A DNA stretch of 64,000 nt. Source: Synechococcus sp. RCC307. Lineage in GTDB: Bacteria; Cyanobacteriota; Cyanobacteriia; PCC-6307; Cyanobiaceae. The DNA is taken from contig CT978603.1 of NCBI GenBank assembly GCA_000063525.1, positions 1,297,105 through 1,361,104 of the forward strand, in the 5' to 3' direction. The notes under the pieces were generated by a model. That model searched no databases, was not told the origin of the DNA, and saw nothing but the letters and a program-made list of their open reading frames with translations. This document shows positions 1-64,000 of the stretch, piece by piece (position 1 is the stretch's first letter; each line of letters begins with the position of its first letter). Made by a program: the position numbers and the translations under genes.

Positions 1-41
1 GGCTGCAACGAAGCCGCGCGGGCCGAAAGCTTCATGGGCAT
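1..41 (-). CDS. Start of a probable class-I aspartate aminotransferase (partial, runs off the left edge)
   Basis: The reverse strand opens with ATG at 41 (or the in-frame ATG at 35) and stays open to the edge, giving only 13 residues: MPMKLSARAASLQ. A LSxRAxxLQ opening is typical of cyanobacterial class-I aspartate aminotransferases, and a GAGGG lies 8-9 bases upstream. It is divergent from the VOC gene at 130. Too little sequence is present to confirm the family; the call rests on N-terminal resemblance and reading frame only. Confidence 0.4.
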   Translation of the reverse strand, partial: MPMKLSARAASLQ

Positions 42-129
42 GGGCACACCCTCGTGGTGCCGCTCGGATCTTCGAATCCTCCAGTGTGCCTCAGCACTCG
101 GGCATGCTGTGCGGGGCAACACCGCGGCA

Positions 130-480
130 ATGGGTGCACCGTTCTGGGTTCTGGCCAGTGAGGCCCCAGCGGCCTTGGCACGCTTTTACAGCCAGCTGCT
201 GAACGTGCCCGTTGAGATCAAGGGTTCGGTGCAGCAACTCACGCTGAGCCAGGGCCAGCAGTTGGTCATCTACCAACCCTCAACGCAAAGGCCCCAACCA
301 GCGCAACACGGCCGTCTAGCGCTCTGCCTGCCCAGCGCCAATCTCCAGAGCAGCCTTGAGCAAGCCCTGGCCCAAGGGGCCAGGGCCCTGGAATCGATTC
401 GCCAGGAGTCCTTTGGACGTGAAGTCTGGATCGAAGATCCCGAAGGCAATCGCCTTTTGCTTCTGGAGTGGGCCCGATGA
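130..480 (+). CDS. VOC-superfamily (glyoxalase/bleomycin-resistance fold) protein
   Basis: A 116-residue single-module protein. The first half has the hydrophobic helix after a short strand (ARFYSQLLNVPVEI), and the end carries the characteristic DPEGN turn followed by a leucine-rich strand (DPEGNRLLLLEW), as in glyoxalase-like dioxygenase/isomerase folds. The frame is open further upstream to 34, but the ATG at 130 begins directly with the first VOC strand and the upstream residues look non-coding. Obvious paired His/Glu metal ligands of glyoxalase I are not evident, so substrate and catalytic activity are unknown. Its stop overlaps the start of the uracil-DNA glycosylase (ATGA), so the two are probably co-transcribed. 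Confidence 0.75.
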   Translation: MGAPFWVLASEAPAALARFYSQLLNVPVEIKGSVQQLTLSQGQQLVIYQPSTQRPQPAQHGRLALCLPSANLQSSLEQALAQGARALESIRQESFGREVWIEDPEGNRLLLLEWAR

Positions 481-1061
481 GCAGCTCCTGGCCCCACCTC
501 AGCGCCGCTTGCCACGGCTGTGAACGCTGCGAGCTGGCCACAACTCGGCACAACGTGGTCGTGGGGCGAGGCAATCCCCAGGCACGCGTGCTGCTGATTG
601 GTGAGGCCCCAGGCCAACAGGAAGACGAACAGGGTGAACCGTTCGTTGGCCGGGCCGGACAACTGCTGGAGAAGCTCTTGGGGGAAGCCGGGCTTGATAG
701 CCGCCGCGACCTCTACATCGCCAATGTAATCAAGTGCCGGCCACCCCAAAACCGCAAGCCCACGCGCACAGAGATCGAGCGCTGCTTGCCTTGGCTGTAT
801 CAGCAACTGGAGCTGCTGGATCCCCCCCTAGTGGTGCTAGCGGGAGCCACAGCACTGCAGGCGGTCTTGGGCATCAAAGGCGGCATCAGCAAACTGCGGG
901 GCCAATGGATTGAGCAGCAAGGGCGCGCCTACCTGCCGGTGTTTCATCCCTCCTATCTGCTGCGCTTTGGCTCCCGCGCTCCGGGCGCGCCCCAAGAGCT
1001 CACGCTCGCGGACATGCAGGATGTTCGTCGCAGACTGGATCGGAAGGACTGGCCGCAATGA
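477..1061 (+). CDS. Family 4 (UDGa, Fe-S) uracil-DNA glycosylase
   Basis: Removes uracil from DNA in base-excision repair. The 194-residue protein shows motif A at about 42-61 (GEAPGQQED, then PFVGRAG) and motif B HPSYLLR at 157-163. Cysteines at 15, 18, 87 and 103, in the spacing of family-4 enzymes, should hold the [4Fe-4S] cluster. An in-frame GTG lies at 468, but the ATG at 477 overlapping the previous stop is preferred. The next gene again starts inside its stop codon (ATGA at 1058), so VOC, glycosylase and phosphoribosyltransferase form a tight unit. Confidence 0.93.
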   Translation: MSSSWPHLSAACHGCERCELATTRHNVVVGRGNPQARVLLIGEAPGQQEDEQGEPFVGRAGQLLEKLLGEAGLDSRRDLYIANVIKCRPPQNRKPTRTEIERCLPWLYQQLELLDPPLVVLAGATALQAVLGIKGGISKLRGQWIEQQGRAYLPVFHPSYLLRFGSRAPGAPQELTLADMQDVRRRLDRKDWPQ

Positions 1062-1606
1062 CAGCACTGCCCCAGCTCAAGCCCCCGGCCATCAGCGACA
1101 ACACCGCTGGTGAGCTGGTGGTGAGCTGGGAGCAATACCACCGGCTGATCGAGCACCTGGCGCTGCAACTGCATCAAGCCGCAGCGGATTTTGATCAGAT
1201 CGTGGCCCTCTCCCGCGGCGGTTTGCGGGTGGGTGATCTGCTCTCCCGTCTGTTCGATCGGCCCTTGGTGGTGATGGCGGCCAGCAGCTACAGCGGCGAT
1301 GGCGATCGCATTCAGGGCCAACTGAAGCTCGGCCATCAACTGGCCCACACCTGCGACCAGCTAGGGCCTCGGCTGCTGCTGGTGGACGACTTGGTGGATA
1401 GCGGCACCACCTTGGTGGAGGCCAGCGCCTGGCTCAACACAGAAGTGAGGCCATCCCAACTGCTCACGGGGGTGCTGTGGCTCAAAGGCGGCAGCAGCTT
1501 TCAACCAGATTTCTGGGCCATGCATCTACCCGAAAACCCCTGGATCGTGCAGCCATTTGAGCGCTGGGAGCTGCTGCACCCCGGCGAACTCGAACCCATG
1601 AGCTAA
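1058..1606 (+). CDS. Type I phosphoribosyltransferase
   Basis: 182 residues with the PRPP-binding loop [13 protein letters not shown] at about 106-118 and the preceding core strand IVALSRGGL at 48-56. This fold covers purine salvage enzymes such as xanthine/hypoxanthine phosphoribosyltransferases as well as regulators, and the hood residues seen here do not settle which base is used. It overlaps the uracil-DNA glycosylase by four bases; a nucleobase-salvage role beside a uracil-excising enzyme is suggestive but is inference. Confidence 0.85.
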
Positions 1607-1646
1607 TGGTCTATGCCATGGTTTTGCGCAGACCTTGGCCCGCTCC

Positions 1647-2879
1647 ATGACCGGCACCCTGGCCCCCACCACCTTGAGCGACACCGATTGGAGCCAGGAT
1701 CCGCGCTTTGACACGGTGATTCACCGGCGCAAAACCCGCAGTGTGCGGGTGGGCGACATCTGGATCGGCAGTGAGCACCCGGTGGTGGTGCAATCGATGA
1801 TCAACGAGGACACCCTCGATGTGGAGGGGGCCACCGCCGGCATCCTGCGGCTGCATCAAGCAGGCTGCGAAATCGTTCGGCTTACGGTGCCGAGCCTCGC
1901 CCACGCCAAGGCCGTCGGTGAGATCCGTCAGCGCCTCGAAGCCGCTGGGGCGAGCGTGCCGTTGGTGGCCGATGTGCACCACAACGGCATGAAGATCGCC
2001 TTGGAGGTGGCCAAGCATGTCGACAAGGTGCGCATCAACCCTGGGCTGTTTGTCTTCGACAAGCCCGATCCCAACCGCACCGAGTTCACACCGGACGAGG
2101 TGGCTGCCATTGGGGAGCGGATTACTGAAACCTTTGAACCCCTCGTCCGCAGCCTGAAGGAGCAGGACAAGGCCCTGCGGATTGGTGTCAACCATGGGTC
2201 CTTGGCTGAGCGCATGTTGTTCAGTTACGGCGATACCCCGCTGGGGATGGTGGAGTCAGCCCTGGAGTTCATTCGCATCTGCGATCGACTCGACTTCCAC
2301 AACATCGTGATTTCGATGAAGGCCTCACGGGCGCCGGTGATGCTGGCGGCCTACCGCTTGATGGCCCACCGCATGGATGCCGAGGGGTTCAACTACCCCC
2401 TGCACCTGGGGGTCACCGAAGCAGGCGACGGTGATTACGGCCGCATCAAAAGCACCGCAGGGATCGCCACCTTGCTAGCCGATGGCCTGGGCGACACGAT
2501 CCGCGTTTCCCTCACCGAGGCTCCCGAGAAGGAAATTCCGGTCTGCTACGGCATCCTCCAGTCCTTGGGGCTCCGCAAAACCATGGTGGAGTACGTGGCT
2601 TGCCCCAGCTGCGGCCGCACGCTGTTCAACCTCGAGGAGGTGTTGCAGCAAGTGCGCAGCGCCACCGACCACCTCACGGGCCTCGACATCGCTGTGATGG
2701 GCTGCATCGTCAACGGCCCTGGAGAAATGGCTGACGCCGACTACGGCTATGTGGGCAAAACCCCCGGCACCATCTCGCTCTACCGGGGACGCGAAGAGAT
2801 TCGCCGCGTGCCGGAGGCTGAAGGCGTGCAGGCACTGATCGATCTGATCAAAGAAGACGGCCGCTGGGTTGATCCCTGA
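1647..2879 (+). CDS. ispG: 4-hydroxy-3-methylbut-2-enyl diphosphate synthase (GcpE)
   Basis: Penultimate enzyme of the MEP pathway, converting MEcPP to HMBPP with a [4Fe-4S] cluster and ferredoxin as likely donor in cyanobacteria. The 410-residue protein has the N-terminal TIM-barrel segment (QSMINEDT) and the C-terminal cluster site: Cys319 and Cys322 (ACPSCGR), Cys353 and Glu360 ([10 protein letters not shown]). The ATG at 1647 is chosen over the in-frame TTG at 1635. It supplies precursors for carotenoids and phytol, fitting acsF and crtH elsewhere in the window. Confidence 0.97.
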
Positions 2880-2931
2880 AGCTGGGGCCACATCCAGTCA
2901 CAGACCAGCCGGCAGGCGCTCTAACCAAAGC

Positions 2932-2953
2932 CCAACCGTGACGTTACGGTTGG
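2932..2953. promoter_or_regulatory. Inverted repeat abutting a -10-like box upstream of ctpA
   Basis: CCAACCGT (2932-2939) and ACGGTTGG (2946-2953) are perfect 8-base inverted repeats separated by GACGTT. TAGATACT (2954-2961), a plausible -10 element, begins directly after the right arm, and the ctpA ATG follows at 2972. There is no T-run as expected for a terminator of ispG, so an operator for ctpA is the more attractive reading, although a weak hairpin terminator is possible. Confidence 0.45.
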
Positions 2954-2971
2954 TAGATACTGGCAACTTCC

Positions 2972-4312
2972 ATGGCTTCAACGCGTCTGCGTCGCATCGC
3001 CCTTGTCGCCCTGGCCGGTGCCGGCAGTTTCGCGGGAACCCTCGTTCTAAGTAGTGATCTGCTGCTGCACAGCAGCACCGCCGCGATCATCTCCGACAGC
3101 CCCAAGGAGGTGATGGATGAGGCCTGGCAGATCGTGTTCCGCGACTACCTCGACACCACGGGGAACTACAGCGAGGAGAAGTGGAAGACCCTGCGGCGGG
3201 ATCTGCTGAGCAAGAGCTACGGCAATACCAAAGACGCCTATGAAGCCATTCGGGGCATGCTCGGCACCCTGGATGACCCCTACACGCGGTTCATGGACCC
3301 GCGTGAATTCAAGGAGATGGAAATCGACACCTCAGGGGAACTCTCTGGGGTGGGTATTCAACTGAGCCTCGACAAGGACAGCAAAGAGCTGGTGGTGGTT
3401 TCACCCATCGACGGCTCACCCGCCTCGCGGGCGGGGGTGCAACCCCAAGATGTGATCACGGCCATCGACGGCAAAAGCACCCGGGGGATGACCACCGAAG
3501 ACGCGGTCAAGCTGATTCGCGGCAAGGTTGGCACCAAGGTGGTGCTGGAACTGCGCCGCGGCGCCGGTCAATTCGTGACCGTGGATTTGATTCGCGATCG
3601 GATCGAACTGGCCGCCGTTGATTCCAGCGTGAATGTGGCCCCCAACGGCGCCAAGGTGGGCTACATCCGCCTGAAGCAGTTCAACGCCAATGCGGCGAAG
3701 GACATGCGCAACGCCATCAATGAACTCAGCGGTGAGGGCGTCAGCGGTTTTGTGCTGGATCTGCGCAGTAACCCCGGCGGCTTGCTGATGGCGAGCGTGG
3801 AAATCGCCAGGCAGTGGCTCGATGAAGGCGTGATCGTCTCCAGCTCCACCCGTGATGGGGTGAGTGATGTCAAACGGGCCAGCGGCCGTGCCCTGACCAA
3901 GGCGCCGTTGGTGGTGCTCGTTAATGAAGGCAGCGCCAGCGCCAGCGAGATCCTCTCGGGCGCCATTCAAGACAACAACCGCGGTGTTGTGGTCGGCAAG
4001 AAGACCTTCGGCAAGGGGCTGATCCAGTCGGTGCGTGGGCTCTCCGATGGCTCCGGGATGACGGTGACCATCGCCAAGTACCTCACCCCCAGCGGCAAAG
4101 ACATCCACAAACAGGGCATCACCCCGGATGTGAATGCCAACCTCAGCAAAGCCCAGGCTCAGCGCCTGAAATTTGAAGACCTCGGTACCCGCAATGACCC
4201 TCAATACCGGGTCGCCGAATCAGAGCTTGCCAAGCTGCTGCGCCAAAGCAATGCGAAGCCCGAAGTGAGCTTTGAGGGAGACGTTCAACTGAACGTTTTC
4301 AGCGCCAACTAA
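2972..4312 (+). CDS. ctpA: C-terminal processing protease (S41A), D1-maturation type
   Basis: A 446-residue serine protease of the family that trims the C-terminus of photosystem II protein D1. Order of parts: signal/anchor helix at about 9-27, helical region, PDZ domain around 120-205 (SGVGIQL, then GSPASRAGVQPQDVI), and the protease core with NEGSASASEILSGA (Ser323) and KKTFGKGL (Lys348), the Ser/Lys dyad. Secretion into the thylakoid lumen or periplasm is expected. Cyanobacteria carry several Ctp paralogues, so assignment to CtpA rather than CtpB/C is by resemblance only. Confidence 0.9.
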   Translation: MASTRLRRIALVALAGAGSFAGTLVLSSDLLLHSSTAAIISDSPKEVMDEAWQIVFRDYLDTTGNYSEEKWKTLRRDLLSKSYGNTKDAYEAIRGMLGTLDDPYTRFMDPREFKEMEIDTSGELSGVGIQLSLDKDSKELVVVSPIDGSPASRAGVQPQDVITAIDGKSTRGMTTEDAVKLIRGKVGTKVVLELRRGAGQFVTVDLIRDRIELAAVDSSVNVAPNGAKVGYIRLKQFNANAAKDMRNAINELSGEGVSGFVLDLRSNPGGLLMASVEIARQWLDEGVIVSSSTRDGVSDVKRASGRALTKAPLVVLVNEGSASASEILSGAIQDNNRGVVVGKKTFGKGLIQSVRGLSDGSGMTVTIAKYLTPSGKDIHKQGITPDVNANLSKAQAQRLKFEDLGTRNDPQYRVAESELAKLLRQSNAKPEVSFEGDVQLNVFSAN

Positions 4313-4315
4313 AAA

Positions 4316-4504
4316 TCAGGAAACCGGCTGCATCAAGCCGCCGCCGGGGCTGGAATCGTCGTCGTCGTTGCTCTCGGATTGCCACAAGGCGAAGAAACCC
4401 AGAGCCACGGCGCCGATGACGGCACCGAACAATCCGAAGGGAAAAGAACCACCCGCTGCGAAAACTGCGCCAAGTCCGTCATTCAATTCGACGATGGCAT
4501 TCAT
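4316..4504 (-). CDS. Small single-span membrane protein, function unknown
   Basis: 62 residues with a glycine/alanine/phenylalanine-rich helix (FGLFGAVIGAVALGFFALW) and an acidic tail containing four consecutive Asp. The open frame extends to a TTG at 4522, but a -10-like TACACT on the same strand (4536-4531) would place transcription start near 4524, favouring the ATG at 4504. It converges on ctpA with three bases between stops. I do not recognise the family. Confidence 0.6.
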   Translation of the reverse strand: MNAIVELNDGLGAVFAAGGSFPFGLFGAVIGAVALGFFALWQSESNDDDDSSPGGGLMQPVS

Positions 4505-4530
4505 GCGCAGCTCGCTTTTCAACTCGCCGT

Positions 4531-4536
4531 AGTGTA
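4531..4536 (-). promoter_or_regulatory. -10-like TACACT upstream of the 62-aa membrane protein
   Basis: On the minus strand TACACT lies about 27 bases upstream of the ATG at 4504. A TTGACA overlaps the mfd stop codon near 4583, but its distance from this box is too long for a classical pair, so only the -10 is offered. It supports the shorter start of that gene. Confidence 0.3.
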
Positions 4537-4580
4537 ACGAACTCTTGCGAGCCTGAGAAGCGTTTTCTAAGGAAAACCTG

Positions 4581-7500
4581 TCAAATGCTCAAAACAGCCT
4601 GGTTGTCAGCCTGTTGTTTGGCCTCACGCTCAGCGGCAGAAAGCCCGTCGGCATCTGGGATCTGAGCCGCCATTGTCTCCAGCCAAGACTTGAGCTCATC
4701 CAGCTGCTTGTCGGGCGCCAACACCCCAAGACCGCGGGCGAGCACCTTGGCGGTGGTGCCGCTGCCGGCCTGATACACCAAACGGCCATGCAGGTGGGTG
4801 GCCAAACCCTGGCGCAGGCGGCGGAAGGCGGGCTCTTCCATGGGTGTTTCCAACACCAAGTTGGGTTTTTCAGGCTTGATGCGCGAGAAACCGCAACGCT
4901 TGGCCAGCAGCTTGATCTCCATCAGCTGCAGCAGCGACTGCACAGGAGCCGGGAGGGGGCCATAACGATCCACCCAATCAGCTGCCAGCTGCAGCAGGCC
5001 CTCCCGGCTGTCGCAGTCTGCGGCAGCGCGATAAGCCGCCATTTTCTCGTCGGCTTCGGTGACCCAATCGGCTGGGATGAAAGCCGTCACGCTTAGATCG
5101 ATCTGGGTGTCATCCACCGCCGGGATGTCCTGACCACGAATCTCGGCGAGCTCCTCTTGGAGCATTTCCATGTAGAGGTCGAAGCCGATGGTCTCCATCT
5201 GTCCGCTCTGCTCCACCCCCAGCAAATTGCCAACGCCGCGGATTTCCATGTCCCGCATGGCGAGCTGATAGCCGCTCCCGAGCTGGGCAAATTCTTGGAT
5301 CGCCCGCAGCCGCTGCCTTGCGGCATCACTGAGGCTGGCGTCACCCGGATAAAACAGCCAAGCGTGGGCCTGGATGCCACTGCGGCCCACACGACCTCGC
5401 AATTGATAGAGCTGTGAGAGGCCAAATTTTTGTGAGTCTTCGATCAGGATCGTGTTGACCCGTGGAATGTCGAGGCCGCTCTCAACGATCGTGGTGCAGA
5501 GCATCACATCGGCCTCACCGGCGTTGAAGGCCACCATGGCGCTCTCCAATTCGCCCTCCGGCATCTGGCCATGGGCCACCAGCAGCCTTAGGCCTGGAAG
5601 CATCTGACGCAGCCCACCGGCCACCTCCTCGATGCCCTCCACCCGCGGCACCACATAAAACACCTGCCCGCCGCGATCGAGCTCTTGGCGGATGGCACTG
5701 CGCACCGCCTCTTCATCGAGCGACGCCAGGTGGGTCTTGATCGGACGGCGCAGGGGCGGCGGCGTGGTGATCAAGCTCATCTCACGCACCCCGGAGAGGC
5801 TCATGTAGAGCGTGCGCGGGATCGGGGTTGCCGAGAGGGTCAAGACATCAACGTCTTTGCGAAGAACCTTGATCTTCTCTTTTTGGTTCACGCCAAAACG
5901 CTGCTCCTCATCCACCACCAACAAGCCCAGCTGCTTGAAGCTGGTGCCCTTGCCCAGCAATTGATGGGTCCCCACCACCACATCAATCGCCCCATCACTG
6001 AGGCCTTTGAGAATCTCTTTGCGCTCGCTCGCCGTGCGGAAGCGATTCAGCAGCGCCACCTTGATCGGATAAGGCGCAAAGCGTTCGCTCAAAGTGCGCC
6101 AATGCTGTTGAGCCAGCACGGTGGTTGGCGCCAGTAGGGCGGTCTGACGACCTGCGGTGACGGCCTTGAAGATGGCGCGCAGAGCCACCTCGGTTTTGCC
6201 AAAGCCCACATCACCACACACCAACCGATCCATCGGCTTGCCCTGCTCCATGTCGCGCTTCACCTCGGTGATCGCCTTGAGCTGATCAGGCGTGGGCTCG
6301 TAGGGGAAGGAATCCTCCAGTTCGTTTTGCCAGGGCCCATCCACCGGGAAGGCAAACCCTGGTGATTCGGTGCGCTCGGCGTAGAGCTTGACCAAATCAA
6401 AGGCCACCTTGCGCACCGCTTTGCGGGCACGGGCCTTGGTCTTGGCCCAGGCGGCACCGCCCATCTTGTTGAGCTGGGGCGGGGCATCACTACTGGCCCT
6501 GAAGCGGCCCAGGCTGCCCAGCTGGTCGGCCGCCACCCGCAGCAAACCATCGAGGTACTGCACCACGAGGTAGTCGCGGGCATCACCGCTGATGGCCAGC
6601 TTTTCCATCTTCAAAAAGCGACCGATGCCGTGGTTGCGGTGCACCACGAAATCCCCCTGTCGCATGCGGTTGGGATCGACTGTGCGGCTGGCCGCGCGGC
6701 GGCGGCGGCGCACATACCCGCTCGCGGTGAGGTTTTGCTGGCCGAAAAATTCCCGGTCGGTGATCAGCGCCAAACGCCAGGCCGGCAGCTGCAATCCCTC
6801 GAGCTCGGCAGTGCCCTTGGTCTTCAGGGCCACCGGCGTGTTCTGTTCGATCAACCGCTCAATGGCTGGTTGATCGCCGGGGTTGGGCACAAAGCGCGTG
6901 ATGCAGTCGTGCTCTTCCAGCAACGCCACTGCGCGTGAGGGCTGGGCCGACAGCAACCAAACGCGGGTTTTCTCGCGCTGAAAATCCTTGATCAGGCCGG
7001 CCAACTTGCCGAACTGATTGGGGTAGGCGGGAACCGCCCGGCTGTTCAGATCAAAACTGTTGGGGTGCTGATCGGTTTCAGCCAATTCCGCCAGATCAAA
7101 GCCAGCAAAGGCCTCCAAGGCCTCGATCGTGTCGCTGATCGGCCGATGCAGTGTTGGTGGCAGCAAGCCATCCACCTCATCGCCGTGGTGCTGCTCGGCG
7201 TGATCAAACCACTGCTGGCCATGGGCCATGGCCTGACGGCGCTCATCGAGCACCAGCAAGGTGTGCTCGGGCAAGTAATCCAATAGGGACGACGGCTGCT
7301 GCCAAGCCAGCCCCATCAAGCGCCGCATGCCTTCGGGGGTATCGCCTGCCAGCAGCTGCTCCATGGCCTCGGCATTGAGCAATTGATCCAGCTGATCAGG
7401 GAGGTTGGCCCTGAGGGCATCAGCCACCAGGGGCCCATAGCCGGTGGGTGTGATCCGCACCAGATCAACAGCATCCAGCGAGCGCTGGGTGGCGGGATCA

Positions 7501-8132
7501 AACTCCCGCAACTTCTCGAGGTCTTCGCCGAAGAACTCCAATCGCACTGGCAATTCAGCGCTGACCGGGAACAGATCGACGATGTCGCCGCGACGGCTCC
7601 AGCTGCCCTCCTGCTCAATGGTGGAGACCCGCTCGTAGCCCAAGCGGGCGAGGTTGGCGGCCAGCTCCTCCAGATCAATGCTGGCGCCTTTGCGCAGGGT
7701 GAGGCACTGATCAGCCAGCACGGCCGGCGGCGGCAAGTGGGGCTGCAAGGCCCGCTCGGTGGCCACGATCACCCCCTGCCAGCCGTCGCCCTGCTCATCC
7801 ACCAATTCGCTGAGCACCTGCAACTGCCCCCAGGTGATCTCGCTGGTGGGGTCGAAGGCTTCGTAGGGCGAGCCCTCACTGGTGGGATAAAGCTGTGTGG
7901 TGGGCCAGCCCATCAACTCCAGCAGGGCTGCCCAGCGGCCGGCTTCTTCCAGGGTGGGCACCACCACCAGCAAAGGAGCGCCCTCGCAGCGGGCCATGGC
8001 TGAGGCCAAAAGCGCCCGGGCACCACGACTGGCCCCCTGCAATCGCAGGCGATCAGGCCGCCGGGAGCGTTCCAGCACCTCGCCGGTGAGGGGCACCTGC
8101 TGCAGCTGGCGCACCAAAGCGGTGAGGGGCAT
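4581..8132 (-). CDS. mfd: Transcription-repair coupling factor
   Basis: Removes RNA polymerase stalled at DNA lesions and recruits UvrA. The 1183-residue length is normal for the family. Visible parts: N-terminal UvrB-like module ([14 protein letters not shown]), RNA-polymerase-interaction (CarD-like) domain beginning [13 protein letters not shown], the RecG-like translocase with Walker [23 protein letters not shown] (motif II), [12 protein letters not shown] (motif III) and QLRGRVGRS (motif VI), then the C-terminal UvrA-masking domain. No frameshift is seen. The 62-aa membrane gene lies 77 bases downstream. Confidence 0.97.
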
Positions 8133-8176
8133 AAACGCGAAGAGAAAGCAGTTGCTGATCCTCGCTTACAGGCACC

Positions 8177-8872
8177 TCAAGTGGCGGGCCGCTGAATCAG
8201 CCACAGGCCGTTGAACATTGCCCGCAACAGCACCTGAGGCGGAGCGCAACCGCTGGCCTGCGCCTGCTGCTGAATCAACTCTTCAGCCAACGAGAACACC
8301 ACCTTGTTCCTGCCCGAGAGAAACAACTCCAAGGTGGCCTCATCCATGCCGAGCATGCGCAGCCTTGCCTTGATGATCTCCAGCAGGCTTGGGTCGTTCT
8401 CTTGCCCCGATGGCTCGCTGTAGCTGCTCAGCAACAGACAGCCTCCAGGAGCGAGCTGGCTGAGCATCGAGGCCAAGTCCTGCTGCTGCTGCTGCGGAGG
8501 CAACAGGTGCAGCACGTGGTGACACACCACAGCATCAAACCCCTCGGGATCGAAGCCACTGCCGGCAAGGCTTTGCTGTTGCAGCGAGCAGCGGCTGCCG
8601 GCATGGAGCGAGGCAATCTGCTGGCGGCAAAATTCGGCCATCTGCCCGCTGGGCTCCAGCAGCGTGAAGCGCGCCATCGGCATGGCTTGAAGCAGGCCTG
8701 GGAGCTCCTCAGAGGCGCCCGGTCCCACCACCAGCACCTGGCGAGCAGTTGGCGTCTTGGCCGCTAAGGCGGCGGCGCCCAGTTCCAACACCGCGTCATA
8801 GGCCGGAATCGATAAGCGAATCCGCTGGCGGTACTGGCGGCCGTAGTCGCCATCAAAGTCGAGACCACTCAC
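8177..8872 (-). CDS. Class I SAM-dependent methyltransferase
   Basis: 231 residues with the Rossmann motif I strand-turn VLVVGPGASEE at about 46-56, an acidic end to strand 2 (FTLLEPS), the motif GFDAVVCHHVLHLLPP and LAPGGCLLLSSYSE, all standard for class I methyltransferases. The substrate is unknown. A GTG at 8872 is the start. It lies upstream of mfd on the same strand with a 44-base gap and may be co-transcribed with it. Confidence 0.85.
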   Translation of the reverse strand: MSGLDFDGDYGRQYRQRIRLSIPAYDAVLELGAAALAAKTPTARQVLVVGPGASEELPGLLQAMPMARFTLLEPSGQMAEFCRQQIASLHAGSRCSLQQQSLAGSGFDPEGFDAVVCHHVLHLLPPQQQQQDLASMLSQLAPGGCLLLSSYSEPSGQENDPSLLEIIKARLRMLGMDEATLELFLSGRNKVVFSLAEELIQQQAQASGCAPPQVLLRAMFNGLWLIQRPAT

Positions 8873-9006
8873 GCCTGATCGCTCTCTAGGAGCGTCTTAG
8901 CCAGAGGTGCTCAGAGGGTCGCAAAACCGAACCCAACGGATCGGTTTGAGCGCTTCCTTGTGACCTGCCAGCCGCTCTAGAGCAAGAAAAGACGAAAGGA
9001 GAACCC

Positions 9007-9105
9007 ATGAGCGCACTGACGATCATCCGAGCCCACAACAAAAAAGCCCAACGCCTGCAGGCCGCACAAAAGCTGATGGCACGTCAGCAAAAAGGTGGCG
9101 CCTGA
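9007..9105 (+). CDS. 32-aa microprotein, paralogue of the one at 43828
   Basis: A 32-residue ORF with a strong AAAGGAG ribosome-binding site 6 bases upstream. It is basic, without cysteines or a membrane segment: one amphipathic helix ending ARQQKGGA. A second 32-residue protein at 43828-43926 shares length, pattern (IIR/LVR start, a Lys/Gln/Ala-rich helix) and the ending ARQQHGAA. Two such ORFs with good ribosome-binding sites argue that both are translated. The next ORF starts inside its stop (TGATG), suggesting translational coupling. Function unknown. Confidence 0.7.
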   Translation: MSALTIIRAHNKKAQRLQAAQKLMARQQKGGA

Positions 9106-9227
9106 TGGATGTTCTTTCAGAGGGCAACCTGCCCAGCTGGATCACACTGGCCGCCTTGATCGGCGCCATTGCCTTGATCAATCAATTTTCAAGTTCTGTG
9201 CAAAAGGGCTGGCGCCGCAAAGCCTGA
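9105..9227 (+). CDS. 40-aa single-span membrane peptide
   Basis: The ATG overlaps the stop of the 32-aa microprotein by one base (TGATG). The 40 residues form an acidic, polar N-terminus, a hydrophobic helix (WITLAALIGAIALINQF) and a positively charged tail (GWRRKA), typical of small thylakoid or plasma-membrane peptides with the tail on the cytoplasmic side. No family recognised. Coupling with the upstream microprotein suggests they are produced together. Confidence 0.6.
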   Translation: MDVLSEGNLPSWITLAALIGAIALINQFSSSVQKGWRRKA

Positions 9228-9254
9228 AGCCACCTCTATCGGTAGCTTCGAGCG

Positions 9255-9761
9255 ATGCTCGACGCGTTTGATCCAGATCTCGACCAGCTGGTGGCGGCCA
9301 ACCGAGAGCAGTTGATCCCCATTGCGCAGCAAGTCGCCAAAACGGAGCGCTGGTCGCTATCGCTGCGCTGCGCGGTGATCGATTGCAGCAGCGGCCTGCC
9401 CGCGGTGCACAACAGCTCTGTGGGAGGCATCGGCAGCTTCATCCGCACTTCCACGGTGATCGACCATCCCCTCATGGAGCAGTTCTTGGCTCTGGTGAAC
9501 AGCCAAGGCGTTGATGCGGCCCTGGACACCATGGCCAACAACGTCGGCGAAAGCGACGAATTCAACACCCTCTACGACGCCTACCTCGAAGAGCGCCAAC
9601 AGGGTCAGTTGATGTGGGGCGCTGGGGATGCCACCGAGTTTGTGATGAAGTCGCAGGACTGCTTCCAGGATCGGGAAATGGCCTGCATTGCCGTGTTTCC
9701 CGCTGAGCCGCAGCCCGAGCTCTACACCTTTGCCCTGCCACTGTTCTTCTTTGGCCTTTAA
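9255..9761 (+). CDS. Conserved-looking hypothetical protein, 168 aa
   Basis: A soluble, acidic protein beginning MLDAFDPDLDQLVAANREQ, with no signal peptide and a short hydrophobic end (PLFFFGL). Its codon pattern matches neighbouring genes and the antisense frames look like shadows. No catalytic motif is visible and I do not recognise the family. It lies 27 bases after the small membrane peptide on the same strand. Confidence 0.7.
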   Translation: MLDAFDPDLDQLVAANREQLIPIAQQVAKTERWSLSLRCAVIDCSSGLPAVHNSSVGGIGSFIRTSTVIDHPLMEQFLALVNSQGVDAALDTMANNVGESDEFNTLYDAYLEERQQGQLMWGAGDATEFVMKSQDCFQDREMACIAVFPAEPQPELYTFALPLFFFGL

Positions 9762-9914
9762 GCCCAAAGCAATTAGCCCGTGCTTGGCGACAAAATCCGG
9801 CGCAATTAGCACTGTCATTGGTGGTTGTGGGCGACCATCCACGGGGGTAACAACCCCGCACCTTGGGGGCCGCCAGCACGCAGGCCCCCAAAACATTTCC
9901 GTTGCCAGCCCCCC

Positions 9915-10055
9915 ATGCTCGCTGCCGTGATCGCGATGGCTTTAGCGCTGGCCGGCTGCCAGGCCCTACAAACGGGCGTGCCTCAAATGGAACCGCCCAA
10001 TGCAGAGCAGGTGGAGCAAGAGCAGCGCAAGCTGGAGGTGTTAACGGAACCCTGA
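9915..10055 (+). CDS. Small lipoprotein, 46 aa
   Basis: A short signal sequence (MLAAVIAMALALAGC) ends in a lipobox LAGC, followed by about 30 polar residues rich in Glu and Gln (NAEQVEQEQRKLEVL). The frame is open to 9825 upstream, but the ATG at 9915 starts directly with the signal peptide. A terminator-like hairpin follows. Membrane anchoring by an N-terminal lipid is inferred from the lipobox; function unknown. Confidence 0.65.
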   Translation: MLAAVIAMALALAGCQALQTGVPQMEPPNAEQVEQEQRKLEVLTEP

Positions 10056-10071
10056 ACCCCGCAACAAGCAG

Positions 10072-10101
10072 AAAGCCGCCCCTCAAGGGAGGAGCGGCTT
10101 T
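10072..10101 (+). terminator. Hairpin after the 46-aa lipoprotein gene
   Basis: AAAGCCGCCCCTC and GAGGAGCGGCTTT form a 13-base stem with one mismatch and an AAGG loop, 16 bases after the stop. The T-tract is only TTT, so termination strength is uncertain. Confidence 0.6.
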
Positions 10102-10520
10102 CGTGATGGCTGATTGGGCAGCGTCTGGTCAAAGGCGAACCTGGGGCCAAGGGTCCAGGTGTATCGGGCGGACTCCTATAGGGCACCTCAACGATGCAGA
10201 GGAGTGGCGCTGAATCGACGTCCAGTCGGTGGTCAACTCAGCTCCTCGCCCACGCTTTGTGGAGACTGTTGGAGCAGGCGCCTCGCTCAGAGTGCTGCGG
10301 TTGATGTCTCAGGTGGCGTGTCGTCCATTGGGCGCCTCCGTGTTCGATGCCCATACTTTTGCCCTGCCGGTGGTCAAAGGCAATGCGCCTTAATGCCGAT
10401 GGACTTAGCCGCCGGCCTTGATCAGATTGGGGTGCCGTTTGCTTAGCGGCAGGGACAGCAGTCCGCCCAGCAAGCGACTGGCATAGCGTTGGCTCCATCG
10501 CAAAAAGAAAGCGAGGGCGG
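10102..10520. other. 419-base gap without a convincing gene
   Basis: Frames are open here on both strands (for example 10114-10446 + and 10238-10639 -), but their products are Arg/Cys/Ser-rich with no signal peptide, domain or good ribosome-binding site. I see no tRNA fold or recognised small-RNA motif. It may hold an untranslated leader or a small RNA. Confidence 0.4.
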
Positions 10521-10898
10521 ATGAGCAAGGCGATGAATCGAGCGGCACAAATCGCCCTTGCCTGCGGCCTGATCGTGGCTGCCATCGCCGGTTTCAAGGG
10601 CTGCCAGCAGACAACAAGGCTGAATCGTCCGGTGGCCACTGAAGGAATTCCAGAGGGTCACGACTACCTGATGCGCACCGAAACGGGCAGCGACTTTTAC
10701 ACCAAGCTCAAAAGCACCAACTACGCAGTGCGCGAGATCTCAGCGCATCGCATTGATGCCACAGGCAGAGCCTCCAGCGATTTGAACTTCAATCTGGATT
10801 GCTACGGCAATCAAGTGGCCATCGGTCAATTGGGCAGTGGCTGGGTGCCCATCCAGCCCGGCAGCGTTGGTGAAGCCATGGCCAAGCGCTATTGCTGA
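10521..10898 (+). CDS. Secreted or membrane-anchored hypothetical protein, 125 aa
   Basis: An N-terminal hydrophobic helix (IALACGLIVAAIAGFKGC) is followed by a soluble domain with two further cysteines (LDCYGNQ and the terminal YC). AGGGCGG precedes the ATG at 10521; an in-frame ATG at 10533 is an alternative. The C-terminal part (CYGNQVAIGQLGSGWVPIQPGS) reads like a conserved extracytoplasmic module, but I cannot name it. It converges on the 10902-11693 gene with three bases between stops. Confidence 0.65.
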   Translation: MSKAMNRAAQIALACGLIVAAIAGFKGCQQTTRLNRPVATEGIPEGHDYLMRTETGSDFYTKLKSTNYAVREISAHRIDATGRASSDLNFNLDCYGNQVAIGQLGSGWVPIQPGSVGEAMAKRYC

Positions 10899-10901
10899 GG
10901 A

Positions 10902-11693
10902 TCAGCCCACCTGAATCAATTGCTCCTCAAGGAGCTGGTTGAAATGCAGAAGTTGCTCATCGCTGAGCTGCTGACGGCTGGCTTTCCCAAACTGCTCTTC
11001 CAGCAGTTGGCGGCCTTGGGCTGCACCCCATTGCAACTGCCCCAGCAGCTCATCACTGCAGCGCAGCAAATCGGGCCGGCGCAGGGGCACCGGCGCTGAA
11101 CCTGGTGCGCAGCCGGGCTCGAGGCAACGCAAGGCCTTGAGATAGGCCACCACATCGGCGTAATTCACCAGCCGGGTGCGGCTGGGATGGCCAAAAGCCC
11201 GCTGCAGGAATTCACCCTCCTGCTCGCGCTGCCAGCCCAAGCGCTGCAGCTCCATCTCCACAGCCGTGAGCTCTTCGCTCCAATCGTCGGGCTCCGCCGG
11301 TGGCTCATGGACTGGCTCTGGGATCACCGGCAGCTCAGCTGCTACTGAGGCAGGTGCGGCTTGCTGCGAAGAGGGCGGCGGCTCAGGAGAAGGCTGAAGC
11401 TCGAGCTGAGGCTGAGGCGGCGGCGAGGGGGGAGCACTTGCTGGCGCTGGGGCGGCAACTGGTGCAGGAGCTGGTGCGGGAACCGGAGCCGGGTTGCGAA
11501 CTGGTGGCTGCGGCAACGCCTGGGCCAGGCGCTGCCGCGCACGGTCTTCGGCGATTTCAGCGGTGCTGCCTTCCCCCAAAGCCGACTGCAGCGCAGCCCC
11601 CTGACCGGCAGTGATGCGCACGATCACCCGCTGCGCATCGGCGTGGAGAAGCTCCACCAAACCGGGGGCAACAGAGGTGGCGTCTCGGCCCAT
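10902..11693 (-). CDS. Hypothetical protein with a long Pro/Ala linker
   Basis: 263 residues in three parts: an N-terminal folded segment (about 1-65, with a short repeat-like VIVRITAGQGAALQSALG), a low-complexity Pro/Ala/Gln/Ser linker (about 65-135) and a helical C-terminal domain (about 140-263) rich in Leu, Glu and Gln. No signal peptide or catalytic motif is visible. The linker suggests a scaffold or adaptor with two separate domains. ATG at 11693 is preferred to the adjoining TTG. Divergent from the TerC gene, sharing a 49-base intergenic region. Confidence 0.7.
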   Translation of the reverse strand: MGRDATSVAPGLVELLHADAQRVIVRITAGQGAALQSALGEGSTAEIAEDRARQRLAQALPQPPVRNPAPVPAPAPAPVAAPAPASAPPSPPPQPQLELQPSPEPPPSSQQAAPASVAAELPVIPEPVHEPPAEPDDWSEELTAVEMELQRLGWQREQEGEFLQRAFGHPSRTRLVNYADVVAYLKALRCLEPGCAPGSAPVPLRRPDLLRCSDELLGQLQWGAAQGRQLLEEQFGKASRQQLSDEQLLHFNQLLEEQLIQVG

Positions 11694-11742
11694 CAAGGCG
11701 ATCTCAACCGGTGCTTTCTAGGCTGCCGGCACGACTGGTGCC

Positions 11743-12480
11743 ATGGAAGCGTCCACTAGCTCAGCCCTCACGCCCCTGCTGCATGCGGCCGACGCATGGC
11801 AGGAAGTGGCCCTGCTCCTGCCAGTGCTGATCGGGCTTGAGATCGTTCTCTCCGCCGACAACGCCATTGCTTTGGCGGCAATCGCCCGCAAACAAACGGA
11901 TCCAGCGGCCCAACAGCGGGCCTTGAACCTGGGGCTGGTCTTTGCCTTGCTGTTTCGGGTGGTGTTGATCCTGGCGGCGCAGTGGGTGCTGAACTTCCGT
12001 CCGTTGATGGGTGCCGGTGCGGTGTATCTGCTCTGGCTCTGCTTGAGCCACTTTTTTTTGCAGTCCGCCAACGACGATGACGCCGCATCGGACGAGTCTC
12101 CAGGACCAGCAGAAGCAGCCGCGAAATCCTTAGCGGCAACAGCGTTCACCATCGCGCTGACCGACTTGGCGTTTTCCCTCGACAGCGTGGCGGCGGCGGT
12201 TGCCGTGAGCGACCGGATCGGCCTGGTGATCACCGGCGGCGTGGTGGGGGTCGTGGCGTTGCGCTTGAGCTCTGGACTGTTCATCCGCCTGCTGCAGCGC
12301 TACCAGCGCTTGGAGGCAGCGGGATATCTGGCCGTTGGCCTGGTGGGCATCCAACTCAGTGTTCGGGTGTTCCGCCCCGATCTCGAGTTGCCGGAATGGG
12401 GCTTACTGGTGCTAGTGGGTCTGCTCTTTTTGTGGGGATTTTCAGCCCAACATCCGGAGGCCGAAGAGGTTCAGCCATGA
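11743..12480 (+). CDS. TerC-family integral membrane protein
   Basis: 245 residues with about seven hydrophobic helices. The family hallmarks are the acidic sites LEIVLSADNAIALA at about 32-45 and ALTDLAFSLDSVAAA at about 138-152, which resemble metal-binding helices in TerC proteins. TerC proteins are linked to metal export or handling and, in cyanobacteria and chloroplasts, to membrane protein insertion. A hydrophilic acidic loop (ANDDDAASDESPGPAEA) separates the two halves. It overlaps the DUF6464 gene by four bases (ATGA). Confidence 0.88.
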   Translation: MEASTSSALTPLLHAADAWQEVALLLPVLIGLEIVLSADNAIALAAIARKQTDPAAQQRALNLGLVFALLFRVVLILAAQWVLNFRPLMGAGAVYLLWLCLSHFFLQSANDDDAASDESPGPAEAAAKSLAATAFTIALTDLAFSLDSVAAAVAVSDRIGLVITGGVVGVVALRLSSGLFIRLLQRYQRLEAAGYLAVGLVGIQLSVRVFRPDLELPEWGLLVLVGLLFLWGFSAQHPEAEEVQP

Positions 12481-12821
12481 GCATGGCCGTTGAACTGCGC
12501 CAGGCCGGAAGTGAGCAGGTGCTGCACCGTTTGATGCTGGAAGACGTGCCTCAGCCGGGCCGCTGGCTGGAGGTGGAGGGCCTGAGCTACCTGGTGCTGC
12601 AACGGCGACATCGCTACCGCCTCAGGGGCGGCCGCTACCAACTCAGCGGGGTCGCCTTGATGGTGAAAGCCCAAAAGCAACCCGCCGATTCCCGCTGGTG
12701 GAACGATCGCTGGGTGATTGGCGATCCCAGCTGCCGCTTCAATGCCCGCAGCCCCCTGTTGCGTTGCGCCGTGCTGCCAGAAGGCCCCTGCGAGCGCTGC
12801 AGCCACTACAGCCTCAGCTGA
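12477..12821 (+). CDS. DUF6464 family protein
   Basis: 114 residues. An N-terminal beta-rich module (YLVLQRRHRYRLRGGRYQL) is followed by the C-terminal signature DPSCRFNARSPLLRCAV and GPCERCSHY, in which four cysteines could bind a metal. This pattern is what I associate with DUF6464, a cyanobacterial family of unknown role. The ATG overlaps the TerC stop, and the gene end overlaps fmt on the other strand by eight bases. Coupling to TerC suggests a shared membrane or metal-related role, which is inference. Confidence 0.75.
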   Translation: MSMAVELRQAGSEQVLHRLMLEDVPQPGRWLEVEGLSYLVLQRRHRYRLRGGRYQLSGVALMVKAQKQPADSRWWNDRWVIGDPSCRFNARSPLLRCAVLPEGPCERCSHYSLS

Positions 12822-13806
12822 GCTGCTGAATCAACGAATCTCCGCTGCTGGCTGCTTTGCCTTCCAGTTGCGCCTGCCGCAGCAGGATCGGACAGCCACT
12901 GGTGGCCAGGACCAGGCCCACACCGCGCACCGCCTCGAGGATGGAACCCGGTTCCGCTGACGGCCACTGGCGCTGACTCAAGGCCGCTGCTTGCGGGCTC
13001 AACTGATCGGCCAAGCGGGCCACCAACGGCTCGGTTGCCAGCAGCTTCAAACGTTTGCCGCGCCAGCTGCAGTGGGCACCAGGAAACAGCCCCATCACCT
13101 TGCGGTGGATCGCCAAGGCGCGCTCACTCCAATCAATGCGGTAGTCGTCTTTGCTGAGCAGGCGAGCCAAGCTGACGCCCTCGTCGCTTTGGGGGGTCAC
13201 CGCCAACCGGCTGAGGCGCTCAGCTTCTGGGCCAGGACCTGCCGCCTCAATCCTTGGCAAAGCCTCCACAAACAATTCCGCGGTGAGATGGCTCAGTCGC
13301 TCGGCCAATCCCGCTGCGTTCTCCAGCAGCTGGACATCGAGGGCACGCTCAAGCAGCACCGGGCCGGTATCCAAGCCAGGCTCCATGGCCATGATGCCGA
13401 CACCGGTTTGAGCATCACCCTCCATCAGGCACCACTGAATCGGCCCCGCTCCACGCCAGCGCGGCAACAACGAGCCGTGGCCGTTCCAACAGCCCAAGGG
13501 GGGTTGTTGCAACACTTCCGGCGGCAGCAACTGACCAAACGCCACAACAACCGAGAGATCAGCCTGCAAAGCCGCCAACTGCTCCTGGGTCTCAGGTTCA
13601 CGGCGAATGCGCTGAGGCGTCAGCACCGGAACATCACCGAGAAGGTCCAAGGCACGCGCCTTCACCGGAGACGGCATTAATGAGCTGCCGCGACCGCGCC
13701 GGCGATCGGGTTGGGTAACCACACCAACGATCTGATGGCCCGCCCCATGCAGGGCTTCCAGGGTGGGCACGGCATAGGCCGGCGTTCCCCAGAACAGAAC
13801 CCGCAC
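12814..13806 (-). CDS. fmt: Methionyl-tRNA formyltransferase
   Basis: Formylates initiator Met-tRNA with 10-formyl-THF. 330 residues. The N-terminal formyltransferase domain has FWGTPAYAVPTLEAL and the catalytic segment WNGHGSLLPRWRGAGPIQW, with Asn and His of the NxHxS motif plus the later Asp in GLDTGPVLL. The C-terminal OB-like domain includes KVMGLFPGAH. The start is the GTG at 13806, sharing one base with the tldE stop (TAGTG); the longer frame to 13842 lies inside tldE. Confidence 0.95.
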   Translation of the reverse strand: MRVLFWGTPAYAVPTLEALHGAGHQIVGVVTQPDRRRGRGSSLMPSPVKARALDLLGDVPVLTPQRIRREPETQEQLAALQADLSVVVAFGQLLPPEVLQQPPLGCWNGHGSLLPRWRGAGPIQWCLMEGDAQTGVGIMAMEPGLDTGPVLLERALDVQLLENAAGLAERLSHLTAELFVEALPRIEAAGPGPEAERLSRLAVTPQSDEGVSLARLLSKDDYRIDWSERALAIHRKVMGLFPGAHCSWRGKRLKLLATEPLVARLADQLSPQAAALSQRQWPSAEPGSILEAVRGVGLVLATSGCPILLRQAQLEGKAASSGDSLIQQLS

Positions 13807-15158
13807 TAGGCCTCGCCGGTGATCGCCAAACCCTCCACCCACACATGGGGGCAGAGCCCATCAGGCGTCACCTGGGCTTCACCTTCAAAGGCCAACAGTG
13901 ACTTCAGCACCTGACGAATATCGCCAGCGACGGTGGCGGCTTCAATCGAGCGGCGTTCACCACCTTTGACGAGCCAACCATCAAAGGGCAGAGAGAAGGC
14001 TCCCTGGCTGGCTTTGACACCGGCGTGGAGAGCCGAGAGGGAATCAATCCACACCACACCATCGGCCTGGAAGCGGTTCAACGAGGCATCACCACAGCCA
14101 GCGCCAGGTGTGGCGCCGATTTCAAACCAATCCGGACTCACCGAGACCTTGGCACCCATGCCGGCATGGCCGGTCGAGGCCACGCCGAACTGGCGTGCCG
14201 TTCCTTCGCTGTGCAGAAATTGACGCAGGACACCGCCCTCAATCAGGGGCAGACGAGCCGTTGGGGTGCCTTCACCATCAAACGCCGAAGCGCCCAAATT
14301 GGCCGGATGACGGGCGTCATCCCAGAGGCTGAAGAAGGGCACCGCCACCGATTCACCGAGGGACTCGCGCTTGGAGAGGCTGAGGCCATCGAGAACCGAT
14401 CGGGCGTTGAACAGATTGCTGAAGGCCCCCATCAAATCGAGAAACGCCTCTGGACTGAACACGCAGGTGTACGTGCCCGTGTCGATCGGGGCGTAATCAA
14501 GATGGGAAATGGTCAGCTCAGCGGCCTCGTCGATGCAGCCCTGAACGTCAAGTTCATCGGTGCCATGGCCGAGGCGAACGGCTCCTGCGCTGCGTGGTTT
14601 GCGGCCGGCTTCCTCAGCGCGGGCATAGAGGTAAAGACTGGCGGAGCTGCGCTCCTCATGGCGGCGAGCGCCGAGGCTGTTGAGGTAGACCCGTTCACCC
14701 CGCCGTTGGGATAAGCCGTTGTAAGGAACGGTGCCGATGCTGGGATGGCAATCCAACAGCCGCTGCTCAGCCGAGATCAGCGTTTGCACCATCTCCTGGA
14801 TCGGTCGCGTGGCTTGCGGCTCCCGCTTCAGGGGCTCCAGGGATTCAGTAGAGCGAGGCGAGAGATCCGGTGGATCTTGCAGATCACCAAAGGCACTGGC
14901 CTCAGCAGCTCCAGAGAGTGCCTGAGCCAGGCCATCGGCTGAGAGGTCCGAGCAGCTAGTGATACCAACGCGGCCATCGCTGTTCCACACCCGAACGGTG
15001 ACGGCACTGCGTTGGGCACCCTTGAGTTGATGGGCTTTGCCGCGGTCAACCTGCACGGACAAATCCGTGCTGCAACTCGCTCCCATATCCCAACGGCTCA
15101 GTCCATGGTTTTGCGCCAAGGCACTGAGCTGATCGTGCAGTAGATCGGAGTTCAACAT
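13806..15158 (-). CDS. tldE: TldE/PmbA, partner of the TldD metalloprotease
   Basis: 450 residues of the PmbA/TldD superfamily without the HExxxH site, as expected for the non-catalytic subunit. Conserved features include DGEGTPTARLPLIEGGVLRQFLHS-type C-terminal beta segments and STGHAGMGAKVSVSPDW. In other bacteria the TldD/TldE heterodimer digests unfolded peptides and processes modified peptides such as microcin B17. Its ATG shares a base with the tldD stop (TGATG) and its stop shares a base with the fmt GTG, giving a tightly coupled three-gene unit. Confidence 0.92.
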   Translation of the reverse strand: MLNSDLLHDQLSALAQNHGLSRWDMGASCSTDLSVQVDRGKAHQLKGAQRSAVTVRVWNSDGRVGITSCSDLSADGLAQALSGAAEASAFGDLQDPPDLSPRSTESLEPLKREPQATRPIQEMVQTLISAEQRLLDCHPSIGTVPYNGLSQRRGERVYLNSLGARRHEERSSASLYLYARAEEAGRKPRSAGAVRLGHGTDELDVQGCIDEAAELTISHLDYAPIDTGTYTCVFSPEAFLDLMGAFSNLFNARSVLDGLSLSKRESLGESVAVPFFSLWDDARHPANLGASAFDGEGTPTARLPLIEGGVLRQFLHSEGTARQFGVASTGHAGMGAKVSVSPDWFEIGATPGAGCGDASLNRFQADGVVWIDSLSALHAGVKASQGAFSLPFDGWLVKGGERRSIEAATVAGDIRQVLKSLLAFEGEAQVTPDGLCPHVWVEGLAITGEA

Positions 15159-16576
15159 CAGCGTCCCCCCACCGTGATCGAGTCGACTTTGACGTGGGGC
15201 TGACCAACGGTGACGTAAACGCTGCCGCTAACCGAGCCGCAGAAGCCAGCGGCCAAGTCGAGATCATTGGCGCACATGGAGATGCGTGGCATCACCGTTT
15301 CGGCATCACCGATCAAGGTGGCGCCCTTCACCGGCTTGCCAAGTTCGCCGTTTTCAATCAGATACCCCTCCTCAACCGAGAAGTTGAACTGACCGGTGGG
15401 ACCAACACTGCCACCGCCCATCACCTTGCAGTAGAGACCGTTATCGATCGAACCGATCAATTCAGCCGGGCTATGGGGGCCAGCTGCGATGAAGGTGTTC
15501 CGCATCCGACTGGCAGCAGAGAAGGCATAGCTCTGGCGCCGGCCGCTGCCGGTGCGGGGCTGACCAGTGCGCCACTCACCAGCGCGATCGGAGAGGAAAG
15601 CCTTGAGCACACCGTTCTCGATCAAGGTGGTGCGCTGGGGTTCTAAGCCCTCGTCATCCATGGCGATGCTGCCGAAATGACGGTTGGACAGGCCTTCATC
15701 AATCGCTGTCACCGCTTCATGGGCGATGGGCTCGCCGATCCGTCCAGCGAAGGGGCTGGTGCCGCGCTCCAGCTGGGTGGTTTCCAGCAAATGGCCGCAG
15801 GCTTCATGGAAGATCACGCCACCAAATTTGTTGGCGAGCACCACGGGGTAGGTGCCGGCATCGACGTAATCGGCGTAGAGCATCGTTCCGGTGCTGGCAG
15901 CGATGTCGCGGGCGGTGCTATCGGCATCCCAAACCAGCAAATCGTCGGGATGGTCGGTGCTGCCAAACCGACGAGCGACACTGGCGCGGTGCTCGCCATC
16001 GGCAGCCAGCACACTCAGGCCCAGGGTTTGGTGCAGGCGTAAGTCGCGGGCGAAGGTGCCATCACTGGCGGCCACCATGACCTCCTGCCAATCGCGGGAG
16101 TAGCTGCCGCGGCGCGCCTGCAGATGTTGGGCGTGCTGCTCAAGCCTGGCGGTGCCTTCCAGCAAGCGCTCAGCGATCACCGACACACCAGGGGATTGAT
16201 CCAACCAGCTTTGTTTGCTGGTGCCGTAGTCCTTCAGCTCGGGCAAGCCTTGAAAATCAGCAGCAGCTGCAGCGCCATTGCGCTCTAAGCCCAGCATCCC
16301 CAGGGCCTGATCGAGGGCCTGCAGCAAACCAGCTTCCGAAAGGTCGTTGGTGCTGACAAAGCCATCGCGGTAGCCGTGGTCTTTGCCCCGGAAGACCCGC
16401 ACACCAGCCCCTGAGACAAAGGCGGGCGAGACACTGGTCACCCGCTCCTGCTCGGCCATCACGCCGAGACGATCCCCGCGCTCAAGGAAGACTTCCACCA
16501 GGTCAGCGCCGGCAGCGCGACCAGTTGACAGCAGCAGCTCAAGACGCTGCTGCCAAAACGAATCGAGAAAACTCAC
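15158..16576 (-). CDS. tldD: TldD zinc metalloprotease
   Basis: 472 residues with the zinc-site motif HEACGH at 257-262 (GGVIFHEACGHLLETTQLE). The N-terminal domain is typical (VSGAGVRVFRGKDHGYRDGF) and the C-terminal one contains SDRAGEWRTGQPRTGSGRRQ and GSGSVYVTVGQPHVK-like strands. It starts with GTG at 16576, eight bases after the acsF stop on the same strand. With TldE it should form the active heterodimer; the natural peptide substrates in cyanobacteria are not known from this sequence. Confidence 0.95.
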   Translation of the reverse strand: MSFLDSFWQQRLELLLSTGRAAGADLVEVFLERGDRLGVMAEQERVTSVSPAFVSGAGVRVFRGKDHGYRDGFVSTNDLSEAGLLQALDQALGMLGLERNGAAAAADFQGLPELKDYGTSKQSWLDQSPGVSVIAERLLEGTARLEQHAQHLQARRGSYSRDWQEVMVAASDGTFARDLRLHQTLGLSVLAADGEHRASVARRFGSTDHPDDLLVWDADSTARDIAASTGTMLYADYVDAGTYPVVLANKFGGVIFHEACGHLLETTQLERGTSPFAGRIGEPIAHEAVTAIDEGLSNRHFGSIAMDDEGLEPQRTTLIENGVLKAFLSDRAGEWRTGQPRTGSGRRQSYAFSAASRMRNTFIAAGPHSPAELIGSIDNGLYCKVMGGGSVGPTGQFNFSVEEGYLIENGELGKPVKGATLIGDAETVMPRISMCANDLDLAAGFCGSVSGSVYVTVGQPHVKVDSITVGGR

Positions 16577-16584
16577 CAGCAGCC

Positions 16585-17667
16585 TCAGCGAATCGCGGGC
16601 TGGTAGTTCTCACTGCGAATCGGGGCAGCGAAGAACAACTTGGCCATCTCAAGAGCGTTCGCGCCCCAGAAGGGCAGCTTGCGCAGCAGCCTCACGGGCG
16701 CCGAAGCGCCACTGGCATCGGCTTGGGAGAGGGCGTTGTTGTTGCCAACAATCCGCTCAAGGCGCTCATAGAACTTGGGATGATCCACGTTGAGCACCAC
16801 CGGGAACACCCGGGCGGAGGTTTCGTTGGTTTTGGCGATGACGTACTTGTCGTACTCGCGGGCATCAAGGCCGAGCGCCTCGTAGAACTCCTTGCGGGCC
16901 ACATCACGCACATACATGGTGGCGAACACGGCCAACAGGAAGAAGCGGCACCAGAGGCGAGCCTGCAGCCCCCGCACCGAACTGGGCTGGGCCTTCATCA
17001 GGGCATCAAAGAAATCGCCGTGGCGGTTTTCGTCCTGACACCAGTTCTCGAAGAAGTTGAAGATCGGGAAGATCTTGCTGTCGGGGTTCTGCTCGAGGTG
17101 GCGGTAGATCGCGATGTAGCGCCAGTAGCCGATCTTTTCAGAGAGGTAGGTGGCGTAGAAGATGAACTTCGGCTTGAAGAAGGTGTAGGCCTTGTTCGCC
17201 GTCAGGAAGCCGAGGTCGAGCTGCACACCAAAGTCGCCCATGGCTTTGTTGAGGAAGCCGGCATGACGGGCCTCATCGCGAGCCATGTGGGCGAAGCACT
17301 CAGCCAGAAGCGGATTCTTCTGCTTGATGCGCCGGCTGAGCTCCTTGTAGAGCAGGAATCCTGAAAACTCCGAAGTGCAGCTCTGCTCGAGGAACTCGAC
17401 AAACACGCGGCGCGTCTCTGGATCGAGCTTGTCGGCTGCACCATCGAACGCCTCATTACGGACGAAGTGATGGCGGTTGTAGTCCTTGCGGAACTCCTCG
17501 CAGATCGCTTCCAACTCCTCCTGATTCGGCCGCAAATCCATGGCGGCCATCGCTTCAAAATCAGTCGTGTAGAAGCGCGGCGTCAGGATCGTGTCCTTCA
17601 CCGGATCCTTGATGGCTGGCTCGCCTCCAGAGCGAGAAGCTTCGGCGATCGCGGTGGGGGGAACCAT
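16585..17667 (-). CDS. acsF: Mg-protoporphyrin IX monomethyl ester oxidative cyclase, aerobic
   Basis: Forms ring E of chlorophyll using O2 and a diiron centre. 360 residues of the ferritin-like family, with the two iron-binding helical motifs ARDEARHAG and [10 protein letters not shown] plus the upstream [19 protein letters not shown]. The ATG at 17667 gives the usual N-terminus. It is followed after eight bases by tldD. Oxygen dependence fits an aerobic phototroph. Confidence 0.97.
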
Positions 17668-17700
17668 CCTGTCGTCTTGTGCTGACTAGCCAATCACTGT

Positions 17701-17727
17701 AAGGGCCCTATCGCTCAATTGGGCCCT
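17701..17727. repeat. GGGCCC inverted repeat at the end of the DUF2996 gene
   Basis: AGGGCCC (17702-17708) and GGGCCCT (17721-17727) form a 7-base perfect stem around a 12-base loop. The right arm lies in the last codons of the DUF2996 gene and the left arm is 33 bases before acsF. It lacks a T-tract on either strand, so it may be an attenuator or mRNA-stability hairpin between the genes rather than a full terminator. Confidence 0.4.
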
Positions 17728-18158
17728 AACCATTTCTGACCGTTGAGTCTCTGCACAGTTCGGCTCACCAGCAACGCCAGGGTGATGCGCTTTTCATCAA
17801 TCAAAAACGACTCCAACAGGCTTGGTGGAGCTCCCGATTCGGCGATGGCAAAGGTCTTGGGCGCCTGGATGTCGTCTTTGGTGAAACACAGCCAGAAGCG
17901 CCGATCACCAGGCAATTCACCACGAATCTGCCAACAGGTTTCCCCCACCACCGGCATCGCGGCCTGCTCGAGCTCCAGCGCAGGGGCAGGGCCGCCATAG
18001 CTCTCGATCTCTTTTGCCAGCGCTGGCATCAGCAGCTGAGGCACAAATTCCGCGAAGGGCTTGTCCTCCGGCTTGGGCGGCTTGGCCTTCGCCGGAGGCG
18101 CCTTCGCCGCTTGGGGCTGGTCTGTGGGCTTGTCTGGGGTGGCCGCCGAGTCGCTCAA
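17715..18158 (-). CDS. DUF2996 family protein
   Basis: 147 residues: a Pro/Ala/Lys-rich N-terminal tail (about 1-32) and a globular domain with KPFAEFVPQLLMPAL, PVVGETCWQIRGELPGDRRF, and the C-terminal ESFLIDEKRITLALLVSRT and QRLNGQKWL, which I recognise as DUF2996, found in cyanobacteria and plastids. The start is a TTG at 18158. It is upstream of acsF on the same strand, with the GGGCCC hairpin between them; a chlorophyll-related role would be guilt by association only. Confidence 0.85.
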   Translation of the reverse strand: MSDSAATPDKPTDQPQAAKAPPAKAKPPKPEDKPFAEFVPQLLMPALAKEIESYGGPAPALELEQAAMPVVGETCWQIRGELPGDRRFWLCFTKDDIQAPKTFAIAESGAPPSLLESFLIDEKRITLALLVSRTVQRLNGQKWLGPN

Positions 18159-18189
18159 GCGCTGCTGTCAGAGCTGTCCAGCAGGCTAC

Positions 18190-18660
18190 TCACCAGTCAT
18201 CGTCAGCAGCATCAGCCCAGTCATCCACACTCCCGGATGGGGCTGGCTCACTGGCTGAGCGCTGCACAACCCGAAAGGGGACAGCCACCGTGGGTGGTGC
18301 CTCATGGGGTGAGCGCTCTGGTGGCGGCTGGGTTGCAGGCTCGGGCGCATCAAAGGGCGGCTCGGCCTCGCTGGAGTCCAGCGGTTCATCCGGGGCATCC
18401 ACCGCTCGGCGGGTACGACGACGACGCGGTTCCTCCCAGGGTTGCGGCTGGCGGGCCGGAGCTCCAGGGGCACTCAAACCAGCGAGAGCAGCGGCGGCAG
18501 CACCACCACCAGCGGCGATCAACACCCACGTTCCCAACGGAAGTGGCGGACTGGTCCAAACCAACAGACGCAGTCGCGCCGGCACCCGCAGATTCAAAAC
18601 AGCGACTGCCAGCGCAGCCGCCAGGGGAAGCAACAGCGGCAGCAGAAGCCAACGCTTCAT
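18190..18660 (-). CDS. LapA-like two-span membrane protein with disordered tail
   Basis: 156 residues. Two hydrophobic helices (about 3-22 and 35-57) are joined by NLRVPARLRLLVWTSPPLPL, a layout close to the LapA domain (helix, polar NL..V.. loop, helix). After residue 60 the chain is Pro/Glu/Arg-rich and probably disordered, ending DDWADAADDDW. The ATG at 18660 overlaps the ubiX stop (ATGA). LapA proteins act in lipopolysaccharide assembly in proteobacteria; transfer of that role here is inference. Confidence 0.65.
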   Translation of the reverse strand: MKRWLLLPLLLPLAAALAVAVLNLRVPARLRLLVWTSPPLPLGTWVLIAAGGGAAAAALAGLSAPGAPARQPQPWEEPRRRRTRRAVDAPDEPLDSSEAEPPFDAPEPATQPPPERSPHEAPPTVAVPFRVVQRSASEPAPSGSVDDWADAADDDW

Positions 18661-19307
18661 GACAGTTTTTGAGCCCCTTCCACTGCGCCTTGCCAACGGC
18701 GCAGGGGCGCGAGGTCATAACCAAACAGATCCAAGGTGCGTTGCACCATGAAATCGACCATGTCGTCGAGGCTCTGCGGCTGGCCATACCAGGCTGGCAC
18801 TGGCGGGGCAATGCGAGCACCCGCTTCCGCCAACTGGGTGAGGTTGCGCAAATGGATCAAATTCCAAGGCATTTCCCTTGGAGCAATCACCAGGGGCCGC
18901 GCCTCTTTGAGTTGAACATCGGCAGCGCGCTCAATCAGATCGGTGGCCACCCCGGAAGCGATGCGGCCCACCGTGCCCATGGAGGCCGGCAGGATCAACA
19001 TCCCCCGCAAGCGATAGCTGCCACTGGCCGGTGGAGCTGCCTGGTCATTCCAGCGGTGGCAGCGCAGGCTGCCGGCCGTTGTGCCGCACTGCTCGCGCAA
19101 CACCCTCTCCTGCTCAGCTGGATTCACCGGCAGCACCAGCCCTAGCTCAGCGCGCCAAACCTCAAAGGCACCGCGGCTGATCACCAGCTCCACGGCCTGA
19201 TCGGCCTCGAGCAACAGCTGCAGGGTGCGCAGAGCCAGAACTTGAGCTGAGGCGCCACAGACCGCCAGGAGCAGCGGCGCTGAATCGTTAGCTGGCGTCG
19301 TTGTCAT
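18657..19307 (-). CDS. ubiX: Flavin prenyltransferase (UbiX type)
   Basis: Makes prenylated FMN, the cofactor of UbiD-type decarboxylases. 216 residues of the flavodoxin-like HFCD fold, with LLAVCGASAQVLALRTLQLL at the FMN-binding N-terminus, MLILPASMGTVGRIASGVATD and the C-terminal REMPWNLIHLRNL, which match UbiX. The ATG at 19307 is preferred to a TTG farther upstream. It starts 20 bases inside the end of the RNase II-like gene, so the three - strand genes from 21543 to 18190 look co-transcribed. Confidence 0.9.
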   Translation of the reverse strand: MTTTPANDSAPLLLAVCGASAQVLALRTLQLLLEADQAVELVISRGAFEVWRAELGLVLPVNPAEQERVLREQCGTTAGSLRCHRWNDQAAPPASGSYRLRGMLILPASMGTVGRIASGVATDLIERAADVQLKEARPLVIAPREMPWNLIHLRNLTQLAEAGARIAPPVPAWYGQPQSLDDMVDFMVQRTLDLFGYDLAPLRRWQGAVEGAQKLS

Positions 19308-21543
19308 CCCCTTCCTCAGCGGCATCGGGCACTACCAGATCGATCTGATGGCGCAACACATCGACCTTTTGCACCTCTACCTCGACGGCATCGCCGAGCT
19401 TGTAGGTGCGGCGGTTTTTGCGGCCCACCAAACGATGCTGACGCGAGCGGTACTCGTACCAGTCGTCCTTAAGGGAACTGACATGCACCAACCCCTCCAC
19501 CTGGGTGGGAGGGATCTCCACAAAGAAGCCGTAGCTCTGAATGCCACTGATCACGCCGGGCAAGGTCTGACCAACCAGCCCCTGGGCAGAGCGCGCCTGA
19601 ACCAGAGCCAAGGCATCACGCTCCACTTCATCGGCCGAACGGGCGCGGCCATTGAGGCGACTCACCAGGCCGGAGGCCATGGGGTCCTGGAATTGCGCTA
19701 TCAGGCTGGGGCTGAACAAGGGCCACTCCACCTGTCCGTGGCAGCTCTCGGAGCTGAGATCCAGACGGGTTTTGTGGCGCACACTGGGGCGATCCTTGCC
19801 CTCACTCAGCAGGGCCACCAACAGCAGTTGGTTCCAGATGGCGCTGTAGTGGAGCGACGGGCAGCACCAGGGGGCATAGGCCGTCTCCTCAGCCGCCAAG
19901 GCATTGGCCCCAGGCTCAGCGCTGAGTTGCACCGGCGTCGTCACCTCGCGCAATTGCTGCTGCAGCACCCGACTGCGATCGGTGCCGGCAAACGCAGCGG
20001 CCAGGGCTTGAGCGGCCGGGGCATTGCCATCACTGCCCAACTCGAGCGGGATGTCCAAGCCAACCGCCAGCTTCACCAGATCGTTGAGTTGGCCGGGATC
20101 AGGCGCCCCATGGGTGAGGAAGAGGCCAGGCAGCTCCAGGGCCGCAAAGTGGCGACCGAGGGCCTGTTCAGCCGGACGCAGCAGCTCCCGAAGCCAATGC
20201 AAGGGTTGATCCGCCGACCAGGCCGGCAACCATCCCTGCCAGCGCTGATCAGGCAGGCCCGAGGCCAGCTCCGCCAGGGGCTCCAGCGGAGGCACGGGGA
20301 GATCCAATTCCAGGCCGCCGGTGGCCAGCCTTTGCTGGCGCAGCAGCTCCACCAACGCCTGAAGCTGCTCGAGCAGGGGCAGGTGGTCCTTGAGGCTCTT
20401 GAGGGCAGCGGGGGTGGTGCGGGCTTTGGGCTTGCGGGCCAGCAGAGCTGCCAGGCCTTTGCGATCGAGCACCCCATCGACTTGCACCTGCGAGCGGCAG
20501 AAGCGGAAGTGCTGCAGCGTGCCGTCGGCGCTGAGATCCAAGGCCACCGAGAGGGCATCTTGGCTTTTGCCTGCCACCAAGGCCGCCGCCTTGTGGAGTG
20601 TGGCCGGCAGCAGTGAAATCCAGCTGCTGCCAAGGCTGAGGGCTTCGCCGTGCTGACGCAACCAACGCTCCAGGGGTGATTCCAAGGCCAAGCGTTCCGC
20701 CACGCTCGGGGTGTGAACCCACAGCCGTTGCGCACCGTCATCGAGGGCTTCCAGGGACACCGCAGGAAGCAGCGGGGCATCTTTGGCACTCCACCCCTGC
20801 AGCAACACGGTGGGAAGCGCCGTCAGATCATCACGACCTGATTCGGCTGGAACTTTGAGGCTGGCACGACCGCTAAAGCCACTGGTGTTGAGGCGATGGC
20901 GCGCCAACAGCAGCTCATGATCATCGGCTTCTGAACCTTGAACCTTGAGGGAGCGGGCGACGTGCCCCTGGGCCGGGAACTGGCCCACCGGGAAGCGGTC
21001 AAGGCTGACCTCCACCACGGCGGTATCGCTGGTTTCCGCGTGGGCGGCGTCGGTTTCCGGAAGCTGAATAGCCGCATGCAGCCGGTCATCAAGGGGAACA
21101 GCCACCAGCTGTTCGGCCTGGAGCTCCACCTGGGCCAACACCGTGGTGTTCGCTCGCTCGAGGACGCACTGAACGACTCCCTCCGGAGAACGGCGCCTGC
21201 CGCCTTCACGGGTGACTTTGACCAGAACCCGATCGCCATTCCAGGCATGGTTGAGCTGGTGATCCCGCAGGTAGACGTCCTCACCGCCGTCTTCCCGCAG
21301 TGCGAAACAGAAGCCTTTGCTAGAGGAGCGCACCCGAGCCTCAAAGATCGCGTCGTTGGAGGCGCGACTGATTCCCTCCTCCCCGCTGGCGATCACGCCC
21401 ACCTTGGCGAGCGCTTGCAGCGCTAATTCCAGTTGGGCCTTCTCAACCGCGGTTTTAAGGGCCAGCTTCTTCTCCAGATTCGTCAGCGGCAGCACCGCGT
21501 CCCCCCGCAGCTGATCCAGCAGATCGGAGACGGAAAATTTCAT
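19288..21543 (-). CDS. RNase II/R-family (Zam-like) protein with degenerate catalytic site
   Basis: 751 residues. Order: N-terminal helical/cold-shock-like RNA-binding parts (about 1-130, including GFCFALREDGGEDVYL), an RNB-like domain (about 235-640) and a C-terminal S1 domain (about 665-745, GVISGIQSYGFFVEI). In the RNB region the framework aligns with RNase II (DDLTALP, RLWVHTPSV, LDLSADGTL). The cluster of four metal-binding Asp normally found between DDLTAL and the following strand is absent, and the TSPxRRxxD motif is replaced by APWCCPSLHYS. RNA binding without hydrolysis is therefore likely; the gene is otherwise intact. Confidence 0.85.
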   Translation of the reverse strand: MKFSVSDLLDQLRGDAVLPLTNLEKKLALKTAVEKAQLELALQALAKVGVIASGEEGISRASNDAIFEARVRSSSKGFCFALREDGGEDVYLRDHQLNHAWNGDRVLVKVTREGGRRRSPEGVVQCVLERANTTVLAQVELQAEQLVAVPLDDRLHAAIQLPETDAAHAETSDTAVVEVSLDRFPVGQFPAQGHVARSLKVQGSEADDHELLLARHRLNTSGFSGRASLKVPAESGRDDLTALPTVLLQGWSAKDAPLLPAVSLEALDDGAQRLWVHTPSVAERLALESPLERWLRQHGEALSLGSSWISLLPATLHKAAALVAGKSQDALSVALDLSADGTLQHFRFCRSQVQVDGVLDRKGLAALLARKPKARTTPAALKSLKDHLPLLEQLQALVELLRQQRLATGGLELDLPVPPLEPLAELASGLPDQRWQGWLPAWSADQPLHWLRELLRPAEQALGRHFAALELPGLFLTHGAPDPGQLNDLVKLAVGLDIPLELGSDGNAPAAQALAAAFAGTDRSRVLQQQLREVTTPVQLSAEPGANALAAEETAYAPWCCPSLHYSAIWNQLLLVALLSEGKDRPSVRHKTRLDLSSESCHGQVEWPLFSPSLIAQFQDPMASGLVSRLNGRARSADEVERDALALVQARSAQGLVGQTLPGVISGIQSYGFFVEIPPTQVEGLVHVSSLKDDWYEYRSRQHRLVGRKNRRTYKLGDAVEVEVQKVDVLRHQIDLVVPDAAEEGDDNDAS

Positions 21544-21593
21544 GCGTGAGCCATCCCAGGCTGGGGTGTAGAGCGTCAGCCTGACGACTCAGT

Positions 21594-21911
21594 TTAGTTA
21601 TGGGGCAAGCCATCACTGGCCGAGGCCGCCCAAAGCAGGCGAGCACCAATCACCAGGAATCCCACCGCCGCCAGCAGCTGCAACAACTCAGCTGGCACCA
21701 GTTGGGCTAACGAGCCACCGGCCAAGGCCCCAATCAAGCTGGCCAAAACCAGGGCCGAGGCACTAGCAACAAACACCACCACTGGGGACTTGCTCGTACC
21801 GCTGATGGCCACGGTGGCCAGCTGGGTCTTGTCTCCCAGCTCCGCCAGGAACACGGCCAAAAAGGTGGAACCCACCAAGGCGAGATCAGCACTGGGAAAA
21901 GGAGTTGGCAT
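21594..21911 (-). CDS. Half-size GDT1/UPF0016 (TMEM165-type) cation exchanger subunit
   Basis: 105 residues, three hydrophobic helices, with a single signature [13 protein letters not shown] at about 21-33. Full UPF0016 proteins carry two such motifs; here the second copy is encoded by the adjacent gene, so the two probably assemble as a heterodimer. Family members export Mn2+ (or exchange Ca2+/Mn2+ for H+) and protect the photosynthetic apparatus from Mn excess. It starts four bases after the partner gene stop. Confidence 0.88.
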   Translation of the reverse strand: MPTPFPSADLALVGSTFLAVFLAELGDKTQLATVAISGTSKSPVVVFVASASALVLASLIGALAGGSLAQLVPAELLQLLAAVGFLVIGARLLWAASASDGLPHN

Positions 21912-21914
21912 CGC

Positions 21915-22247
21915 TCAGCTCGGCAGCAACTGAACCAGGGCACGACCACCAATGGCCGCCCCCAAAATCACCATCAAACCGCCTGCCAACCGCTCCAACT
22001 GCCGCGGCGGCACATGACGGGACAACCATTGCCCCAGCAGCACACCCACCAGTGATGTGCTCACCAGAGCCAAAGCCGCGCCCACAAACACAAGCAGGGG
22101 CCGGCCGGATTGGGCTGACAACAACAGCGTGGCCAATTGGGTCTTATCGCCCAGCTCCGCCAAAAAAACGGTGGTGAAGGTGGAGACAAACAACACCCAA
22201 CGCCCCGTGGGCTGGGAATCACTGGCCTGAAGGGGAGCTTCCACCAC
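21915..22247 (-). CDS. Second half-size GDT1/UPF0016 cation exchanger subunit
   Basis: 110 residues with [19 protein letters not shown] at about 28-46 and three hydrophobic helices. No ATG exists before the first helix; the GTG at 22247 (or the adjacent GTG at 22244) is the likely start, overlapping the YkgJ-type gene by about 29 bases. The pair resembles split manganese exchangers known in cyanobacteria. The longer open frame upstream is the shadow of the YkgJ-type gene. Confidence 0.85.
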
Positions 22248-22602
22248 CTTTGTTGTTTCGGATGGCCCGCTCAAATCGGCGCATTTCAAGGCTGCGCCCA
22301 CCGTATTCGACACGGATTTGCTGGCGGCAGCAATCGATCGCGAAGGAATCCTGGTGCTGGGCAGCCACATCAAAGCGCTGAGCCAATTGGTCCACCCGGC
22401 AAAAGTTCGGCCGCTCGCTGTAGATCCGGCAGGAGCGAGCGCCGGTGTCGTAGTGAATGCACCACCCATCAGGCCCCACCATCTCCAGGTACTGGGCTTT
22501 CTCCTCAGGGCTGAGGGCGTCGAGGGCCTCGCCCCGCTGTTCGGGATCGAGGCGGCAGCAGGCACCACAGCCGCTGATGCACTGCCAGCTGTGACAGGCC
22601 AT
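22219..22602 (-). CDS. YkgJ-family cysteine cluster protein
   Basis: 127 residues with an N-terminal [12 protein letters not shown] motif (about 9-20) and later cysteines in [11 protein letters not shown] and FCR, plus DCCRQQI, forming the Fe/Zn-chelating cluster of the UPF0153/YkgJ family. The ATG at 22602 follows an in-frame GTG. The gene overlaps the GDT1 subunit and is divergent from psb30, so metal handling is a consistent theme here; the metal itself is not deducible. Confidence 0.88.
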
Positions 22603-22680
22603 CACAGCCTGTGGGCCATCGCGGGCCAGTTCGGCAGCAAAGCCCGTAAAGTCGCAGGGATTGCATCACTGCCGCTCGCC

Positions 22681-22788
22681 ATGGGCATCGATTTCTCCCT
22701 GATTGCCAACTTCGCAGCCCTGGCTCTGATCGCCCTGGCTGGTCCGGCTGTGGTCTTCATCCTTTTCTACCGCCGCGGCGCCCTCTGA
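22681..22788 (+). CDS. psb30: Photosystem II reaction centre protein Psb30 (Ycf12)
   Basis: 35 residues: a short polar start, one transmembrane helix ([17 protein letters not shown]) and the ending YRRGAL, matching the AGPxxIFLLxxRRGxL pattern of Psb30/Ycf12. It is a peripheral one-helix subunit of PSII near PsbJ/cytochrome b559. It is a free-standing gene between the YkgJ-type gene and clc; the longer frame opening at 22318 is the antisense of YkgJ. Confidence 0.88.
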
Positions 22789-22792
22789 GGCC

Positions 22793-24100
22793 TTACGCCT
22801 TCGGCAATTCCGGCTCTTCTGGCAAATCGTCCTTACCGAGAAAGATCTCGGTGAGGGCGTGATAAATCGGCTTGGGTTGCAGCCAACGGCTGATGTAAGC
22901 CGCCATGGCACTGGTCACCAGCAGTCCGGGGACACAATCCAGCGCGCCGGTCAACTTCAAGGTGAAAAGCGCCGCAAAGATCGGCAGTTGGGTGGCTCCA
23001 GCCAAGCCGCCAGCCATTCCGCAAATCATGCCGATCAATCCGGTATGACCGCTAAACCACGGCATCACAACGGCTCCGGTGACGCCACCAAAGGCCAGGG
23101 CCGGATCGATCAGGCCGCCAGGAATTCCTGATCCCAGCACCAAGATCGGCCCCAAGACTCGCTCTGCAATCACGGCAAGGCCCGACCACAGGGGCACCTC
23201 ACCAGCGTTGTTGATGATGTCGTGCAGAACAGCGGAACCTTCTCCCAACACGCGGGGGTTCCCCAGGGCCATCAACAGCATTCCCACGCCCAGCAGCAAG
23301 CCCATCGGCAGCGGGTAGCGAACAGCCAGGGGTGCCACCTTGCGGGTGAAGGTGAGCAGCAGATAGCTGAACAGCGCACCGATCAAGCCGCAGGCCACAC
23401 CAACTGGCAGGGCCAACAGCATCTGCATGGGGCCTTCCACCAACATGGGCAGCTCGCCGTAGGCAAAGGTGGGCTGCCCGCCATAGGCCGCCACCAATGA
23501 GGCCAGCAGGGCGACGGGCAGCGACGACCACACCAGCGGCAAGTTGAAGCGCTTCAGCAGATCTTCTGCCGAAAACAGAATGGCCACCAAGGGCGTGTTG
23601 AAACCTGCAGCCAAGCCAGCACCACCGGCGGCAGCCAACAGAACAGGCATGCCAATCTCCCGCAGAGGGCCTTTGAGGCTGCGGCGCATCAGCCAAACCG
23701 CACTGGCACCAACGAAGACAACCGGACCTTCCCGGCCGATCGGCAGCAAGCAGCCAGCGGCAATCGACCAGAGCACCAGCCGCGACAGCAGGGGCCGCAG
23801 GCCCAACAACTTGGGAGCGAGCTCAGGGTCTTCGATGCAGGCATCCGCCTGAGGAATGCCAGAACCAGCTCCAGGCCGCAGCCAGCGCTGCTGCAGCTGC
23901 AACACAAGTGGCATCGCCACCAGTGGCAGCAACACGAACCAACCCAGGCCTTCGCCAAGGGCAAACACATCGGTCAGAACGTGATCGCTGATGCTGTCGA
24001 TCTCGTTGAGCGGGATGCAAATCACCCCGATCACCAGGCCCAGCAACATCAACGGCAGCATCAACGGCAACCAATTGCGCGGTGCTGAGGCCACAGACAT
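22793..24100 (-). CDS. ClC-family chloride channel or Cl-/H+ antiporter
   Basis: 435 residues with about ten or more membrane helices. Selectivity-filter motifs are present: GAGSGIPQA (motif 1), GREGPVVFVGASAVW (gating Glu in GREGP) and GSGIPGGLIDPALAFG (GxFxP-like, here GGLIDP). No C-terminal CBS domains. The ATG shares one base with the recJ stop, so it is co-transcribed with recJ. Confidence 0.92.
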   Translation of the reverse strand: MSVASAPRNWLPLMLPLMLLGLVIGVICIPLNEIDSISDHVLTDVFALGEGLGWFVLLPLVAMPLVLQLQQRWLRPGAGSGIPQADACIEDPELAPKLLGLRPLLSRLVLWSIAAGCLLPIGREGPVVFVGASAVWLMRRSLKGPLREIGMPVLLAAAGGAGLAAGFNTPLVAILFSAEDLLKRFNLPLVWSSLPVALLASLVAAYGGQPTFAYGELPMLVEGPMQMLLALPVGVACGLIGALFSYLLLTFTRKVAPLAVRYPLPMGLLLGVGMLLMALGNPRVLGEGSAVLHDIINNAGEVPLWSGLAVIAERVLGPILVLGSGIPGGLIDPALAFGGVTGAVVMPWFSGHTGLIGMICGMAGGLAGATQLPIFAALFTLKLTGALDCVPGLLVTSAMAAYISRWLQPKPIYHALTEIFLGKDDLPEEPELPKA

Positions 24101-25950
24101 CAGGCAACAAAGCCGAGAGCAAGAGCAGCATGCTGCACCAGCTCAGCGGTATCGGGGTGAGATTGGACCGGGTCGGAATTGTCACCAGGGGTTTGGGGCC
24201 ACTGGCAACGCAATTCGCGCCCCTCTGGATTACGAATCACCAAGGCATCGCCCTGGCGCTCGCACTGATAGCAGCGCTGCCGGCGCCAGAGGGTGACCCG
24301 TTCATGCAGGGCGGGGCGTAGGGCCTCCAATTCCAATTGCAGCCTGGGCTGCCCCTGCCAGTGGTCTTCTTTGAGGCGAAAAGCCAGATCAAGCGTCGGG
24401 CTGCTGGGCTCAGGACCACTCCAACGCCAGGCAATCGCACTCAGTGACCCCGTCGGGACAGCCAGTTCGAGCAGTAGGTGACCGCCGCGAAGCAAGCGCT
24501 GCCGTTTGACCTTGCAGTGTCGAGCCCAAAAGAGGGGACTGGGGTTGGCAGCGCCAAATGGTTCCAACCGTCGCAGTTGCTGAAGAAAATCACGGTCGAT
24601 TTGCTCCAGCGGCAGCAAGGCTTCGGGGCGCACCACCAGGGCATGCTCCCGGCCCGCAAGCCAGTCATTGGCCAAGCCATTGAGCCGCTCATGCAGGGCG
24701 GCCACCTGGGTGGCCTGAACGGTGAATCCGCCGGCGGCGGGGTGACCGCCAAAGCGCTCCAACAGATCAGCACAGGCCTGCAACGCGGCATCCACCGCAA
24801 AACCCTCAGGGGCCCGCACCGATGAGCGCAACCGACCATTGCCCTCCCCAGCGAGCAGGGCGACCGGCAGACCCCAGCGCTCCACCAAGCGAGCAGCCAC
24901 GATGCCAATCACGCCGTGGTGCCAATGGTTTTGGGCCAATAAAAGAAAGGCTGGCCGCTGATCACCATCGGCTTCCACCAGCGCATTGGCCTCCGCTTCG
25001 ATGCCATCACAGAGCTCACGTCGCTGCCGGTTCAGTTGTTCACAGCGTTCCGCCAGCTCCAGAGCACGATCGGCATCGGCGGTGGTGAGCAGCTCTACAG
25101 CAAGCTGTGGATCGGCCAAGCGACCCACCGCATTGAGGCGCGGGGCCAAGCGAAAGCCAACCCCTTGGCTGTCGATGGGGCGATCCTCCAGACCGGCGAG
25201 TTCCGCTAAGGCCCGCAGTCCCGGCAACAGCGAGCGGTGCAGTTGCGGCAGGCCCTCTTGCAGCCAGCGGCGATTCACACCGGTCAGCGGCGCCATGTCG
25301 GCGATGGTGCCAATACAGAACAAATCGAGAGCTGTGCGCAGCGCCTGGGGGTTGCGCAGTCGCTCGGCCACAGCAGCCGCCAAGACGTAGGCCAAACCCA
25401 CGCCAGCCAAACCGCGGTAGGGCGAGCTGGGCGGTGTGAGGGCTGGATGCAGCAGAGCCAAGAGCGGTGGACGCTGCGGCGGAATGGTGTGGTGATCGGT
25501 CACGATCACCTCCAAGCCCAACCCTTCTGCACGTTCCAGGGCTTCTCGGGCGCTGATGCCGTTGTCGACGGTCACCAGCAACTTGACGCCCTGCTCAGCC
25601 AGGCGCTCCACCATGGCGGCATTGAGGCCATAGCCCTCGCTTTGCCGGCTAGGAATCGCCGCCTGGGGTTTGGCCCCCAAACGGCTCAGCACCCCCACCA
25701 ACAGGGCGGTACTGGTCATGCCATCGGCGTCGTAATCGCCGCAGACCGCCAAGGCTTGGCCTTCACGACAGGCCTGCAGCAGCCGCTGCACAGCAATTTC
25801 AAGATCGGGAAAGTGGGCCTTGGCCTCCGGTGCCGGATCGGGCTGCAACAGGCTTTGCAGCTCCTGGTGGCTTTGCACCCCACGGCGCTGCAGGACCGCC
25901 ACCAGAGCCGGGGGCAGCGCGAGCGATTGGGGGAGAGGCAGCGGTGGCAA
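24100..25950 (-). CDS. recJ: Single-stranded-DNA-specific exonuclease RecJ
   Basis: 5'-3' ssDNA exonuclease in recombination and mismatch repair. 616 residues with DHH-domain motifs CGDYDADGMTST, VTVDNGIS and VTDHHTIPP, the DHHA1 motif (RFGGHPAAGGFT) and a C-terminal OB-like domain. The only ordinary start is a TTG at 25950. The frame continues upstream for about 17 codons (containing PHWQLPAPL) to a stop, with no ATG, GTG or earlier TTG, so the true start is uncertain. Confidence 0.94.
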   Translation of the reverse strand: MPPLPLPQSLALPPALVAVLQRRGVQSHQELQSLLQPDPAPEAKAHFPDLEIAVQRLLQACREGQALAVCGDYDADGMTSTALLVGVLSRLGAKPQAAIPSRQSEGYGLNAAMVERLAEQGVKLLVTVDNGISAREALERAEGLGLEVIVTDHHTIPPQRPPLLALLHPALTPPSSPYRGLAGVGLAYVLAAAVAERLRNPQALRTALDLFCIGTIADMAPLTGVNRRWLQEGLPQLHRSLLPGLRALAELAGLEDRPIDSQGVGFRLAPRLNAVGRLADPQLAVELLTTADADRALELAERCEQLNRQRRELCDGIEAEANALVEADGDQRPAFLLLAQNHWHHGVIGIVAARLVERWGLPVALLAGEGNGRLRSSVRAPEGFAVDAALQACADLLERFGGHPAAGGFTVQATQVAALHERLNGLANDWLAGREHALVVRPEALLPLEQIDRDFLQQLRRLEPFGAANPSPLFWARHCKVKRQRLLRGGHLLLELAVPTGSLSAIAWRWSGPEPSSPTLDLAFRLKEDHWQGQPRLQLELEALRPALHERVTLWRRQRCYQCERQGDALVIRNPEGRELRCQWPQTPGDNSDPVQSHPDTAELVQHAALALGFVA

Positions 25951-26025
25951 CGGGGCCGGTAACTGCCAATGGGGAGCCGAAGAGGTGCTGATGGGAGCCG
26001 CCTAGGGTTCGCGCAATTCCACTGC

Positions 26026-26721
26026 ATGATGCCCCGCCTGCAAGCCCTGCTCTGGGACGTGGACGGCACCTTGGCTGACACCGAGCAGCAGGGTCATCGG
26101 CCAGCCTTCAATGCCGCCTTCGCCGCCGCGGGACTGCCGTGGCACTGGGACACCAGCACCTACCAGCGGCTGTTGCACACCAGCGGTGGACGCGAGCGGA
26201 TCCTGGCCTGGATGGCTGAGGTGGCTCAGCGCGATGAGGGCCTTGCCGCCGAGCTACACCGCAGCAAACAACAGCACTACAGCGAGCTATTGCGCCGGGG
26301 CAGCGTCCCATTGCGTCCTGGCGTCTTGGCCTTGGCCTGCGAAGCGGCGGCAGCTGGGCTGCAGCAATGGATTGTCACCACCAGTGGGCGCGCTGCCGTG
26401 GCGGCGCTGCTCCACAACACACCGGAGCTGGAGGCCTGTTTTGGCGGCTGGATTTGCGGCAACGACGTGCAACGCAAAAAACCAGATCCAGAGGCTTACA
26501 TCCTCGCCCTGGAGCACTTGAAGTTGCCGGCCTGCGAGGTCCTCGCCATTGAGGATTCACCCCAAGGCCTCGCCGCTGCCAAGGGCGCTGGGCTTGAGGT
26601 GGTGATCACCACAGACAACTGGAGCGGCGGCGCCACAGCCCTTGCCGAGGCCGCTTTGGTGGTGGAGCATCTCAGCCAGGGGCCTGTGACCCTCAAGCAG
26701 CTCAGCGCCCTGTTGCCATGA
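26026..26721 (+). CDS. HAD-superfamily phosphatase, CbbY-like
   Basis: 231 residues with motif I WDVDGTLADTE (the nucleophile and acid/base Asp in DxDGT), the helical cap domain, motif II VTTSGR, a Lys in NDVQRKKPDPEAY (motif III) and EDSPQGLAAAKGAGL (motif IV). This arrangement matches CbbY/beta-phosphoglucomutase-type HAD proteins; cyanobacterial and plastid CbbY hydrolyses xylulose-1,5-bisphosphate, a Rubisco inhibitor. Substrate assignment here is by resemblance. The ATG at 26026 (or 26029) is used; the gene is divergent from recJ and overlaps the next gene by ATGA. Confidence 0.85.
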   Translation: MMPRLQALLWDVDGTLADTEQQGHRPAFNAAFAAAGLPWHWDTSTYQRLLHTSGGRERILAWMAEVAQRDEGLAAELHRSKQQHYSELLRRGSVPLRPGVLALACEAAAAGLQQWIVTTSGRAAVAALLHNTPELEACFGGWICGNDVQRKKPDPEAYILALEHLKLPACEVLAIEDSPQGLAAAKGAGLEVVITTDNWSGGATALAEAALVVEHLSQGPVTLKQLSALLP

Positions 26722-27062
26722 CCCAACCGCCGCTGCAAAACACCCGGTTTAATCAGCTGCAAACCACCGTTGGCGAACGCCTGCTCGGCTGGGTCACCAG
26801 ACGCTGGCGCGACAAAAGCGTTGCGCTGATCGCCCTGTTTGCCGGTGGATACACAGCAGCCAACGTCACCACGCTCTACCTCAGCCTGCTGAAGGTGCAG
26901 AGCCTGGGCGCGCTGGGGCTGCTGTTGTTTTTTGAAGTCCTGATCCGGCTGCGCCAGCGTTACGCCGGCCAGCAGCCTGGATTGGCCTGGATTGCGATCG
27001 ACAACTTCCGGATCGGGTTTCTCTACCTGATCGTTTTAGAAGCGTTCAAGATCGGCAGTTAA
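26718..27062 (+). CDS. DUF565 (Ycf20-family) membrane protein
   Basis: 114 residues with two or three hydrophobic helices and the family pattern TRFNQL, a basic RRWRDKSVALIALFAGG, LGALGLLLFFEVLIRL and DNFRIGFLYLIVLEAFKIG. Ycf20 proteins are thylakoid membrane proteins of algae, plants and cyanobacteria, implicated in non-photochemical quenching in algae. Its ATG overlaps the HAD phosphatase stop. It converges on rpmF. Confidence 0.85.
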   Translation: MTQPPLQNTRFNQLQTTVGERLLGWVTRRWRDKSVALIALFAGGYTAANVTTLYLSLLKVQSLGALGLLLFFEVLIRLRQRYAGQQPGLAWIAIDNFRIGFLYLIVLEAFKIGS

Positions 27063-27063
27063 C

Positions 27064-27243
27064 TCAGGATTCAGCCTCGCCGTCCTCTTCAGGCATCGGG
27101 TAAACGAAACCTTGGGCACGGCCACTGAGAACGGCCTTACCAGCCGACAACGCCTTGCGTGCAGCCACGCGTGCTTTGGCTTTCCAGTGGGCATGACGCT
27201 GGTCGCGCTTCCCTTTGGAGGTTTTCTTCTTGGGAACGGCCAT
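27064..27243 (-). CDS. rpmF: 50S ribosomal protein L32
   Basis: 59 residues beginning [20 protein letters not shown], the conserved L32 start, followed by a basic stretch ([19 protein letters not shown]) and an acidic tail. The zinc-binding cysteines of some L32 proteins are absent, as usual for cyanobacterial forms. It is divergent from ftsH over an 86-base intergenic region. Confidence 0.97.
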
Positions 27244-27329
27244 CGCTGCTCAAATGCCGGCAAACAGAAATTGTCTGTTCTCGAGAGTCCCTTCGTCAAT
27301 CGCTAAGCTCCGGACAGAAAGCCAACGCA

Positions 27330-29102
27330 GTGGCGATAGGTGATTTGAGCGACTCACCGAGTTACAGCCAACTGCTGGAAGCCATGCGCGCCGGCCAAGT
27401 GGAGCAGTTGGTGCTGCTTCCCAACCAGGATCTGGTGCAGGTTCAGTTCAAAGACGGGAAGACCTCCAAGGTCAATATTTTCCCGAACGACCAGGAGGTG
27501 CTGCGCACCGCTGAGGCCCACAACGTGCCCCTCGATGTGCGTAATAGCCAGGGGGAAGCCGCCATGACCGGCCTGCTGGTCAATGGCTTGTTGGCCGTGA
27601 TGGTCCTGGGGCTGTTGGTCTTGCTCTTCCGGCGCTCCGCCAACGTTGCTCAGAAAGCGTTGGGTTTTGGCCGCACCCAAGCGCGGGTGCAACCGGAAGG
27701 ATCCGTCGACGTGCGCTTTGACGACGTCGCTGGCATCGACGAAGCCAAAACAGAACTGCAGGAAGTGGTCACCTTCCTCAAAGAACCTGAACGCTTCACG
27801 GCACTGGGCGCCCGGATTCCCCGCGGCGTGCTGTTAGTTGGCCCTCCCGGAACCGGCAAAACCCTTTTGGCCAGGGCCATTGCCGGAGAAGCCGAGGTGC
27901 CGTTCTTCACCCTGTCGGCCTCGGAATTTGTCGAGATGTTCGTGGGGGTGGGTGCCAGCCGCGTGCGCGATCTGTTCCGCCAGGCCAAGGCCAAGGCCCC
28001 CTGCATCATTTTCATCGACGAGATCGATGCCGTTGGCCGCCAACGCGGGGCTGGCATCGGTGGTGGCAACGACGAGCGCGAACAAACGCTCAACCAGTTG
28101 CTCACGGAAATGGACGGGTTCGAAGAGAACTCCGGAATCATCATGCTGGCGGCCACCAATCGGGCCGATGTCTTGGATACGGCCCTATTGCGTCCAGGTC
28201 GCTTTGACCGCCAGATCATGGTGGAGCTGCCTGATCGCCGCGGCCGCGAAGCCATCCTTGGCGTCCATGCCCGCAGTCGACCCTTGAGCGATGAAGTCTC
28301 CATGGAACTCTGGGCGCGGCGGACGCCTGGGTTTTCCGGAGCGGATCTCGCCAACTTGATCAACGAGGCGGCCATCCTCACGGCCCGCCGTGAACGCACG
28401 TTCGTCGATGAGCAAGCCATGCACGACGCCTTGGAGCGCGTCACCCTCGGCATGGGGGCGAGGCCGCTGCAGGACAGCGCCAAAAAGCGCTTGATCGCTT
28501 ACCACGAGGTGGGCCATGCCCTGATCACCACCTTGCTTCCCGCCGCCGATGCCCTCGACAAGCTGACGATCCTGCCCAGATCCGGCGGCATTGGCGGCTT
28601 TGCCCGCACCACCCCCGACGAAGAGATTCTCGATAGTGGCCTGATCAGCCGGGCTTACCTGCAAGCCAGGCTCGTGGTGGCCATGGGTGGCCGCGCTGCT
28701 GAACTCGTGGTCTTTGGAGCCTCAGAAGTCACCCAAGGAGCCAGCAGCGACCTGCAGATGGTGACGCGAATTGCCCGGGAAATGGTGACCCGCTATGGCT
28801 TCTCCGTGCTGGGGCCGGTGGCCTACGAAAGCGATAGCGGTGAAGTGTTCCTGGGTCGCGATTGGACACGCCCCGAGCACGACTATTCCGCCAGCACCGG
28901 TCAAGCCATTGATCAGCAGGTGCAACAAATCGCCCGCCAAGCACTCGATCACGCCGTGCAGCTACTGGAGCCCCGCCGGCAGCTCATGGATGAGCTGGTG
29001 ACGAACCTGATCGAGATGGAATCCCTCAGTGGCGATGAATTCAGGGAGCGGGTCGAGCGCTATGAAGCCGCTCAGACGCAACAGGCTGTTGTCGCTGGCT
29101 GA
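27330..29102 (+). CDS. ftsH: FtsH-type ATP-dependent zinc metalloprotease with one membrane segment
   Basis: 590 residues from a GTG at 27330. Order: extracytoplasmic-type domain (about 10-75, [19 protein letters not shown]), one membrane helix (about 80-98, [20 protein letters not shown]), AAA domain with Walker A GPPGTGKT at about 171, Walker [15 protein letters not shown] and second region of homology [21 protein letters not shown]-type, and protease domain with HEVGH at 392. Typical FtsH has a first membrane helix before the extracytoplasmic domain; none is encoded here, and the upstream frame overlaps rpmF antisense with no hydrophobic stretch. Confidence 0.95.
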
Positions 29103-29378
29103 TCAGCCACCAGCCACGGCTGGAACGATGCTGACCTCATCACCATCAGCGAGTGCGGTGGCTTGGTTGTCGAGAAAGCGGATGTCTTCGCTATTGACGT
29201 AGACGTTGAGGAAGCGGCGCAGCTTGCCGTTCTCATCACAAAGGCGATTGCCCAGGCCGGGGAAGGTGCCATCGAGGGCCTTGATCAGCTCATCGACGCT
29301 GGTGGCCTCGAGGCTGACGGTGGCTTGATCAGCGGTGAACTTCTGCAGGGGGGTGGGAATCAGAACCTGAACGGTCAT
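29103..29378 (-). CDS. ThiS/MoaD-like ubiquitin-fold sulfur carrier next to thrC
   Basis: 91 residues with the beta-grasp fold of MoaD/ThiS ([40 protein letters not shown]). The C-terminal Gly-Gly is intact, so it could be adenylated and thiocarboxylated. The ATG at 29378 is preferred. It lies 37 bases after thrC on the same strand, reminiscent of CysO/CysM-type pairs in which a sulfur carrier serves a PLP enzyme; that role here is inference. Confidence 0.88.
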
Positions 29379-29415
29379 GGCAACAGCAAACAATCAGTCG
29401 AAAGAAGGGCGCTAC

Positions 29416-30702
29416 TCAAACGCCAACGGTGTCCCAGGTGGCGCGCTGCAATGACTGGGCGCGCTCCCAGGCGGCATTGAAATCAGCCAATTGAGGATCG
29501 ATGGTGAGCGGCTCACCAACGGCGGACGCCACCGCCTCGGTGGTCTTGAGGCCATTACCGGTGATGTAGGCAACGGTGGTCTCGGAGGGGTCGATCTTGC
29601 CTTGCTCCACCAGCTTCTTCAGCACGGCGATGGTGGTGCCACCGGCGGTTTCGGTGAACACACCTTCGGTTTCGGCCAAGAGCTTGATGCCCTCGATGAT
29701 CTCCTCATCGTTCACCGCTGCGATCGAGCCGCCGGTGCGGCTAGCGATATCCAGGGCATAGGGACCATCAGCGGGGTTACCGATGGCAATGGACTTGGCG
29801 ATGGTGTTGGGTTTCACCGGAGTGATGAAGTCGCGACCTTCGGCAAAGGCTTGCGCAATCGGGGAGCAGCCCTCGGCCTGGGCACCGCTGAAGCGCACGT
29901 GCTTTTCCTCCACCAGGCCCACCTTCATGAATTCATCAAAGCCCTTGCGGATCTTGGTGAACAGGGAGCCGGAGGCGAGGGGCGCGACGATGTGATCCGG
30001 CAGGCGCCAGCCCAATTGCTCGACCACCTCATAGCCCAGGGTCTTGGAACCCTCGGAGTAATAGGGACGCAGATTGATGTTGACGAAGCCCCAGCCATAG
30101 GTGTTGGCCACCTCAGAGCAGAGACGGTTGACCTGGTCGTAGTTGCCGCGAACCGCCATCAAGGTGGGGTTGTAGACCAAGGTGCCCAGGATTTTTCCAG
30201 CTTCCAAATCAGCTGGAATGAAGACGCAGCACTCCATGCCGGCGTGCGCAGCGATGGCGGCGGTGGAGTTCGCGAGGTTGCCGGTGCTGGCACAGCTCAC
30301 CGTGGAGAAGCCCAATTCCCGGGCCCGGGTCAAGGCCACGCTCACCACCCTGTCTTTGAACGAGAGGGTGGGCATGTTGACCCCATCGTTTTTGATGTAA
30401 AGCTCCTTGAGACCAAGGCGGCGAGCCAAACGGTTGGCGCGCAGCAACGGGGTGAAGCCAGTGCCGACATCAATCGGATCACCCTCGATGGGCAGGAACT
30501 CGCGATAACGCCAAATCGAAGCAGGACCGGCCTCAATAGAGGCACGGCTGACGCGGGAACGGATGGCGTCGTAGTCGTAAACAACTTCTAAGGGGCCAAA
30601 GCAGACGTCTTCACAGACGTGACGCGCTTCGGGCGCATAGGCATGGCCACATTCTTTGCAGCGCAGGCCTGCGAAGGTCTGCGATGTCAGGGTTGCGGTC
30701 AC
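29416..30702 (-). CDS. thrC: Threonine synthase
   Basis: PLP enzyme converting O-phosphohomoserine to threonine. 428 residues with an N-terminal zinc-ribbon-like region (CKECGHAYAPEARHVC), the PLP-lysine motif TLSFKDRVV (Lys116) and the phosphate-binding SCASTGNLANSTAAIA and GSGSLFTK-like glycines later (ASGSLFTKI). The start is GTG at 30702. The neighbouring carrier protein is discussed under findings. Confidence 0.95.
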   Translation of the reverse strand: MTATLTSQTFAGLRCKECGHAYAPEARHVCEDVCFGPLEVVYDYDAIRSRVSRASIEAGPASIWRYREFLPIEGDPIDVGTGFTPLLRANRLARRLGLKELYIKNDGVNMPTLSFKDRVVSVALTRARELGFSTVSCASTGNLANSTAAIAAHAGMECCVFIPADLEAGKILGTLVYNPTLMAVRGNYDQVNRLCSEVANTYGWGFVNINLRPYYSEGSKTLGYEVVEQLGWRLPDHIVAPLASGSLFTKIRKGFDEFMKVGLVEEKHVRFSGAQAEGCSPIAQAFAEGRDFITPVKPNTIAKSIAIGNPADGPYALDIASRTGGSIAAVNDEEIIEGIKLLAETEGVFTETAGGTTIAVLKKLVEQGKIDPSETTVAYITGNGLKTTEAVASAVGEPLTIDPQLADFNAAWERAQSLQRATWDTVGV

Positions 30703-30822
30703 ACCGATGCAGCAGTTGCCCGAAACCGTAGCAGCGCCAAGCTCGGCTCCTGGTTAATCCCGACTCTCACCATCGGGCTTAGCTGATCATGCCAGATCGC
30801 ACGTGCTGACTAGCCTCTGCCC

Positions 30823-33588
30823 ATGAAACGTTTGAGCCGTCCCGCTGTGCTGCTGGCCATCGCCGCCGCGGCGATGGTGTTGGTCGTGCTGCCGCGGTTG
30901 TGGATTGAACTGCAGTGGTTTCAACAATTTGAACTGGGGCCCGTGGTGCTCAAGCGCTGGGGCTTGCAATTTCTTGCCCTGGCGCTGGTGCTGGGGATCG
31001 GCATCCCAGTGCAACTCAATCAGTTGCAACGCTGCTGGAAGCTGCGCCGGCGTGACCAGGCCTACCGCGGCGAAAGCATGTTCATGCCCCTTCGCAGCTG
31101 GGGCTTACTGGTATCACTGGTGATCGCGCTCGGCCTGCTGAGCACCGCCACCTCTTATTTATTTGTGCAGGCCCTCGGGCTGCTGCAAGAGCCGTTCAGC
31201 GGCATTGTCCTGAGCAGCTTCCCGGTGCTGGGGTCACTGCCACTGCCACTGGTGCTGGGCATTGCAGCGGTGTTGTTGGTGTTTCTGCTGCGGTGGCCGC
31301 TGACCACCTTGAGAATCAGCCTCAGCCTGTCGATCCTGGCCTCAGCAACGGCCCTGGCTCGGGCCTGGAGCTTCTGGTTGCCGGCGATCTTGGCATCGCC
31401 GTTTGGCGAAGGCGACCCGGTCACCGGCATTGACCTCAGCTTCACAGTGCTGCGCTTACCGGCCTTCCAGTTGGTGCTCAGCGTGCTGATGGCCCAAGGC
31501 CTGGTCGGCTTAAGCGCCTGCTTTTGGTTGTGCCTCAGCCAAGGCAACACCTTGAGCGACTGGCGCTTCGCTGGTTTCAACCGTCAACAGCAAGCGGTGC
31601 TGCGGCCGCAGCTGGCGGTGCTGGCCCTGGTGGCCGCACTGATGGCCTCCCTGGCGCCGTTTGAACTCATGGTGCAAAGCCATGGCGTGGTGGCTGGTGC
31701 CGGCTGGGTGGATTTGCACTTGCGGCTGCCGCTGAGGCTTCTGCTCAGCCTGGTGCTGCTCACGATGCTGTTCAGCTTGCTGCTGCCACTGCCGCAGCGG
31801 CGGCGCCTGCTGTTGCCGGTGTCGATCACGGCACTGCTGTTGCCGATCGCGGAAGTCATCGCCGCACCCCTGGTGCAGAAATTGCTGGTGCAGCCGCGGG
31901 AACTGCAGATGGAGCGCCCCTATCTCAAACGCATGATCCAAGGCACACGGCAAGCCTTTGATCTCAACAGGATGCGGGTGAGCACGCTCAACCCCAGACA
32001 ACAACTGACCGCTGCCGATCTCGAGCAGTCCCCCGGCACGATCGACAACATCCGCCTTTGGGACACCCAACCGTTGCTGGAAGCCAACGCCCAGCTGCAA
32101 CAACTGCGGCTGGTCTACGACTTCTGGTCTGCTGCCGTTGACCGCTACCAACTCAGCGACGACCTCAGCCAAGGCCGGCAACAGGTGATGGTGGCGGCCC
32201 GGGAAATTGATATCACGGCACTGCCCGCGACCTCCCGGACCTGGCTGAACCAACACCTTGTGTTCACCCATGGTTTTGGCTTCACCGTCTCACCGGTCAA
32301 CAGCTGGGGCCCCGACGGACTACCGGAGTACTTCGTCAAAGATCTGGGGCGCAACAGCGTGGTTCAGGGGTTGCCCAACCTGGGTGTCACCACAGCCCAG
32401 GCCGTTGCAGCCTTTCCGATTGGCAAACCAGAGCTTTATTACGGCGCCTCGCCATCGCTCTATGCCGTGGCACCCAGCAAGGTGCGCGAGTTCAACTACC
32501 CCGATGGGGAAGAGAACCTCTATTCGCACTACAGCGGTGACGGCGGCCTCCCCATTGGCCATCCGTTGCAGCGGCTTCTGGCTGCAGCCTATTTGAGAGA
32601 ACCACGGCTGCTGTTTGACGGCTCACTGCGGCACGACAGCCGCCTGCTGTTGCGGCGCCAAGTTCAAGAGCGGCTCGACGCCATTGCCCCCTTCCTCACC
32701 TTTGAAAGCCAGCCCTACCTCGTCACCGCGCGGGTTCCCGCCGTGGATGGCTACCGGGCTGAGCAGCACCAGTACTGGTTGCTCGATGGCTTCACCAGCA
32801 GCCGCTCCTACCCCTACAGCGCCGCCAACCCCAGCGGCATCCGTTACTTCCGCAACCCGGTCAAGGTGGTGGTGGATGCCCTCAACGGCCGTGTCTGGAT
32901 CTACGTGATGGATCCCGGTGACCCGGTGCTGCGCACATGGCGCAATGCCTTCCCGGAGATGTTCCGGTCGTTGGAGTCGATGCCGCTGGCGCTGCGCGAT
33001 CACCTGCTGGTTCCCAAAACCCAGTTCCAAGTTCAGGCCGAACGCTTGCTGCGCTTTCACGTCACCGATGTGCGCAGCTTCTACAACGGCGACGACGTTT
33101 GGGGCATTCCCAAGGAGATCTATGGCTCCAAGCAAGTGGAGGTCAGGCCGTACCACGTCACCATGCAATTGCCGGGCAAAGACACCCCGGAATTTGTGTT
33201 GCTGCTGCCTTTCACCCCCCTGCGGCGGCCCAACATGGTGAGCTGGCTGGCGGCGCGCAACACCGTTGCCGATTACGGCCAACTGCGGCTGTGGCGTTTC
33301 CCGCAGCAACGCCTGCTGCTGGGCCCACAGCAGATCTCCGCCTTAATCGAACAGGATCCTGAAATCAGCCGTCAATTCGGTCTTTGGAACCGAGAGGGCT
33401 CGCGCGTGTTGCAGGGCAACCTGCTGGTGATTCCCTTGGGCAAGGGACTGCTCTATGTCGAACCGATTTATCTGCAGGCCCGCAACGGCGGCATTCCCAC
33501 CTTGGTGAAGGTGATCGTCACCGATGGTCGCCGATTTGTGATGGAGGACGATCTCAACAGCGCCCTGCGAAAGCTGGTGGCCTCGTAG
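30823..33588 (+). CDS. UPF0182 (COG1615) integral membrane protein
   Basis: 921 residues. The N-terminal third has about seven membrane helices (for example AVLLAIAAAAMVLVVLPRLW and LVSLVIALGLLSTATSYLFV), followed by a large extracytoplasmic domain with motifs characteristic of UPF0182, such as ERPYLKRMIQGTRQAF, FTHGFGFTVSPVN, NYPDGEENLYSHY and YHVTMQLPGKDTPEFVLLLP. The family occurs in cyanobacteria and actinobacteria and has no established function. A hairpin follows the stop. Confidence 0.95.
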   Translation: MKRLSRPAVLLAIAAAAMVLVVLPRLWIELQWFQQFELGPVVLKRWGLQFLALALVLGIGIPVQLNQLQRCWKLRRRDQAYRGESMFMPLRSWGLLVSLVIALGLLSTATSYLFVQALGLLQEPFSGIVLSSFPVLGSLPLPLVLGIAAVLLVFLLRWPLTTLRISLSLSILASATALARAWSFWLPAILASPFGEGDPVTGIDLSFTVLRLPAFQLVLSVLMAQGLVGLSACFWLCLSQGNTLSDWRFAGFNRQQQAVLRPQLAVLALVAALMASLAPFELMVQSHGVVAGAGWVDLHLRLPLRLLLSLVLLTMLFSLLLPLPQRRRLLLPVSITALLLPIAEVIAAPLVQKLLVQPRELQMERPYLKRMIQGTRQAFDLNRMRVSTLNPRQQLTAADLEQSPGTIDNIRLWDTQPLLEANAQLQQLRLVYDFWSAAVDRYQLSDDLSQGRQQVMVAAREIDITALPATSRTWLNQHLVFTHGFGFTVSPVNSWGPDGLPEYFVKDLGRNSVVQGLPNLGVTTAQAVAAFPIGKPELYYGASPSLYAVAPSKVREFNYPDGEENLYSHYSGDGGLPIGHPLQRLLAAAYLREPRLLFDGSLRHDSRLLLRRQVQERLDAIAPFLTFESQPYLVTARVPAVDGYRAEQHQYWLLDGFTSSRSYPYSAANPSGIRYFRNPVKVVVDALNGRVWIYVMDPGDPVLRTWRNAFPEMFRSLESMPLALRDHLLVPKTQFQVQAERLLRFHVTDVRSFYNGDDVWGIPKEIYGSKQVEVRPYHVTMQLPGKDTPEFVLLLPFTPLRRPNMVSWLAARNTVADYGQLRLWRFPQQRLLLGPQQISALIEQDPEISRQFGLWNREGSRVLQGNLLVIPLGKGLLYVEPIYLQARNGGIPTLVKVIVTDGRRFVMEDDLNSALRKLVAS

Positions 33589-33592
33589 GCAC

Positions 33593-33618
33593 AAAAAAAG
33601 GGCCCCGCAGGGCCCCTT
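33593..33618 (-). terminator. Terminator for the class II aldolase gene
   Basis: Read on the minus strand, AAGGGGCCC, TGCG and GGGCCCTTTTTTT form a GC-rich stem closed by AA/TT pairs and followed by seven T. It lies 27 bases beyond the aldolase stop and just beyond the UPF0182 stop on the other strand. Confidence 0.8.
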
Positions 33619-33644
33619 CGATGCGTTGAACGTCTAACGCTGAA

Positions 33645-34718
33645 TCAGGCAGCAACAGCAACCTTGCTGTCCAGGGCGCCTTTGGCATACAGGCCGGCGT
33701 AGTAGTTGATGTCGCGCTGCTTGATCTTGCTGGCGTTACCAGCGGCCCAGAACTGGGTGTAGCGATCCAAGCAGACCTGCTTCATGTACTTACGAGCCGG
33801 CTTGTTGAAGTGACGGGGGTCGAAGTTGGCGGGATCAGCAGCAGCCGCTTCGCGCACAGCAGCGGTGAAGGCCAGGCGGTTATCGGTGTCGATGTTCACC
33901 TTGCGCACACCGTTGCGGATGCCCTCCTGGATTTCCTCGACAGGCACTCCGTAGGTCTCGGGGATCTGACCGCCGAACTTGTTGATCATCTCCAGCCACT
34001 CCTGGGGAACGGAGGAGGAGCCATGCATCACCAGGTGGGTGTTGGGGATGGCTTTGTGGATCTCAGCGATGCGGGAGATCGCCAGCACTTCACCGGTGGG
34101 CTTGCGGGTGAACTTGTAAGCGCCGTGGCTGGTGCCGATGGCAATGGCCAGGGCATCAACGTTGGTCTTGGAGACGAAGTCAGCAGCTTCAGCAGGGTCG
34201 GTCAGCAGCTGGTCCTTGGAGAGCTCACCCTCAAAACCGTGGCCGTCCTCGGCTTCGCCCTTACCGGTTTCCAAAGAACCCAGGCAACCGAGCTCACCTT
34301 CGACACTCACGCCAATGGCGTGGGCCACGTCCACCACCTCTTTGGTGACCGCAACGTTGTAGTCGTAAGAAGCAGGGGTCTTGGCGTCGGCTTCCAGGGA
34401 GCCGTCCATCATCACGGACGTGAAACCGTTGGCAGCAGCGCCGTAGCAGGTGGAAGGGCTGTTGCCATGGTCTTGGTGCATCACCACGGGGATGTCGGGG
34501 TAGGTCTCGACAGCCGCCAGGATCAGGTGACGCAGGAAGTTTTCACCGGCGTAGGAGCGAGCACCGCGGGAAGCCTGCAGGATGACGGGGCTATCGGTCT
34601 CGTAGGCAGCCTCCATGATCGACTGGACTTGCTCCAGGTTGTTCACGTTGAAAGCCGGGATGCCATAACCGTTTTCAGCGGCATGGTCGAGCAGCAGACG
34701 AAGCGGAACAAGCGCCAT
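33645..34718 (-). CDS. fba: Class II fructose-1,6/sedoheptulose-1,7-bisphosphate aldolase
   Basis: Zinc-dependent aldolase of the Calvin cycle and glycolysis. 357 residues with [16 protein letters not shown] (catalytic Asp and zinc His), [24 protein letters not shown] (zinc His) and [17 protein letters not shown]. Starts [19 protein letters not shown], as in cyanobacterial class II enzymes. A terminator follows and the promoter region is unshared, so it is likely monocistronic and highly expressed. Confidence 0.97.
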
Positions 34719-34880
34719 GGGGTACCTCGGATGGGGTGACTTCAGGCGGCGAAGCCACCCGGATGCCGGGCGACTTTACTCTGCAAGCCCCAGAACCCAA
34801 AACTCGGGGCTATCAGGTAGCGCTGGGCACATCAGGACCTCGAAGCGGGCGTCATAACGAGTGGAGAGTCCTTCCTTTGG

Positions 34881-35048
34881 ATGGCCCAACAGTCCACCCC
34901 GATCGTTCCCCCCACCGACGGCTGCGATCGCTATCAGCAGGCGCGTCAGAAACCAGCCCTCCGCGAATCCAGCTACCGCAGCCCCAGCCTGCGCATCCTC
35001 TCGGCCCTCGATCCCACCCATCCACGGGTGTTGCTCAACGACATTTGA
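34881..35048 (+). CDS. 55-aa hypothetical protein
   Basis: An ATG at 34881 gives 55 residues ([20 protein letters not shown], then a basic stretch and RVLLNDI at the end). A GGAGAG lies about 12 bases upstream. It has no membrane segment. It is antisense-overlapped by the last 14 bases of the GST-fold gene and is divergent from the aldolase. Composition resembles small conserved picocyanobacterial proteins, but no family is recognised. Confidence 0.5.
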
Positions 35049-36249
35049 GAAACGGGGCCGGATCTTGATCCCGCCGGTGTCGCACGGGAATCGGCGGTCC
35101 TTGGCCTGGGCCTTGCAATGACGCGATGTCCTCCAAGGCCTGCCGCAACAAGCGGGCGGCATGCACTCCCATATCGCGCGGAACGCTGATGCGGTCCCGC
35201 AAGCTGCGCAAGCCACGCTCGGCGCCAGCGGTTGGTTGACAAGCAGTGCCCTGCATCAATCGGCTTAAGGCGCAGCGCAAGCTGAAGTCATCCAATCCCT
35301 TGTGTTGCTGCAACAGCACCGCGCGATGCCGCAGCACACGGCCCAAGGCTTCGGCCGCTGCACCGCTCTGCTCCGCTTCGCTGGCATCGGAGAGCCCCTG
35401 CCAGGGGCCTTGATCAATCCGCTGCGACCACTGGGCCGCTTGCGCGCTGCGATTGGAGTAACAGCCGCCCATCTGCGGCGGCAAATCATGGGCATGGGTG
35501 TGGTGATCGCTGCGGGTTCCGCGGTAGGTGCTGCGGCCATCAAGGCCCTGAAACCAGCGATCCAAGGCGGGCCAATGGCCCCGCAACTCATAGCCCTTGT
35601 AATACAGAAGGCTGCTGTTCATCCGTTCCACATACGGAACAAAGACCAGATCCGCGCTGCTGAAGCTCTCGAGGAACCAGGGGCCGTCATGGCGCTCGAG
35701 GGCCTCACTCACCCGTTGCATCTGGGCTTCAAACAGTTGCTGGCCTTGGGCTTCATCACCCGGGTAACAAAGCCACGTGCACCAGGCCCGGAACAAATCA
35801 CGCTCCAACTGGCGCAAGCCCAGCATGCGGGGATGCTCCAAGGGAAGCCCTAGGGGGCCAAACGCTGCCTCCAAAACCAGAAGGATGCGATCGCTTTCGG
35901 TGATCAGCTCTCCATCGAGGGCCAAGGCAGGCAACATCCCCGATGGAACCAGGCGTTTAAACCAGGCTTCCTTCTCGCCGTAGCAAAACATCGTGACTTT
36001 CTCGATGCGATACGGCACCTGCTGCTCTTCGAGCCACAGCCAGACCTTCTGGCAATAGGGGCACCAGGCGTGATGGTCGCGGTAAAGCACCACCCGCACC
36101 TCCTCCTCGCTGCGGCCAAACAAGCGCAAGCGGGCCTGCGCATTGGTGGGCCCTTCCACCCGGTCGCCAGCCGGCGGTGCCAGAGCCTGCAACTCAGCCC
36201 ACGACAAGGGCTCAACAGGCTCTGAAACGAGATGTGAGGAATCGGTCAT
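35035..36249 (-). CDS. Glutathione S-transferase family protein with C-terminal extension
   Basis: 404 residues. A thioredoxin-fold domain with [16 protein letters not shown] (CPYC redox/GSH site, about 62-77) and the cis-Pro region [21 protein letters not shown] is followed by a helical GST C-domain ([19 protein letters not shown]) and about 130 extra residues ending in a basic tail. Standard GSTs are about 200-220 residues, so the C-terminal half is an extension seen in long cyanobacterial/plastid GST-like proteins. Substrate unknown. Confidence 0.85.
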
Positions 36250-36350
36250 CAAGCGAATCCAACCCGAAACAGGATGACTAAAAAGACGAAGGACCCGGCG
36301 ACGAAGCCCCCGTCGGCCATGAGCCTCCTCGCTACGTGGACGCTCCGAAG

Positions 36351-36375
36351 AAGCCCCCGGCCTCGCTGGGGGTTT
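36351..36375. terminator. Hairpin between the 36391 and 36249 genes
   Basis: AAGCCCCC and GGGGGTTT form an 8-base stem (one G-T pair) around a GC-rich loop, followed by TTTCTTTG. On the minus strand it follows the DUF2301 stop by 16 bases, with the weaker tail CTTCTTCGG, so it may end that operon. Confidence 0.55.
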
Positions 36376-36390
36376 CTTTGTAGGCGCGCG

Positions 36391-37017
36391 TCAGCTCAGC
36401 TCACCGGCCAGCTTGGCAAACACGCTCAAATCCCCCAGGTCGGCCTCCTCGGGCATTGGGAATTTGCGCAGCGCTAGCACCATCAACAGCAGCGACTGGG
36501 CCGCCAACAGCACCGAGGCCACAGGCGCGGACCACAGCCCCAGCCACCAGCCCAACAGCAGCAGCGGTAAAAGCAGCGTCAGGCCAATCGCCTCAGGGCG
36601 CTGAAAGCAAAAAAACTCCTTAAATCCCAAGCCGGCCAAGGCTGCAAAGAAGGGGCCCACCAACCAAATCCAGACCGGCTGATCCACCAACTGCGGCAGC
36701 ATCGACGCGGCACCAGCGCGGTAAGCCAACAGCCCAAAACCAGCACAGCCCAGCAGCCAAAACAGCTGCAAGGTCCGGTGCAACGGCACCAAATAGATGT
36801 GCACCCAGCGCAGCGCACCCCCCAAACCGGCAGCCATCAACAGCAACCAGGGCCAGCACCAGCTCGGCCCGAGCCACCGCCACTGCACCAGCAACGCCAC
36901 CTGGGCCAGCGCCAGCAACAACAAACTCATCCGGTAGGCCAACACTTCACGGCGATGCTCCCCCGTCACCGTGTAGGGGCCGTAGACGCCTTCGTAGACA
37001 ACCGGAGGAACGCTCAT
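36391..37017 (-). CDS. DUF2301 family membrane protein
   Basis: 208 residues with five or six membrane helices. The signatures VYEGVYGPYTVTGEHRREVLAYR at the N-terminus and GLGFKEFFCFQRPEA near the centre identify DUF2301, a cyanobacterial family of unknown function. The ATG at 37017 overlaps the preceding gene stop (ATGA), ending a four-gene overlapping operon (39072 to 36391). Confidence 0.88.
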   Translation of the reverse strand: MSVPPVVYEGVYGPYTVTGEHRREVLAYRMSLLLLALAQVALLVQWRWLGPSWCWPWLLLMAAGLGGALRWVHIYLVPLHRTLQLFWLLGCAGFGLLAYRAGAASMLPQLVDQPVWIWLVGPFFAALAGLGFKEFFCFQRPEAIGLTLLLPLLLLGWWLGLWSAPVASVLLAAQSLLLMVLALRKFPMPEEADLGDLSVFAKLAGELS

Positions 37018-38012
37018 GTCTCCATTGTGGAGGGCACGGGCCGTTGCACCAAATGCTGCAATGCGGCGCCATCCATCGGGCCAGCCGGCACCAGAGCTGA
37101 GGGACGCAGTGGGAATAGCGCTCCGAAATAGTCGGTGCGCCAAGCCAGCGGATCACAGGTCTCCAGCACACCCGGCAAAGCCAGAAAACGGGCCCGCCAC
37201 TGCCACAGTGCCGGGAAACACCAGAGCGGCTGGCGGCTGCAGCCAAACAGCGGGGCATACACCTGCTCCCAACGGATCAAGGTGGGAAACAAGCGCACAT
37301 CCGCCAGGGTCAGTTGCGCGCCACAGAGCCATGGCCCTTGACCCGACAGGCTCTCTTCCAAGGCTTCAAGCGCAGCAAAGAGCGCGGCCTCAGCTCGGTC
37401 ATAGGCGGTTTGGCTACGGGCAAAGCCACAGCGATAGACGCCGTCATTGAGGGAGTGCTGCAACTGCTGCGACCACTGCTCAATGGCCTCCAGCAAAGGC
37501 TCCGGTTCCAAATCCATCGCTGATCCGGGCCAGCGGTTGAGCAGTTGCACCAACTCCGCACTCTCATTGCTGAGGATCACCGGTGAGCACGACTCGCTGC
37601 CTGGATCGAGCAGCAGCGGCACCGTGGCACGCTGCTGCGGGTTGGCCCCAGCCAAGCGATAGAGCTCTTGCAAGCTGCGGCAGCCCAACAGCGGCGCAGG
37701 GAAAACCCAGCGCCCAGCTTGAGGATCGGGCTCCACCAACACGAGATTCACGGCATCAGCCAGGCCACAGAGCTGATGCACCAGGCGGGTTCGATGGGCC
37801 CAAGGGCAGCTGCGGCCAATGATCAACAGCGGACGTTGAACGGTTGTTGTGCACTGCTGCAGCAATGGCTCGAGTGGGCGTCCAGCGAACTGAGACGGGC
37901 GGCGCTGGTAGTTGCCCTCCGCATCAGCCGGAGCCAAGCCATCCATCAGGCGTTGCCATTGCCACCACCAGAGGCAACGGGCCGTGGCCACCAGCTGGGG
38001 GGGAATCGTCAT
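37014..38012 (-). CDS. Glutathionyl-hydroquinone reductase-like (ECM4/YqjG) GST
   Basis: 332 residues with the Xi-class GST hallmark GRSCPWAHRTRLVHQL (about 66-81; the Cys of CPWAHR is the resolving nucleophile), the later NESAELVQLLNRW and the helical domain ADVRLFPTLIRWEQVYAP. Such enzymes reduce glutathionyl-hydroquinones. It overlaps by ATGA both the nitrilase upstream and the DUF2301 gene downstream. Confidence 0.85.
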   Translation of the reverse strand: MTIPPQLVATARCLWWWQWQRLMDGLAPADAEGNYQRRPSQFAGRPLEPLLQQCTTTVQRPLLIIGRSCPWAHRTRLVHQLCGLADAVNLVLVEPDPQAGRWVFPAPLLGCRSLQELYRLAGANPQQRATVPLLLDPGSESCSPVILSNESAELVQLLNRWPGSAMDLEPEPLLEAIEQWSQQLQHSLNDGVYRCGFARSQTAYDRAEAALFAALEALEESLSGQGPWLCGAQLTLADVRLFPTLIRWEQVYAPLFGCSRQPLWCFPALWQWRARFLALPGVLETCDPLAWRTDYFGALFPLRPSALVPAGPMDGAALQHLVQRPVPSTMET

Positions 38013-38926
38013 GCTGATGGCTCAAGGCGGTAGACATCCCCTCGCCGTTGGCGAGAGGTGGGAATGGCCGCACGAGCGGCAGCGATTTGATCGAGGTCAA
38101 GTTCGGCGTGAACCACCTCTTCGCCAATGCCGGCCTCCGCCACGATGTGCCCCCAGGGATCCACCACCAGCGAGTGGCCATAACTCGGGTAGTCGCCTGA
38201 ATCCTGCGGAGGCCTGGCGCTGCAGCAAGCCAGCACAAAGGACTGAGTATCAACAGCGCGGGCACGCATCACCAGATGCCAATGCAACGGCCCCGTGGTC
38301 GTGCTGAAGCCCGCTGGACAAGCGATCACATCACAGCTCAGCTGCTGCTGCATCAGCAGTGCCAACTCTGGGAAACGAATGTCGTAGCAGATCTGCAGAC
38401 CAAGATTGGGCGGGGTTGCAGCACCACTGGCCAGGGGATCGCCCACACCCGAGAGAACGGTGATCTGATCGCCCGCCGTCAGGCTGTCTGACTCATGGAA
38501 GTGGATTCCACCGGGAATATCCACATCAAACAGATGCATCTTGCGGTGCTTAGCCAGCAAACAGCCCGCGGGGCTGATCACTGTGGCTGTGTTGAAAATG
38601 CGCCCATCGCTGCTGCATTCAGGAATCGAGCCAGCAATCACGCTGACCCGATGGCTGACAGCAAAGTCAGCCACCACCTTGAGCGAATCCGAGGGCCCAT
38701 CACGCAGATCAGCGCCAAGCTCTGGAATGGGCTCAGCAAACTCAGCGAACCGTTCAGCTTGATAAGGCGAATTCCACACTTCAGGCAACATCAACAGCTT
38801 GGGCGAGCTCGACGTCCCCGCCTGTGTCATCGCCTGCTCGAGCCAATGGCACACCTGTTGTCGATTGACCTGGGGCTCAGGGCTCACCTGGAACTGCACC
38901 AGAGCCACGGGCCAGAGCTGGCTCAT
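38009..38926 (-). CDS. Nitrilase-superfamily C-N hydrolase, omega-amidase (Nit2)-like
   Basis: 305 residues with the complete catalytic triad: Glu in MLPEVWNSPY, Lys in KHRKMHLFDVDIPGG and Cys in QICYDIRFPEL. The KMHLFDVDIPG and HESDSLTAGD segments are closest to Nit2/omega-amidase-type enzymes that hydrolyse alpha-keto-amides; deaminated glutathione is another possible substrate, attractive given the adjoining glutathione-dependent enzyme. Starts inside the stop of the 49-aa secreted peptide gene. Confidence 0.88.
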   Translation of the reverse strand: MSQLWPVALVQFQVSPEPQVNRQQVCHWLEQAMTQAGTSSSPKLLMLPEVWNSPYQAERFAEFAEPIPELGADLRDGPSDSLKVVADFAVSHRVSVIAGSIPECSSDGRIFNTATVISPAGCLLAKHRKMHLFDVDIPGGIHFHESDSLTAGDQITVLSGVGDPLASGAATPPNLGLQICYDIRFPELALLMQQQLSCDVIACPAGFSTTTGPLHWHLVMRARAVDTQSFVLACCSARPPQDSGDYPSYGHSLVVDPWGHIVAEAGIGEEVVHAELDLDQIAAARAAIPTSRQRRGDVYRLEPSA

Positions 38927-39072
38927 CGTTGCGCGGCCGGCTGTGGCTGTTGCAGCACGGTGGTGGGCACACCTTCCACCGTGACGCCGAGGGCGGCAGC
39001 CCCATGGGCGTCGTGAGCCATCAACGGCAGTGGCGACAAGCTCAACAGCAAGGCCAACGGAACAAACCGCAT
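38923..39072 (-). CDS. 49-aa secreted peptide, first gene of the nitrilase/GST operon
   Basis: A clear signal peptide (MRFVPLALLLSLSPLPLMAH) leads a short mature part of under 30 residues (including GVTVEGVPTTVLQQPQ). The stop overlaps the nitrilase start (ATGA), which argues that it is translated. No cysteine remains in the mature part. Export to periplasm or lumen is inferred; function unknown. Confidence 0.65.
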   Translation of the reverse strand: MRFVPLALLLSLSPLPLMAHDAHGAAALGVTVEGVPTTVLQQPQPAAQR

Positions 39073-39502
39073 CAAAGGAGCTTGACTGAACGGAGACTAT
39101 TCAGTCCAGAGCTTGGTTCTTGGCGGCTTAAGCCATCTTTTGAATTTTGCGGGGGGAGCGTTGGCGGAACGAATTCCCCCCTTGGCCCACGGGGCTTGCT
39201 GTGGACCTCGTTGGACAATCGCACTGTTAAAACCTGAAAAACGTTCTGGGCACTACAGGCAACAACAAGCCTCAGGGGCTTCTCAGTGAGTTCTCAGAAT
39301 CTGCCCATGCCTGAGCCACCGGCAACAACAATGCGCACTGAAAGAGTCAACCAGTCAGCGGGTCTTCTCATTGTTCAACTTTTGTCGTCAATGCAACATC
39401 TCACCCGCTAATCGTCTCGCTAGAAATGAACCAAGACCTGTGGTAACCGGTCTTCAACATGGGCAGTGGCACTCGTGAGCAGCGGGTGCTTTTTATTGAG
39501 AT
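39073..39502. other. 430-base gap without a convincing gene
   Basis: A 34-codon frame starting at 39307 (MPEPPATTMRTERVNQ) has no good ribosome-binding site. Short hairpins are visible: AAGCC/GGGCTT near 39273 and AAGACC/GGTCTT near 39432. The segment is less GC-rich than its neighbours. It could contain a small RNA, but no recognised motif is present. Confidence 0.4.
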
Positions 39503-39715
39503 TCATTCATCGTTCTGTTGCTGCCGCATCAACCAACGCCGATCAGCCCACTGGGTCACCACATAAACAGCAATAAACATCGGCAAATAAGCCACCCACA
39601 TGTTGCTGAGTTCAAGACCACTGTTATTGATCAGCACCAAGCCTGAATAGCTCAAAAGTCCATAAATCCCCGCACGGCGAACAGCGCCAATGGCCTTGGA
39701 TGTACCCGATGCCAT
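39503..39715 (-). CDS. 70-aa two-span membrane protein
   Basis: Two hydrophobic segments (GIYGLLSYSGLVLI and MWVAYLPMFIAVYVVTQW) separated by NNSGLELSN, with a basic N-terminus and a charged tail (RRWLMRQQQNDE). No family recognised. It stands alone between the large gap and the secreted protein at 39810. Confidence 0.6.
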   Translation of the reverse strand: MASGTSKAIGAVRRAGIYGLLSYSGLVLINNSGLELSNMWVAYLPMFIAVYVVTQWADRRWLMRQQQNDE

Positions 39716-39809
39716 CTGTTGAATCCGAGAACGCCAAACCTACGGGACACCAAGCCAAGCTGACAGCGCAAGCAGGCGCAGCCAGGCTGTGAGTTTCAGG
39801 AGTCAACCC

Positions 39810-40142
39810 ATGCGCCACTGGATGACACTGCTACTTGGCGCATCTGCGCTCATGCTGATGCCCAATGCAACGCAAGCTGCCCAGAACTGTGGGCCCGATG
39901 CGCGTTGGGTTCAAACCGGAGCAGCCCTGGGCGCGGGCTATTGCCAACCGAAAGGACGCCGTGATCATCAGGTTTGCGCTATTGGCTATCACTACGCCGG
40001 CGAGGGCATCTGCCGCCGCAATGGTGATTGGTGGGATGGCCGCCGCCCAATCAATTGGGGGCCTGAATACCGTCCTGGCCGGGCAGATGGCAGCGTGAGC
40101 TTCGAAGGCCCCAATGGCGGGAAGATCCGCGTGCGCTGGTAA
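39810..40142 (+). CDS. Secreted hypothetical protein, 110 aa
   Basis: A signal peptide (MRHWMTLLLGASALMLMPNATQA) precedes an 85-residue mature part with four cysteines (NCGPDARW, GYCQPKG, VCAIGYHY, GICRRNGDWW), which could form two disulfides, and a Trp/Gly/Arg-rich end. The ATG at 39810 begins the signal peptide; TTG 39789 upstream is less likely. No family recognised. Confidence 0.65.
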   Translation: MRHWMTLLLGASALMLMPNATQAAQNCGPDARWVQTGAALGAGYCQPKGRRDHQVCAIGYHYAGEGICRRNGDWWDGRRPINWGPEYRPGRADGSVSFEGPNGGKIRVRW

Positions 40143-40204
40143 TTCCCGCGTTCGCTTTCAAGCACGCCATCGACGGCCACCATGAAACAAGACGCTCTGC
40201 CGGC

Positions 40205-40450
40205 ATGAACCGCCCTCTCGTCGTCATGGCCTCACTCCTGCTGGGCAGCCCGGCCAGCGTGATGGCGCAACCTGATTTGGTGAACTGCGAAGACTTTGGC
40301 TTCAACGCGCCGATGAGCTGCCTCGATGGCGTTCAGCCCACAGCTGGTCCGGTGCCCAGCGAGGCCAACATGTCCGAGCCCACCGGACCTGAGGGCTGGG
40401 ACTTTGGCGGTGAACCGGGGATCGACCCTGGATTCCTAATGCCGTTTTGA
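40205..40450 (+). CDS. Secreted hypothetical protein, 81 aa
   Basis: A signal peptide (MNRPLVVMASLLLGSPASVMAQ) precedes an acidic, Pro/Gly-rich mature part with two cysteines (NCEDFGFNAPMSC), probably disulfide-linked. It lies 62 bases after the previous secreted protein gene, possibly in one unit. Function unknown. Confidence 0.65.
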   Translation: MNRPLVVMASLLLGSPASVMAQPDLVNCEDFGFNAPMSCLDGVQPTAGPVPSEANMSEPTGPEGWDFGGEPGIDPGFLMPF

Positions 40451-40526
40451 GCTCCAATCCAGCTCAGGGGTTGTCGCCAACTCACGCGAACGGAGCCATG
40501 GTTGGCGTAGCGCATCGCCGCAATCC

Positions 40527-40670
40527 ATGGGCAAAGCAGGAGTGATTGCCATCGCAGCTGCCATCGCCCTAGTCGTTGGCCTCAGCCTGGTGGAGCGCGC
40601 TGCAGACACGGGCAATGTCAGCCCAGACGAGTTGCCGCGCCAAGCGCCAGATAATCCGCTGGCGGAGTGA
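40527..40670 (+). CDS. 47-aa single-span membrane or secreted peptide
   Basis: An N-terminal hydrophobic helix (VIAIAAAIALVVGLSLV) is followed by a polar, acidic tail (DTGNVSPDELPRQAPDNPLAE). Ends 10 bases before the YjbQ stop on the other strand. Plausible by composition and position; no family recognised. Confidence 0.5.
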   Translation: MGKAGVIAIAAAIALVVGLSLVERAADTGNVSPDELPRQAPDNPLAE

Positions 40671-40680
40671 GACACATGCC

Positions 40681-41148
40681 CTACGAGCCCAACAGATGCA
40701 GGGCAATTCGGCGGGATGATCCCCGCGCACGCCATTCGCACAAATACACGGCCTGCCAGATCCCGAGCCGTAGGCGCCCGCCAACCACACTCAGGTCCAA
40801 GGTTTGGGATGTCAGCGCTGTTCTGATGTGGGCCGGCATGTCGTCATCGCCTTCATCGTCATGGCGGTAGCGGTGATACCCCTCCCGCTCCCCCAGGGAA
40901 TTCACCCCGATTTGAGGCGCGACACGCCGCATCCAAGCCGCCAGGTCCTCCAATACGCGGGGATCGGCGTTTTCGTTGATCGTTAACGAGGCACTGGTGT
41001 GCAAACAGGTGAGATGGAGCACACCCACTTGAATGCCGGTGGCAGCAATCCACTGATTCAGCTCTGGATCAATGCGCTGGAAACCCTCGCCACGGGTGAG
41101 CACCTGCAACTCCTCATGGGCCTGCAGAAGGACGGCTTGCGAAGCCAT
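40681..41148 (-). CDS. YjbQ/UPF0047 family protein
   Basis: 155 residues matching the family: LTCLHTSASLTINENADPRV, EGDDDMPAHIRTALTS and GIWQAVYLCEWRARG. The His and Glu/Asp residues in these segments form the putative active site. Members show weak thiamine-phosphate synthase activity in vitro; the true function is unsettled. The ATG directly follows the stop of the 57-aa gene. Confidence 0.9.
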   Translation of the reverse strand: MASQAVLLQAHEELQVLTRGEGFQRIDPELNQWIAATGIQVGVLHLTCLHTSASLTINENADPRVLEDLAAWMRRVAPQIGVNSLGEREGYHRYRHDDEGDDDMPAHIRTALTSQTLDLSVVGGRLRLGIWQAVYLCEWRARGSSRRIALHLLGS

Positions 41149-41322
41149 TCAGCTGATCGAAGGACTACCTCCAGCCTGATCCTCGGTGGAGCACTGCAAC
41201 AGGCCTTGGGCGGTGGGGTCCTGGGCACTCAGCCTCGCCAAAATCCGCTGCTGGTCAACAGGGGAGAGCTCCCCATCAGCAGCCCACTTGAGGCTGGTGT
41301 CGTCGCGACGAGTGGAATCCAT
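41149..41322 (-). CDS. 57-aa hypothetical protein between PPOX and YjbQ genes
   Basis: Soluble, acidic peptide starting MDSTRRDDTSLKWAADGELS, with no gap to the YjbQ start (TGA then ATG) and 36 bases after the PPOX gene on the same strand. The SPVDQQRILARLS stretch is probably helical. Adjacent coding and spacing support translation. Function unknown. Confidence 0.6.
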   Translation of the reverse strand: MDSTRRDDTSLKWAADGELSPVDQQRILARLSAQDPTAQGLLQCSTEDQAGGSPSIS

Positions 41323-41358
41323 GTCAGCGTTCTCTGACAGTGGCGAAAATTTAGGGGG

Positions 41359-41922
41359 TCAAGGCCGGAGTCGCAACGCATTCCATTGCTCATCGCGACG
41401 CCATGACTGCCTCAGATGCGGGTGCTGGCCTAGATCCAGCTGCTCCACGCGCTCAACCTGAAGGCACAACAACTGGAAATGTTCGGGGATCTCTGCCTCC
41501 GCAGATAGCTGCTCCACAAAAGGATCACTGGGCTGCCATGGCCGTCCAGGAGCCGGCCAGGCCCACAGGGCACGCCCAGCCGGGCTCAGTTGTTGCCAAT
41601 GGCGCTGTCGCTCTGGAGCTGCGTCCACTCCGCTGGGCTGCCAGACCCCCCGCAACCGGAATTGCTGCTTGGCCTTCGGCATCAGCCAACAGATTTCAAT
41701 CGCCGGTTGCCTCTCCAACTCCAGCGCCTTGGCACTGCGTGAATCGGTCAACAGATCCAATTGATCGGGCCCGCCCCAACCGCGAAACACCAGGGTTCTC
41801 ACCCGCGGCGTGCCATCGAGGGCCACAGTCGCAAGCTGCAACCAGCGGGCGGCAGGGGAGCGCCCTTCCCGCTGTTGAGCTGAGCGAATCAACGGCCGCC
41901 AAGGTGGCAAGGGCAAGGCCAT
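41359..41922 (-). CDS. Pyridoxamine 5'-phosphate oxidase-like FMN protein
   Basis: 187 residues with the split-barrel FMN-binding pattern: RWLQLATVALDGTPRVRTLVFRGW, LDLLTDSRSAKALEL, AIEICWLMPKAKQQFRLRG and the ending QSWRRDEQWNALRLRP. This matches the Npun-type PPOX proteins of cyanobacteria. Whether it oxidises pyridoxamine phosphate is unknown. The ATG at 41922 is used, leaving 30 bases to the divergent cell-wall hydrolase gene. Confidence 0.85.
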   Translation of the reverse strand: MALPLPPWRPLIRSAQQREGRSPAARWLQLATVALDGTPRVRTLVFRGWGGPDQLDLLTDSRSAKALELERQPAIEICWLMPKAKQQFRLRGVWQPSGVDAAPERQRHWQQLSPAGRALWAWPAPGRPWQPSDPFVEQLSAEAEIPEHFQLLCLQVERVEQLDLGQHPHLRQSWRRDEQWNALRLRP

Positions 41923-41952
41923 GGCTACACCAGATAGGTCGATCACTGCACC

Positions 41953-43113
41953 ATGGCGCAGGCCCACCAACCATTGACAGCTGCGGAGGTCAGCGAGCTA
42001 TTCCCAGCCGCCACACCCCACAGCAACATTGCGCGCTACTGGCCCTACATCAGCTCGGCCCTTCAGGAGGAGGGCATCGGCGATCGAGCCATGGCCTTGC
42101 TGGCGTTGGCCACGATCCGGGCCGAAAGCGAAGGCTTTGAGCCGATTGATGAGCACCCATCCACATGGAACACGGCTCCCGGCGGCCATCCCTACGGGCT
42201 TTACGACGAACGCCGTGATTTGGGCAACCTCGGCTCTGGCGATGGTGAAGCTTTTCGCGGCCGCGGCTTTGTGCAACTCACCGGACGGGATAACTACGCC
42301 CGCTATGGCGAACAAATTGGCGTTGATCTGCTGAAGCGCCCAGAACTAGCCAATGACCCAGAAGTGGCCGCCCACCTTCTAGCCCGCTTCCTCAAAGAGC
42401 GTGAGGGACCGCTACGCCATGCCCTTGCCAGTAACAACTTGGCTGCCGCCAGACGCCTGGTGAATGGAGGGCAGCATGGACTGAATCGCTTCAGCGACAC
42501 CATTCGCCGCGGCCAGCCAGTCACCGTGGCAGGCACCAGCAGCGCCTGCGACACCGGAGCCATTGCCGGACTCTCTCAGCAGGTGTTGGATCGCCTCGAA
42601 ACGCAGGGCGCCTTGGTGGCCATTGCGCACCCTCTGATCCAACTGGAGGGCGCCCACAACAACCCCTGGCTGCAACCCCAGGCAGCCGAGGCTCTGATCG
42701 CTGCCGTTGAAGAGCGCGGCGAACCCTTGGTGATCAACAGCGCCCTGCGCACGCCCATGCAGCAGCACCTGATTCACCAACAAGCGCAGCGGGGCGAATG
42801 CGGCATTCAGGCGGCAGCACCTCCCCCGTTCAGCAACCACAACAGCGGCCTCGCCATCGACATTGAAGATTCCAGCGGGTGGCGCCCCTATCTCGAGCGG
42901 CACGGCTGGCAATGGCTCGGGGCCTGGGACCCGATGCACTTTGACTACACAGGTGGAGGCGTGGACCTTGGGGGCGCCCAGGTGCTGGCCTTCCAGGAGC
43001 TCTGGAATGAGCACAACCCCGAAGCCCCCCTCGTCGAAGACGGACTGTGGGGACCAGCCACAGCCGCCGCTGTGGAACGCTCACCGGCAGCAGGGTTTCC
43101 CTTCAAGGCATGA
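41953..43113 (+). CDS. GH19 glycosidase - M15 peptidase fusion (endolysin-like cell-wall hydrolase)
   Basis: 386 residues in three parts. Residues 25-195: GH19 (chitinase/lysozyme-type) domain with ATIRAESEGF (catalytic Glu58 or Glu60 region) and FRGRGFVQLTGRDNY at 101-115. Residues 205-335: M15 (VanY-type) peptidase with SNHNSGLAIDI (His296, Asp303) and DPMHFDY (His329) as zinc ligands. Residues 338-375: a short peptidoglycan-binding-like helix pair (LAFQELWNEHNP, DGLWGPATAAAV). No signal peptide is present, as in phage endolysins. It overlaps the next methyltransferase by ATGA and no phage gene is nearby. Confidence 0.85.
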   Translation: MAQAHQPLTAAEVSELFPAATPHSNIARYWPYISSALQEEGIGDRAMALLALATIRAESEGFEPIDEHPSTWNTAPGGHPYGLYDERRDLGNLGSGDGEAFRGRGFVQLTGRDNYARYGEQIGVDLLKRPELANDPEVAAHLLARFLKEREGPLRHALASNNLAAARRLVNGGQHGLNRFSDTIRRGQPVTVAGTSSACDTGAIAGLSQQVLDRLETQGALVAIAHPLIQLEGAHNNPWLQPQAAEALIAAVEERGEPLVINSALRTPMQQHLIHQQAQRGECGIQAAAPPPFSNHNSGLAIDIEDSSGWRPYLERHGWQWLGAWDPMHFDYTGGGVDLGGAQVLAFQELWNEHNPEAPLVEDGLWGPATAAAVERSPAAGFPFKA

Positions 43114-43724
43114 GCACTGGCTTTGGGCCCAAGGGCTATTGGGATCAGCGTTTCGCCAGCGCGGGCTTTGTCTATGGGGAGCAGCCCAACGATTTCCTCA
43201 ACGAGCACGCCTCTGGGCTCAAGGCAGGCCAGGCCCTTTGCCTGGCCGAAGGCGAAGGCCGCAATGCGGTGTTTCTCGCCGAGCTTGGCCACCAGGTGTG
43301 CGCCCAAGACATCAGCCCTGTGGGGTTGGGCAAAGCCAAGGAACTGGCGCACCGACGGGGCGTCAGCATCAACACCCTCTGCTGCGATCTAGCCGCGTTC
43401 CATCCCGAACCAGCCAGCGTTGATCTGATCGCAGCGATCTGGATGCACGTGGAGCCTGACCTCAGAACCAGGGTGTTCCAGCACGCCATTGAGGCCTTGC
43501 GGCCAGGGGGACACCTGCTGATCGAGGCCTACAGCCCCAAGCAGCTGGGATTCAGCAGCGGCGGGCCCACGCGGCGGGAGCTGTTGATCGATGCAGCCGA
43601 GCTGAAGCACGAGCTCGCAGCCTTGAAACCGTTGATCCTCCAAGAGGTCGAACGGGAGATCGCTGAAGGCAGCGCCCATCAGGGGCCTAGCGCCGTGGTG
43701 CAATTTTTCGGCAGCAAACCGTAG
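43110..43724 (+). CDS. Class I SAM-dependent methyltransferase
   Basis: 204 residues with an N-terminal YWDQRFASAGFVYGEQPNDF signature, motif [32 protein letters not shown] and the later ALRPGGHLLIEAYSP. This layout is that of the tellurite-resistance/thiopurine-type methyltransferase subfamily. Translation is coupled to the preceding hydrolase gene (ATGA), which is unexpected for the two activities. Confidence 0.85.
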   Translation: MSTGFGPKGYWDQRFASAGFVYGEQPNDFLNEHASGLKAGQALCLAEGEGRNAVFLAELGHQVCAQDISPVGLGKAKELAHRRGVSINTLCCDLAAFHPEPASVDLIAAIWMHVEPDLRTRVFQHAIEALRPGGHLLIEAYSPKQLGFSSGGPTRRELLIDAAELKHELAALKPLILQEVEREIAEGSAHQGPSAVVQFFGSKP

Positions 43725-43827
43725 CGGTCGCTACCAAAAACTGTTATTCTTTTGTCACGTTGATCCCTAAGGGGATGCAGCTCGATTCCAGTCAGGCAAC
43801 GGGGGCTGGAACGCTGTCAGGAGACTG

Positions 43828-43926
43828 ATGAACATCCTCCATCTCGTGCGTAAGCAGGCCACCAAACAGCAGGCTCTGCACCAAGCACAAGTGTTGCTGG
43901 CTCGCCAGCAACACGGCGCCGCTTGA
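43828..43926 (+). CDS. 32-aa microprotein, paralogue of the one at 9007
   Basis: 32 residues, no membrane segment, beginning MNILHLVRKQ and ending ARQQHGAA. It has a CAGGAG site 6 bases upstream of the ATG and its own terminator, so it looks like a stand-alone transcription unit. Upstream, TGTTATTCT near 43741 is an extended -10-like box and the leader contains two small hairpins. Its likeness to the 9007 microprotein in length and ending is described under findings. Confidence 0.75.
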   Translation: MNILHLVRKQATKQQALHQAQVLLARQQHGAA

Positions 43927-43933
43927 TCCATCT

Positions 43934-43961
43934 AGCCCCGGCCCAGCCGGGGCTTTTTTTT
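43934..43961 (+). terminator. Terminator of the 32-aa microprotein gene
   Basis: AGCCCCGGC, a CCA loop and GCCGGGGCT form a perfect 9-base stem followed by TTTTTTTT, seven bases after the stop at 43926. This is the strongest classical terminator in the window. Confidence 0.9.
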
Positions 43962-43965
43962 GGTC

Positions 43966-44139
43966 CTAAAACTTGCGCAACTCCCGCGGCGGGCGTGGCT
44001 GCGCTGGGGCGGCAGGAGCCGTCGGTGCCGCTGCTGTGCCAGAGCCCTGAGGCGGATCGCACTTGGGCTCTTTAATCGCCAAAAAAATCACCGCCAAGGC
44101 CAGCAACGCAATGGCTGCACTGTTGAGGTGGTTACCCAT
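43966..44139 (-). CDS. 57-aa single-span membrane protein with proline-rich tail
   Basis: A hydrophobic helix near the N-terminus (AAIALLALAVIFLAI) is followed by KEPKCDPPQGS, an Ala/Pro/Thr-rich stretch and a basic end (RPPRELRKF). The ATG is at 44139. It overlaps none of its neighbours and lies just after the microprotein terminator. Function unknown. Confidence 0.6.
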   Translation of the reverse strand: MGNHLNSAAIALLALAVIFLAIKEPKCDPPQGSGTAAAPTAPAAPAQPRPPRELRKF

Positions 44140-44141
44140 GT

Positions 44142-45056
44142 TCACGGTGTAGCCATGACAAGCGGGTCTGCCAGATCACAACTGCGCAGACTCTGCTCCC
44201 AAAGCTGATCGGCAATCGCCTGTTGTTTGGCGCCGCTGGGCCATGGAACCCGCTTGGGGTAGCCGCGCATCTGCAGCAGGCCATCGGGACCGAAATAGTC
44301 CAACGGCTCCACACCGGGGTCAGTGGCGGCGCGCAAGCTGGGCAGGGCGCCCTGGGGGGCTGGCATGGCCAACCAGGCAGGCATGTTTTGCATGTTGGGG
44401 CTGTGGCGCTGCAACTCCGTTGCCGTCACACCTGGGTGAGCAGCGCAGGCCACCACTGATGAGCCAGCTCGTTTGAGGCGGCGCGCCAAGGCCTCAATGA
44501 AAAGCAAGTTGGCCAACTTGCTCTGCCCATAGGCGGCCCAGGGCTGGTAGCCCCGGCGCTCAAAATTCAAATCGTCAAACACCATCCGGCCGAACAGCGC
44601 CGCGCCACTCGACACCGCGACAACCCTGGCTGCCGTTGCCGCTTGCAGCAGCGGCAGCACTTGCAACACCAGCGCGAAATGGCCCAGATGGTTGATGCCG
44701 AATTGCAGTTCAAAGCCATCCACCGTGCGCCCCGCCGGCGGCACCATCACACCGGCATTGCAAATCAATAAATCGAGCTGCTGATGGGCCGCACGCAGCT
44801 GGGCGGCGGCAGCAGCGACGGAGGCGAGATCCGCCAGATCCAAAGGCAGCCACTCCACCGAACCCCTCGGGGCTTCAGCTTGGATGCGCTCGATGGCCTG
44901 TTTGGCCCGCTGCTCGTCGCGGCAGCCCAGCAGCACCTGGGCACCTTTGCGGGCGAGCTGCAAAGCAGCTTCATAACCAATTCCCGTGTTGGCGCCTGTG
45001 ACAAGGGCGAGCCGACCGGCCTGATCAGCCATGGCATCAGCGGTCCAACGTGCCAT
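44142..45056 (-). CDS. Short-chain dehydrogenase/reductase, retinol-dehydrogenase-like
   Basis: 304 residues with the NAD(P)-binding TGANTGIG motif (about 20-27), LICNAGVM, VAVSSGAALF and the catalytic YGQSK. The arrangement resembles protochlorophyllide reductase/retinol dehydrogenase-type SDRs, but LPOR-specific cysteines are not recognised. Substrate unknown. The next gene on + starts 87 bases away, divergently. Confidence 0.88.
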   Translation of the reverse strand: MARWTADAMADQAGRLALVTGANTGIGYEAALQLARKGAQVLLGCRDEQRAKQAIERIQAEAPRGSVEWLPLDLADLASVAAAAAQLRAAHQQLDLLICNAGVMVPPAGRTVDGFELQFGINHLGHFALVLQVLPLLQAATAARVVAVSSGAALFGRMVFDDLNFERRGYQPWAAYGQSKLANLLFIEALARRLKRAGSSVVACAAHPGVTATELQRHSPNMQNMPAWLAMPAPQGALPSLRAATDPGVEPLDYFGPDGLLQMRGYPKRVPWPSGAKQQAIADQLWEQSLRSCDLADPLVMATP

Positions 45057-45143
45057 CGCTCTGCAGCAAACGTCGTTGTCTTAGCGAACCCTTGCAGGGT
45101 CCTGACTTCATTCCTAATAGTGAGCGCAAGCAAGCAGGCCGCC

Positions 45144-46403
45144 ATGGGAGCCCATCAGCCACCGCTCTGGCGGGTGATCTTGGCTGGCCTGATTGGCAAC
45201 GTCATGGAGTGGTACGACTTCGCCCTCTACGGCTACTTCGTTGGCATCTTCGGCGATCAGTTTTTTCCCTCGAGTGATCCCAACGCTTCGCTGATTGCCG
45301 CCTTTGGAGCCTTTGCCGCCGGCTTTCTGGTGCGACCCCTTGGAGGTGTGGTGCTTGGACGCATCGGCGATCGGGTTGGCCGCCGCCAAGCTCTCACCCT
45401 CTCAGTGATGGCCATGGCGCTAGCCACGGTCTCGATGGCGATCCTGCCCACCTACCAGCAGGTGGGCCTTTGGGCCCCGATCGCCCTGGTGTTGCTTCGC
45501 ATCCTCCAAGGACTCTCTGCCGGCGGTGAATACACCACCTCCATCGTGTTTCTGGCTGAGCATGCTCCGGCCAATCGCCGCGGTCTGGTCACCATCTGGG
45601 GACTCTGGGGATCGGTGCTGGGCATGCTGCTGGGCTCAGCGGCAGGGACGCTGCTCTCAGACAGCCTGAGCGCTGCGCAAATGTCCAGCTGGGGCTGGCG
45701 TCTGCCCTTTGCCTTGGGTCTGTTGGTGGCCCTCACTGGCTTCGTCCTGCGGCGGGGCCTGAACAGCGAAACGCCACCGGCGGCTAGTGCCCAGCCAGTG
45801 CGGGCCTTGGCTCGCCACAGCGGCGCTGTGCTGCGAGTTCTGCTGCTCAATGTCGCCAGCAGCGTTGCCTTCTACACGGCCTTCGTCTACGTCATCACCT
45901 ACATCCAAAGCGAAGCAGGGCAAAGCGAAAGCGTCGCGCTGGCCCTCAACACCCGCGTCATGGGGTTGCTGCTGATCTTCTATCCCATTGCCGCCTGGAT
46001 CTCAGATCGGCTGGGACGCAAACCGCTACTCATCGCTGGCTCCCTGCTACTCGTGCTCGCAGGCCTACCGATTTTTGAGCTGCTGCACAGCGGCAATCCC
46101 ACATGGATCAGCAGGGGCGAAATACTGCTGATGCTGGCGGTGGCCTTGTTGGCCGGAGCCAAAAACCCAGCCAATGTCGAGTTGATGCCGCAAGCGGTGC
46201 GCTGCACAGGTTTGGCCTTGGCGTTCAATGTTGCTGAGGGATATTTCGGTGGCACCACCCCGCTGATCGCCAGCTGGCTGGTGAGCAACAGTGGTAATCC
46301 TCTGCTGCCGGGCTACTGGGTTGCCTTGGCTGGAGCCATCACCTTGGTCACCGCGCTGTGGTTCACCCCGGAGAGCTGCCGGCTGCCCTTGCAACGTTTA
46401 TGA
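45144..46403 (+). CDS. MFS transporter, metabolite:H+ symporter (MHS) type
   Basis: 419 residues with twelve predicted helices and the MHS signature NVMEWYDFALYGYF near the start, then RPLGGVVLGRIGDRVGRRQALTLS and GGEYTTSIVFLAE. The family includes ProP and ShiA-type symporters of osmolytes and organic acids. The ATG at 45144 is chosen; an in-frame GTG at 45120 would add eight residues. A second MFS gene begins 25 bases after it. Confidence 0.9.
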   Translation: MGAHQPPLWRVILAGLIGNVMEWYDFALYGYFVGIFGDQFFPSSDPNASLIAAFGAFAAGFLVRPLGGVVLGRIGDRVGRRQALTLSVMAMALATVSMAILPTYQQVGLWAPIALVLLRILQGLSAGGEYTTSIVFLAEHAPANRRGLVTIWGLWGSVLGMLLGSAAGTLLSDSLSAAQMSSWGWRLPFALGLLVALTGFVLRRGLNSETPPAASAQPVRALARHSGAVLRVLLLNVASSVAFYTAFVYVITYIQSEAGQSESVALALNTRVMGLLLIFYPIAAWISDRLGRKPLLIAGSLLLVLAGLPIFELLHSGNPTWISRGEILLMLAVALLAGAKNPANVELMPQAVRCTGLALAFNVAEGYFGGTTPLIASWLVSNSGNPLLPGYWVALAGAITLVTALWFTPESCRLPLQRL

Positions 46404-46428
46404 CAAAGAAGCGGCCAGTGAGCCTTCC

Positions 46429-48003
46429 ATGAAGAAGTGGCTCCCAATCCTGGTGCTGGGGCTCACCCAATTCGTCATGGTGCTGGATGGCACGGTGATG
46501 AATGTCTCCATCACCGACGTGGTGGGTGATCTGGGCACAACCACCAGCAACATGCAGCTGGCCATCGCCACTTTCACGCTGACGATGGCGGCGTTGATGC
46601 TGGCCGGCGCTGGTCTTGGCACGCGCCTTGGACTGCGGCGCACCTTTGTGATTGGCAATGTCATCTATGCCATCGGTTCTTTAACCACCGCCTTCGCCCC
46701 TGGCTTTGCTGCCCTGTTTATCGGCTGGTCGCTAGTGGAAGGTTTAGGGGCTGCCCTGGTGGTGCCGGCCATCGCAGCCCTGGCGGCTGTGAATTACAGC
46801 GGCCGTGAGCGGGCTATGGCCTATGCCGTGCTCGGCGGCATTGCTGGAGCTGCTTCAGCCGCAGGCCCCCTGATTGGCGGTTGGATGACCACCTACCTCT
46901 CCTGGCGGTGGGTCTTTGGCTTGGAGACGTTGATCATCTTGCTGTTGGTGCTGCCCCTGCATCGGCGCATCGTTGACCAGCGCCCAACGGCGATTCAAGG
47001 GAGATTTGATTGGCTTGGGGTGCTGCTTTCAGCGCTCTCGATGGGATTGATCGTGCTGGCTTTGGTCTCCGCCAGCACCTGGGGCTTGATTCAACCGATC
47101 AATCCACCGTTCACGCTGTGGGGATTCTCACCAACAATGCCCATGGTGGTGGTGGGAGCGATGGTGGCCTGGGGCTTCATCAGTTGGCAGGAGCACTTGC
47201 AAACCCATGGCGGCGCCCCCTTGGTGGGACTGGATCTGCTGAGCCTGCCCAGCTTGCGTGCTGGCTTGGCTTCGCAACTGGTGCTGTATTTCATCGTGGC
47301 GGGAACGTTCTTTGTGATCCCGCTGTATCTGCAAACCGTGCTCGAGCTCAACGCACTGGAGTCGGGCATTCGCATGCTGCCGATGTCGGTGTGCCTGTTT
47401 TTGGTGGCCCTGATTGGCTCAAAGCTGGCCAGCCGTCGTTCACCACGGCAATTGATCCGCTCGGGTCTGTTGATCGCCTGCGGGGGCCTGGTGTTGATGA
47501 TCAGCGCCATTCGCCCTCAAGCCGACAGCATGCTGTTCACCTTGGCCATGGCCTCGATCGGCATTGGCATCGGCCTGGCCATCTCCCAGATCGGCAACGT
47601 CAACCTTTCGTCCGCTGATCAAACCCGCAGCACCGAAATCGGTGGCATGCAGGGCACGGCTCAAAACCTTGGTGCCTCCCTCGGTGTTGCCATCGCTGGT
47701 ACGGCCCTGTTCATTGCCCTCGGCAACCAGCTCACCACCACGGTCAACAACAATCCTTTGATCAATCCAGTGCTTAAGCAGGCCACTGAAGCGGCCCAAA
47801 AGGAGGGGATTCAGGTGGTGACGCCGGAACTGCTGAACAGTCATTTGCAGAAGGCCGGCGTTCCCAGCGACCAAATTCAGCTCATCTCAGATGACTACAC
47901 CAGCAGCAAGTTGCAGGCCCTTCGGCTTGGCCTGGGCTATGTGTTGGTGGTCGCGTTGCTGGGCCTTCCCCTCACGCGCGGGTTGCCACGTCAACCGCTT
48001 TAA
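46429..48003 (+). CDS. MFS transporter, DHA2 (EmrB/QacA-like) family
   Basis: 524 residues with about fourteen helices, the DHA2 motif VMVLDGTVMNVSITDVVGDL and GWSLVEGLGAALVVPA / GPLIGGWMTTYLSWRWVF. Members export drugs and other hydrophobic compounds by proton exchange. It lies 25 bases after the other MFS gene and is probably in the same operon. Its stop overlaps that of the channel gene by four bases on the other strand. Confidence 0.88.
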   Translation: MKKWLPILVLGLTQFVMVLDGTVMNVSITDVVGDLGTTTSNMQLAIATFTLTMAALMLAGAGLGTRLGLRRTFVIGNVIYAIGSLTTAFAPGFAALFIGWSLVEGLGAALVVPAIAALAAVNYSGRERAMAYAVLGGIAGAASAAGPLIGGWMTTYLSWRWVFGLETLIILLLVLPLHRRIVDQRPTAIQGRFDWLGVLLSALSMGLIVLALVSASTWGLIQPINPPFTLWGFSPTMPMVVVGAMVAWGFISWQEHLQTHGGAPLVGLDLLSLPSLRAGLASQLVLYFIVAGTFFVIPLYLQTVLELNALESGIRMLPMSVCLFLVALIGSKLASRRSPRQLIRSGLLIACGGLVLMISAIRPQADSMLFTLAMASIGIGIGLAISQIGNVNLSSADQTRSTEIGGMQGTAQNLGASLGVAIAGTALFIALGNQLTTTVNNNPLINPVLKQATEAAQKEGIQVVTPELLNSHLQKAGVPSDQIQLISDDYTSSKLQALRLGLGYVLVVALLGLPLTRGLPRQPL

Positions 48004-49076
48004 GGCAGCGCACGATCGACGATGTCGCGAATTTCACCGACCCGGTGCATCGACATCACTGTGACATTGATGGGCTTCCTCAAGGGGCTGCCTGAACGCA
48101 CAGCAAATCCATAGGTCTGACTCGCCAGATCAAACGGCGCCAGCTGAAGATCGGACTTGGGATTTTGAGCAATGAAATAGCGAAGGGCCGGACGGTCATA
48201 AATCACCCCTTCAGCCCGTTTCTGCTGCACCAAATCGATCGCTTGCTTGAGGCTGTCAGTCGCCACCGACTTGGCCCCCATGCGATCGGCCCACAGCTCA
48301 CTGGTGGTGCCGCGCACCACTGCAATCACGGCTCCGCGCAGCTGGGTTGGATTGGTGATCGGGGCTGTGCTGTTGCGCGCCAGCGCAACGGTGAACGCCG
48401 AAGCCAAACCAGCGGTAATCGAAGAGACGGCAATCAACGAAACAACCATCCAAACCGCGGTGATGGCACGCCCGGTCTTGGAGACCGGAGCGCGATCGCC
48501 ATAACCAACGGTGGTGAGCGTCACCAGGGCAAACCACATCGCATTGCCAAGGCCACGGAGGTATTGGCGGGGGAATTGCGAGTGATTGCTGCGTCGCTCC
48601 GCAAGCCAGATCAAATTGCCGACCGCAAAGAGAGACAGCAGCAACACCGCCACGGAACTCAGCGCCGCGACACCAACCAGTGGCCGCAACCGAACCAGCA
48701 GATTGGCGCGCTCACGAGGCACCAACACAGCTTCTTCGGCGTAGAAGTAGGGCTGGGTGAAATCAAACCCAGGCTGGGCAACCCGCTGGGGAGTGATCGT
48801 GATGGGGCCAATGGCCACATCCAACTCACCGGCCGCCAGAGCATCGAGGTTGGCTTGCGCATTGGGTTGCGGCACCAACTGGTAGTCGAGGTTGTTGATC
48901 CCTGCGATCTCGCGCCAAATCGTCAAACTGATGCCGCCGAACTTGTCGCCTGAGCGTTCAACAAACGGGGCTTCACCGCTGACGCCCACCTTCAATGGCG
49001 CAGCCACGGCAACGGCCGTCATCAACAGCGACCACAACGGAGCTGTGAACAGCAGCCGCACGAACTCCAGCAGCAA
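48000..49076 (-). CDS. GluR0-like ligand-gated potassium channel
   Basis: 358 residues: signal peptide (about 5-26), periplasmic-binding S1 lobe (27-125, including FDFTQPYFYAEEAVL), helix M1 (135-158), pore loop with the K+ selectivity filter TLTTVGYGD (186-194), helix M2 (204-230) and S2 lobe (240-355, GVIYDRPALRYF). This is the architecture of GluR0, the prokaryotic relative of ionotropic glutamate receptors described in Synechocystis. The ligand is probably an amino acid but cannot be read from sequence. The TTG at 49076 is the longest start; ATG at 49022 would shorten the signal peptide. Confidence 0.88.
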   Translation of the reverse strand: MLLEFVRLLFTAPLWSLLMTAVAVAAPLKVGVSGEAPFVERSGDKFGGISLTIWREIAGINNLDYQLVPQPNAQANLDALAAGELDVAIGPITITPQRVAQPGFDFTQPYFYAEEAVLVPRERANLLVRLRPLVGVAALSSVAVLLLSLFAVGNLIWLAERRSNHSQFPRQYLRGLGNAMWFALVTLTTVGYGDRAPVSKTGRAITAVWMVVSLIAVSSITAGLASAFTVALARNSTAPITNPTQLRGAVIAVVRGTTSELWADRMGAKSVATDSLKQAIDLVQQKRAEGVIYDRPALRYFIAQNPKSDLQLAPFDLASQTYGFAVRSGSPLRKPINVTVMSMHRVGEIRDIVDRALP

Positions 49077-49115
49077 AGAACCCCCGTACGATCCACACCA
49101 GCGGCAGCAGCGTCA

Positions 49116-49322
49116 ATGCCTGAGCCCCAAGACTGGCTAGAGGAGGACGAGGAACTCAGCGGCGGGCGTAGCCGCAAAGCGCAGGCGGGACTGCAAATTG
49201 GGGCCGGATTGGCCTTGCTTGCCCTGTTGATACCACCACTGCTGATGGTGCTGGCCTTGCTTGAGCAAGAAAGGCAACCGCAGACACCTCAACCGCCGAT
49301 CAACCCAGGCGCGCTGAGCTGA
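49116..49322 (+). CDS. 68-aa single-span membrane protein
   Basis: Acidic N-terminus (DWLEEDEELSGG), one hydrophobic helix (IGAGLALLALLIPPLLMVLALL) and a Gln/Pro-rich tail. It is divergent from the channel gene across 39 bases. No family recognised. Confidence 0.6.
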   Translation: MPEPQDWLEEDEELSGGRSRKAQAGLQIGAGLALLALLIPPLLMVLALLEQERQPQTPQPPINPGALS

Positions 49323-49428
49323 AGCGTGTATTGAGAACGCGAATAAGGCCCACCAGGATCACAACCGAAATCAAGCTCGACACAGACACTTCGGCGAGAG
49401 ATTCCTTGTCTAAGGGCTCTGCCCGCAA
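49300..49428 (-). CDS. 42-aa single-span membrane peptide with a TTG start
   Basis: A short charged start (MRAEPLDKESLAEVSVS) leads to one hydrophobic helix (LISVVILVGLIRVL) and a basic tail. The start is TTG at 49428. The last 23 bases overlap the 68-aa gene on the opposite strand. No ATG is present, so confidence is moderate. Confidence 0.4.
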   Translation of the reverse strand: MRAEPLDKESLAEVSVSSLISVVILVGLIRVLNTRFSSARLG

Positions 49429-49491
49429 ACAACTGTGGCCATTGCCACAGCTTTGCTCGTCATGGCTGGTTGACCTCCATACAGTGCGCCC

Positions 49492-49608
49492 ATGGCTGAC
49501 CTACCCAATCCATTTGACTTGCGCAGCAAAGCGGGTTGGCGCGCCCTGATCGGCGTTCTGTATCTCGTGGTGGGTGGGGTGATGGTGGCCGTGATTCTGC
49601 GCAGCTGA
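49492..49608 (+). CDS. 38-aa single-span membrane peptide
   Basis: MADLPNPFDLRSKAGWR leads into one hydrophobic helix (ALIGVLYLVVGGVMVAVIL) and ends RS. It is four bases upstream of the next gene (49613), so the two are likely co-translated or co-transcribed. A hairpin (CTGTGGC/GCCACAG at 49433-49450) precedes it. Confidence 0.6.
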   Translation: MADLPNPFDLRSKAGWRALIGVLYLVVGGVMVAVILRS

Positions 49609-49612
49609 GTTG

Positions 49613-50053
49613 ATGACCTCTCCTCCTGAGCCCCGCTGGTTTGTGCTGGCCATGGCGAGCCGTTGGCCGGCTGCCATCGTGCTGGCCGCCTGGGCTATTG
49701 CTGTTGCTGCGATTCAGATTCTCAAGCAGCCATTGCCGGTTGCCCTACCGCAACAAACACCCTTACCAGTTCGCCTGGTGGGTGGTGTCACCGTACGGAA
49801 CATCGATCTGCCCGTCGTACAAGTCTCCGCGTCAGAGCCATTGCCCGTCAGTGGCGAGGTGAGCGTTGAGAAAAGCGTTGCCGTTGAGGTGAACAGCTTT
49901 GAGCAACCCATTGATGTGGGCAGCTTCGAGCAAGCTGTGCCCGTCACCCAAAACGAGCCATTTGACGTCACGGGTGCCGTCACCGTCAAAGAGATCCAGG
50001 GCAAGTTGGATGTGAAGGTGAATCCCATCCCAGGCGGGCTGCCGCTTCCCTAA
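49613..50053 (+). CDS. Membrane-anchored beta-repeat protein, 146 aa
   Basis: One membrane helix (about 16-37) is followed by about 100 residues of short Val/Pro/Glu strands. Internal similarity is visible: EPLPVSGEVSV at 75-85 against EPFDVTGAVTV at 115-125, and SFEQ at 95-98 against 104-107. This suggests a small repetitive beta structure outside the membrane. No family recognised. Follows the 38-aa gene by four bases. Confidence 0.65.
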   Translation: MTSPPEPRWFVLAMASRWPAAIVLAAWAIAVAAIQILKQPLPVALPQQTPLPVRLVGGVTVRNIDLPVVQVSASEPLPVSGEVSVEKSVAVEVNSFEQPIDVGSFEQAVPVTQNEPFDVTGAVTVKEIQGKLDVKVNPIPGGLPLP

Positions 50054-50066
50054 AGAGAAAACCAGG

Positions 50067-50537
50067 ATGGATGTCAGCAACCCACTACCGGTGAGCGCAG
50101 ATCGTTTGCAGCAGGCCTACGCCGCATTGATGGAGCGAGCCCCATCGGCCCTGTTTCGCAAAGCCCGTCAGCTTTATCTCAACAAGTACTGCCTCGATGG
50201 CCGCGAGCCCCAGGGGCCGCTCCGTCTTTACGTGCAACAGGAGAAGGCCGAGGAACGCATCGAACTCTGCCTGGTGGAGCAAGAGCCTCGTCGCTTGGCG
50301 ATCTACACCGTGCAGCCGATCACCCTGGCGCTGGTGCACTGGCAGCAACCCGTCGCCGCTGAGCCTGCGGTGCAAGCGGCCTACTTGCAGCACTGGGGGC
50401 TGGACGGCATCGACTTGCAAGCGCAAAGCGAATCGTGGTTCCGCCAAGGCGGCCACCATGCGCTGCTGGCTGCACCCAGCGATCTGCTCTGGCGCAAGGA
50501 GAGCCTGCTGCCCGAGCTATCGAGGGAACAGGACTAA
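50067..50537 (+). CDS. Hypothetical soluble protein, 156 aa
   Basis: Starts MDVSNPLPVSADRLQQAYAA and contains an alpha/beta segment (RLYVQQEKAEERIELCLVEQ). An ACCAGG site lies upstream of the ATG at 50067 and the gene follows the beta-repeat gene after 13 bases, so the two may be one unit. No motif or family recognised. Confidence 0.7.
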   Translation: MDVSNPLPVSADRLQQAYAALMERAPSALFRKARQLYLNKYCLDGREPQGPLRLYVQQEKAEERIELCLVEQEPRRLAIYTVQPITLALVHWQQPVAAEPAVQAAYLQHWGLDGIDLQAQSESWFRQGGHHALLAAPSDLLWRKESLLPELSREQD

Positions 50538-50541
50538 GGCC

Positions 50542-50721
50542 TCACCAGGAGACGGTGCCGACCTTGAAGTACGAAGGGGCGTCTTTCTCTTCCGCAGGCT
50601 TCTCGACGCTGATCAGATGGGCCTCATCGAGAACGGGCTGAGCAGCTTCCATCCGGTTGGCCTCGGTCACCGAAGTGGTCGAGATGCCCATAACCAGAAG
50701 GCCGACGCTGACGGGATCCAT
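50542..50721 (-). CDS. 59-aa hypothetical protein
   Basis: A short hydrophobic start (MDPVSVGLLVMGISTTSV) is followed by a polar chain ending YFKVGTVSW. A larger frame to 51045 is open upstream but overlaps the lipoprotein gene on +. The start is ATG at 50721. It converges on the 50067 gene with four bases between stops. Confidence 0.5.
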   Translation of the reverse strand: MDPVSVGLLVMGISTTSVTEANRMEAAQPVLDEAHLISVEKPAEEKDAPSYFKVGTVSW

Positions 50722-50863
50722 GGCCTCTTTAAGCAAGTTGACACCCCTGCGTCTAGCCACGAGACAGTGGGTACTCTTTTCCTTTTCACGGAGAAAAAAG
50801 ATTTGCCCAGCCACGGCTTCCTCGAGGTGGCAGTGATAGCTTCCGCCCACTAGCCCGAAAGCC

Positions 50864-51199
50864 ATGACCTTGCGCCAGATGCTCTTCTGTGCCGCCTTAA
50901 TCCCGGCGCTGACGGCCTGCGGCGGCCCAGGGGGCGAGCAAAGCAGCGGCACAAGTGATTGCACCATCACCCTGGCCAGCCTGGAGCAGGTCAAGACCGG
51001 CATGGACCTCGCCCAAGTCGAAGCGATCCTGGGCAAAGGCACCAAAGATTCCAGCTACACCGCCGCCGGCGAAGTCAGCGACGGCTACACCTGGTGCGGC
51101 GATGTCGCGCGCGACTACCTCAACGCACCGGTTGTTGAGGTCACCTTTGTCAACGGCAAAGTCGACATTGTTCAGCCCTACAACATTCCGGCCAACTGA
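50864..51199 (+). CDS. Lipoprotein with BamE/SmpA-like domain
   Basis: 111 residues. A signal peptide with lipobox (LFCAALIPALTAC) is followed by SDCTITLASLEQVKTGMDLAQVEAILGKG, the helix-turn-strand pattern of SmpA/OmlA (BamE)-like domains, and a C-terminal VEVTFVNGKVDIVQ. A paralogous module without a lipobox is encoded at 51645. The fold call is by pattern; function in outer-membrane protein assembly is not implied for a cyanobacterium. Confidence 0.7.
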   Translation: MTLRQMLFCAALIPALTACGGPGGEQSSGTSDCTITLASLEQVKTGMDLAQVEAILGKGTKDSSYTAAGEVSDGYTWCGDVARDYLNAPVVEVTFVNGKVDIVQPYNIPAN

Positions 51200-51202
51200 T
51201 CG

Positions 51203-51442
51203 CTACTGGGCGGCAGCCCCTTTGATCGCCTCAACGCCCTGGCGAGCCGACTCTTTAAGAGACTCCACTCCCTCTTTGATTACCTGGCCATTGCCCTGGG
51301 GGACAACCTTTTGGTGCGTTGACCAGACATTGACGACGTAGACAGCCCCTCCCACCAGAATCAATGCCGCAATGACGAGCCCAAGCCCATTACCGCCTTG
51401 GCGGATCACAATCGGCGAATCGTTGTTGTCAGGGTTGGCCAC
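51203..51442 (-). CDS. 79-aa single-span membrane protein
   Basis: One hydrophobic helix (GLGLVIAALILVGGAVYVVN) is followed by an amphipathic, charged tail (EGVESLKESARQGVEAIKGA). The start is GTG at 51442. It converges on the lipoprotein gene with a three-base gap. No family recognised. Confidence 0.6.
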   Translation of the reverse strand: MANPDNNDSPIVIRQGGNGLGLVIAALILVGGAVYVVNVWSTHQKVVPQGNGQVIKEGVESLKESARQGVEAIKGAAAQ

Positions 51443-51478
51443 AGGTCAACTCAGGTTGCTTGCATCCCGTTTCTAGCC

Positions 51479-51604
51479 ATGGCTCTCAAACAAACCTCCC
51501 AACAGGTCTCCCCGCTACGGCTCAAGGTGATGCTGCTGATTGCGGCCATTGGCCCGCTGCTGGCCATTGGGCTCTTTTTGCAATCCAAGGGTTTCTTCGG
51601 CTAG
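51479..51604 (+). CDS. 41-aa single-span membrane peptide
   Basis: MALKQTSQQVSPLRLKVM leads into one hydrophobic helix (LLIAAIGPLLAIGLFL) and ends QSKGFFG. It lies 37 bases from the divergent 79-aa gene and 40 bases before the next gene on +. Function unknown. Confidence 0.55.
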   Translation: MALKQTSQQVSPLRLKVMLLIAAIGPLLAIGLFLQSKGFFG

Positions 51605-51644
51605 AGCCAACCGTTGCTAGTGCTGAAGCACTTAAAGCTTCTGC

Positions 51645-52043
51645 ATGGGCCCGTCCCCCCAACCCTCTGACCGCCAGGGCCCTCGCGGCCTGGGCTATGT
51701 GGTCATCACCATCGTGGTGATTGGTGGCATCGTTTATGGCCTGAACAGCCTGCTGGACAAGGAAAGCAAGACACCGCCGCCCAAAATTCAAGACGCGATC
51801 ACCAATCCCGTGGCTCCCCCGACGGTGAGCAAGGCCAAGCTTGATCAGTTGCGCATTGGCATGAGCCTGGATCAAGTCGAAAGCGTCTTGGGCAAAGGGA
51901 AGCTGGCGACAGAAAGCAAAACCAGCAGCCACACCTACACGATCTATTCCTGGGGCGAAAACCTCAATGGCCCGAACCTCAGCGTGACCTTCATCGACGG
52001 CACAGCCAGCGACATCACGGCCGACAACCTCTCAGCCGACTAA
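51645..52043 (+). CDS. Membrane-anchored protein with BamE/SmpA-like domain
   Basis: 132 residues with a membrane helix (GYVVITIVVIGGIVYGLNSLL), a polar linker and the motif KLDQLRIGMSLDQVESVLGKG, close to the LEQVKTGMDLAQVEAILGKG of the lipoprotein at 50864. The end LSVTFIDGTASDI matches the VEVTFVNGKVDIV strand. The pair looks like paralogues with different membrane anchors. Its stop overlaps the 51-aa gene on the other strand. Confidence 0.72.
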   Translation: MGPSPQPSDRQGPRGLGYVVITIVVIGGIVYGLNSLLDKESKTPPPKIQDAITNPVAPPTVSKAKLDQLRIGMSLDQVESVLGKGKLATESKTSSHTYTIYSWGENLNGPNLSVTFIDGTASDITADNLSAD

Positions 52044-52195
52044 GAGCTGCAGTTGTTATTGGGCAGTGTGCAGGGATCAGGCGTGTCGGTCTCAGCGAAC
52101 AAAAACACCTGCGCTGCAATCGCCAAGCCAGCCAGGGCAAAGGCCACAACAGCCCAAAAGCCGTAGTTCGGACCACCGAGCTGGGGAGGCTTCAT
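52040..52195 (-). CDS. 51-aa single-span membrane protein
   Basis: MKPPQLGGPNYGFW leads into one hydrophobic helix (AVVAFALAGLAIAAQVFLF) and a tail with two cysteines (DPCTLPNNNCSS). The last bases overlap the stop of the BamE-like gene. Divergent from hli over a 104-base region that contains the HLR1-like element. Confidence 0.55.
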   Translation of the reverse strand: MKPPQLGGPNYGFWAVVAFALAGLAIAAQVFLFAETDTPDPCTLPNNNCSS

Positions 52196-52260
52196 GCCAA
52201 TCAATCCAGGACCCTAAAAGCTAGACGACATAAGAGAGTCCAAACCATTGTCAAGATCCG

Positions 52261-52278
52261 TTTACAAGGCGTTACAAT
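52261..52278 (+). promoter_or_regulatory. HLR1-like direct repeat upstream of hli
   Basis: TTTACAAG GC GTTACAAT at 52261-52278 matches the HLR1 consensus (two (G/T)TTACA(T/A)(T/A) half-sites two bases apart) with one mismatch at the eighth position. HLR1 is bound by the response regulator RpaB, which represses hli genes in low light. The site ends 22 bases before the hli ATG and overlaps the possible -10 TACAAT (52273-52278). Confidence 0.6.
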
Positions 52279-52299
52279 TAACGCAATTGGATTTCAGAT

Positions 52300-52542
52300 A
52301 TGGACAACTCCACCACCTCTTCCAACGGCAAGTGGTTCCAAGACGCTGCCGCCGCCCAGATCCATATGGAGCAGCTCAAAGATGTTGAGCGCTTCAATGG
52401 CCGCGCCGCCATGCTCGGCTTCGTGATCGGCGTGATCACCGAGGGGCTCACTGGCCAAGGCATCATTCACCAAATCGGCCTAGGCCCCTTGGTGGATGGC
52501 TACGCCGCCTGCCACACCTCACTGCTGCCCTTCTGCGGCTGA
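52300..52542 (+). CDS. hli: High-light-inducible protein (Hlip/SCP family)
   Basis: 80 residues: polar N-terminal tail (about 1-29) and the single chlorophyll-binding helix ERFNGRAAMLGFVIGVITEG (30-49) with the ExxNGRxAMxG motif, then GLTGQGIIHQIG. Hlips bind chlorophyll and carotenoid and protect PSII assembly intermediates. A further C-terminal stretch contains two cysteines. The last 24 bases overlap the gene on the opposite strand. Confidence 0.95.
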   Translation: MDNSTTSSNGKWFQDAAAAQIHMEQLKDVERFNGRAAMLGFVIGVITEGLTGQGIIHQIGLGPLVDGYAACHTSLLPFCG

Positions 52543-52782
52543 TTGCCCTGAGCCTTGTTGTTGGCGAATCAACTTCGCCAACATCTCAAGGCGCTCGGAC
52601 TCAGCTTCACTGCCACGCTCAGCCAGCCAGCGACTAGCGGCCTGCTGCTGCCCCAAGCGCGTCAGCAGCGACAGAGCAATCACCCGCAAATCCTCGAGAT
52701 CGCTGCACTCTTTAATCATCCGAGCCAGGCGCTCGGATTCAAAGGTTTGCTCCAGCTTGGGCTCGATCGGATCAATCGCCAT
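52519..52782 (-). CDS. Hypothetical helical protein, 87 aa
   Basis: A soluble, helix-rich protein starting MAIDPIEPKLEQTFESERLA, with ALSLLTRLGQQQAASRWLAE in the middle and no membrane segment. The ATG at 52782 is used; an upstream TTG at 52788 is weak. Conserved-looking in composition, but I do not recognise the family. Converges on hli with a 24-base overlap. Confidence 0.7.
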   Translation of the reverse strand: MAIDPIEPKLEQTFESERLARMIKECSDLEDLRVIALSLLTRLGQQQAASRWLAERGSEAESERLEMLAKLIRQQQGSGQSAAEGQQ

Positions 52783-52838
52783 CGCCAAGCTGATGCATCG
52801 CTGAAGTCAGCCTAGAGTCGTTATCTTGTGAAGCGCCG

Positions 52839-53225
52839 ATGGCTGAGCAGGTCTTCCTCTTTCGCAAAGCTGTTGAGTTCGGCGAGCAAACCCTGCGCGA
52901 GCTGCGCGGGCGAGGACTCGAAGACGAAGAAATTGGCCTCGTCAGGCTGTACCTGAAATACAAGGGCATCGGCTTCCGTTACGAGAACTGGGAGCTTGGC
53001 TTTGCTTACTACATGAAGTACACCCGGGACGCTTACAGCGGCGACGGCGAGCTCAAGTTTGTCCTCGAGGATGAATCCGATGTTCCCGACTGGCAGCGGC
53101 GGGTTCGAGACATCGATGAAACCCTGCGGCTGATGGACGACGAACTCGAGAACAACAGCGGCTCAGAGTTTTTCGCCTGGATGGCGGCCACCCTGAACAA
53201 ACTCAAAAACGTCGCCCGCAGCTAA
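52839..53225 (+). CDS. Hypothetical acidic protein, 128 aa
   Basis: Starts MAEQVFLFRKAVEFGEQTLR, contains LYLKYKGIGFRYENWELGFAYYMK-like aromatic helices (quoted in part: GFRYENWELGFAYYM) and an acidic centre (EDESDVPDWQRRV). No signal peptide, membrane segment or known motif. Divergent from the 87-aa gene with 56 bases between. Confidence 0.65.
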   Translation: MAEQVFLFRKAVEFGEQTLRELRGRGLEDEEIGLVRLYLKYKGIGFRYENWELGFAYYMKYTRDAYSGDGELKFVLEDESDVPDWQRRVRDIDETLRLMDDELENNSGSEFFAWMAATLNKLKNVARS

Positions 53226-53235
53226 CGCAGACCTG

Positions 53236-53373
53236 TCAGCCCAGCGAGGCAACCTCATCGCGCTTGGGAGCGCGCCAACTGCCATGACGGCGGTAGCCAT
53301 CAAGCAAAACAATGGCCAACCAAAGGAAGGGGACACCAAACTGGGCAGCAAACACAGGTGGAGAGAATTCCAT
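53236..53373 (-). CDS. 45-aa single-span membrane peptide
   Basis: One hydrophobic segment (VFAAQFGVPFLWLAIVLL) followed by DGYRRHGSWRAPKRDEV, a basic tail. The ATG is at 53373. A longer antisense frame in this place (53163-53351) overlaps the 52839 gene and is rejected. It ends 10 bases from the 128-aa gene. Confidence 0.55.
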   Translation of the reverse strand: MEFSPPVFAAQFGVPFLWLAIVLLDGYRRHGSWRAPKRDEVASLG

Positions 53374-53808
53374 CAGCGCAGTCGCAGAGGTCTTACTTTC
53401 AATCTGCATCTGAGTCTCAGGTTTTCGGTTGCTGGTCTCAAAATGAGACGCTCAATTGAGAATTCTTTGTGCTCAGGCGGGGGCGCCGGCCCCGTCTCCA
53501 TGGCCTGCGAATCGCCTGGGTGAGATCTGATGAGCGCCTTGGATTGGGCATGCGCCGTTGATCGAGGAAATACCCCTCATTCGCTAACAAGCGAACCAAT
53601 ATCAGCATCTCCAGAGCGAGGATTCGCACGGGACGTCAACACCTAAACCCAGCAAAGCGAGCATTTTTCGGCGTTGATGTGTTGATTGCGACGACTTTGC
53701 GCCTTTAACAATCCTTTCCACTCATCATCAATCGCATAAGCTCCTAGCAAGCCTGAAACTTCGGATTCAGCCTGATCGGGTTAGGCTTTCTGGCCCAGTC
53801 ATGCTGTT
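53374..53808. other. 435-base gap without a convincing gene
   Basis: Frames at 53284-53523 (+) and 53438-53629 (-) encode Arg/Ser-rich chains without signals. A small hairpin TTCGCT/AGCGAA sits near 53580. The sequence is richer in A and T than nearby genes. No attachment site, tRNA or recognised RNA motif is seen. Confidence 0.4.
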
Positions 53809-54018
53809 TTGTCGTCAACACTGAGAGGAGTTGGTTACGTCTCCGTTTGGGTGATCATCTGGGGCTTTGTGGGCTCAGTCATTGATTGGCCTCTGCTGCA
53901 AAACGACATCTACGCCGTCTATTCCCTCGGCCAGGCCATCACCTTTGGCGGCACTGCCCTGGCCTGCATTGCCCTGGCCATCAAACTGGCCCCCCGTTGG
54001 CTCAATAGCGATGACTAA
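53809..54018 (+). CDS. 69-aa two-span membrane protein
   Basis: Two hydrophobic helices (YVSVWVIIWGFVGSVIDW and ITFGGTALACIALAIKLA) separated by a polar loop. The only ordinary in-frame start before the first helix is TTG at 53809. It overlaps the next hli gene by eight bases, so the two are probably co-transcribed. No family recognised. Confidence 0.6.
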   Translation: MSSTLRGVGYVSVWVIIWGFVGSVIDWPLLQNDIYAVYSLGQAITFGGTALACIALAIKLAPRWLNSDD

Positions 54019-54232
54019 GCCGTCTTTTCAATACGAGCCAGTCGAGGCCTTCGGAGAGAGCCTCACCACAGCCAAACCTTGGAACAAGCAGGCCTTGGTG
54101 GTGGTGGAACGTCTCAATGGTCGCGTGGCCATGGTGGGATTCAGCGCCGCTGTGGTGGGGGAGTGGATCAGTGGCGAAGGAATCACTGGCCAGCTGCTGG
54201 GCGTTCTGCAGTGGTATCTGAACCTGGGCTGA
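54011..54232 (+). CDS. hli: High-light-inducible protein (second hli)
   Basis: 73 residues with a longer polar start (MTKPSFQYEPVEAFGESL) and the chlorophyll-binding helix ERLNGRVAMVGFSAAVVGEW followed by ISGEGITGQLLG. It overlaps the upstream membrane gene and lies two bases before the 2OG-Fe(II) oxygenase gene, so the three are likely one transcription unit. No HLR1-like repeat was noted directly upstream. Confidence 0.93.
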   Translation: MTKPSFQYEPVEAFGESLTTAKPWNKQALVVVERLNGRVAMVGFSAAVVGEWISGEGITGQLLGVLQWYLNLG

Positions 54233-54234
54233 CC

Positions 54235-54921
54235 ATGGACGTTCTCGAGCTGTTCCCTCGGCACATCCTGGAAGGGGATCTAGAGCCGGCCCTGCTGACC
54301 CCCCTGCAGCGCCATGCCAAGGCCGTGCTGCAGCAACCGGAACGCAGCCCCGATGCCTCGGCAAAGTTGGCAGGGCAGCTCACCCAGCAACGGGAGCTCT
54401 CCCTGCAGGAGCCAGCCGTCGCCGAGCTGTGCAGCAGCGTTCTTTTGCCCGGTTGTGAACGCTGGATCCGCCATGTGATCGACAAACAGCCCCCCCAAGG
54501 GCGCGGGCCATGGACACCGGGTCGTTATCAGTTGCGGATGGTGGATGTTTGGCTCAACAGCCAGCAAGCCGGTGATTACAACCCCACCCACACCCACGGC
54601 GGCAGCTTTTCAGGGGTGATTTTTCTGCAGGTGCCACCGCAGATCAACGGCGAGAGCTTCGATGGCCAACTCTGTTTTCATGGCCCAGAGGAGTGGCACA
54701 TTCAGAGCTTCCGCACGGGAATGGCCCACTACGTGTTGCCCAAACCGGGCCGCTTTTACATCTTTCCGGCATGGCAACCGCACTCGGTCATGCCCTTTCG
54801 GGGCGATGGGGCGCGGTGGTCTTTGGCCTTCAATGTGATGGCCATTCCTCAGCCGGCAGGCAACACAACAGCACGCAATCTCTCGCTATCCAGCAATCGC
54901 CCACGCCGGCAAGGATTTTGA
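54235..54921 (+). CDS. 2OG-Fe(II) oxygenase (TIGR02466/2OG-FeII_Oxy_5-like)
   Basis: 228 residues. The core shows DYNPTHTHGGSFSGVIFLQV, GQLCFHGPEEW, YIFPAWQPHSVMPF and RWSLAFNVMA, the pattern of the TIGR02466-type oxygenases seen in cyanobacteria and cyanophages; the two His in these segments are candidate iron ligands and the Arg a 2-oxoglutarate contact. The substrate is unknown. The ATG is at 54235, two bases after hli. Confidence 0.85.
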   Translation: MDVLELFPRHILEGDLEPALLTPLQRHAKAVLQQPERSPDASAKLAGQLTQQRELSLQEPAVAELCSSVLLPGCERWIRHVIDKQPPQGRGPWTPGRYQLRMVDVWLNSQQAGDYNPTHTHGGSFSGVIFLQVPPQINGESFDGQLCFHGPEEWHIQSFRTGMAHYVLPKPGRFYIFPAWQPHSVMPFRGDGARWSLAFNVMAIPQPAGNTTARNLSLSSNRPRRQGF

Positions 54922-54944
54922 AATCCAAACAAAGTCAACCAATT

Positions 54945-54967
54945 GGTGTTTTAAAACACCCTTTTTT
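54945..54967 (+). terminator. Terminator after the 2OG-Fe(II) oxygenase gene
   Basis: GGTGTTTTAAAACACC (54945-54960) is a perfect palindrome followed by CTTTTTT, 24 bases after the stop. The stem is AT-rich in its centre but the T-tract is good. Confidence 0.7.
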
Positions 54968-55008
54968 GGTTGTTAGACATTAAAAATTAAAAACCCCATC
55001 ACCCAACC

Positions 55009-55167
55009 ATGAGCCAGTCACACTGGGCTGTGCTGGACGGCTATTTGAGCCAGCCTAAAACCAAAAAAGAAAAGAGCTTTGCCCCAACCGCAACGACCAA
55101 GCGATCGGCAGCCGTGAAAACCCCCAGCGCAGATTTGAATTGGGAAGAGCTCCTGGGTCGCAAGTGA
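55009..55167 (+). CDS. 52-aa basic hypothetical protein
   Basis: Starts MSQSHWAVLDGYLSQPKTKK and ends DLNWEELLGRK, with a Lys/Thr/Pro-rich middle; no membrane segment. The stop overlaps the GTG start of the next lipoprotein (GTGA), arguing for translation. Function unknown. Confidence 0.6.
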   Translation: MSQSHWAVLDGYLSQPKTKKEKSFAPTATTKRSAAVKTPSADLNWEELLGRK

Positions 55168-55445
55168 ATCCAAAGCAAGCCCTTGTCTTACTGGCGAGTT
55201 GGAGCTTGCTCTTGAGTGGCCTTGCCGCTTGTTCAACTGCTGATCAAAACGACATCAGCGCAGCCGATGCACAGGCCCATGCCGACAGCATCTGCTTAAC
55301 CAGTCAGCAGCTTGATCGCGACAGCGCACAGTTGATGGCGGACATGGCTGATGCGATGGCCGCGGAACCGGGAGTCAAAGATCAACCGACACGGACGGCG
55401 ATCGCTGGTACGGCAATCGCCCGATCACGCGGCTGCGTGGATTAA
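55164..55445 (+). CDS. Lipoprotein, 93 aa
   Basis: GTG start at 55164 inside the previous stop. Signal peptide with lipobox (LASWSLLLSGLAAC) followed by an acidic, helical mature part (SADAQAHADSI, LMADMADAMAAEPG) ending RSRGCVD. The upstream frame to 55140 is rejected because the GTGA overlap starts exactly before the signal peptide. Function unknown. Confidence 0.65.
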   Translation: MNPKQALVLLASWSLLLSGLAACSTADQNDISAADAQAHADSICLTSQQLDRDSAQLMADMADAMAAEPGVKDQPTRTAIAGTAIARSRGCVD

Positions 55446-55446
55446 A

Positions 55447-55812
55447 TCAGCTTTTGCACTGAATGGATTGACGCCCTGTGCCCTGAGAGAAGTCCAAGCT
55501 GTAGGGCGCCGGCACCTTGGCAATCAGCCAACTCTCGCCGAAGTTGTCGACCGCCTTGCCGCCGCGCGGCGGGGCGGTGTCAACAGCGAAGTGATAGGTG
55601 GCTGTTTCTCCACTGGGTTGAGCCACTTCAATCGCAAAGCCGTAGTCCACCACACGGGTGTTGCGCCAACCGCCGCCGTTGAAGCGGCAGGAGAGTTCTC
55701 GTGTTGTGGGCGGTTCAGGCTCACCGGCAGCAGCAACAGCCGCCATGGGTGTGAGCAGCGCTGAGACCGCAACAAGGGGAAGCCAGCAACGCACGATGAG
55801 TTGTCGTCTCAC
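55447..55812 (-). CDS. Secreted hypothetical protein, 121 aa
   Basis: Signal peptide (CWLPLVAVSALLTPMAAVAAAG) and a mature part with cysteines in LSCRFNGGGWRNTRVV and the terminal QCKS, probably a disulfide. The start is GTG at 55812. It converges on the lipoprotein gene with one base between stops. No family recognised. Confidence 0.65.
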   Translation of the reverse strand: MRRQLIVRCWLPLVAVSALLTPMAAVAAAGEPEPPTTRELSCRFNGGGWRNTRVVDYGFAIEVAQPSGETATYHFAVDTAPPRGGKAVDNFGESWLIAKVPAPYSLDFSQGTGRQSIQCKS

Positions 55813-55857
55813 CCATTAATGGCAACAAACCTGTCGTGCGGCCAAAGCTCGTCGCAA

Positions 55858-56142
55858 TCAGCGCTGCCGCTGATTCCACTGCTTGATCCAACGCTGGTGC
55901 CAAGGGGTGATGTCGATAGGCCGCGTGGGATCCAGATCAAAGGATTCACGCAGTGGAGATTGCTCCACTTCACGGCGCAATTGACGCAAGGCAAAAAACA
56001 GAACGATCGCTCCAATCCCCGCAAACAACAACAAAAACGGCAGCGCTGATATCAGCACCATCGCCAGCAGGACTGCGCCACTGAGCTGGGCCAAAACCAC
56101 CAGCCAACGCGCCTGAGGTTGAGAGGGGGGGAGATAAGGCAT
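55858..56142 (-). CDS. 94-aa membrane protein
   Basis: A long hydrophobic region (VVLAQLSGAVLLAMVLISALPF and LLFAGIGAIVLFFALRQL) gives probably two membrane helices, followed by a charged tail ending KQWNQRQR. The ATG at 56142 is preferred to the GTG/ATG candidates upstream. A perfect 14-base inverted repeat lies 39 bases upstream of the start. Function unknown. Confidence 0.62.
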   Translation of the reverse strand: MPYLPPSQPQARWLVVLAQLSGAVLLAMVLISALPFLLLFAGIGAIVLFFALRQLRREVEQSPLRESFDLDPTRPIDITPWHQRWIKQWNQRQR

Positions 56143-56180
56143 TGGCTCAAGCCTGCCATGCTTCGGCTGCCTCGGCAGAG

Positions 56181-56212
56181 AGGAGTGCCGTACCCAGAGG
56201 TACGGCACTCCT
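56181..56212. repeat. Perfect 14-base inverted repeat
   Basis: AGGAGTGCCGTACC (56181-56194) and GGTACGGCACTCCT (56199-56212) are exact inverted copies around CAGA. There is no T-tract on either strand. It lies in the divergent intergenic region between the 94-aa and 61-aa membrane protein genes, so it may be an operator or an RNA-stability hairpin. Confidence 0.8.
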
Positions 56213-56285
56213 GCATCGAATGCCTCAACCGGGGCGGCCTTATGCGGATTGACTTTGAGCTAGCGGCTGTGTCATGAACGAATCA

Positions 56286-56350
56286 GCCTGCCCATGGCAG
56301 GCGTCGAGCGACTTGCCGTTCCTCGCGAGGTGGAGGGACGGCTTTCTTTT
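56286..56350 (+). ncRNA. Candidate small RNA or leader with two hairpins and a terminator
   Basis: Two perfect or near-perfect hairpins follow each other: GCCTGCC/GGCAGGC (56286-56302, loop CAT) and GCCGTTCCTC/GAGGGACGGC (56315-56342, one G-T pair), then TTTCTTTT (56343-56350). The second is a proper terminator on +. No protein gene on + precedes it. The 61-aa gene starts at 56359, so this could also be an attenuator in its leader. The TTGACT near 56248 is a candidate -35. Confidence 0.45.
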
Positions 56351-56358
56351 CGGCGCAG

Positions 56359-56544
56359 ATGTCCTTCACAATCGGTGGCATCAGCGAGCCGCCACTGTCC
56401 ATGAAAGAAACGGGTTTCACCGAAGTGGCATTGCGGACAGCCGCCAAGGTTTTCGCCGCTGCAGGCCTACTGGCACTGCTGTTTTGGCTGGGCTGGGTGA
56501 TGATCGATGTTGAGCACATGAACTCCGGCTTCACCCTGCCCTGA
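56359..56544 (+). CDS. 61-aa single-span membrane protein
   Basis: MSFTIGGISEPPLSMKETG leads to one hydrophobic helix (VFAAAGLLALLFWLGWVMI) and a short tail. The gene begins eight bases after the terminator-like hairpin at 56315-56350. It overlaps the zinc-ribbon gene at 56467-56658 by 78 bases on the other strand. Function unknown. Confidence 0.55.
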   Translation: MSFTIGGISEPPLSMKETGFTEVALRTAAKVFAAAGLLALLFWLGWVMIDVEHMNSGFTLP

Positions 56545-56658
56545 TTCCTGCTTGTCCTGACAGGTGGAACACAGCACCTCGCCGCGCAGGCGCCGGTAGG
56601 TGGCCATGGATCGCTCAATCGATAGCCCGCAGCCGCGGCAGCTGAACAATGGGGGCAT
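56467..56658 (-). CDS. 63-aa zinc-ribbon-like protein
   Basis: MPPLFSCRGCGLSIERS and GEVLCSTCQDKQESG provide two CxxC pairs (CRGC and CSTC) about 18 residues apart, a small zinc ribbon. The ATG at 56658 starts just before the first pair. Its tail overlaps the 61-aa gene by 78 bases on the other strand. Function unknown; DNA- or RNA-binding or a metal-store role is possible. Confidence 0.6.
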   Translation of the reverse strand: MPPLFSCRGCGLSIERSMATYRRLRGEVLCSTCQDKQESGQGEAGVHVLNIDHHPAQPKQQCQ

Positions 56659-56740
56659 CGGCCAGCAGCGAAGGGACTGATCCTGACTCTGCCTGAGCAA
56701 ACGATCGGTAGCCAGCAAGGCAAATCACACCATCGACTTA

Positions 56741-56884
56741 ATGGTCAAAGCCGCCGTTGCAAATGCGCTCGGGGATCGCCACGTTGCCAAGCCTGTACTC
56801 CAGGGGAATATTGCTGGCCTTGAGATGGGCCTCGATGCCATCAACGCAGCGGTTAAAGCGGCGAGGGATACAGGTGCGCATTGA
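56741..56884 (+). CDS. 47-aa hypothetical protein
   Basis: Starts MVKAAVANALGDRHVAKP, an alanine-rich, probably helical chain (LEMGLDAINAAVKAARD) ending GAH. The opposite-strand frame here (56725-56940) is Arg/Ser-rich and looks like its shadow. The ribosome-binding site is not clear, so it is uncertain. Confidence 0.4.
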   Translation: MVKAAVANALGDRHVAKPVLQGNIAGLEMGLDAINAAVKAARDTGAH

Positions 56885-56936
56885 TCAAATCGCGAGCCGA
56901 AGACATGGCAGAGGCAATCTCTGCGCTCATGCTGAC

Positions 56937-57083
56937 TCACTCAATCAGGAGGAACAGCGCCAGGCCAAACAGAATCAAGAGGACAGGCTTGAGAACAGCC
57001 ACCAACGCATAGAGCCCAGCCAAGAGGGCCGGCAGGCCGAGCAGCCACGCCAGCAATCCACTCAACAAATCCAGCAGTGGCAT
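56937..57083 (-). CDS. 48-aa hydrophobic membrane peptide
   Basis: Nearly all hydrophobic: MPLLDLLSGLLAWLLGLPAL then LAGLYALVAVLKPVLLILFG, giving two membrane spans or one long hairpin, ending LLIE. The start is ATG at 57083; the frame is open to 57197 but the upstream residues are polar and overlap nothing else. Function unknown. Confidence 0.5.
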   Translation of the reverse strand: MPLLDLLSGLLAWLLGLPALLAGLYALVAVLKPVLLILFGLALFLLIE

Positions 57084-57114
57084 CAGCCCATGGGCTCTGG
57101 CTTGGTTATAGAGC

Positions 57115-57354
57115 TCAAGCCACTTCCGGGCACCACCCCTGTTCCAGCTCCCGGCGCACCAACCACTGATCACATCGCCTGGTGAGGTGATCACCACTGA
57201 CGATCAGCCGCTGCTTCCAACCGCACGCCAGCACCGTGTGACCATCGCCATCAGCGCTGAAGCGAAAGTGCTGGCAGGTGATGCATACGCGGCTGCAACG
57301 GGACCGCCTGAGCTCTGCTGGCTCCAAATACGTCCAAGACTCGTCCACAACCAT
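57115..57354 (-). CDS. 79-aa cysteine-containing hypothetical protein
   Basis: Soluble protein with cysteines in RSRCSRVCITCQHF, VLACGWKQ, RRCDQW and GWCPEV, suggesting a metal site or disulfides. It begins MVVDESWTYLEPAELRRS with the ATG at 57354. No signal peptide, so a cytoplasmic metal (zinc or iron-sulfur) site is more likely. Family not recognised. Confidence 0.6.
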   Translation of the reverse strand: MVVDESWTYLEPAELRRSRCSRVCITCQHFRFSADGDGHTVLACGWKQRLIVSGDHLTRRCDQWLVRRELEQGWCPEVA

Positions 57355-57476
57355 GCACACGCATCAGTACACCTGTACTAGCTGCGGCGGCGAGGCATGG
57401 CAAGCGCTGCTTGCACTTTTTTTATGTCGCCATCAAACAATCTCGCCATCATGAAATCAGTGACGTGGGCGCGGCC

Positions 57477-58121
57477 ATGCGCGTTGGGTTTTTGCCCTTT
57501 GGGCTGGTGGCATTGCTGGGATTGAGCGCCTGCAGCGCCATCCAAAACAGCGGCCAAGATCAACCCACCATCAGCATCGAGCTCGATACGGCTGATCCCG
57601 CCAAGAGCGAGGGCACCCTGCAGAGCAAACCAACGCCTGTGAGCTTTCAGGTGGGCTACGGCAAGTACGGCATTGCCTGCGCCGATACCAGCTTTCGCGA
57701 AGGCGAAACACCCTTGGGCACCTTCAAGGTCAACGCGATCTTGACCCCCGATCGCTTTGAGATGGACTCTGCCCTGATCAAGCAGTCCGGCAAATCCAAG
57801 GAGTACCTGGAACAGAATCTGTTTAAGAACATGAGCGCCATCGACTTCAAGGGAGATGGCGAAACCGGTGAATACGGCAAGGGCTACATCAGCCTCATGC
57901 CCCTGACCGAAACCGAGCAGCCGTTCAAGTTCAACGAATACGACGGCAAGTTCCGCTGGTACAGCTTTGCGATCCATGGCACCAACAACAACAGTCGGGT
58001 TGGCCAAAAGATCACGGGGGGCTGCATCAATGTTGATGACGCCACCATGGCCACACTGCTCAAGAGCGTGAAGCTGGGCGATGAGGTCGTTGTCAGCAGC
58101 GACGGCCCCTGCAACGAATAA
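57477..58121 (+). CDS. L,D-transpeptidase (YkuD)-like lipoprotein
   Basis: 214 residues. A signal peptide with lipobox (FGLVALLGLSAC) is followed by the domain with GTFKVNAILTPDRF, WYSFAIHGTNNNSRVGQ and the catalytic GGCINVDDATM. L,D-transpeptidases cross-link peptidoglycan through Cys in a SHGC(I/V)N-type motif; here the residues before Cys are TGG rather than SHG, so activity is plausible but not certain. The ATG at 57477 is preferred to upstream codons. Confidence 0.8.
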   Translation: MRVGFLPFGLVALLGLSACSAIQNSGQDQPTISIELDTADPAKSEGTLQSKPTPVSFQVGYGKYGIACADTSFREGETPLGTFKVNAILTPDRFEMDSALIKQSGKSKEYLEQNLFKNMSAIDFKGDGETGEYGKGYISLMPLTETEQPFKFNEYDGKFRWYSFAIHGTNNNSRVGQKITGGCINVDDATMATLLKSVKLGDEVVVSSDGPCNE

Positions 58122-58162
58122 ATCCCCTACCCAGCTCAGGGCAGTTGGGCTAGAGCTGGGAA

Positions 58163-58372
58163 ATGAAAAACGTGATTTGCTCCAGCTGCGGAGCTCGCGT
58201 GCAGATCGCAAGCCACGCAGCAGCTTTTGTGGGTCTTGAATCGATCTGCCCCAGCTGCCTCAACCAACGCAACGACGCTTCCGCCAAGGTCAAAAAAGCT
58301 GACCAACCGCTGCCGCAATCGTGGCGCTGGGCCTGGCTCAAGCGACCATGGAGGCGCAGCAAAGCGATTTAG
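58163..58372 (+). CDS. 69-aa zinc-ribbon-like protein
   Basis: Two CxxC pairs (ICSSCGARV and CPSCLNQ, about 24 residues apart) form a small zinc ribbon, followed by a basic, Trp-rich tail (PQSWRWAWLKRPWRRSKAI). The ATG is at 58163. The basic tail could bind membranes or nucleic acid. Function unknown. Confidence 0.6.
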   Translation: MKNVICSSCGARVQIASHAAAFVGLESICPSCLNQRNDASAKVKKADQPLPQSWRWAWLKRPWRRSKAI

Positions 58373-58393
58373 CGCACCCCACACCCCAGCCCT

Positions 58394-58477
58394 GTGAATC
58401 CCAAAGTCTTCTGGAGCCTGATTGCCATCCTGGCCGCCTTACAGGGATGGTTTTGGCTCCGGGCCGGCCACATCTAG
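58394..58477 (+). CDS. Possible 27-aa membrane peptide
   Basis: A GTG at 58394 gives a 27-residue peptide with one hydrophobic stretch (VFWSLIAILAALQGWFWL) ending AGHI. It precedes the next gene by ten bases. The ORF is very short and its start is not ATG, so confidence is low, but its composition is like other photosynthetic membrane peptides. Confidence 0.3.
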   Translation: MNPKVFWSLIAILAALQGWFWLRAGHI

Positions 58478-58487
58478 GCGAGGAACC

Positions 58488-58634
58488 ATGATTCGCCTCC
58501 TCTACTTCAGCCTCCTGGTTTATTTGGCCGTGACGCTATGGAAGCTGATCAGCCGCCAGCTTCAGGCATCACGGCAGGACGAGACGCCAGCCAGTGAAAG
58601 CGTGATTGATGTTGAAGCCAAAGATGCCGACTAA
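58488..58634 (+). CDS. 48-aa single-span membrane protein
   Basis: MIRLLYFSLLVYLAVTLWKL is a membrane helix, followed by an acidic tail (ASRQDETPASESV, DVEAKDAD). A GAGGAAC precedes the ATG. It is followed by a bidirectional terminator. Function unknown. Confidence 0.62.
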   Translation: MIRLLYFSLLVYLAVTLWKLISRQLQASRQDETPASESVIDVEAKDAD

Positions 58635-58674
58635 ATCACTTCCTCACCTGCGGGAAGTTCAGGGATCAAGCATT

Positions 58675-58704
58675 AAAAAAGGAGCTGCAATTGCAGCTCC
58701 TTTT
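58675..58704. terminator. Bidirectional terminator between the 48-aa gene and tRNA-Pro
   Basis: GGAGCTGCAATTGCAGCTCC (58681-58700) is a perfect palindrome with AAAAAA before and TTTT after it, serving the + gene on one side and the - strand tRNA-Pro on the other. Confidence 0.85.
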
Positions 58705-58710
58705 GATCCA

Positions 58711-58784
58711 TCGGGGCGATAGGATTCGAACCTACGGCATCCGCCTCCCAAAGACGGCGCTCTACCAAGCTGAGCTACGCCCCG
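58711..58784 (-). tRNA. tRNA-Pro (TGG anticodon)
   Basis: A 74-base cloverleaf on the minus strand: acceptor CGGGGCG/CGCCCCG, D-arm AGCTCAGCTTGGTAGAGC, anticodon stem CCGTC/GGCGG around loop TTTGGGA (anticodon TGG) and T-arm GTAGGTTCGAATCCTAT. The 3' CCA is not encoded. Discriminator A. Confidence 0.97.
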
Positions 58785-58828
58785 GTGGGAGACCACACCC
58801 TAGCTGAGAGCCTCAACCCAGCACGCCC

Positions 58829-58981
58829 TTAAAGTGACCAGACGGGCTGCTGGCAAGCGTCTTGCTCCTTGACCTGGCGATGAACAACGCAGCGATAGGC
58901 GTGGGATCCACCGGGCAACCGGCCGGGTTGCAGGAGGTAAGTGAGTACAAAAGGAGCCCACATCAAATGCAGCCAAGCCAT
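58829..58981 (-). CDS. 50-aa hypothetical protein
   Basis: MAWLHLMWAPFVLTYLLQPG is hydrophobic and aromatic, possibly a signal or membrane segment, followed by a polar part with two cysteines (YRCVVHRQ, ACQQP) ending VWSL. The ATG is at 58981. It lies upstream of tRNA-Pro on the same strand. Plausible but unconfirmed. Confidence 0.45.
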   Translation of the reverse strand: MAWLHLMWAPFVLTYLLQPGRLPGGSHAYRCVVHRQVKEQDACQQPVWSL

Positions 58982-59078
58982 TTGAAGCAGATCGAATTTA
59001 ATTTCAAGGTAGCCAAATAAGACCAGCCGGACCCAGCCTCAGATTGAATTAATTATTGGCCAAAGGAAATACTCAAAA

Positions 59079-60203
59079 TCAGGCCAACTTGAGCTGCTCG
59101 GCTAATGCCATGGCACTACGCAATGCGCCCTCCCCGCAGCCATATCCCGGGCCCATGATCCAGTCGCCAGCCAATCCCACCGAACTCTTGGAACACCACT
59201 GCAACTCCGCCGGCAATCCACCAGCGGTTGGAACCGCAGCACCCCAGCGCATGACGCCATAGGACTCGGCCTGCTCAAGGGCTTGTTGCAACTGAGGCCA
59301 TGGCTGCAACACCGCCGGAAGCGCCGAACGCAAGCGCTGCTCGTGATGGCGCAGCAAAGCGGGCTGACTCTCCGGCGTGATGCTTTGGCCGTCATCGAGG
59401 CCATGCACCACCAGCCCGAGGCGGCCATCGCTTTGCAGTTGCAGCACCAGCCGCTCGATACCCCAACGCTGTTGTGCTTCGTCGTTCAGCCAGACCTGAC
59501 GCGGAAGATCACTGATCTGCGTAGCTGGTAACGCCAGCATCCAATTCCAGCGAACGCTGGCCTCAATCCCGGCAATGGCCTGCAAAGCGGCATCCAACTG
59601 AGGATCAGCTCCGATCGGGACGGCTGTGCGGAGCGGCGGTTCCCCCCAAGCCAGCATCGCCAACGAACGGGGATGGGCCAGCAGCGTTCCCGTCAACACG
59701 AGACGTTTGGCGGCAAACACCTCGGTACGCTCGGCGTTGGCCAGCAACCAGCGACCTGAGCTGTGCTCGAGCCAACGCAGGCGACAACCAAACGCGCTCT
59801 GATGCTGACCAGGGACTTGGCGCAGCAGAGCTTCACAGACGCTTGCCATGGTGGGCGAGCCCGCGTAACTGAGCCCTTGGGGCGGCCCATCGATCCGCTG
59901 CGCCGCCCCATCAAGCCAAACGAGCGGACGCTGTTCCTCCACCAACACCCCTTGATCCAGAAGGGGTTGCAACAGCTCAGCGATGGCCCCTTGCGGAGGG
60001 GCGGAGAAATTCAGTGCTGGAGCTCCATGGTCGAGCCGCCAAATCGGATCGCTGCGATGTCTGCGGCTGGAGGCGCGCCCGCCAGGGCCACGGCCCGCTT
60101 CGATCAACAGGGTGCTGCCATCAAAACCGCTGCGCCCCAAACACTGGGTGAGGGCGCAACCGGCGAGGCCGGCACCAACAATGGCGAGGTCAACCTCGAT
60201 CAC
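59079..60203 (-). CDS. FAD-dependent oxidoreductase (renalase/monoamine-oxidase-like)
   Basis: 374 residues with the N-terminal dinucleotide-binding motif LAIVGAGLAGCALTQCL, GRGPGGRASSRR and a C-terminal FAD-contact region GLAGDWIMGPGYGCGEGALRSAMALA. This layout matches renalase-like NAD(P)/FAD proteins of cyanobacteria; substrate unknown. The start is GTG at 60203, only 13 bases after the 3' end of tRNA-Lys, with no clear ribosome-binding site. Confidence 0.85.
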   Translation of the reverse strand: MIEVDLAIVGAGLAGCALTQCLGRSGFDGSTLLIEAGRGPGGRASSRRHRSDPIWRLDHGAPALNFSAPPQGAIAELLQPLLDQGVLVEEQRPLVWLDGAAQRIDGPPQGLSYAGSPTMASVCEALLRQVPGQHQSAFGCRLRWLEHSSGRWLLANAERTEVFAAKRLVLTGTLLAHPRSLAMLAWGEPPLRTAVPIGADPQLDAALQAIAGIEASVRWNWMLALPATQISDLPRQVWLNDEAQQRWGIERLVLQLQSDGRLGLVVHGLDDGQSITPESQPALLRHHEQRLRSALPAVLQPWPQLQQALEQAESYGVMRWGAAVPTAGGLPAELQWCSKSSVGLAGDWIMGPGYGCGEGALRSAMALAEQLKLA

Positions 60204-60216
60204 ACGATCAAATCTA

Positions 60217-60288
60217 TGGGTCGCCTGAGATTCGAACTCAGGACCAGCCGGTTAAAAGCCGGATGCTCTACCGCTGAGCTAGCGACCC
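60217..60288 (-). tRNA. tRNA-Lys (TTT anticodon)
   Basis: A 72-base cloverleaf on the minus strand: acceptor GGGTCGC/GCGACCC, D-arm AGCTCAGCGGTAGAGC, anticodon loop CTTTTAA (anticodon TTT) and T-arm CTGAGTTCGAATCTCAG. No encoded CCA. It lies directly upstream of the FAD oxidoreductase gene. Confidence 0.97.
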
Positions 60289-60338
60289 GTGCCCCAAGGG
60301 GCGAAACCGAAAATTATCACGCGCACCACCCCAGCCCC

Positions 60339-60839
60339 ATGAGCTCTGCTCCCTGGCCTCAGCCCAACCTCCGCAACGCCGCCTGGGTGGCACCGAGCGC
60401 TGTGGTGATTGGTGATGTTCAGCTGGAGGCAGGCGCCAGCCTCTGGCCCACCGCCGTGGCCCGTGGGGACCTCGCCAGCATCCGCATTGGCGAAGGCAGC
60501 AATGTTCAAGACGGGGCCGTGCTGCACGGCGATCCAGGTGATCCGGTGCTGATTGGCCGCGATGTGACCATCGGCCACCGGGCCGTCATCCATGGCGCCA
60601 CCCTCAACGACGGCTGCCTCATCGGCATCGGCGCCATCGTTCTCAATGGCGTGACCGTGGGGGCCGGCGCCCTGGTGGCAGCTGGGGCTGTGGTGACCAA
60701 AGATGTGCCGGCCGGCGCCCTGGTGATGGGCGCACCAGCAGCGGTCAAGCGAGAACTCAGTTCTGACGCGGTAGCCGGCCAACGCAGCCATGCCCAGCAC
60801 TACCGCCAGCTCGCTGAACAGCACGCGGCTTTGGGCTGA
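60339..60839 (+). CDS. Gamma-class carbonic anhydrase-like protein (left-handed beta helix)
   Basis: 166 residues with hexapeptide-repeat strands throughout (VVIGDVQLEAGASLWPTAVA) and the His-rich segments VLHGDPGDPV and IGHRAVIHG, where the three zinc-binding His of gamma-carbonic anhydrases sit. It ends with a helical tail (HAQHYRQLAEQHAAL). Family members range from CcmM-type carbonic anhydrase to PaaY and transferases; catalytic competence cannot be judged from sequence alone. ATG at 60339; the long upstream frame is the shadow of the FAD gene. Confidence 0.85.
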   Translation: MSSAPWPQPNLRNAAWVAPSAVVIGDVQLEAGASLWPTAVARGDLASIRIGEGSNVQDGAVLHGDPGDPVLIGRDVTIGHRAVIHGATLNDGCLIGIGAIVLNGVTVGAGALVAAGAVVTKDVPAGALVMGAPAAVKRELSSDAVAGQRSHAQHYRQLAEQHAALG

Positions 60840-60928
60840 GTTGCCAGCGAATTGCTGCAAAAGGCAAAAGGCCTTCCAGCAACTGCGGATTATTCCGTAG
60901 GATCAGCGCCGTTTTGTGCTGCTAGCCC

Positions 60929-61051
60929 ATGGATCTCCGGCTCGTCCTGGTCGCCTCTCCGATCCTGCTGGCTGTGGGTTGGGCTGGTTTCAACATCGGT
61001 CGTGCCGCAGTTGGCCAGCTGCAGCTCATGCTGAAGAGAGCACGCGGTTGA
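60929..61051 (+). CDS. psbY: Photosystem II protein PsbY
   Basis: 40 residues: [20 protein letters not shown], a membrane helix ending [14 protein letters not shown] and a basic tail (KRARG). This matches the PsbY/Ycf32 pattern (DxR, helix, GWxxFNIGxAAxxQ). It lies four bases before the trmFO start. Confidence 0.9.
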
Positions 61052-61055
61052 GCCG

Positions 61056-62426
61056 TTGAACGTTTTGGTGATCGGAGCCGGTCTCGCCGGCTCCGAAGCC
61101 GCCTGGCAGGTGGCTCAAGCAGGACTTCCGGTCACCTTGGTGGAGATGCGGCCGCTGCGCCGCTCGCCAGCGCACCACAGCAGTGAATTTGGTGAGCTGG
61201 TCTGCAGCAACAGTTTTGGAGCATTAAGCAGTGATCGGGCCGCCGGCCTGCTGCAAGAGGAGTTGCGGCGCCTGGGGTCGTTGGTGATCAGCACCGCAGA
61301 CCACCACGCCGTGCCAGCGGGCGGGGCCCTTGCTGTTGATCGCGGCCGCTACAGCGCAGCCCTCACTGAAGCGCTCGACGCCCATCCCCTGGTGACGATC
61401 GAGCGGCGGGAGCAGCAGCGCCTGCCTGAACCTGGGCAAATCACGGTGCTGGCCACCGGCCCGCTGACCAGCGAACCATTGGCGGAAGACCTGCGCGCCT
61501 TCACCGGCCGCGAGGACTGCCATTTTTTTGATGCCGCTAGCCCCATCGTTGAAGGCGAGAGCATCAACCTGGAGGTGGCGTTCCGCGCCAGCCGCTACGA
61601 CAAAGGCGATGCGGATTACATCAACTGCCCGATGAATCAGGAGCAGTACCTCGCCTTCCGCGAGGCCCTGCTGACGGCAGAACAAGCCGAGCTCAAGGAC
61701 TTCGAAAAAGACAGCGCCACGTTTTTTGAGGGCTGCCTGCCCATTGAAGAGCTGGCCCGCCGTGGTGAAGACACCATGCGCTACGGCCCGCTCAAACCAA
61801 TCGGGCTTTGGGACCAGCGCTGGGGAGATGTCACCGACCGCGATGTGCGCCGGGCCAAGCGTGCCTATGCGGTGGTGCAACTGCGCCAGGAGGACAAAGA
61901 CGGCCGGCTCTGGAACCTGGTTGGCTTCCAGACCAACCTCAAATGGGGTGAGCAAAAGCGGGTTTTACAGCTCATCCCCGGGCTTGAGAACGCCAGCTTC
62001 GTGCGCTTTGGGGTGATGCACCGCAACACCTTCTTGGAAGCCCCACAGCTGCTCCAGCCAACCCTGCAATTCCGCCAGCGGCCCAGCCTTCTGGCGGCAG
62101 GTCAAATCACCGGCACCGAGGGCTATGCAGCCGCTGTTGCTGGCGGCTGGCTAGCGGGCACCAACGCGGCCCGGATCGCCCGCGGCGATGCCCCCATCGA
62201 CCTGCCGGCCACCACCATGGCTGGAGCCTTGACCCACTTCATCAGCGAGGCCCCCAGCGGCAAATTCCAACCGATGCCCCCCAATTTCGGTCTGCTGCCG
62301 GAGCTGCCCGAACGCATCCGCGACAAACGCCGCCGCTACGGGGCCTACCGCGATCGGGCCCTGGCCGACCTCGCCCCCTTCAGCTCAGCCCCTAAGGTCG
62401 CCGAAGCCACTGCAGCGGCCCTGTGA
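61056..62426 (+). CDS. trmFO: Methylenetetrahydrofolate-tRNA-(uracil-5-)-methyltransferase
   Basis: FAD and folate-dependent methylation of U54 in tRNA T-loops. 456 residues with [20 protein letters not shown] at the N-terminus, [20 protein letters not shown] and [17 protein letters not shown], then [19 protein letters not shown] near the C-terminus, as in TrmFO/Gid. The start is TTG at 61056. It overlaps crtH by four bases (GTGA). Confidence 0.95.
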
Positions 62427-63970
62427 GCAGCAGCCCGGATTGGGACGTGATCGTGATCGGCGCCGGGATTGGCGGCCTGGTTACCGCCAGCCAACTGGCA
62501 GCCAAAGGGGCCAAGGTGCTGGTGCTGGAGCGCTATTTGATTCCTGGAGGTAGCGGCGGCAGTTTCAAACGGGCCGGCTACACCTTCGATGTGGGCGCCT
62601 CCATGATTTTTGGCTTCGGCCAAAAAGGCCATACCAACCTGCTGACCAGGGCCCTCGCCGATGTGGGGGAGCACTGCGACACCATCGCTGACCCGGTGCA
62701 GCTGGAATATCACTTGCCAGGCGGCCTGAACGTGGCCGTCGATCGCAATTACGAGAGCTTTGTCGAACGGCTGAGCAGCCTGTTTCCCCATGAAGCCAAA
62801 GGGATCCGCGCCTTCTATGACACCTGTTGGCAAGTGTTCCGCTGCCTCGATGCGATGCCGCTGCTCTCGCTCGAGGATCCGGCCTATCTCGCCAAGGTGT
62901 TTTTCAGGGCTCCACTGGCTTGCCTAGGGCTTGCCCGCTGGCTGCCGTTCAATGTCGGCGATGTGGCCCGACAACACATCAACGATCCCCAGCTGCTCCA
63001 ATTCATTGACATGGAGTGCTTCTGCTGGTCGGTGATGCCAGCAGATCTCACCCCGATGATCAATGCCGGCATGGTGTTTTCCGATCGCCATGCCGGCGGC
63101 ATCAACTACCCCAAAGGCGGCGTTGGCACGATTGCCTGCAGGTTGGTGAGTGGCCTCGAACGCCACGGCGGCCAGATCCGCTACAAGGCCCGTGTCACGC
63201 GCGTGCTGATGGACGGCAGCCAAGCCGTTGGCGTTGAACTCGCCGATGGCGAGACAATCCATGCTCGACGCGTGGTCAGCAATGCCACCCGTTGGGACAC
63301 CTTCAGTGGGGAAGGTTCAGCCAAAGCGCCGCTGGTGGATGCCGATCACACACCTGCACGGGAGGCGCGTTGGCGCAAGCGCTACAAGGCCTCGCCCTCG
63401 TTCCTCTCGCTGCACCTGGGAATCGATGCCGCATTGGTGCCCAGCGGTTTCCACTGCCACCACCTGCTGCTGGAGGACTGGCAGGCCATGGAAGACGAGC
63501 AGGGAGTGATCTTTGTGTCGATGCCCAGCCTTCTGGATCCTGAGCTGGCCCCCAGCGGTCGGCACATCTTGCACTGCTTCACGCCTTCGGCAATGGAGCA
63601 CTGGCAAGGCCTGGGGCCAGAGGCCTACAAGGCCAAAAAACAGGCGGATGCCGACCGCTTAATCCAACGCCTCGAGACCTTGCTGTTGCCTGGCCTCAGT
63701 GGCAGCATCCATCACCGCGAAGTGGGGACCCCGCGCAGCCATCGCCGCTTCCTTGGCCGTCACCAAGGCAGCTATGGCCCGATCCCAGCGCTGCGGCTGC
63801 CCGGCCTGCTGCCGATGCCGTTCAACCGCACCGGCGTCGATGGCCTCTACTGCGTTGGCGATTCCTGCTTCCCGGGGCAAGGGCTCAATGCCGTGGCCTT
63901 CAGTGGCTTTGCTTGTGCCCATCGGATCGGTGCTGATCTAGGGCTCAATCCCTGGGCTTTACCCCAATGA
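62423..63970 (+). CDS. crtH: Prolycopene isomerase (carotenoid isomerase)
   Basis: Converts poly-cis-lycopene to the all-trans form in the plant-type carotene pathway. 515 residues with the dinucleotide-binding [20 protein letters not shown] at about 9-28, [19 protein letters not shown] and C-terminal [20 protein letters not shown] (FAD contact), as in CrtISO/CrtH. The start is GTG at 62423 inside the trmFO stop. No terminator is seen before the window end. Confidence 0.92.
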
Positions 63971-64000
63971 CGCCAGGGCCCCATCGCGCAGGTTGAGGTA
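63959..64000 (-). CDS. C-terminal end of a - strand gene (partial)
   Basis: The minus strand is open from the right edge to a TAA at 63961-63959, giving 13 codons: [13 protein letters not shown]. It overlaps the last 12 bases of crtH. The reading frame is too short to assign a family. Confidence 0.35.
   Translation of the reverse strand, partial: YLNLRDGALASLG

Follow-up and report, generated by a model that had tools for sequence, protein, structure and literature searches.

A probable small mRNA with a glutamine-II riboswitch, an NtcA-type promoter box and a predicted helical microprotein in Synechococcus sp. RCC307

Locus layout and riboswitch aptamer

The window (the whole 64,000-nt stretch of Synechococcus sp. 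RCC307 DNA analyzed here) contains a compact plus-strand unit downstream of an ORF that ends at 43724 and was called a methyltransferase gene in an earlier note on this DNA. The unit opens with an NtcA-type box, GTAGCGGTCGCTAC (43721-43734), a perfect match to the NtcA consensus GTA-N8-TAC. The box is followed by the extended -10 box TGTTATTCT (43742-43750; hexamer TATTCT at 43745-43750), a structured leader, the Shine-Dalgarno sequence GGAG (43820-43823, within CAGGAG at 43818-43823) with a 4-nt spacer to the ATG, and an ORF of 32 codons plus stop (43828-43926). An intrinsic terminator follows, in which the stem AGCCCCGGC-CCA-GCCGGGGCT (43934-43954) folds as a 9-bp hairpin and the T run extends to 43961. 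The next ORF downstream is small, convergent and on the minus strand (43966-44145). The predicted RNA is about 205 nt long, its ends being placed from sequence. The earlier note had described a self-contained unit with a promoter of its own, two leader hairpins, a CAGGAG site, a 32-codon ORF and a terminator, and all of these are found in the sequence, with the -10-like box moved from about 43741 to the position given above. Missing from that description were the pseudoknot, the NtcA-type box and the identity of the leader.

The leader is identified by its sequence as a glutamine-II (downstream-peptide, type 2) riboswitch aptamer. The Rfam covariance model RF01704 matches positions 43755-43811 (51.9 bits; gathering score, 33; E = 1.1e-9). 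The two hairpins noted earlier correspond to aptamer helix P1 (ATCCC 43763-43767 with GGGAT 43772-43776, loop TAAG) and helix P2 (TTCCAG 43786-43791 with CTGGAA 43806-43811). In the Rfam alignment, CGUUG at 43758-43762 pairs with CAACG at 43797-43801 to form the pseudoknot, which is followed by the long-range pair C43778-G43802. The bases GCA and AACGGG, to which excerpts of PMC6698751 assign roles in the ligand site, are present in the window and invariant across the alignment described below. The locus thus has the aptamer sequence, P1, P2, pseudoknot and small ORF directly 3' of the aptamer that are known for this riboswitch class. The pseudoknot has been seen in a crystal structure (PMC6698751, in part); its closing pair is G-C in the window aptamer but C-G in the crystal construct.

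Covariation was assessed in 34 aptamers, picked by us from about 60, that belong to loci with the helical peptide described below (helix-class loci). Of the helix cells, 96.3% were paired, and 10 of 19 pairs had changes on both sides, including three of the five P1 pairs and six of the eight P2 pairs. The covariation score was 0.505 compared with 0.191 in shuffles, none of 500 shuffles reached 0.505, and the score was at most 0.109 when the structure was slid. All pseudoknot cells were paired, with four pairs invariant and the fifth present as G-C in 29 sequences and as C-G in five. One P2 pair was unpaired in 11 of the 34 sequences and one P1 pair in six. The earlier note had stated beforehand that its reading would fall if the hairpins carried no compensatory changes across strains; such changes were found, and the reading passes this particular test.

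Excerpts of PMC6698751 describe ON behavior for glutamine-II riboswitches and suggest translational control. No conserved expression platform was identified in the fold of the window RNA or by comparison across riboswitch loci, and conserved structure at the loci read was limited to the aptamer and terminator. A linker pairing, GCAG with CUG 5' of the ribosome-binding site, was seen in the window fold and was rejected as not conserved: its CTG occurs in 23 of 91 loci outside the helix class and is absent from several helix-class loci.

The peptide, its family and other riboswitch clients

The 32-aa peptide was present in all six genomes of the genus at 81 to 100% identity, and it was identical in three genomes whose ORFs differ by 4 to 6 nucleotides. 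Of the 24 sites that vary among the six orthologues, 17 were third codon positions, with dN of 0 to 0.11 and dS of up to 2.46; in the closest pair, L053 and L054, which differ at three sites, dN (0.035) exceeded dS (0.023). The ORF evolves as coding sequence and is under protein-level constraint. AlphaFold predicts a single helix spanning residues 3 to 29 (mean pLDDT, 81.5). The peptide has a net charge of +4 and zero acidic residues. Its helical moment was no better than that of shuffled sequence (0.468 of shuffles were as high). Neither DUF4278 (PF14105, YRG motif) nor any other Pfam family matched the window peptide at E values up to 10, in a test in which YRG-type control proteins did match Pfam. 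Likewise, the peptide had no match in NCBIfam and no sequence relative in the PDB. Residues 1 to 23 matched the PHROG family phrog_545, which is of unknown function (E = 3.2e-6).

A family profile built from five short peptides was searched against 151 genomes sampled from the taxonomic family (E up to 0.1) and matched 55, a slightly high figure that includes a few short, partial matches (13 positions; in G090, G113, G142 and a second place in G121) that probably arose by chance. Aptamer-like sequence lay within 125 nt upstream of 49 of 52 peptide loci, which had been found without use of the RNA, compared with 45 of 1449 control windows; L041, L046 and L049, in which the aptamer or gene is cut by contig ends, were excluded from aptamer counts, and the peptide of L134, whose locus is also cut by a contig end, was left out of the reading. 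The three peptide loci that lack an upstream aptamer (L059, L060 and L146) are riboswitch-less paralogues within the genus. An Rfam scan of 20 family loci placed 15 at or above the gathering score and L132, L139, L141, L142 and L144 below it. When a broader profile was run on 194 genomes sampled from the phylum, it matched 12, each belonging to the source organism's own family, and RF01704 scored 43 to 56 bits at the three of these loci that were scanned. The peptides form a small, widespread, helical and unnamed family that usually lies behind glutamine-II aptamers in related picocyanobacteria. Other genera likewise encode peptides of 31 to 33 aa that consist of the helix alone (L131, L136, L143, L144 and L182), and in other relatives the helix is fused with YRG segments or the helix motif is present a second time. 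Relatives of 59 aa with the helix motif twice (KRADRLHKAQL and, C-terminally, KAKRLHDAQLMA) were seen at L186, L188, L190, L191, L199 and L202 to L206, among others.

Published glutamine-II riboswitches are mainly associated with DUF4278 (PMC6316151, in part), unlike the window locus, whose client lacks this domain. We compiled 106 riboswitch loci from 56 genomes, 15 of the helix class and 91 outside it, in which the class proportions are not unbiased because 60 added loci were picked by us from the best-scoring matches listed; two loci each appear twice, as L108/L129 and as L109/L128. A YRG-type ORF was present in 86 of the 91 non-helix loci, in agreement with the published association. In all eight genomes that are at least 98% complete and carry only one RF01704 copy, a helix peptide follows it. 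G025 (95% complete) is an exception, as its single copy precedes a YRG protein (L121), and single copies of the YRG type are also seen in several less complete genomes.

Two further client arrangements were observed. At L089, L091 and L095, glutamine-II aptamers lie 5' of ORFs of 101 to 104 aa that resemble neither DUF4278 nor the helix peptide and have repeated PVI...LW motifs and a hydrophobic segment. In G131 (C1:753969-787746), four glutamine-II aptamers with YRG-type ORFs (L065, L066, L068 and L069) lie within about 34 kb as a local expansion, and L065 and L066 encode identical peptides.

The window also encodes a paralogue of the peptide (9007-9105, plus strand) that lies outside this transcript, is 32 aa long and 47% identical, and has no riboswitch. 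It overlaps the beginning of a 40-aa ORF (9105-9227) whose product has a hydrophobic segment. A different hairpin, GCAAAACCGAAC...CGGTTTGA (8921-8949 in the window), lies 5' of both this paralogue and L146 (32 aa each); its exact pattern was found in only two of 151 genomes, both of the genus.

Promoter geometry and comparison with known systems

The -10 box ends 7 nt 5' of the A immediately before the pseudoknot strand, which would place the sensor at the very start of the predicted RNA. By the -10 spacing across helix-class loci, the predicted start is this A, at 43757, and the transcript probably begins at the first aptamer base. The motif TAN3T occurred at the window's spacing in all 10 helix-class loci of the genus, against a frequency of 0.18 in shuffles. 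In the 46 helix-class loci with a strict NtcA box, TAN3T ended exactly 7 nt from the base 5' of CGTT in 41 and 8 nt from it in one, and was missing in four; this base was an A in 44.

Of the 106 riboswitch loci, 102 have an NtcA-type box no more than 60 nt 5' of the aptamer, where 1.46 were expected from shuffles (L087, L108, L109 and L121 lack one). The window box is centered at -29.5 from the predicted start, over the stretch where a -35 element would be expected. Across the genus, 10 helix-class loci have a complete aptamer, and their boxes are centered at -28.5 (three loci) or -29.5 (seven loci). A strict box was found in 46 of 59 helix-class loci and was lacking in 13; in 23 of the 46 it was centered at -16.5, overlapping the -10 box, which is its position in CGTTCGTCCC-type loci. 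The NtcA box of gifA is centered at -30.5 in Synechocystis and at -28.5 in Anabaena, both regarded as repressing positions, that of gifB is centered at -7.5, and the activating position is -40.5 (PMC6316151, section 2.4). By comparison with gifA and gifB, and against -40.5 for activation, the boxes at the window and helix-class loci would occupy repressing positions.

The window locus resembles gifA and gifB, which encode the glutamine synthetase (GS) inactivating factors IF7 and IF17, in that it encodes a small basic protein and would have its NtcA box in a repressing position. Like gifB, it has a glutamine riboswitch (PMC6316151, in part). The predicted control logic, off via NtcA at nitrogen shortage and on at high glutamine, is that of gifA and gifB, while the window peptide has half the length of IF7. 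Homology to IF7 was tried as an explanation and found no support when profiles were compared alongside column-shuffled and reversed controls: hhalign gave a probability of 0.8% between the window peptide family and IF7, and 14 of 200 column shuffles scored as high. PDB searches with IF7 returned three matches with E values of 0.52 or worse, none of them convincing as relatives. IF7A was not found in the 151 sampled family genomes, a search that could miss distant homologues because the model stayed below its own cutoff even in the Synechococcus elongatus control.

Yfr6 of Prochlorococcus, a 244-nt RNA with a 33-aa ORF (PMC1242208 and PMC2518516, in excerpt), has a size, architecture and nitrogen-linked control in common with the window RNA. 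Its level falls on nitrogen depletion (PMC1242208, in excerpt), and Weinberg et al. (2010) later assigned its 5' part to the downstream-peptide motif (excerpts of PMC2864571). The same source places the start of Yfr6 about 20 nt 5' of the motif, whereas the window RNA is predicted to start at the aptamer. As a class, the non-helix riboswitch loci (a comparison made apart from Yfr6 itself) mostly carry YRG-type ORFs and have their NtcA box 9.5 to 15.5 nt 5' of the A preceding CGTT. For the downstream-peptide gene PMM1846, an upstream NtcA motif and IF-like properties are noted in a review (PMC6316151, in part).

Neither the riboswitch nor this kind of transcript is new. As far as our literature search shows, three points are added here: a DUF4278-free helix family as client, together with its breadth; the almost invariable presence of an NtcA-type box whose promoter spacing is fixed; and the helix peptide as sole client in the near-complete single-copy genomes. 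The search found no description of the helix family in print, and it did not extend to the additional files of Weinberg et al. (2010), which mention a conserved amino acid sequence that may be the helix.

Proposed function, alternatives and cyanophage relatives

We are confident that the locus is a small mRNA of the Yfr6/downstream-peptide kind under double nitrogen control. When nitrogen is short, NtcA bound at its box would, judging from the site's position, cover the -35 region and block the promoter. At high glutamine, the pseudoknot would close and translation would be allowed, the ON direction being that reported for the riboswitch class. The product would be the basic 32-residue microprotein, coding by comparison and predicted to be a single helix, and it is probably made only when nitrogen is plentiful. 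In a further step, suggested by analogy with IF7 and IF17, the peptide would bind a target and dampen nitrogen assimilation, thus acting as an inhibitory microprotein in the manner of an inactivating factor, with GS as the first candidate.

GS as the actual target is a tentative assignment, to which we give clearly less than an even chance. Marine picocyanobacteria seem to be without full-length inactivating factors, and the control of their GS has been called unclear (section 2.7 of PMC6316151, in part). As the peptide family has the right control logic, this question narrows to one that can be tested directly, namely whether a 32-residue peptide binds and inhibits GS. The same doubly controlled mRNA could also encode a peptide with another partner, such as PII, N-acetyl-glutamate kinase, PipX/NtcA, a transporter or an RNA, which we consider an even prospect. 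Other nitrogen-controlled small proteins of cyanobacteria bind such targets (PMC7760959, in part), and the helix family shares no detectable homology with IF7. Against a partner other than GS, the promoter is laid out like that of gifA, and the failure to find IF7A in the sampled family genomes leaves a similar role free.

Three further readings fare less well. The earlier note had proposed a dual-function RNA, whose transcript would also base-pair with other RNAs in trans, and the same idea is in print for Yfr6, which was likened to the bifunctional RNAIII (excerpts of PMC1242208 and PMC2518516). The transcript is indeed short and structured with a tiny ORF, and a perfect 10-bp hairpin, GTGTTGCTGG-CTCG-CCAGCAACAC, lies inside this ORF (43891-43914). 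However, L050 has only an imperfect version of the hairpin and L053 has none, the structure that is conserved is the cis-acting glutamine riboswitch, and the ORF is constrained as protein, so that we regard the proposal as very unlikely. A toxin-antitoxin type unit, as suggested in print for Yfr6/Yfr14, would fit a small, basic and in this case toxic peptide, and the antisense RNA Yfr14 overlaps Yfr6 in Prochlorococcus (PMC2518516, in excerpt), but a metabolite riboswitch and an NtcA-type box indicate metabolic control and make such a unit highly improbable here. Short ORFs behind structured leaders can also be attenuators; that this one is merely a leader or attenuator of a neighboring gene is barely credible given the terminator directly 3' of the ORF, the convergent orientation of the next ORF and the conserved peptide sequence.

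A broader extension of the doubly controlled mRNA reading is that the helix peptide, and not DUF4278, would be the ancestral core client of the riboswitch and the picocyanobacterial GS inhibitor, a minimal and unrelated counterpart of IF7 that cyanophages carry to steer host nitrogen flow. The helix clients of the eight single-copy genomes and the lack of IF7A matches in the 151 family genomes support this extension; with the exception in G025 lowering our estimate, we consider it unlikely, at roughly one chance in four.

Cyanophage copies of the peptide suggest that viruses may use the same nitrogen lever. L122, a 62-aa relative, matched phrog_545 with an E value of 7.9e-16, and as a tblastn query it matched 26 cyanophage records, some of which are duplicates of one genome; the 32-aa window peptide gave no match to phages by tblastn. 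The N-terminal helix is common to the window peptide and the cyanophage family phrog_545. The six phage members that were read are longer (54 to 58 aa) and all combine the helix with YRG segments, which the 32-aa window peptide lacks. In S-CBS2, a 66-bit glutamine-II aptamer lies directly upstream of the phage peptide gene, and two other phages have subthreshold aptamers (27.0 and 24.8 bits) 5' of the preceding ORF. In the T4-like cyanophages of L208 to L212, the helix peptide comes second in a cassette of two ORFs, and the first (53 to 64 aa) sits between CGTTCATCC and GACGCA...ACGACTGAAGGAACGG. This arrangement resembles a glutamine-II aptamer with an entire ORF in the P1 loop, and in L208 and L210 it is preceded by a second, weak aptamer-like element.
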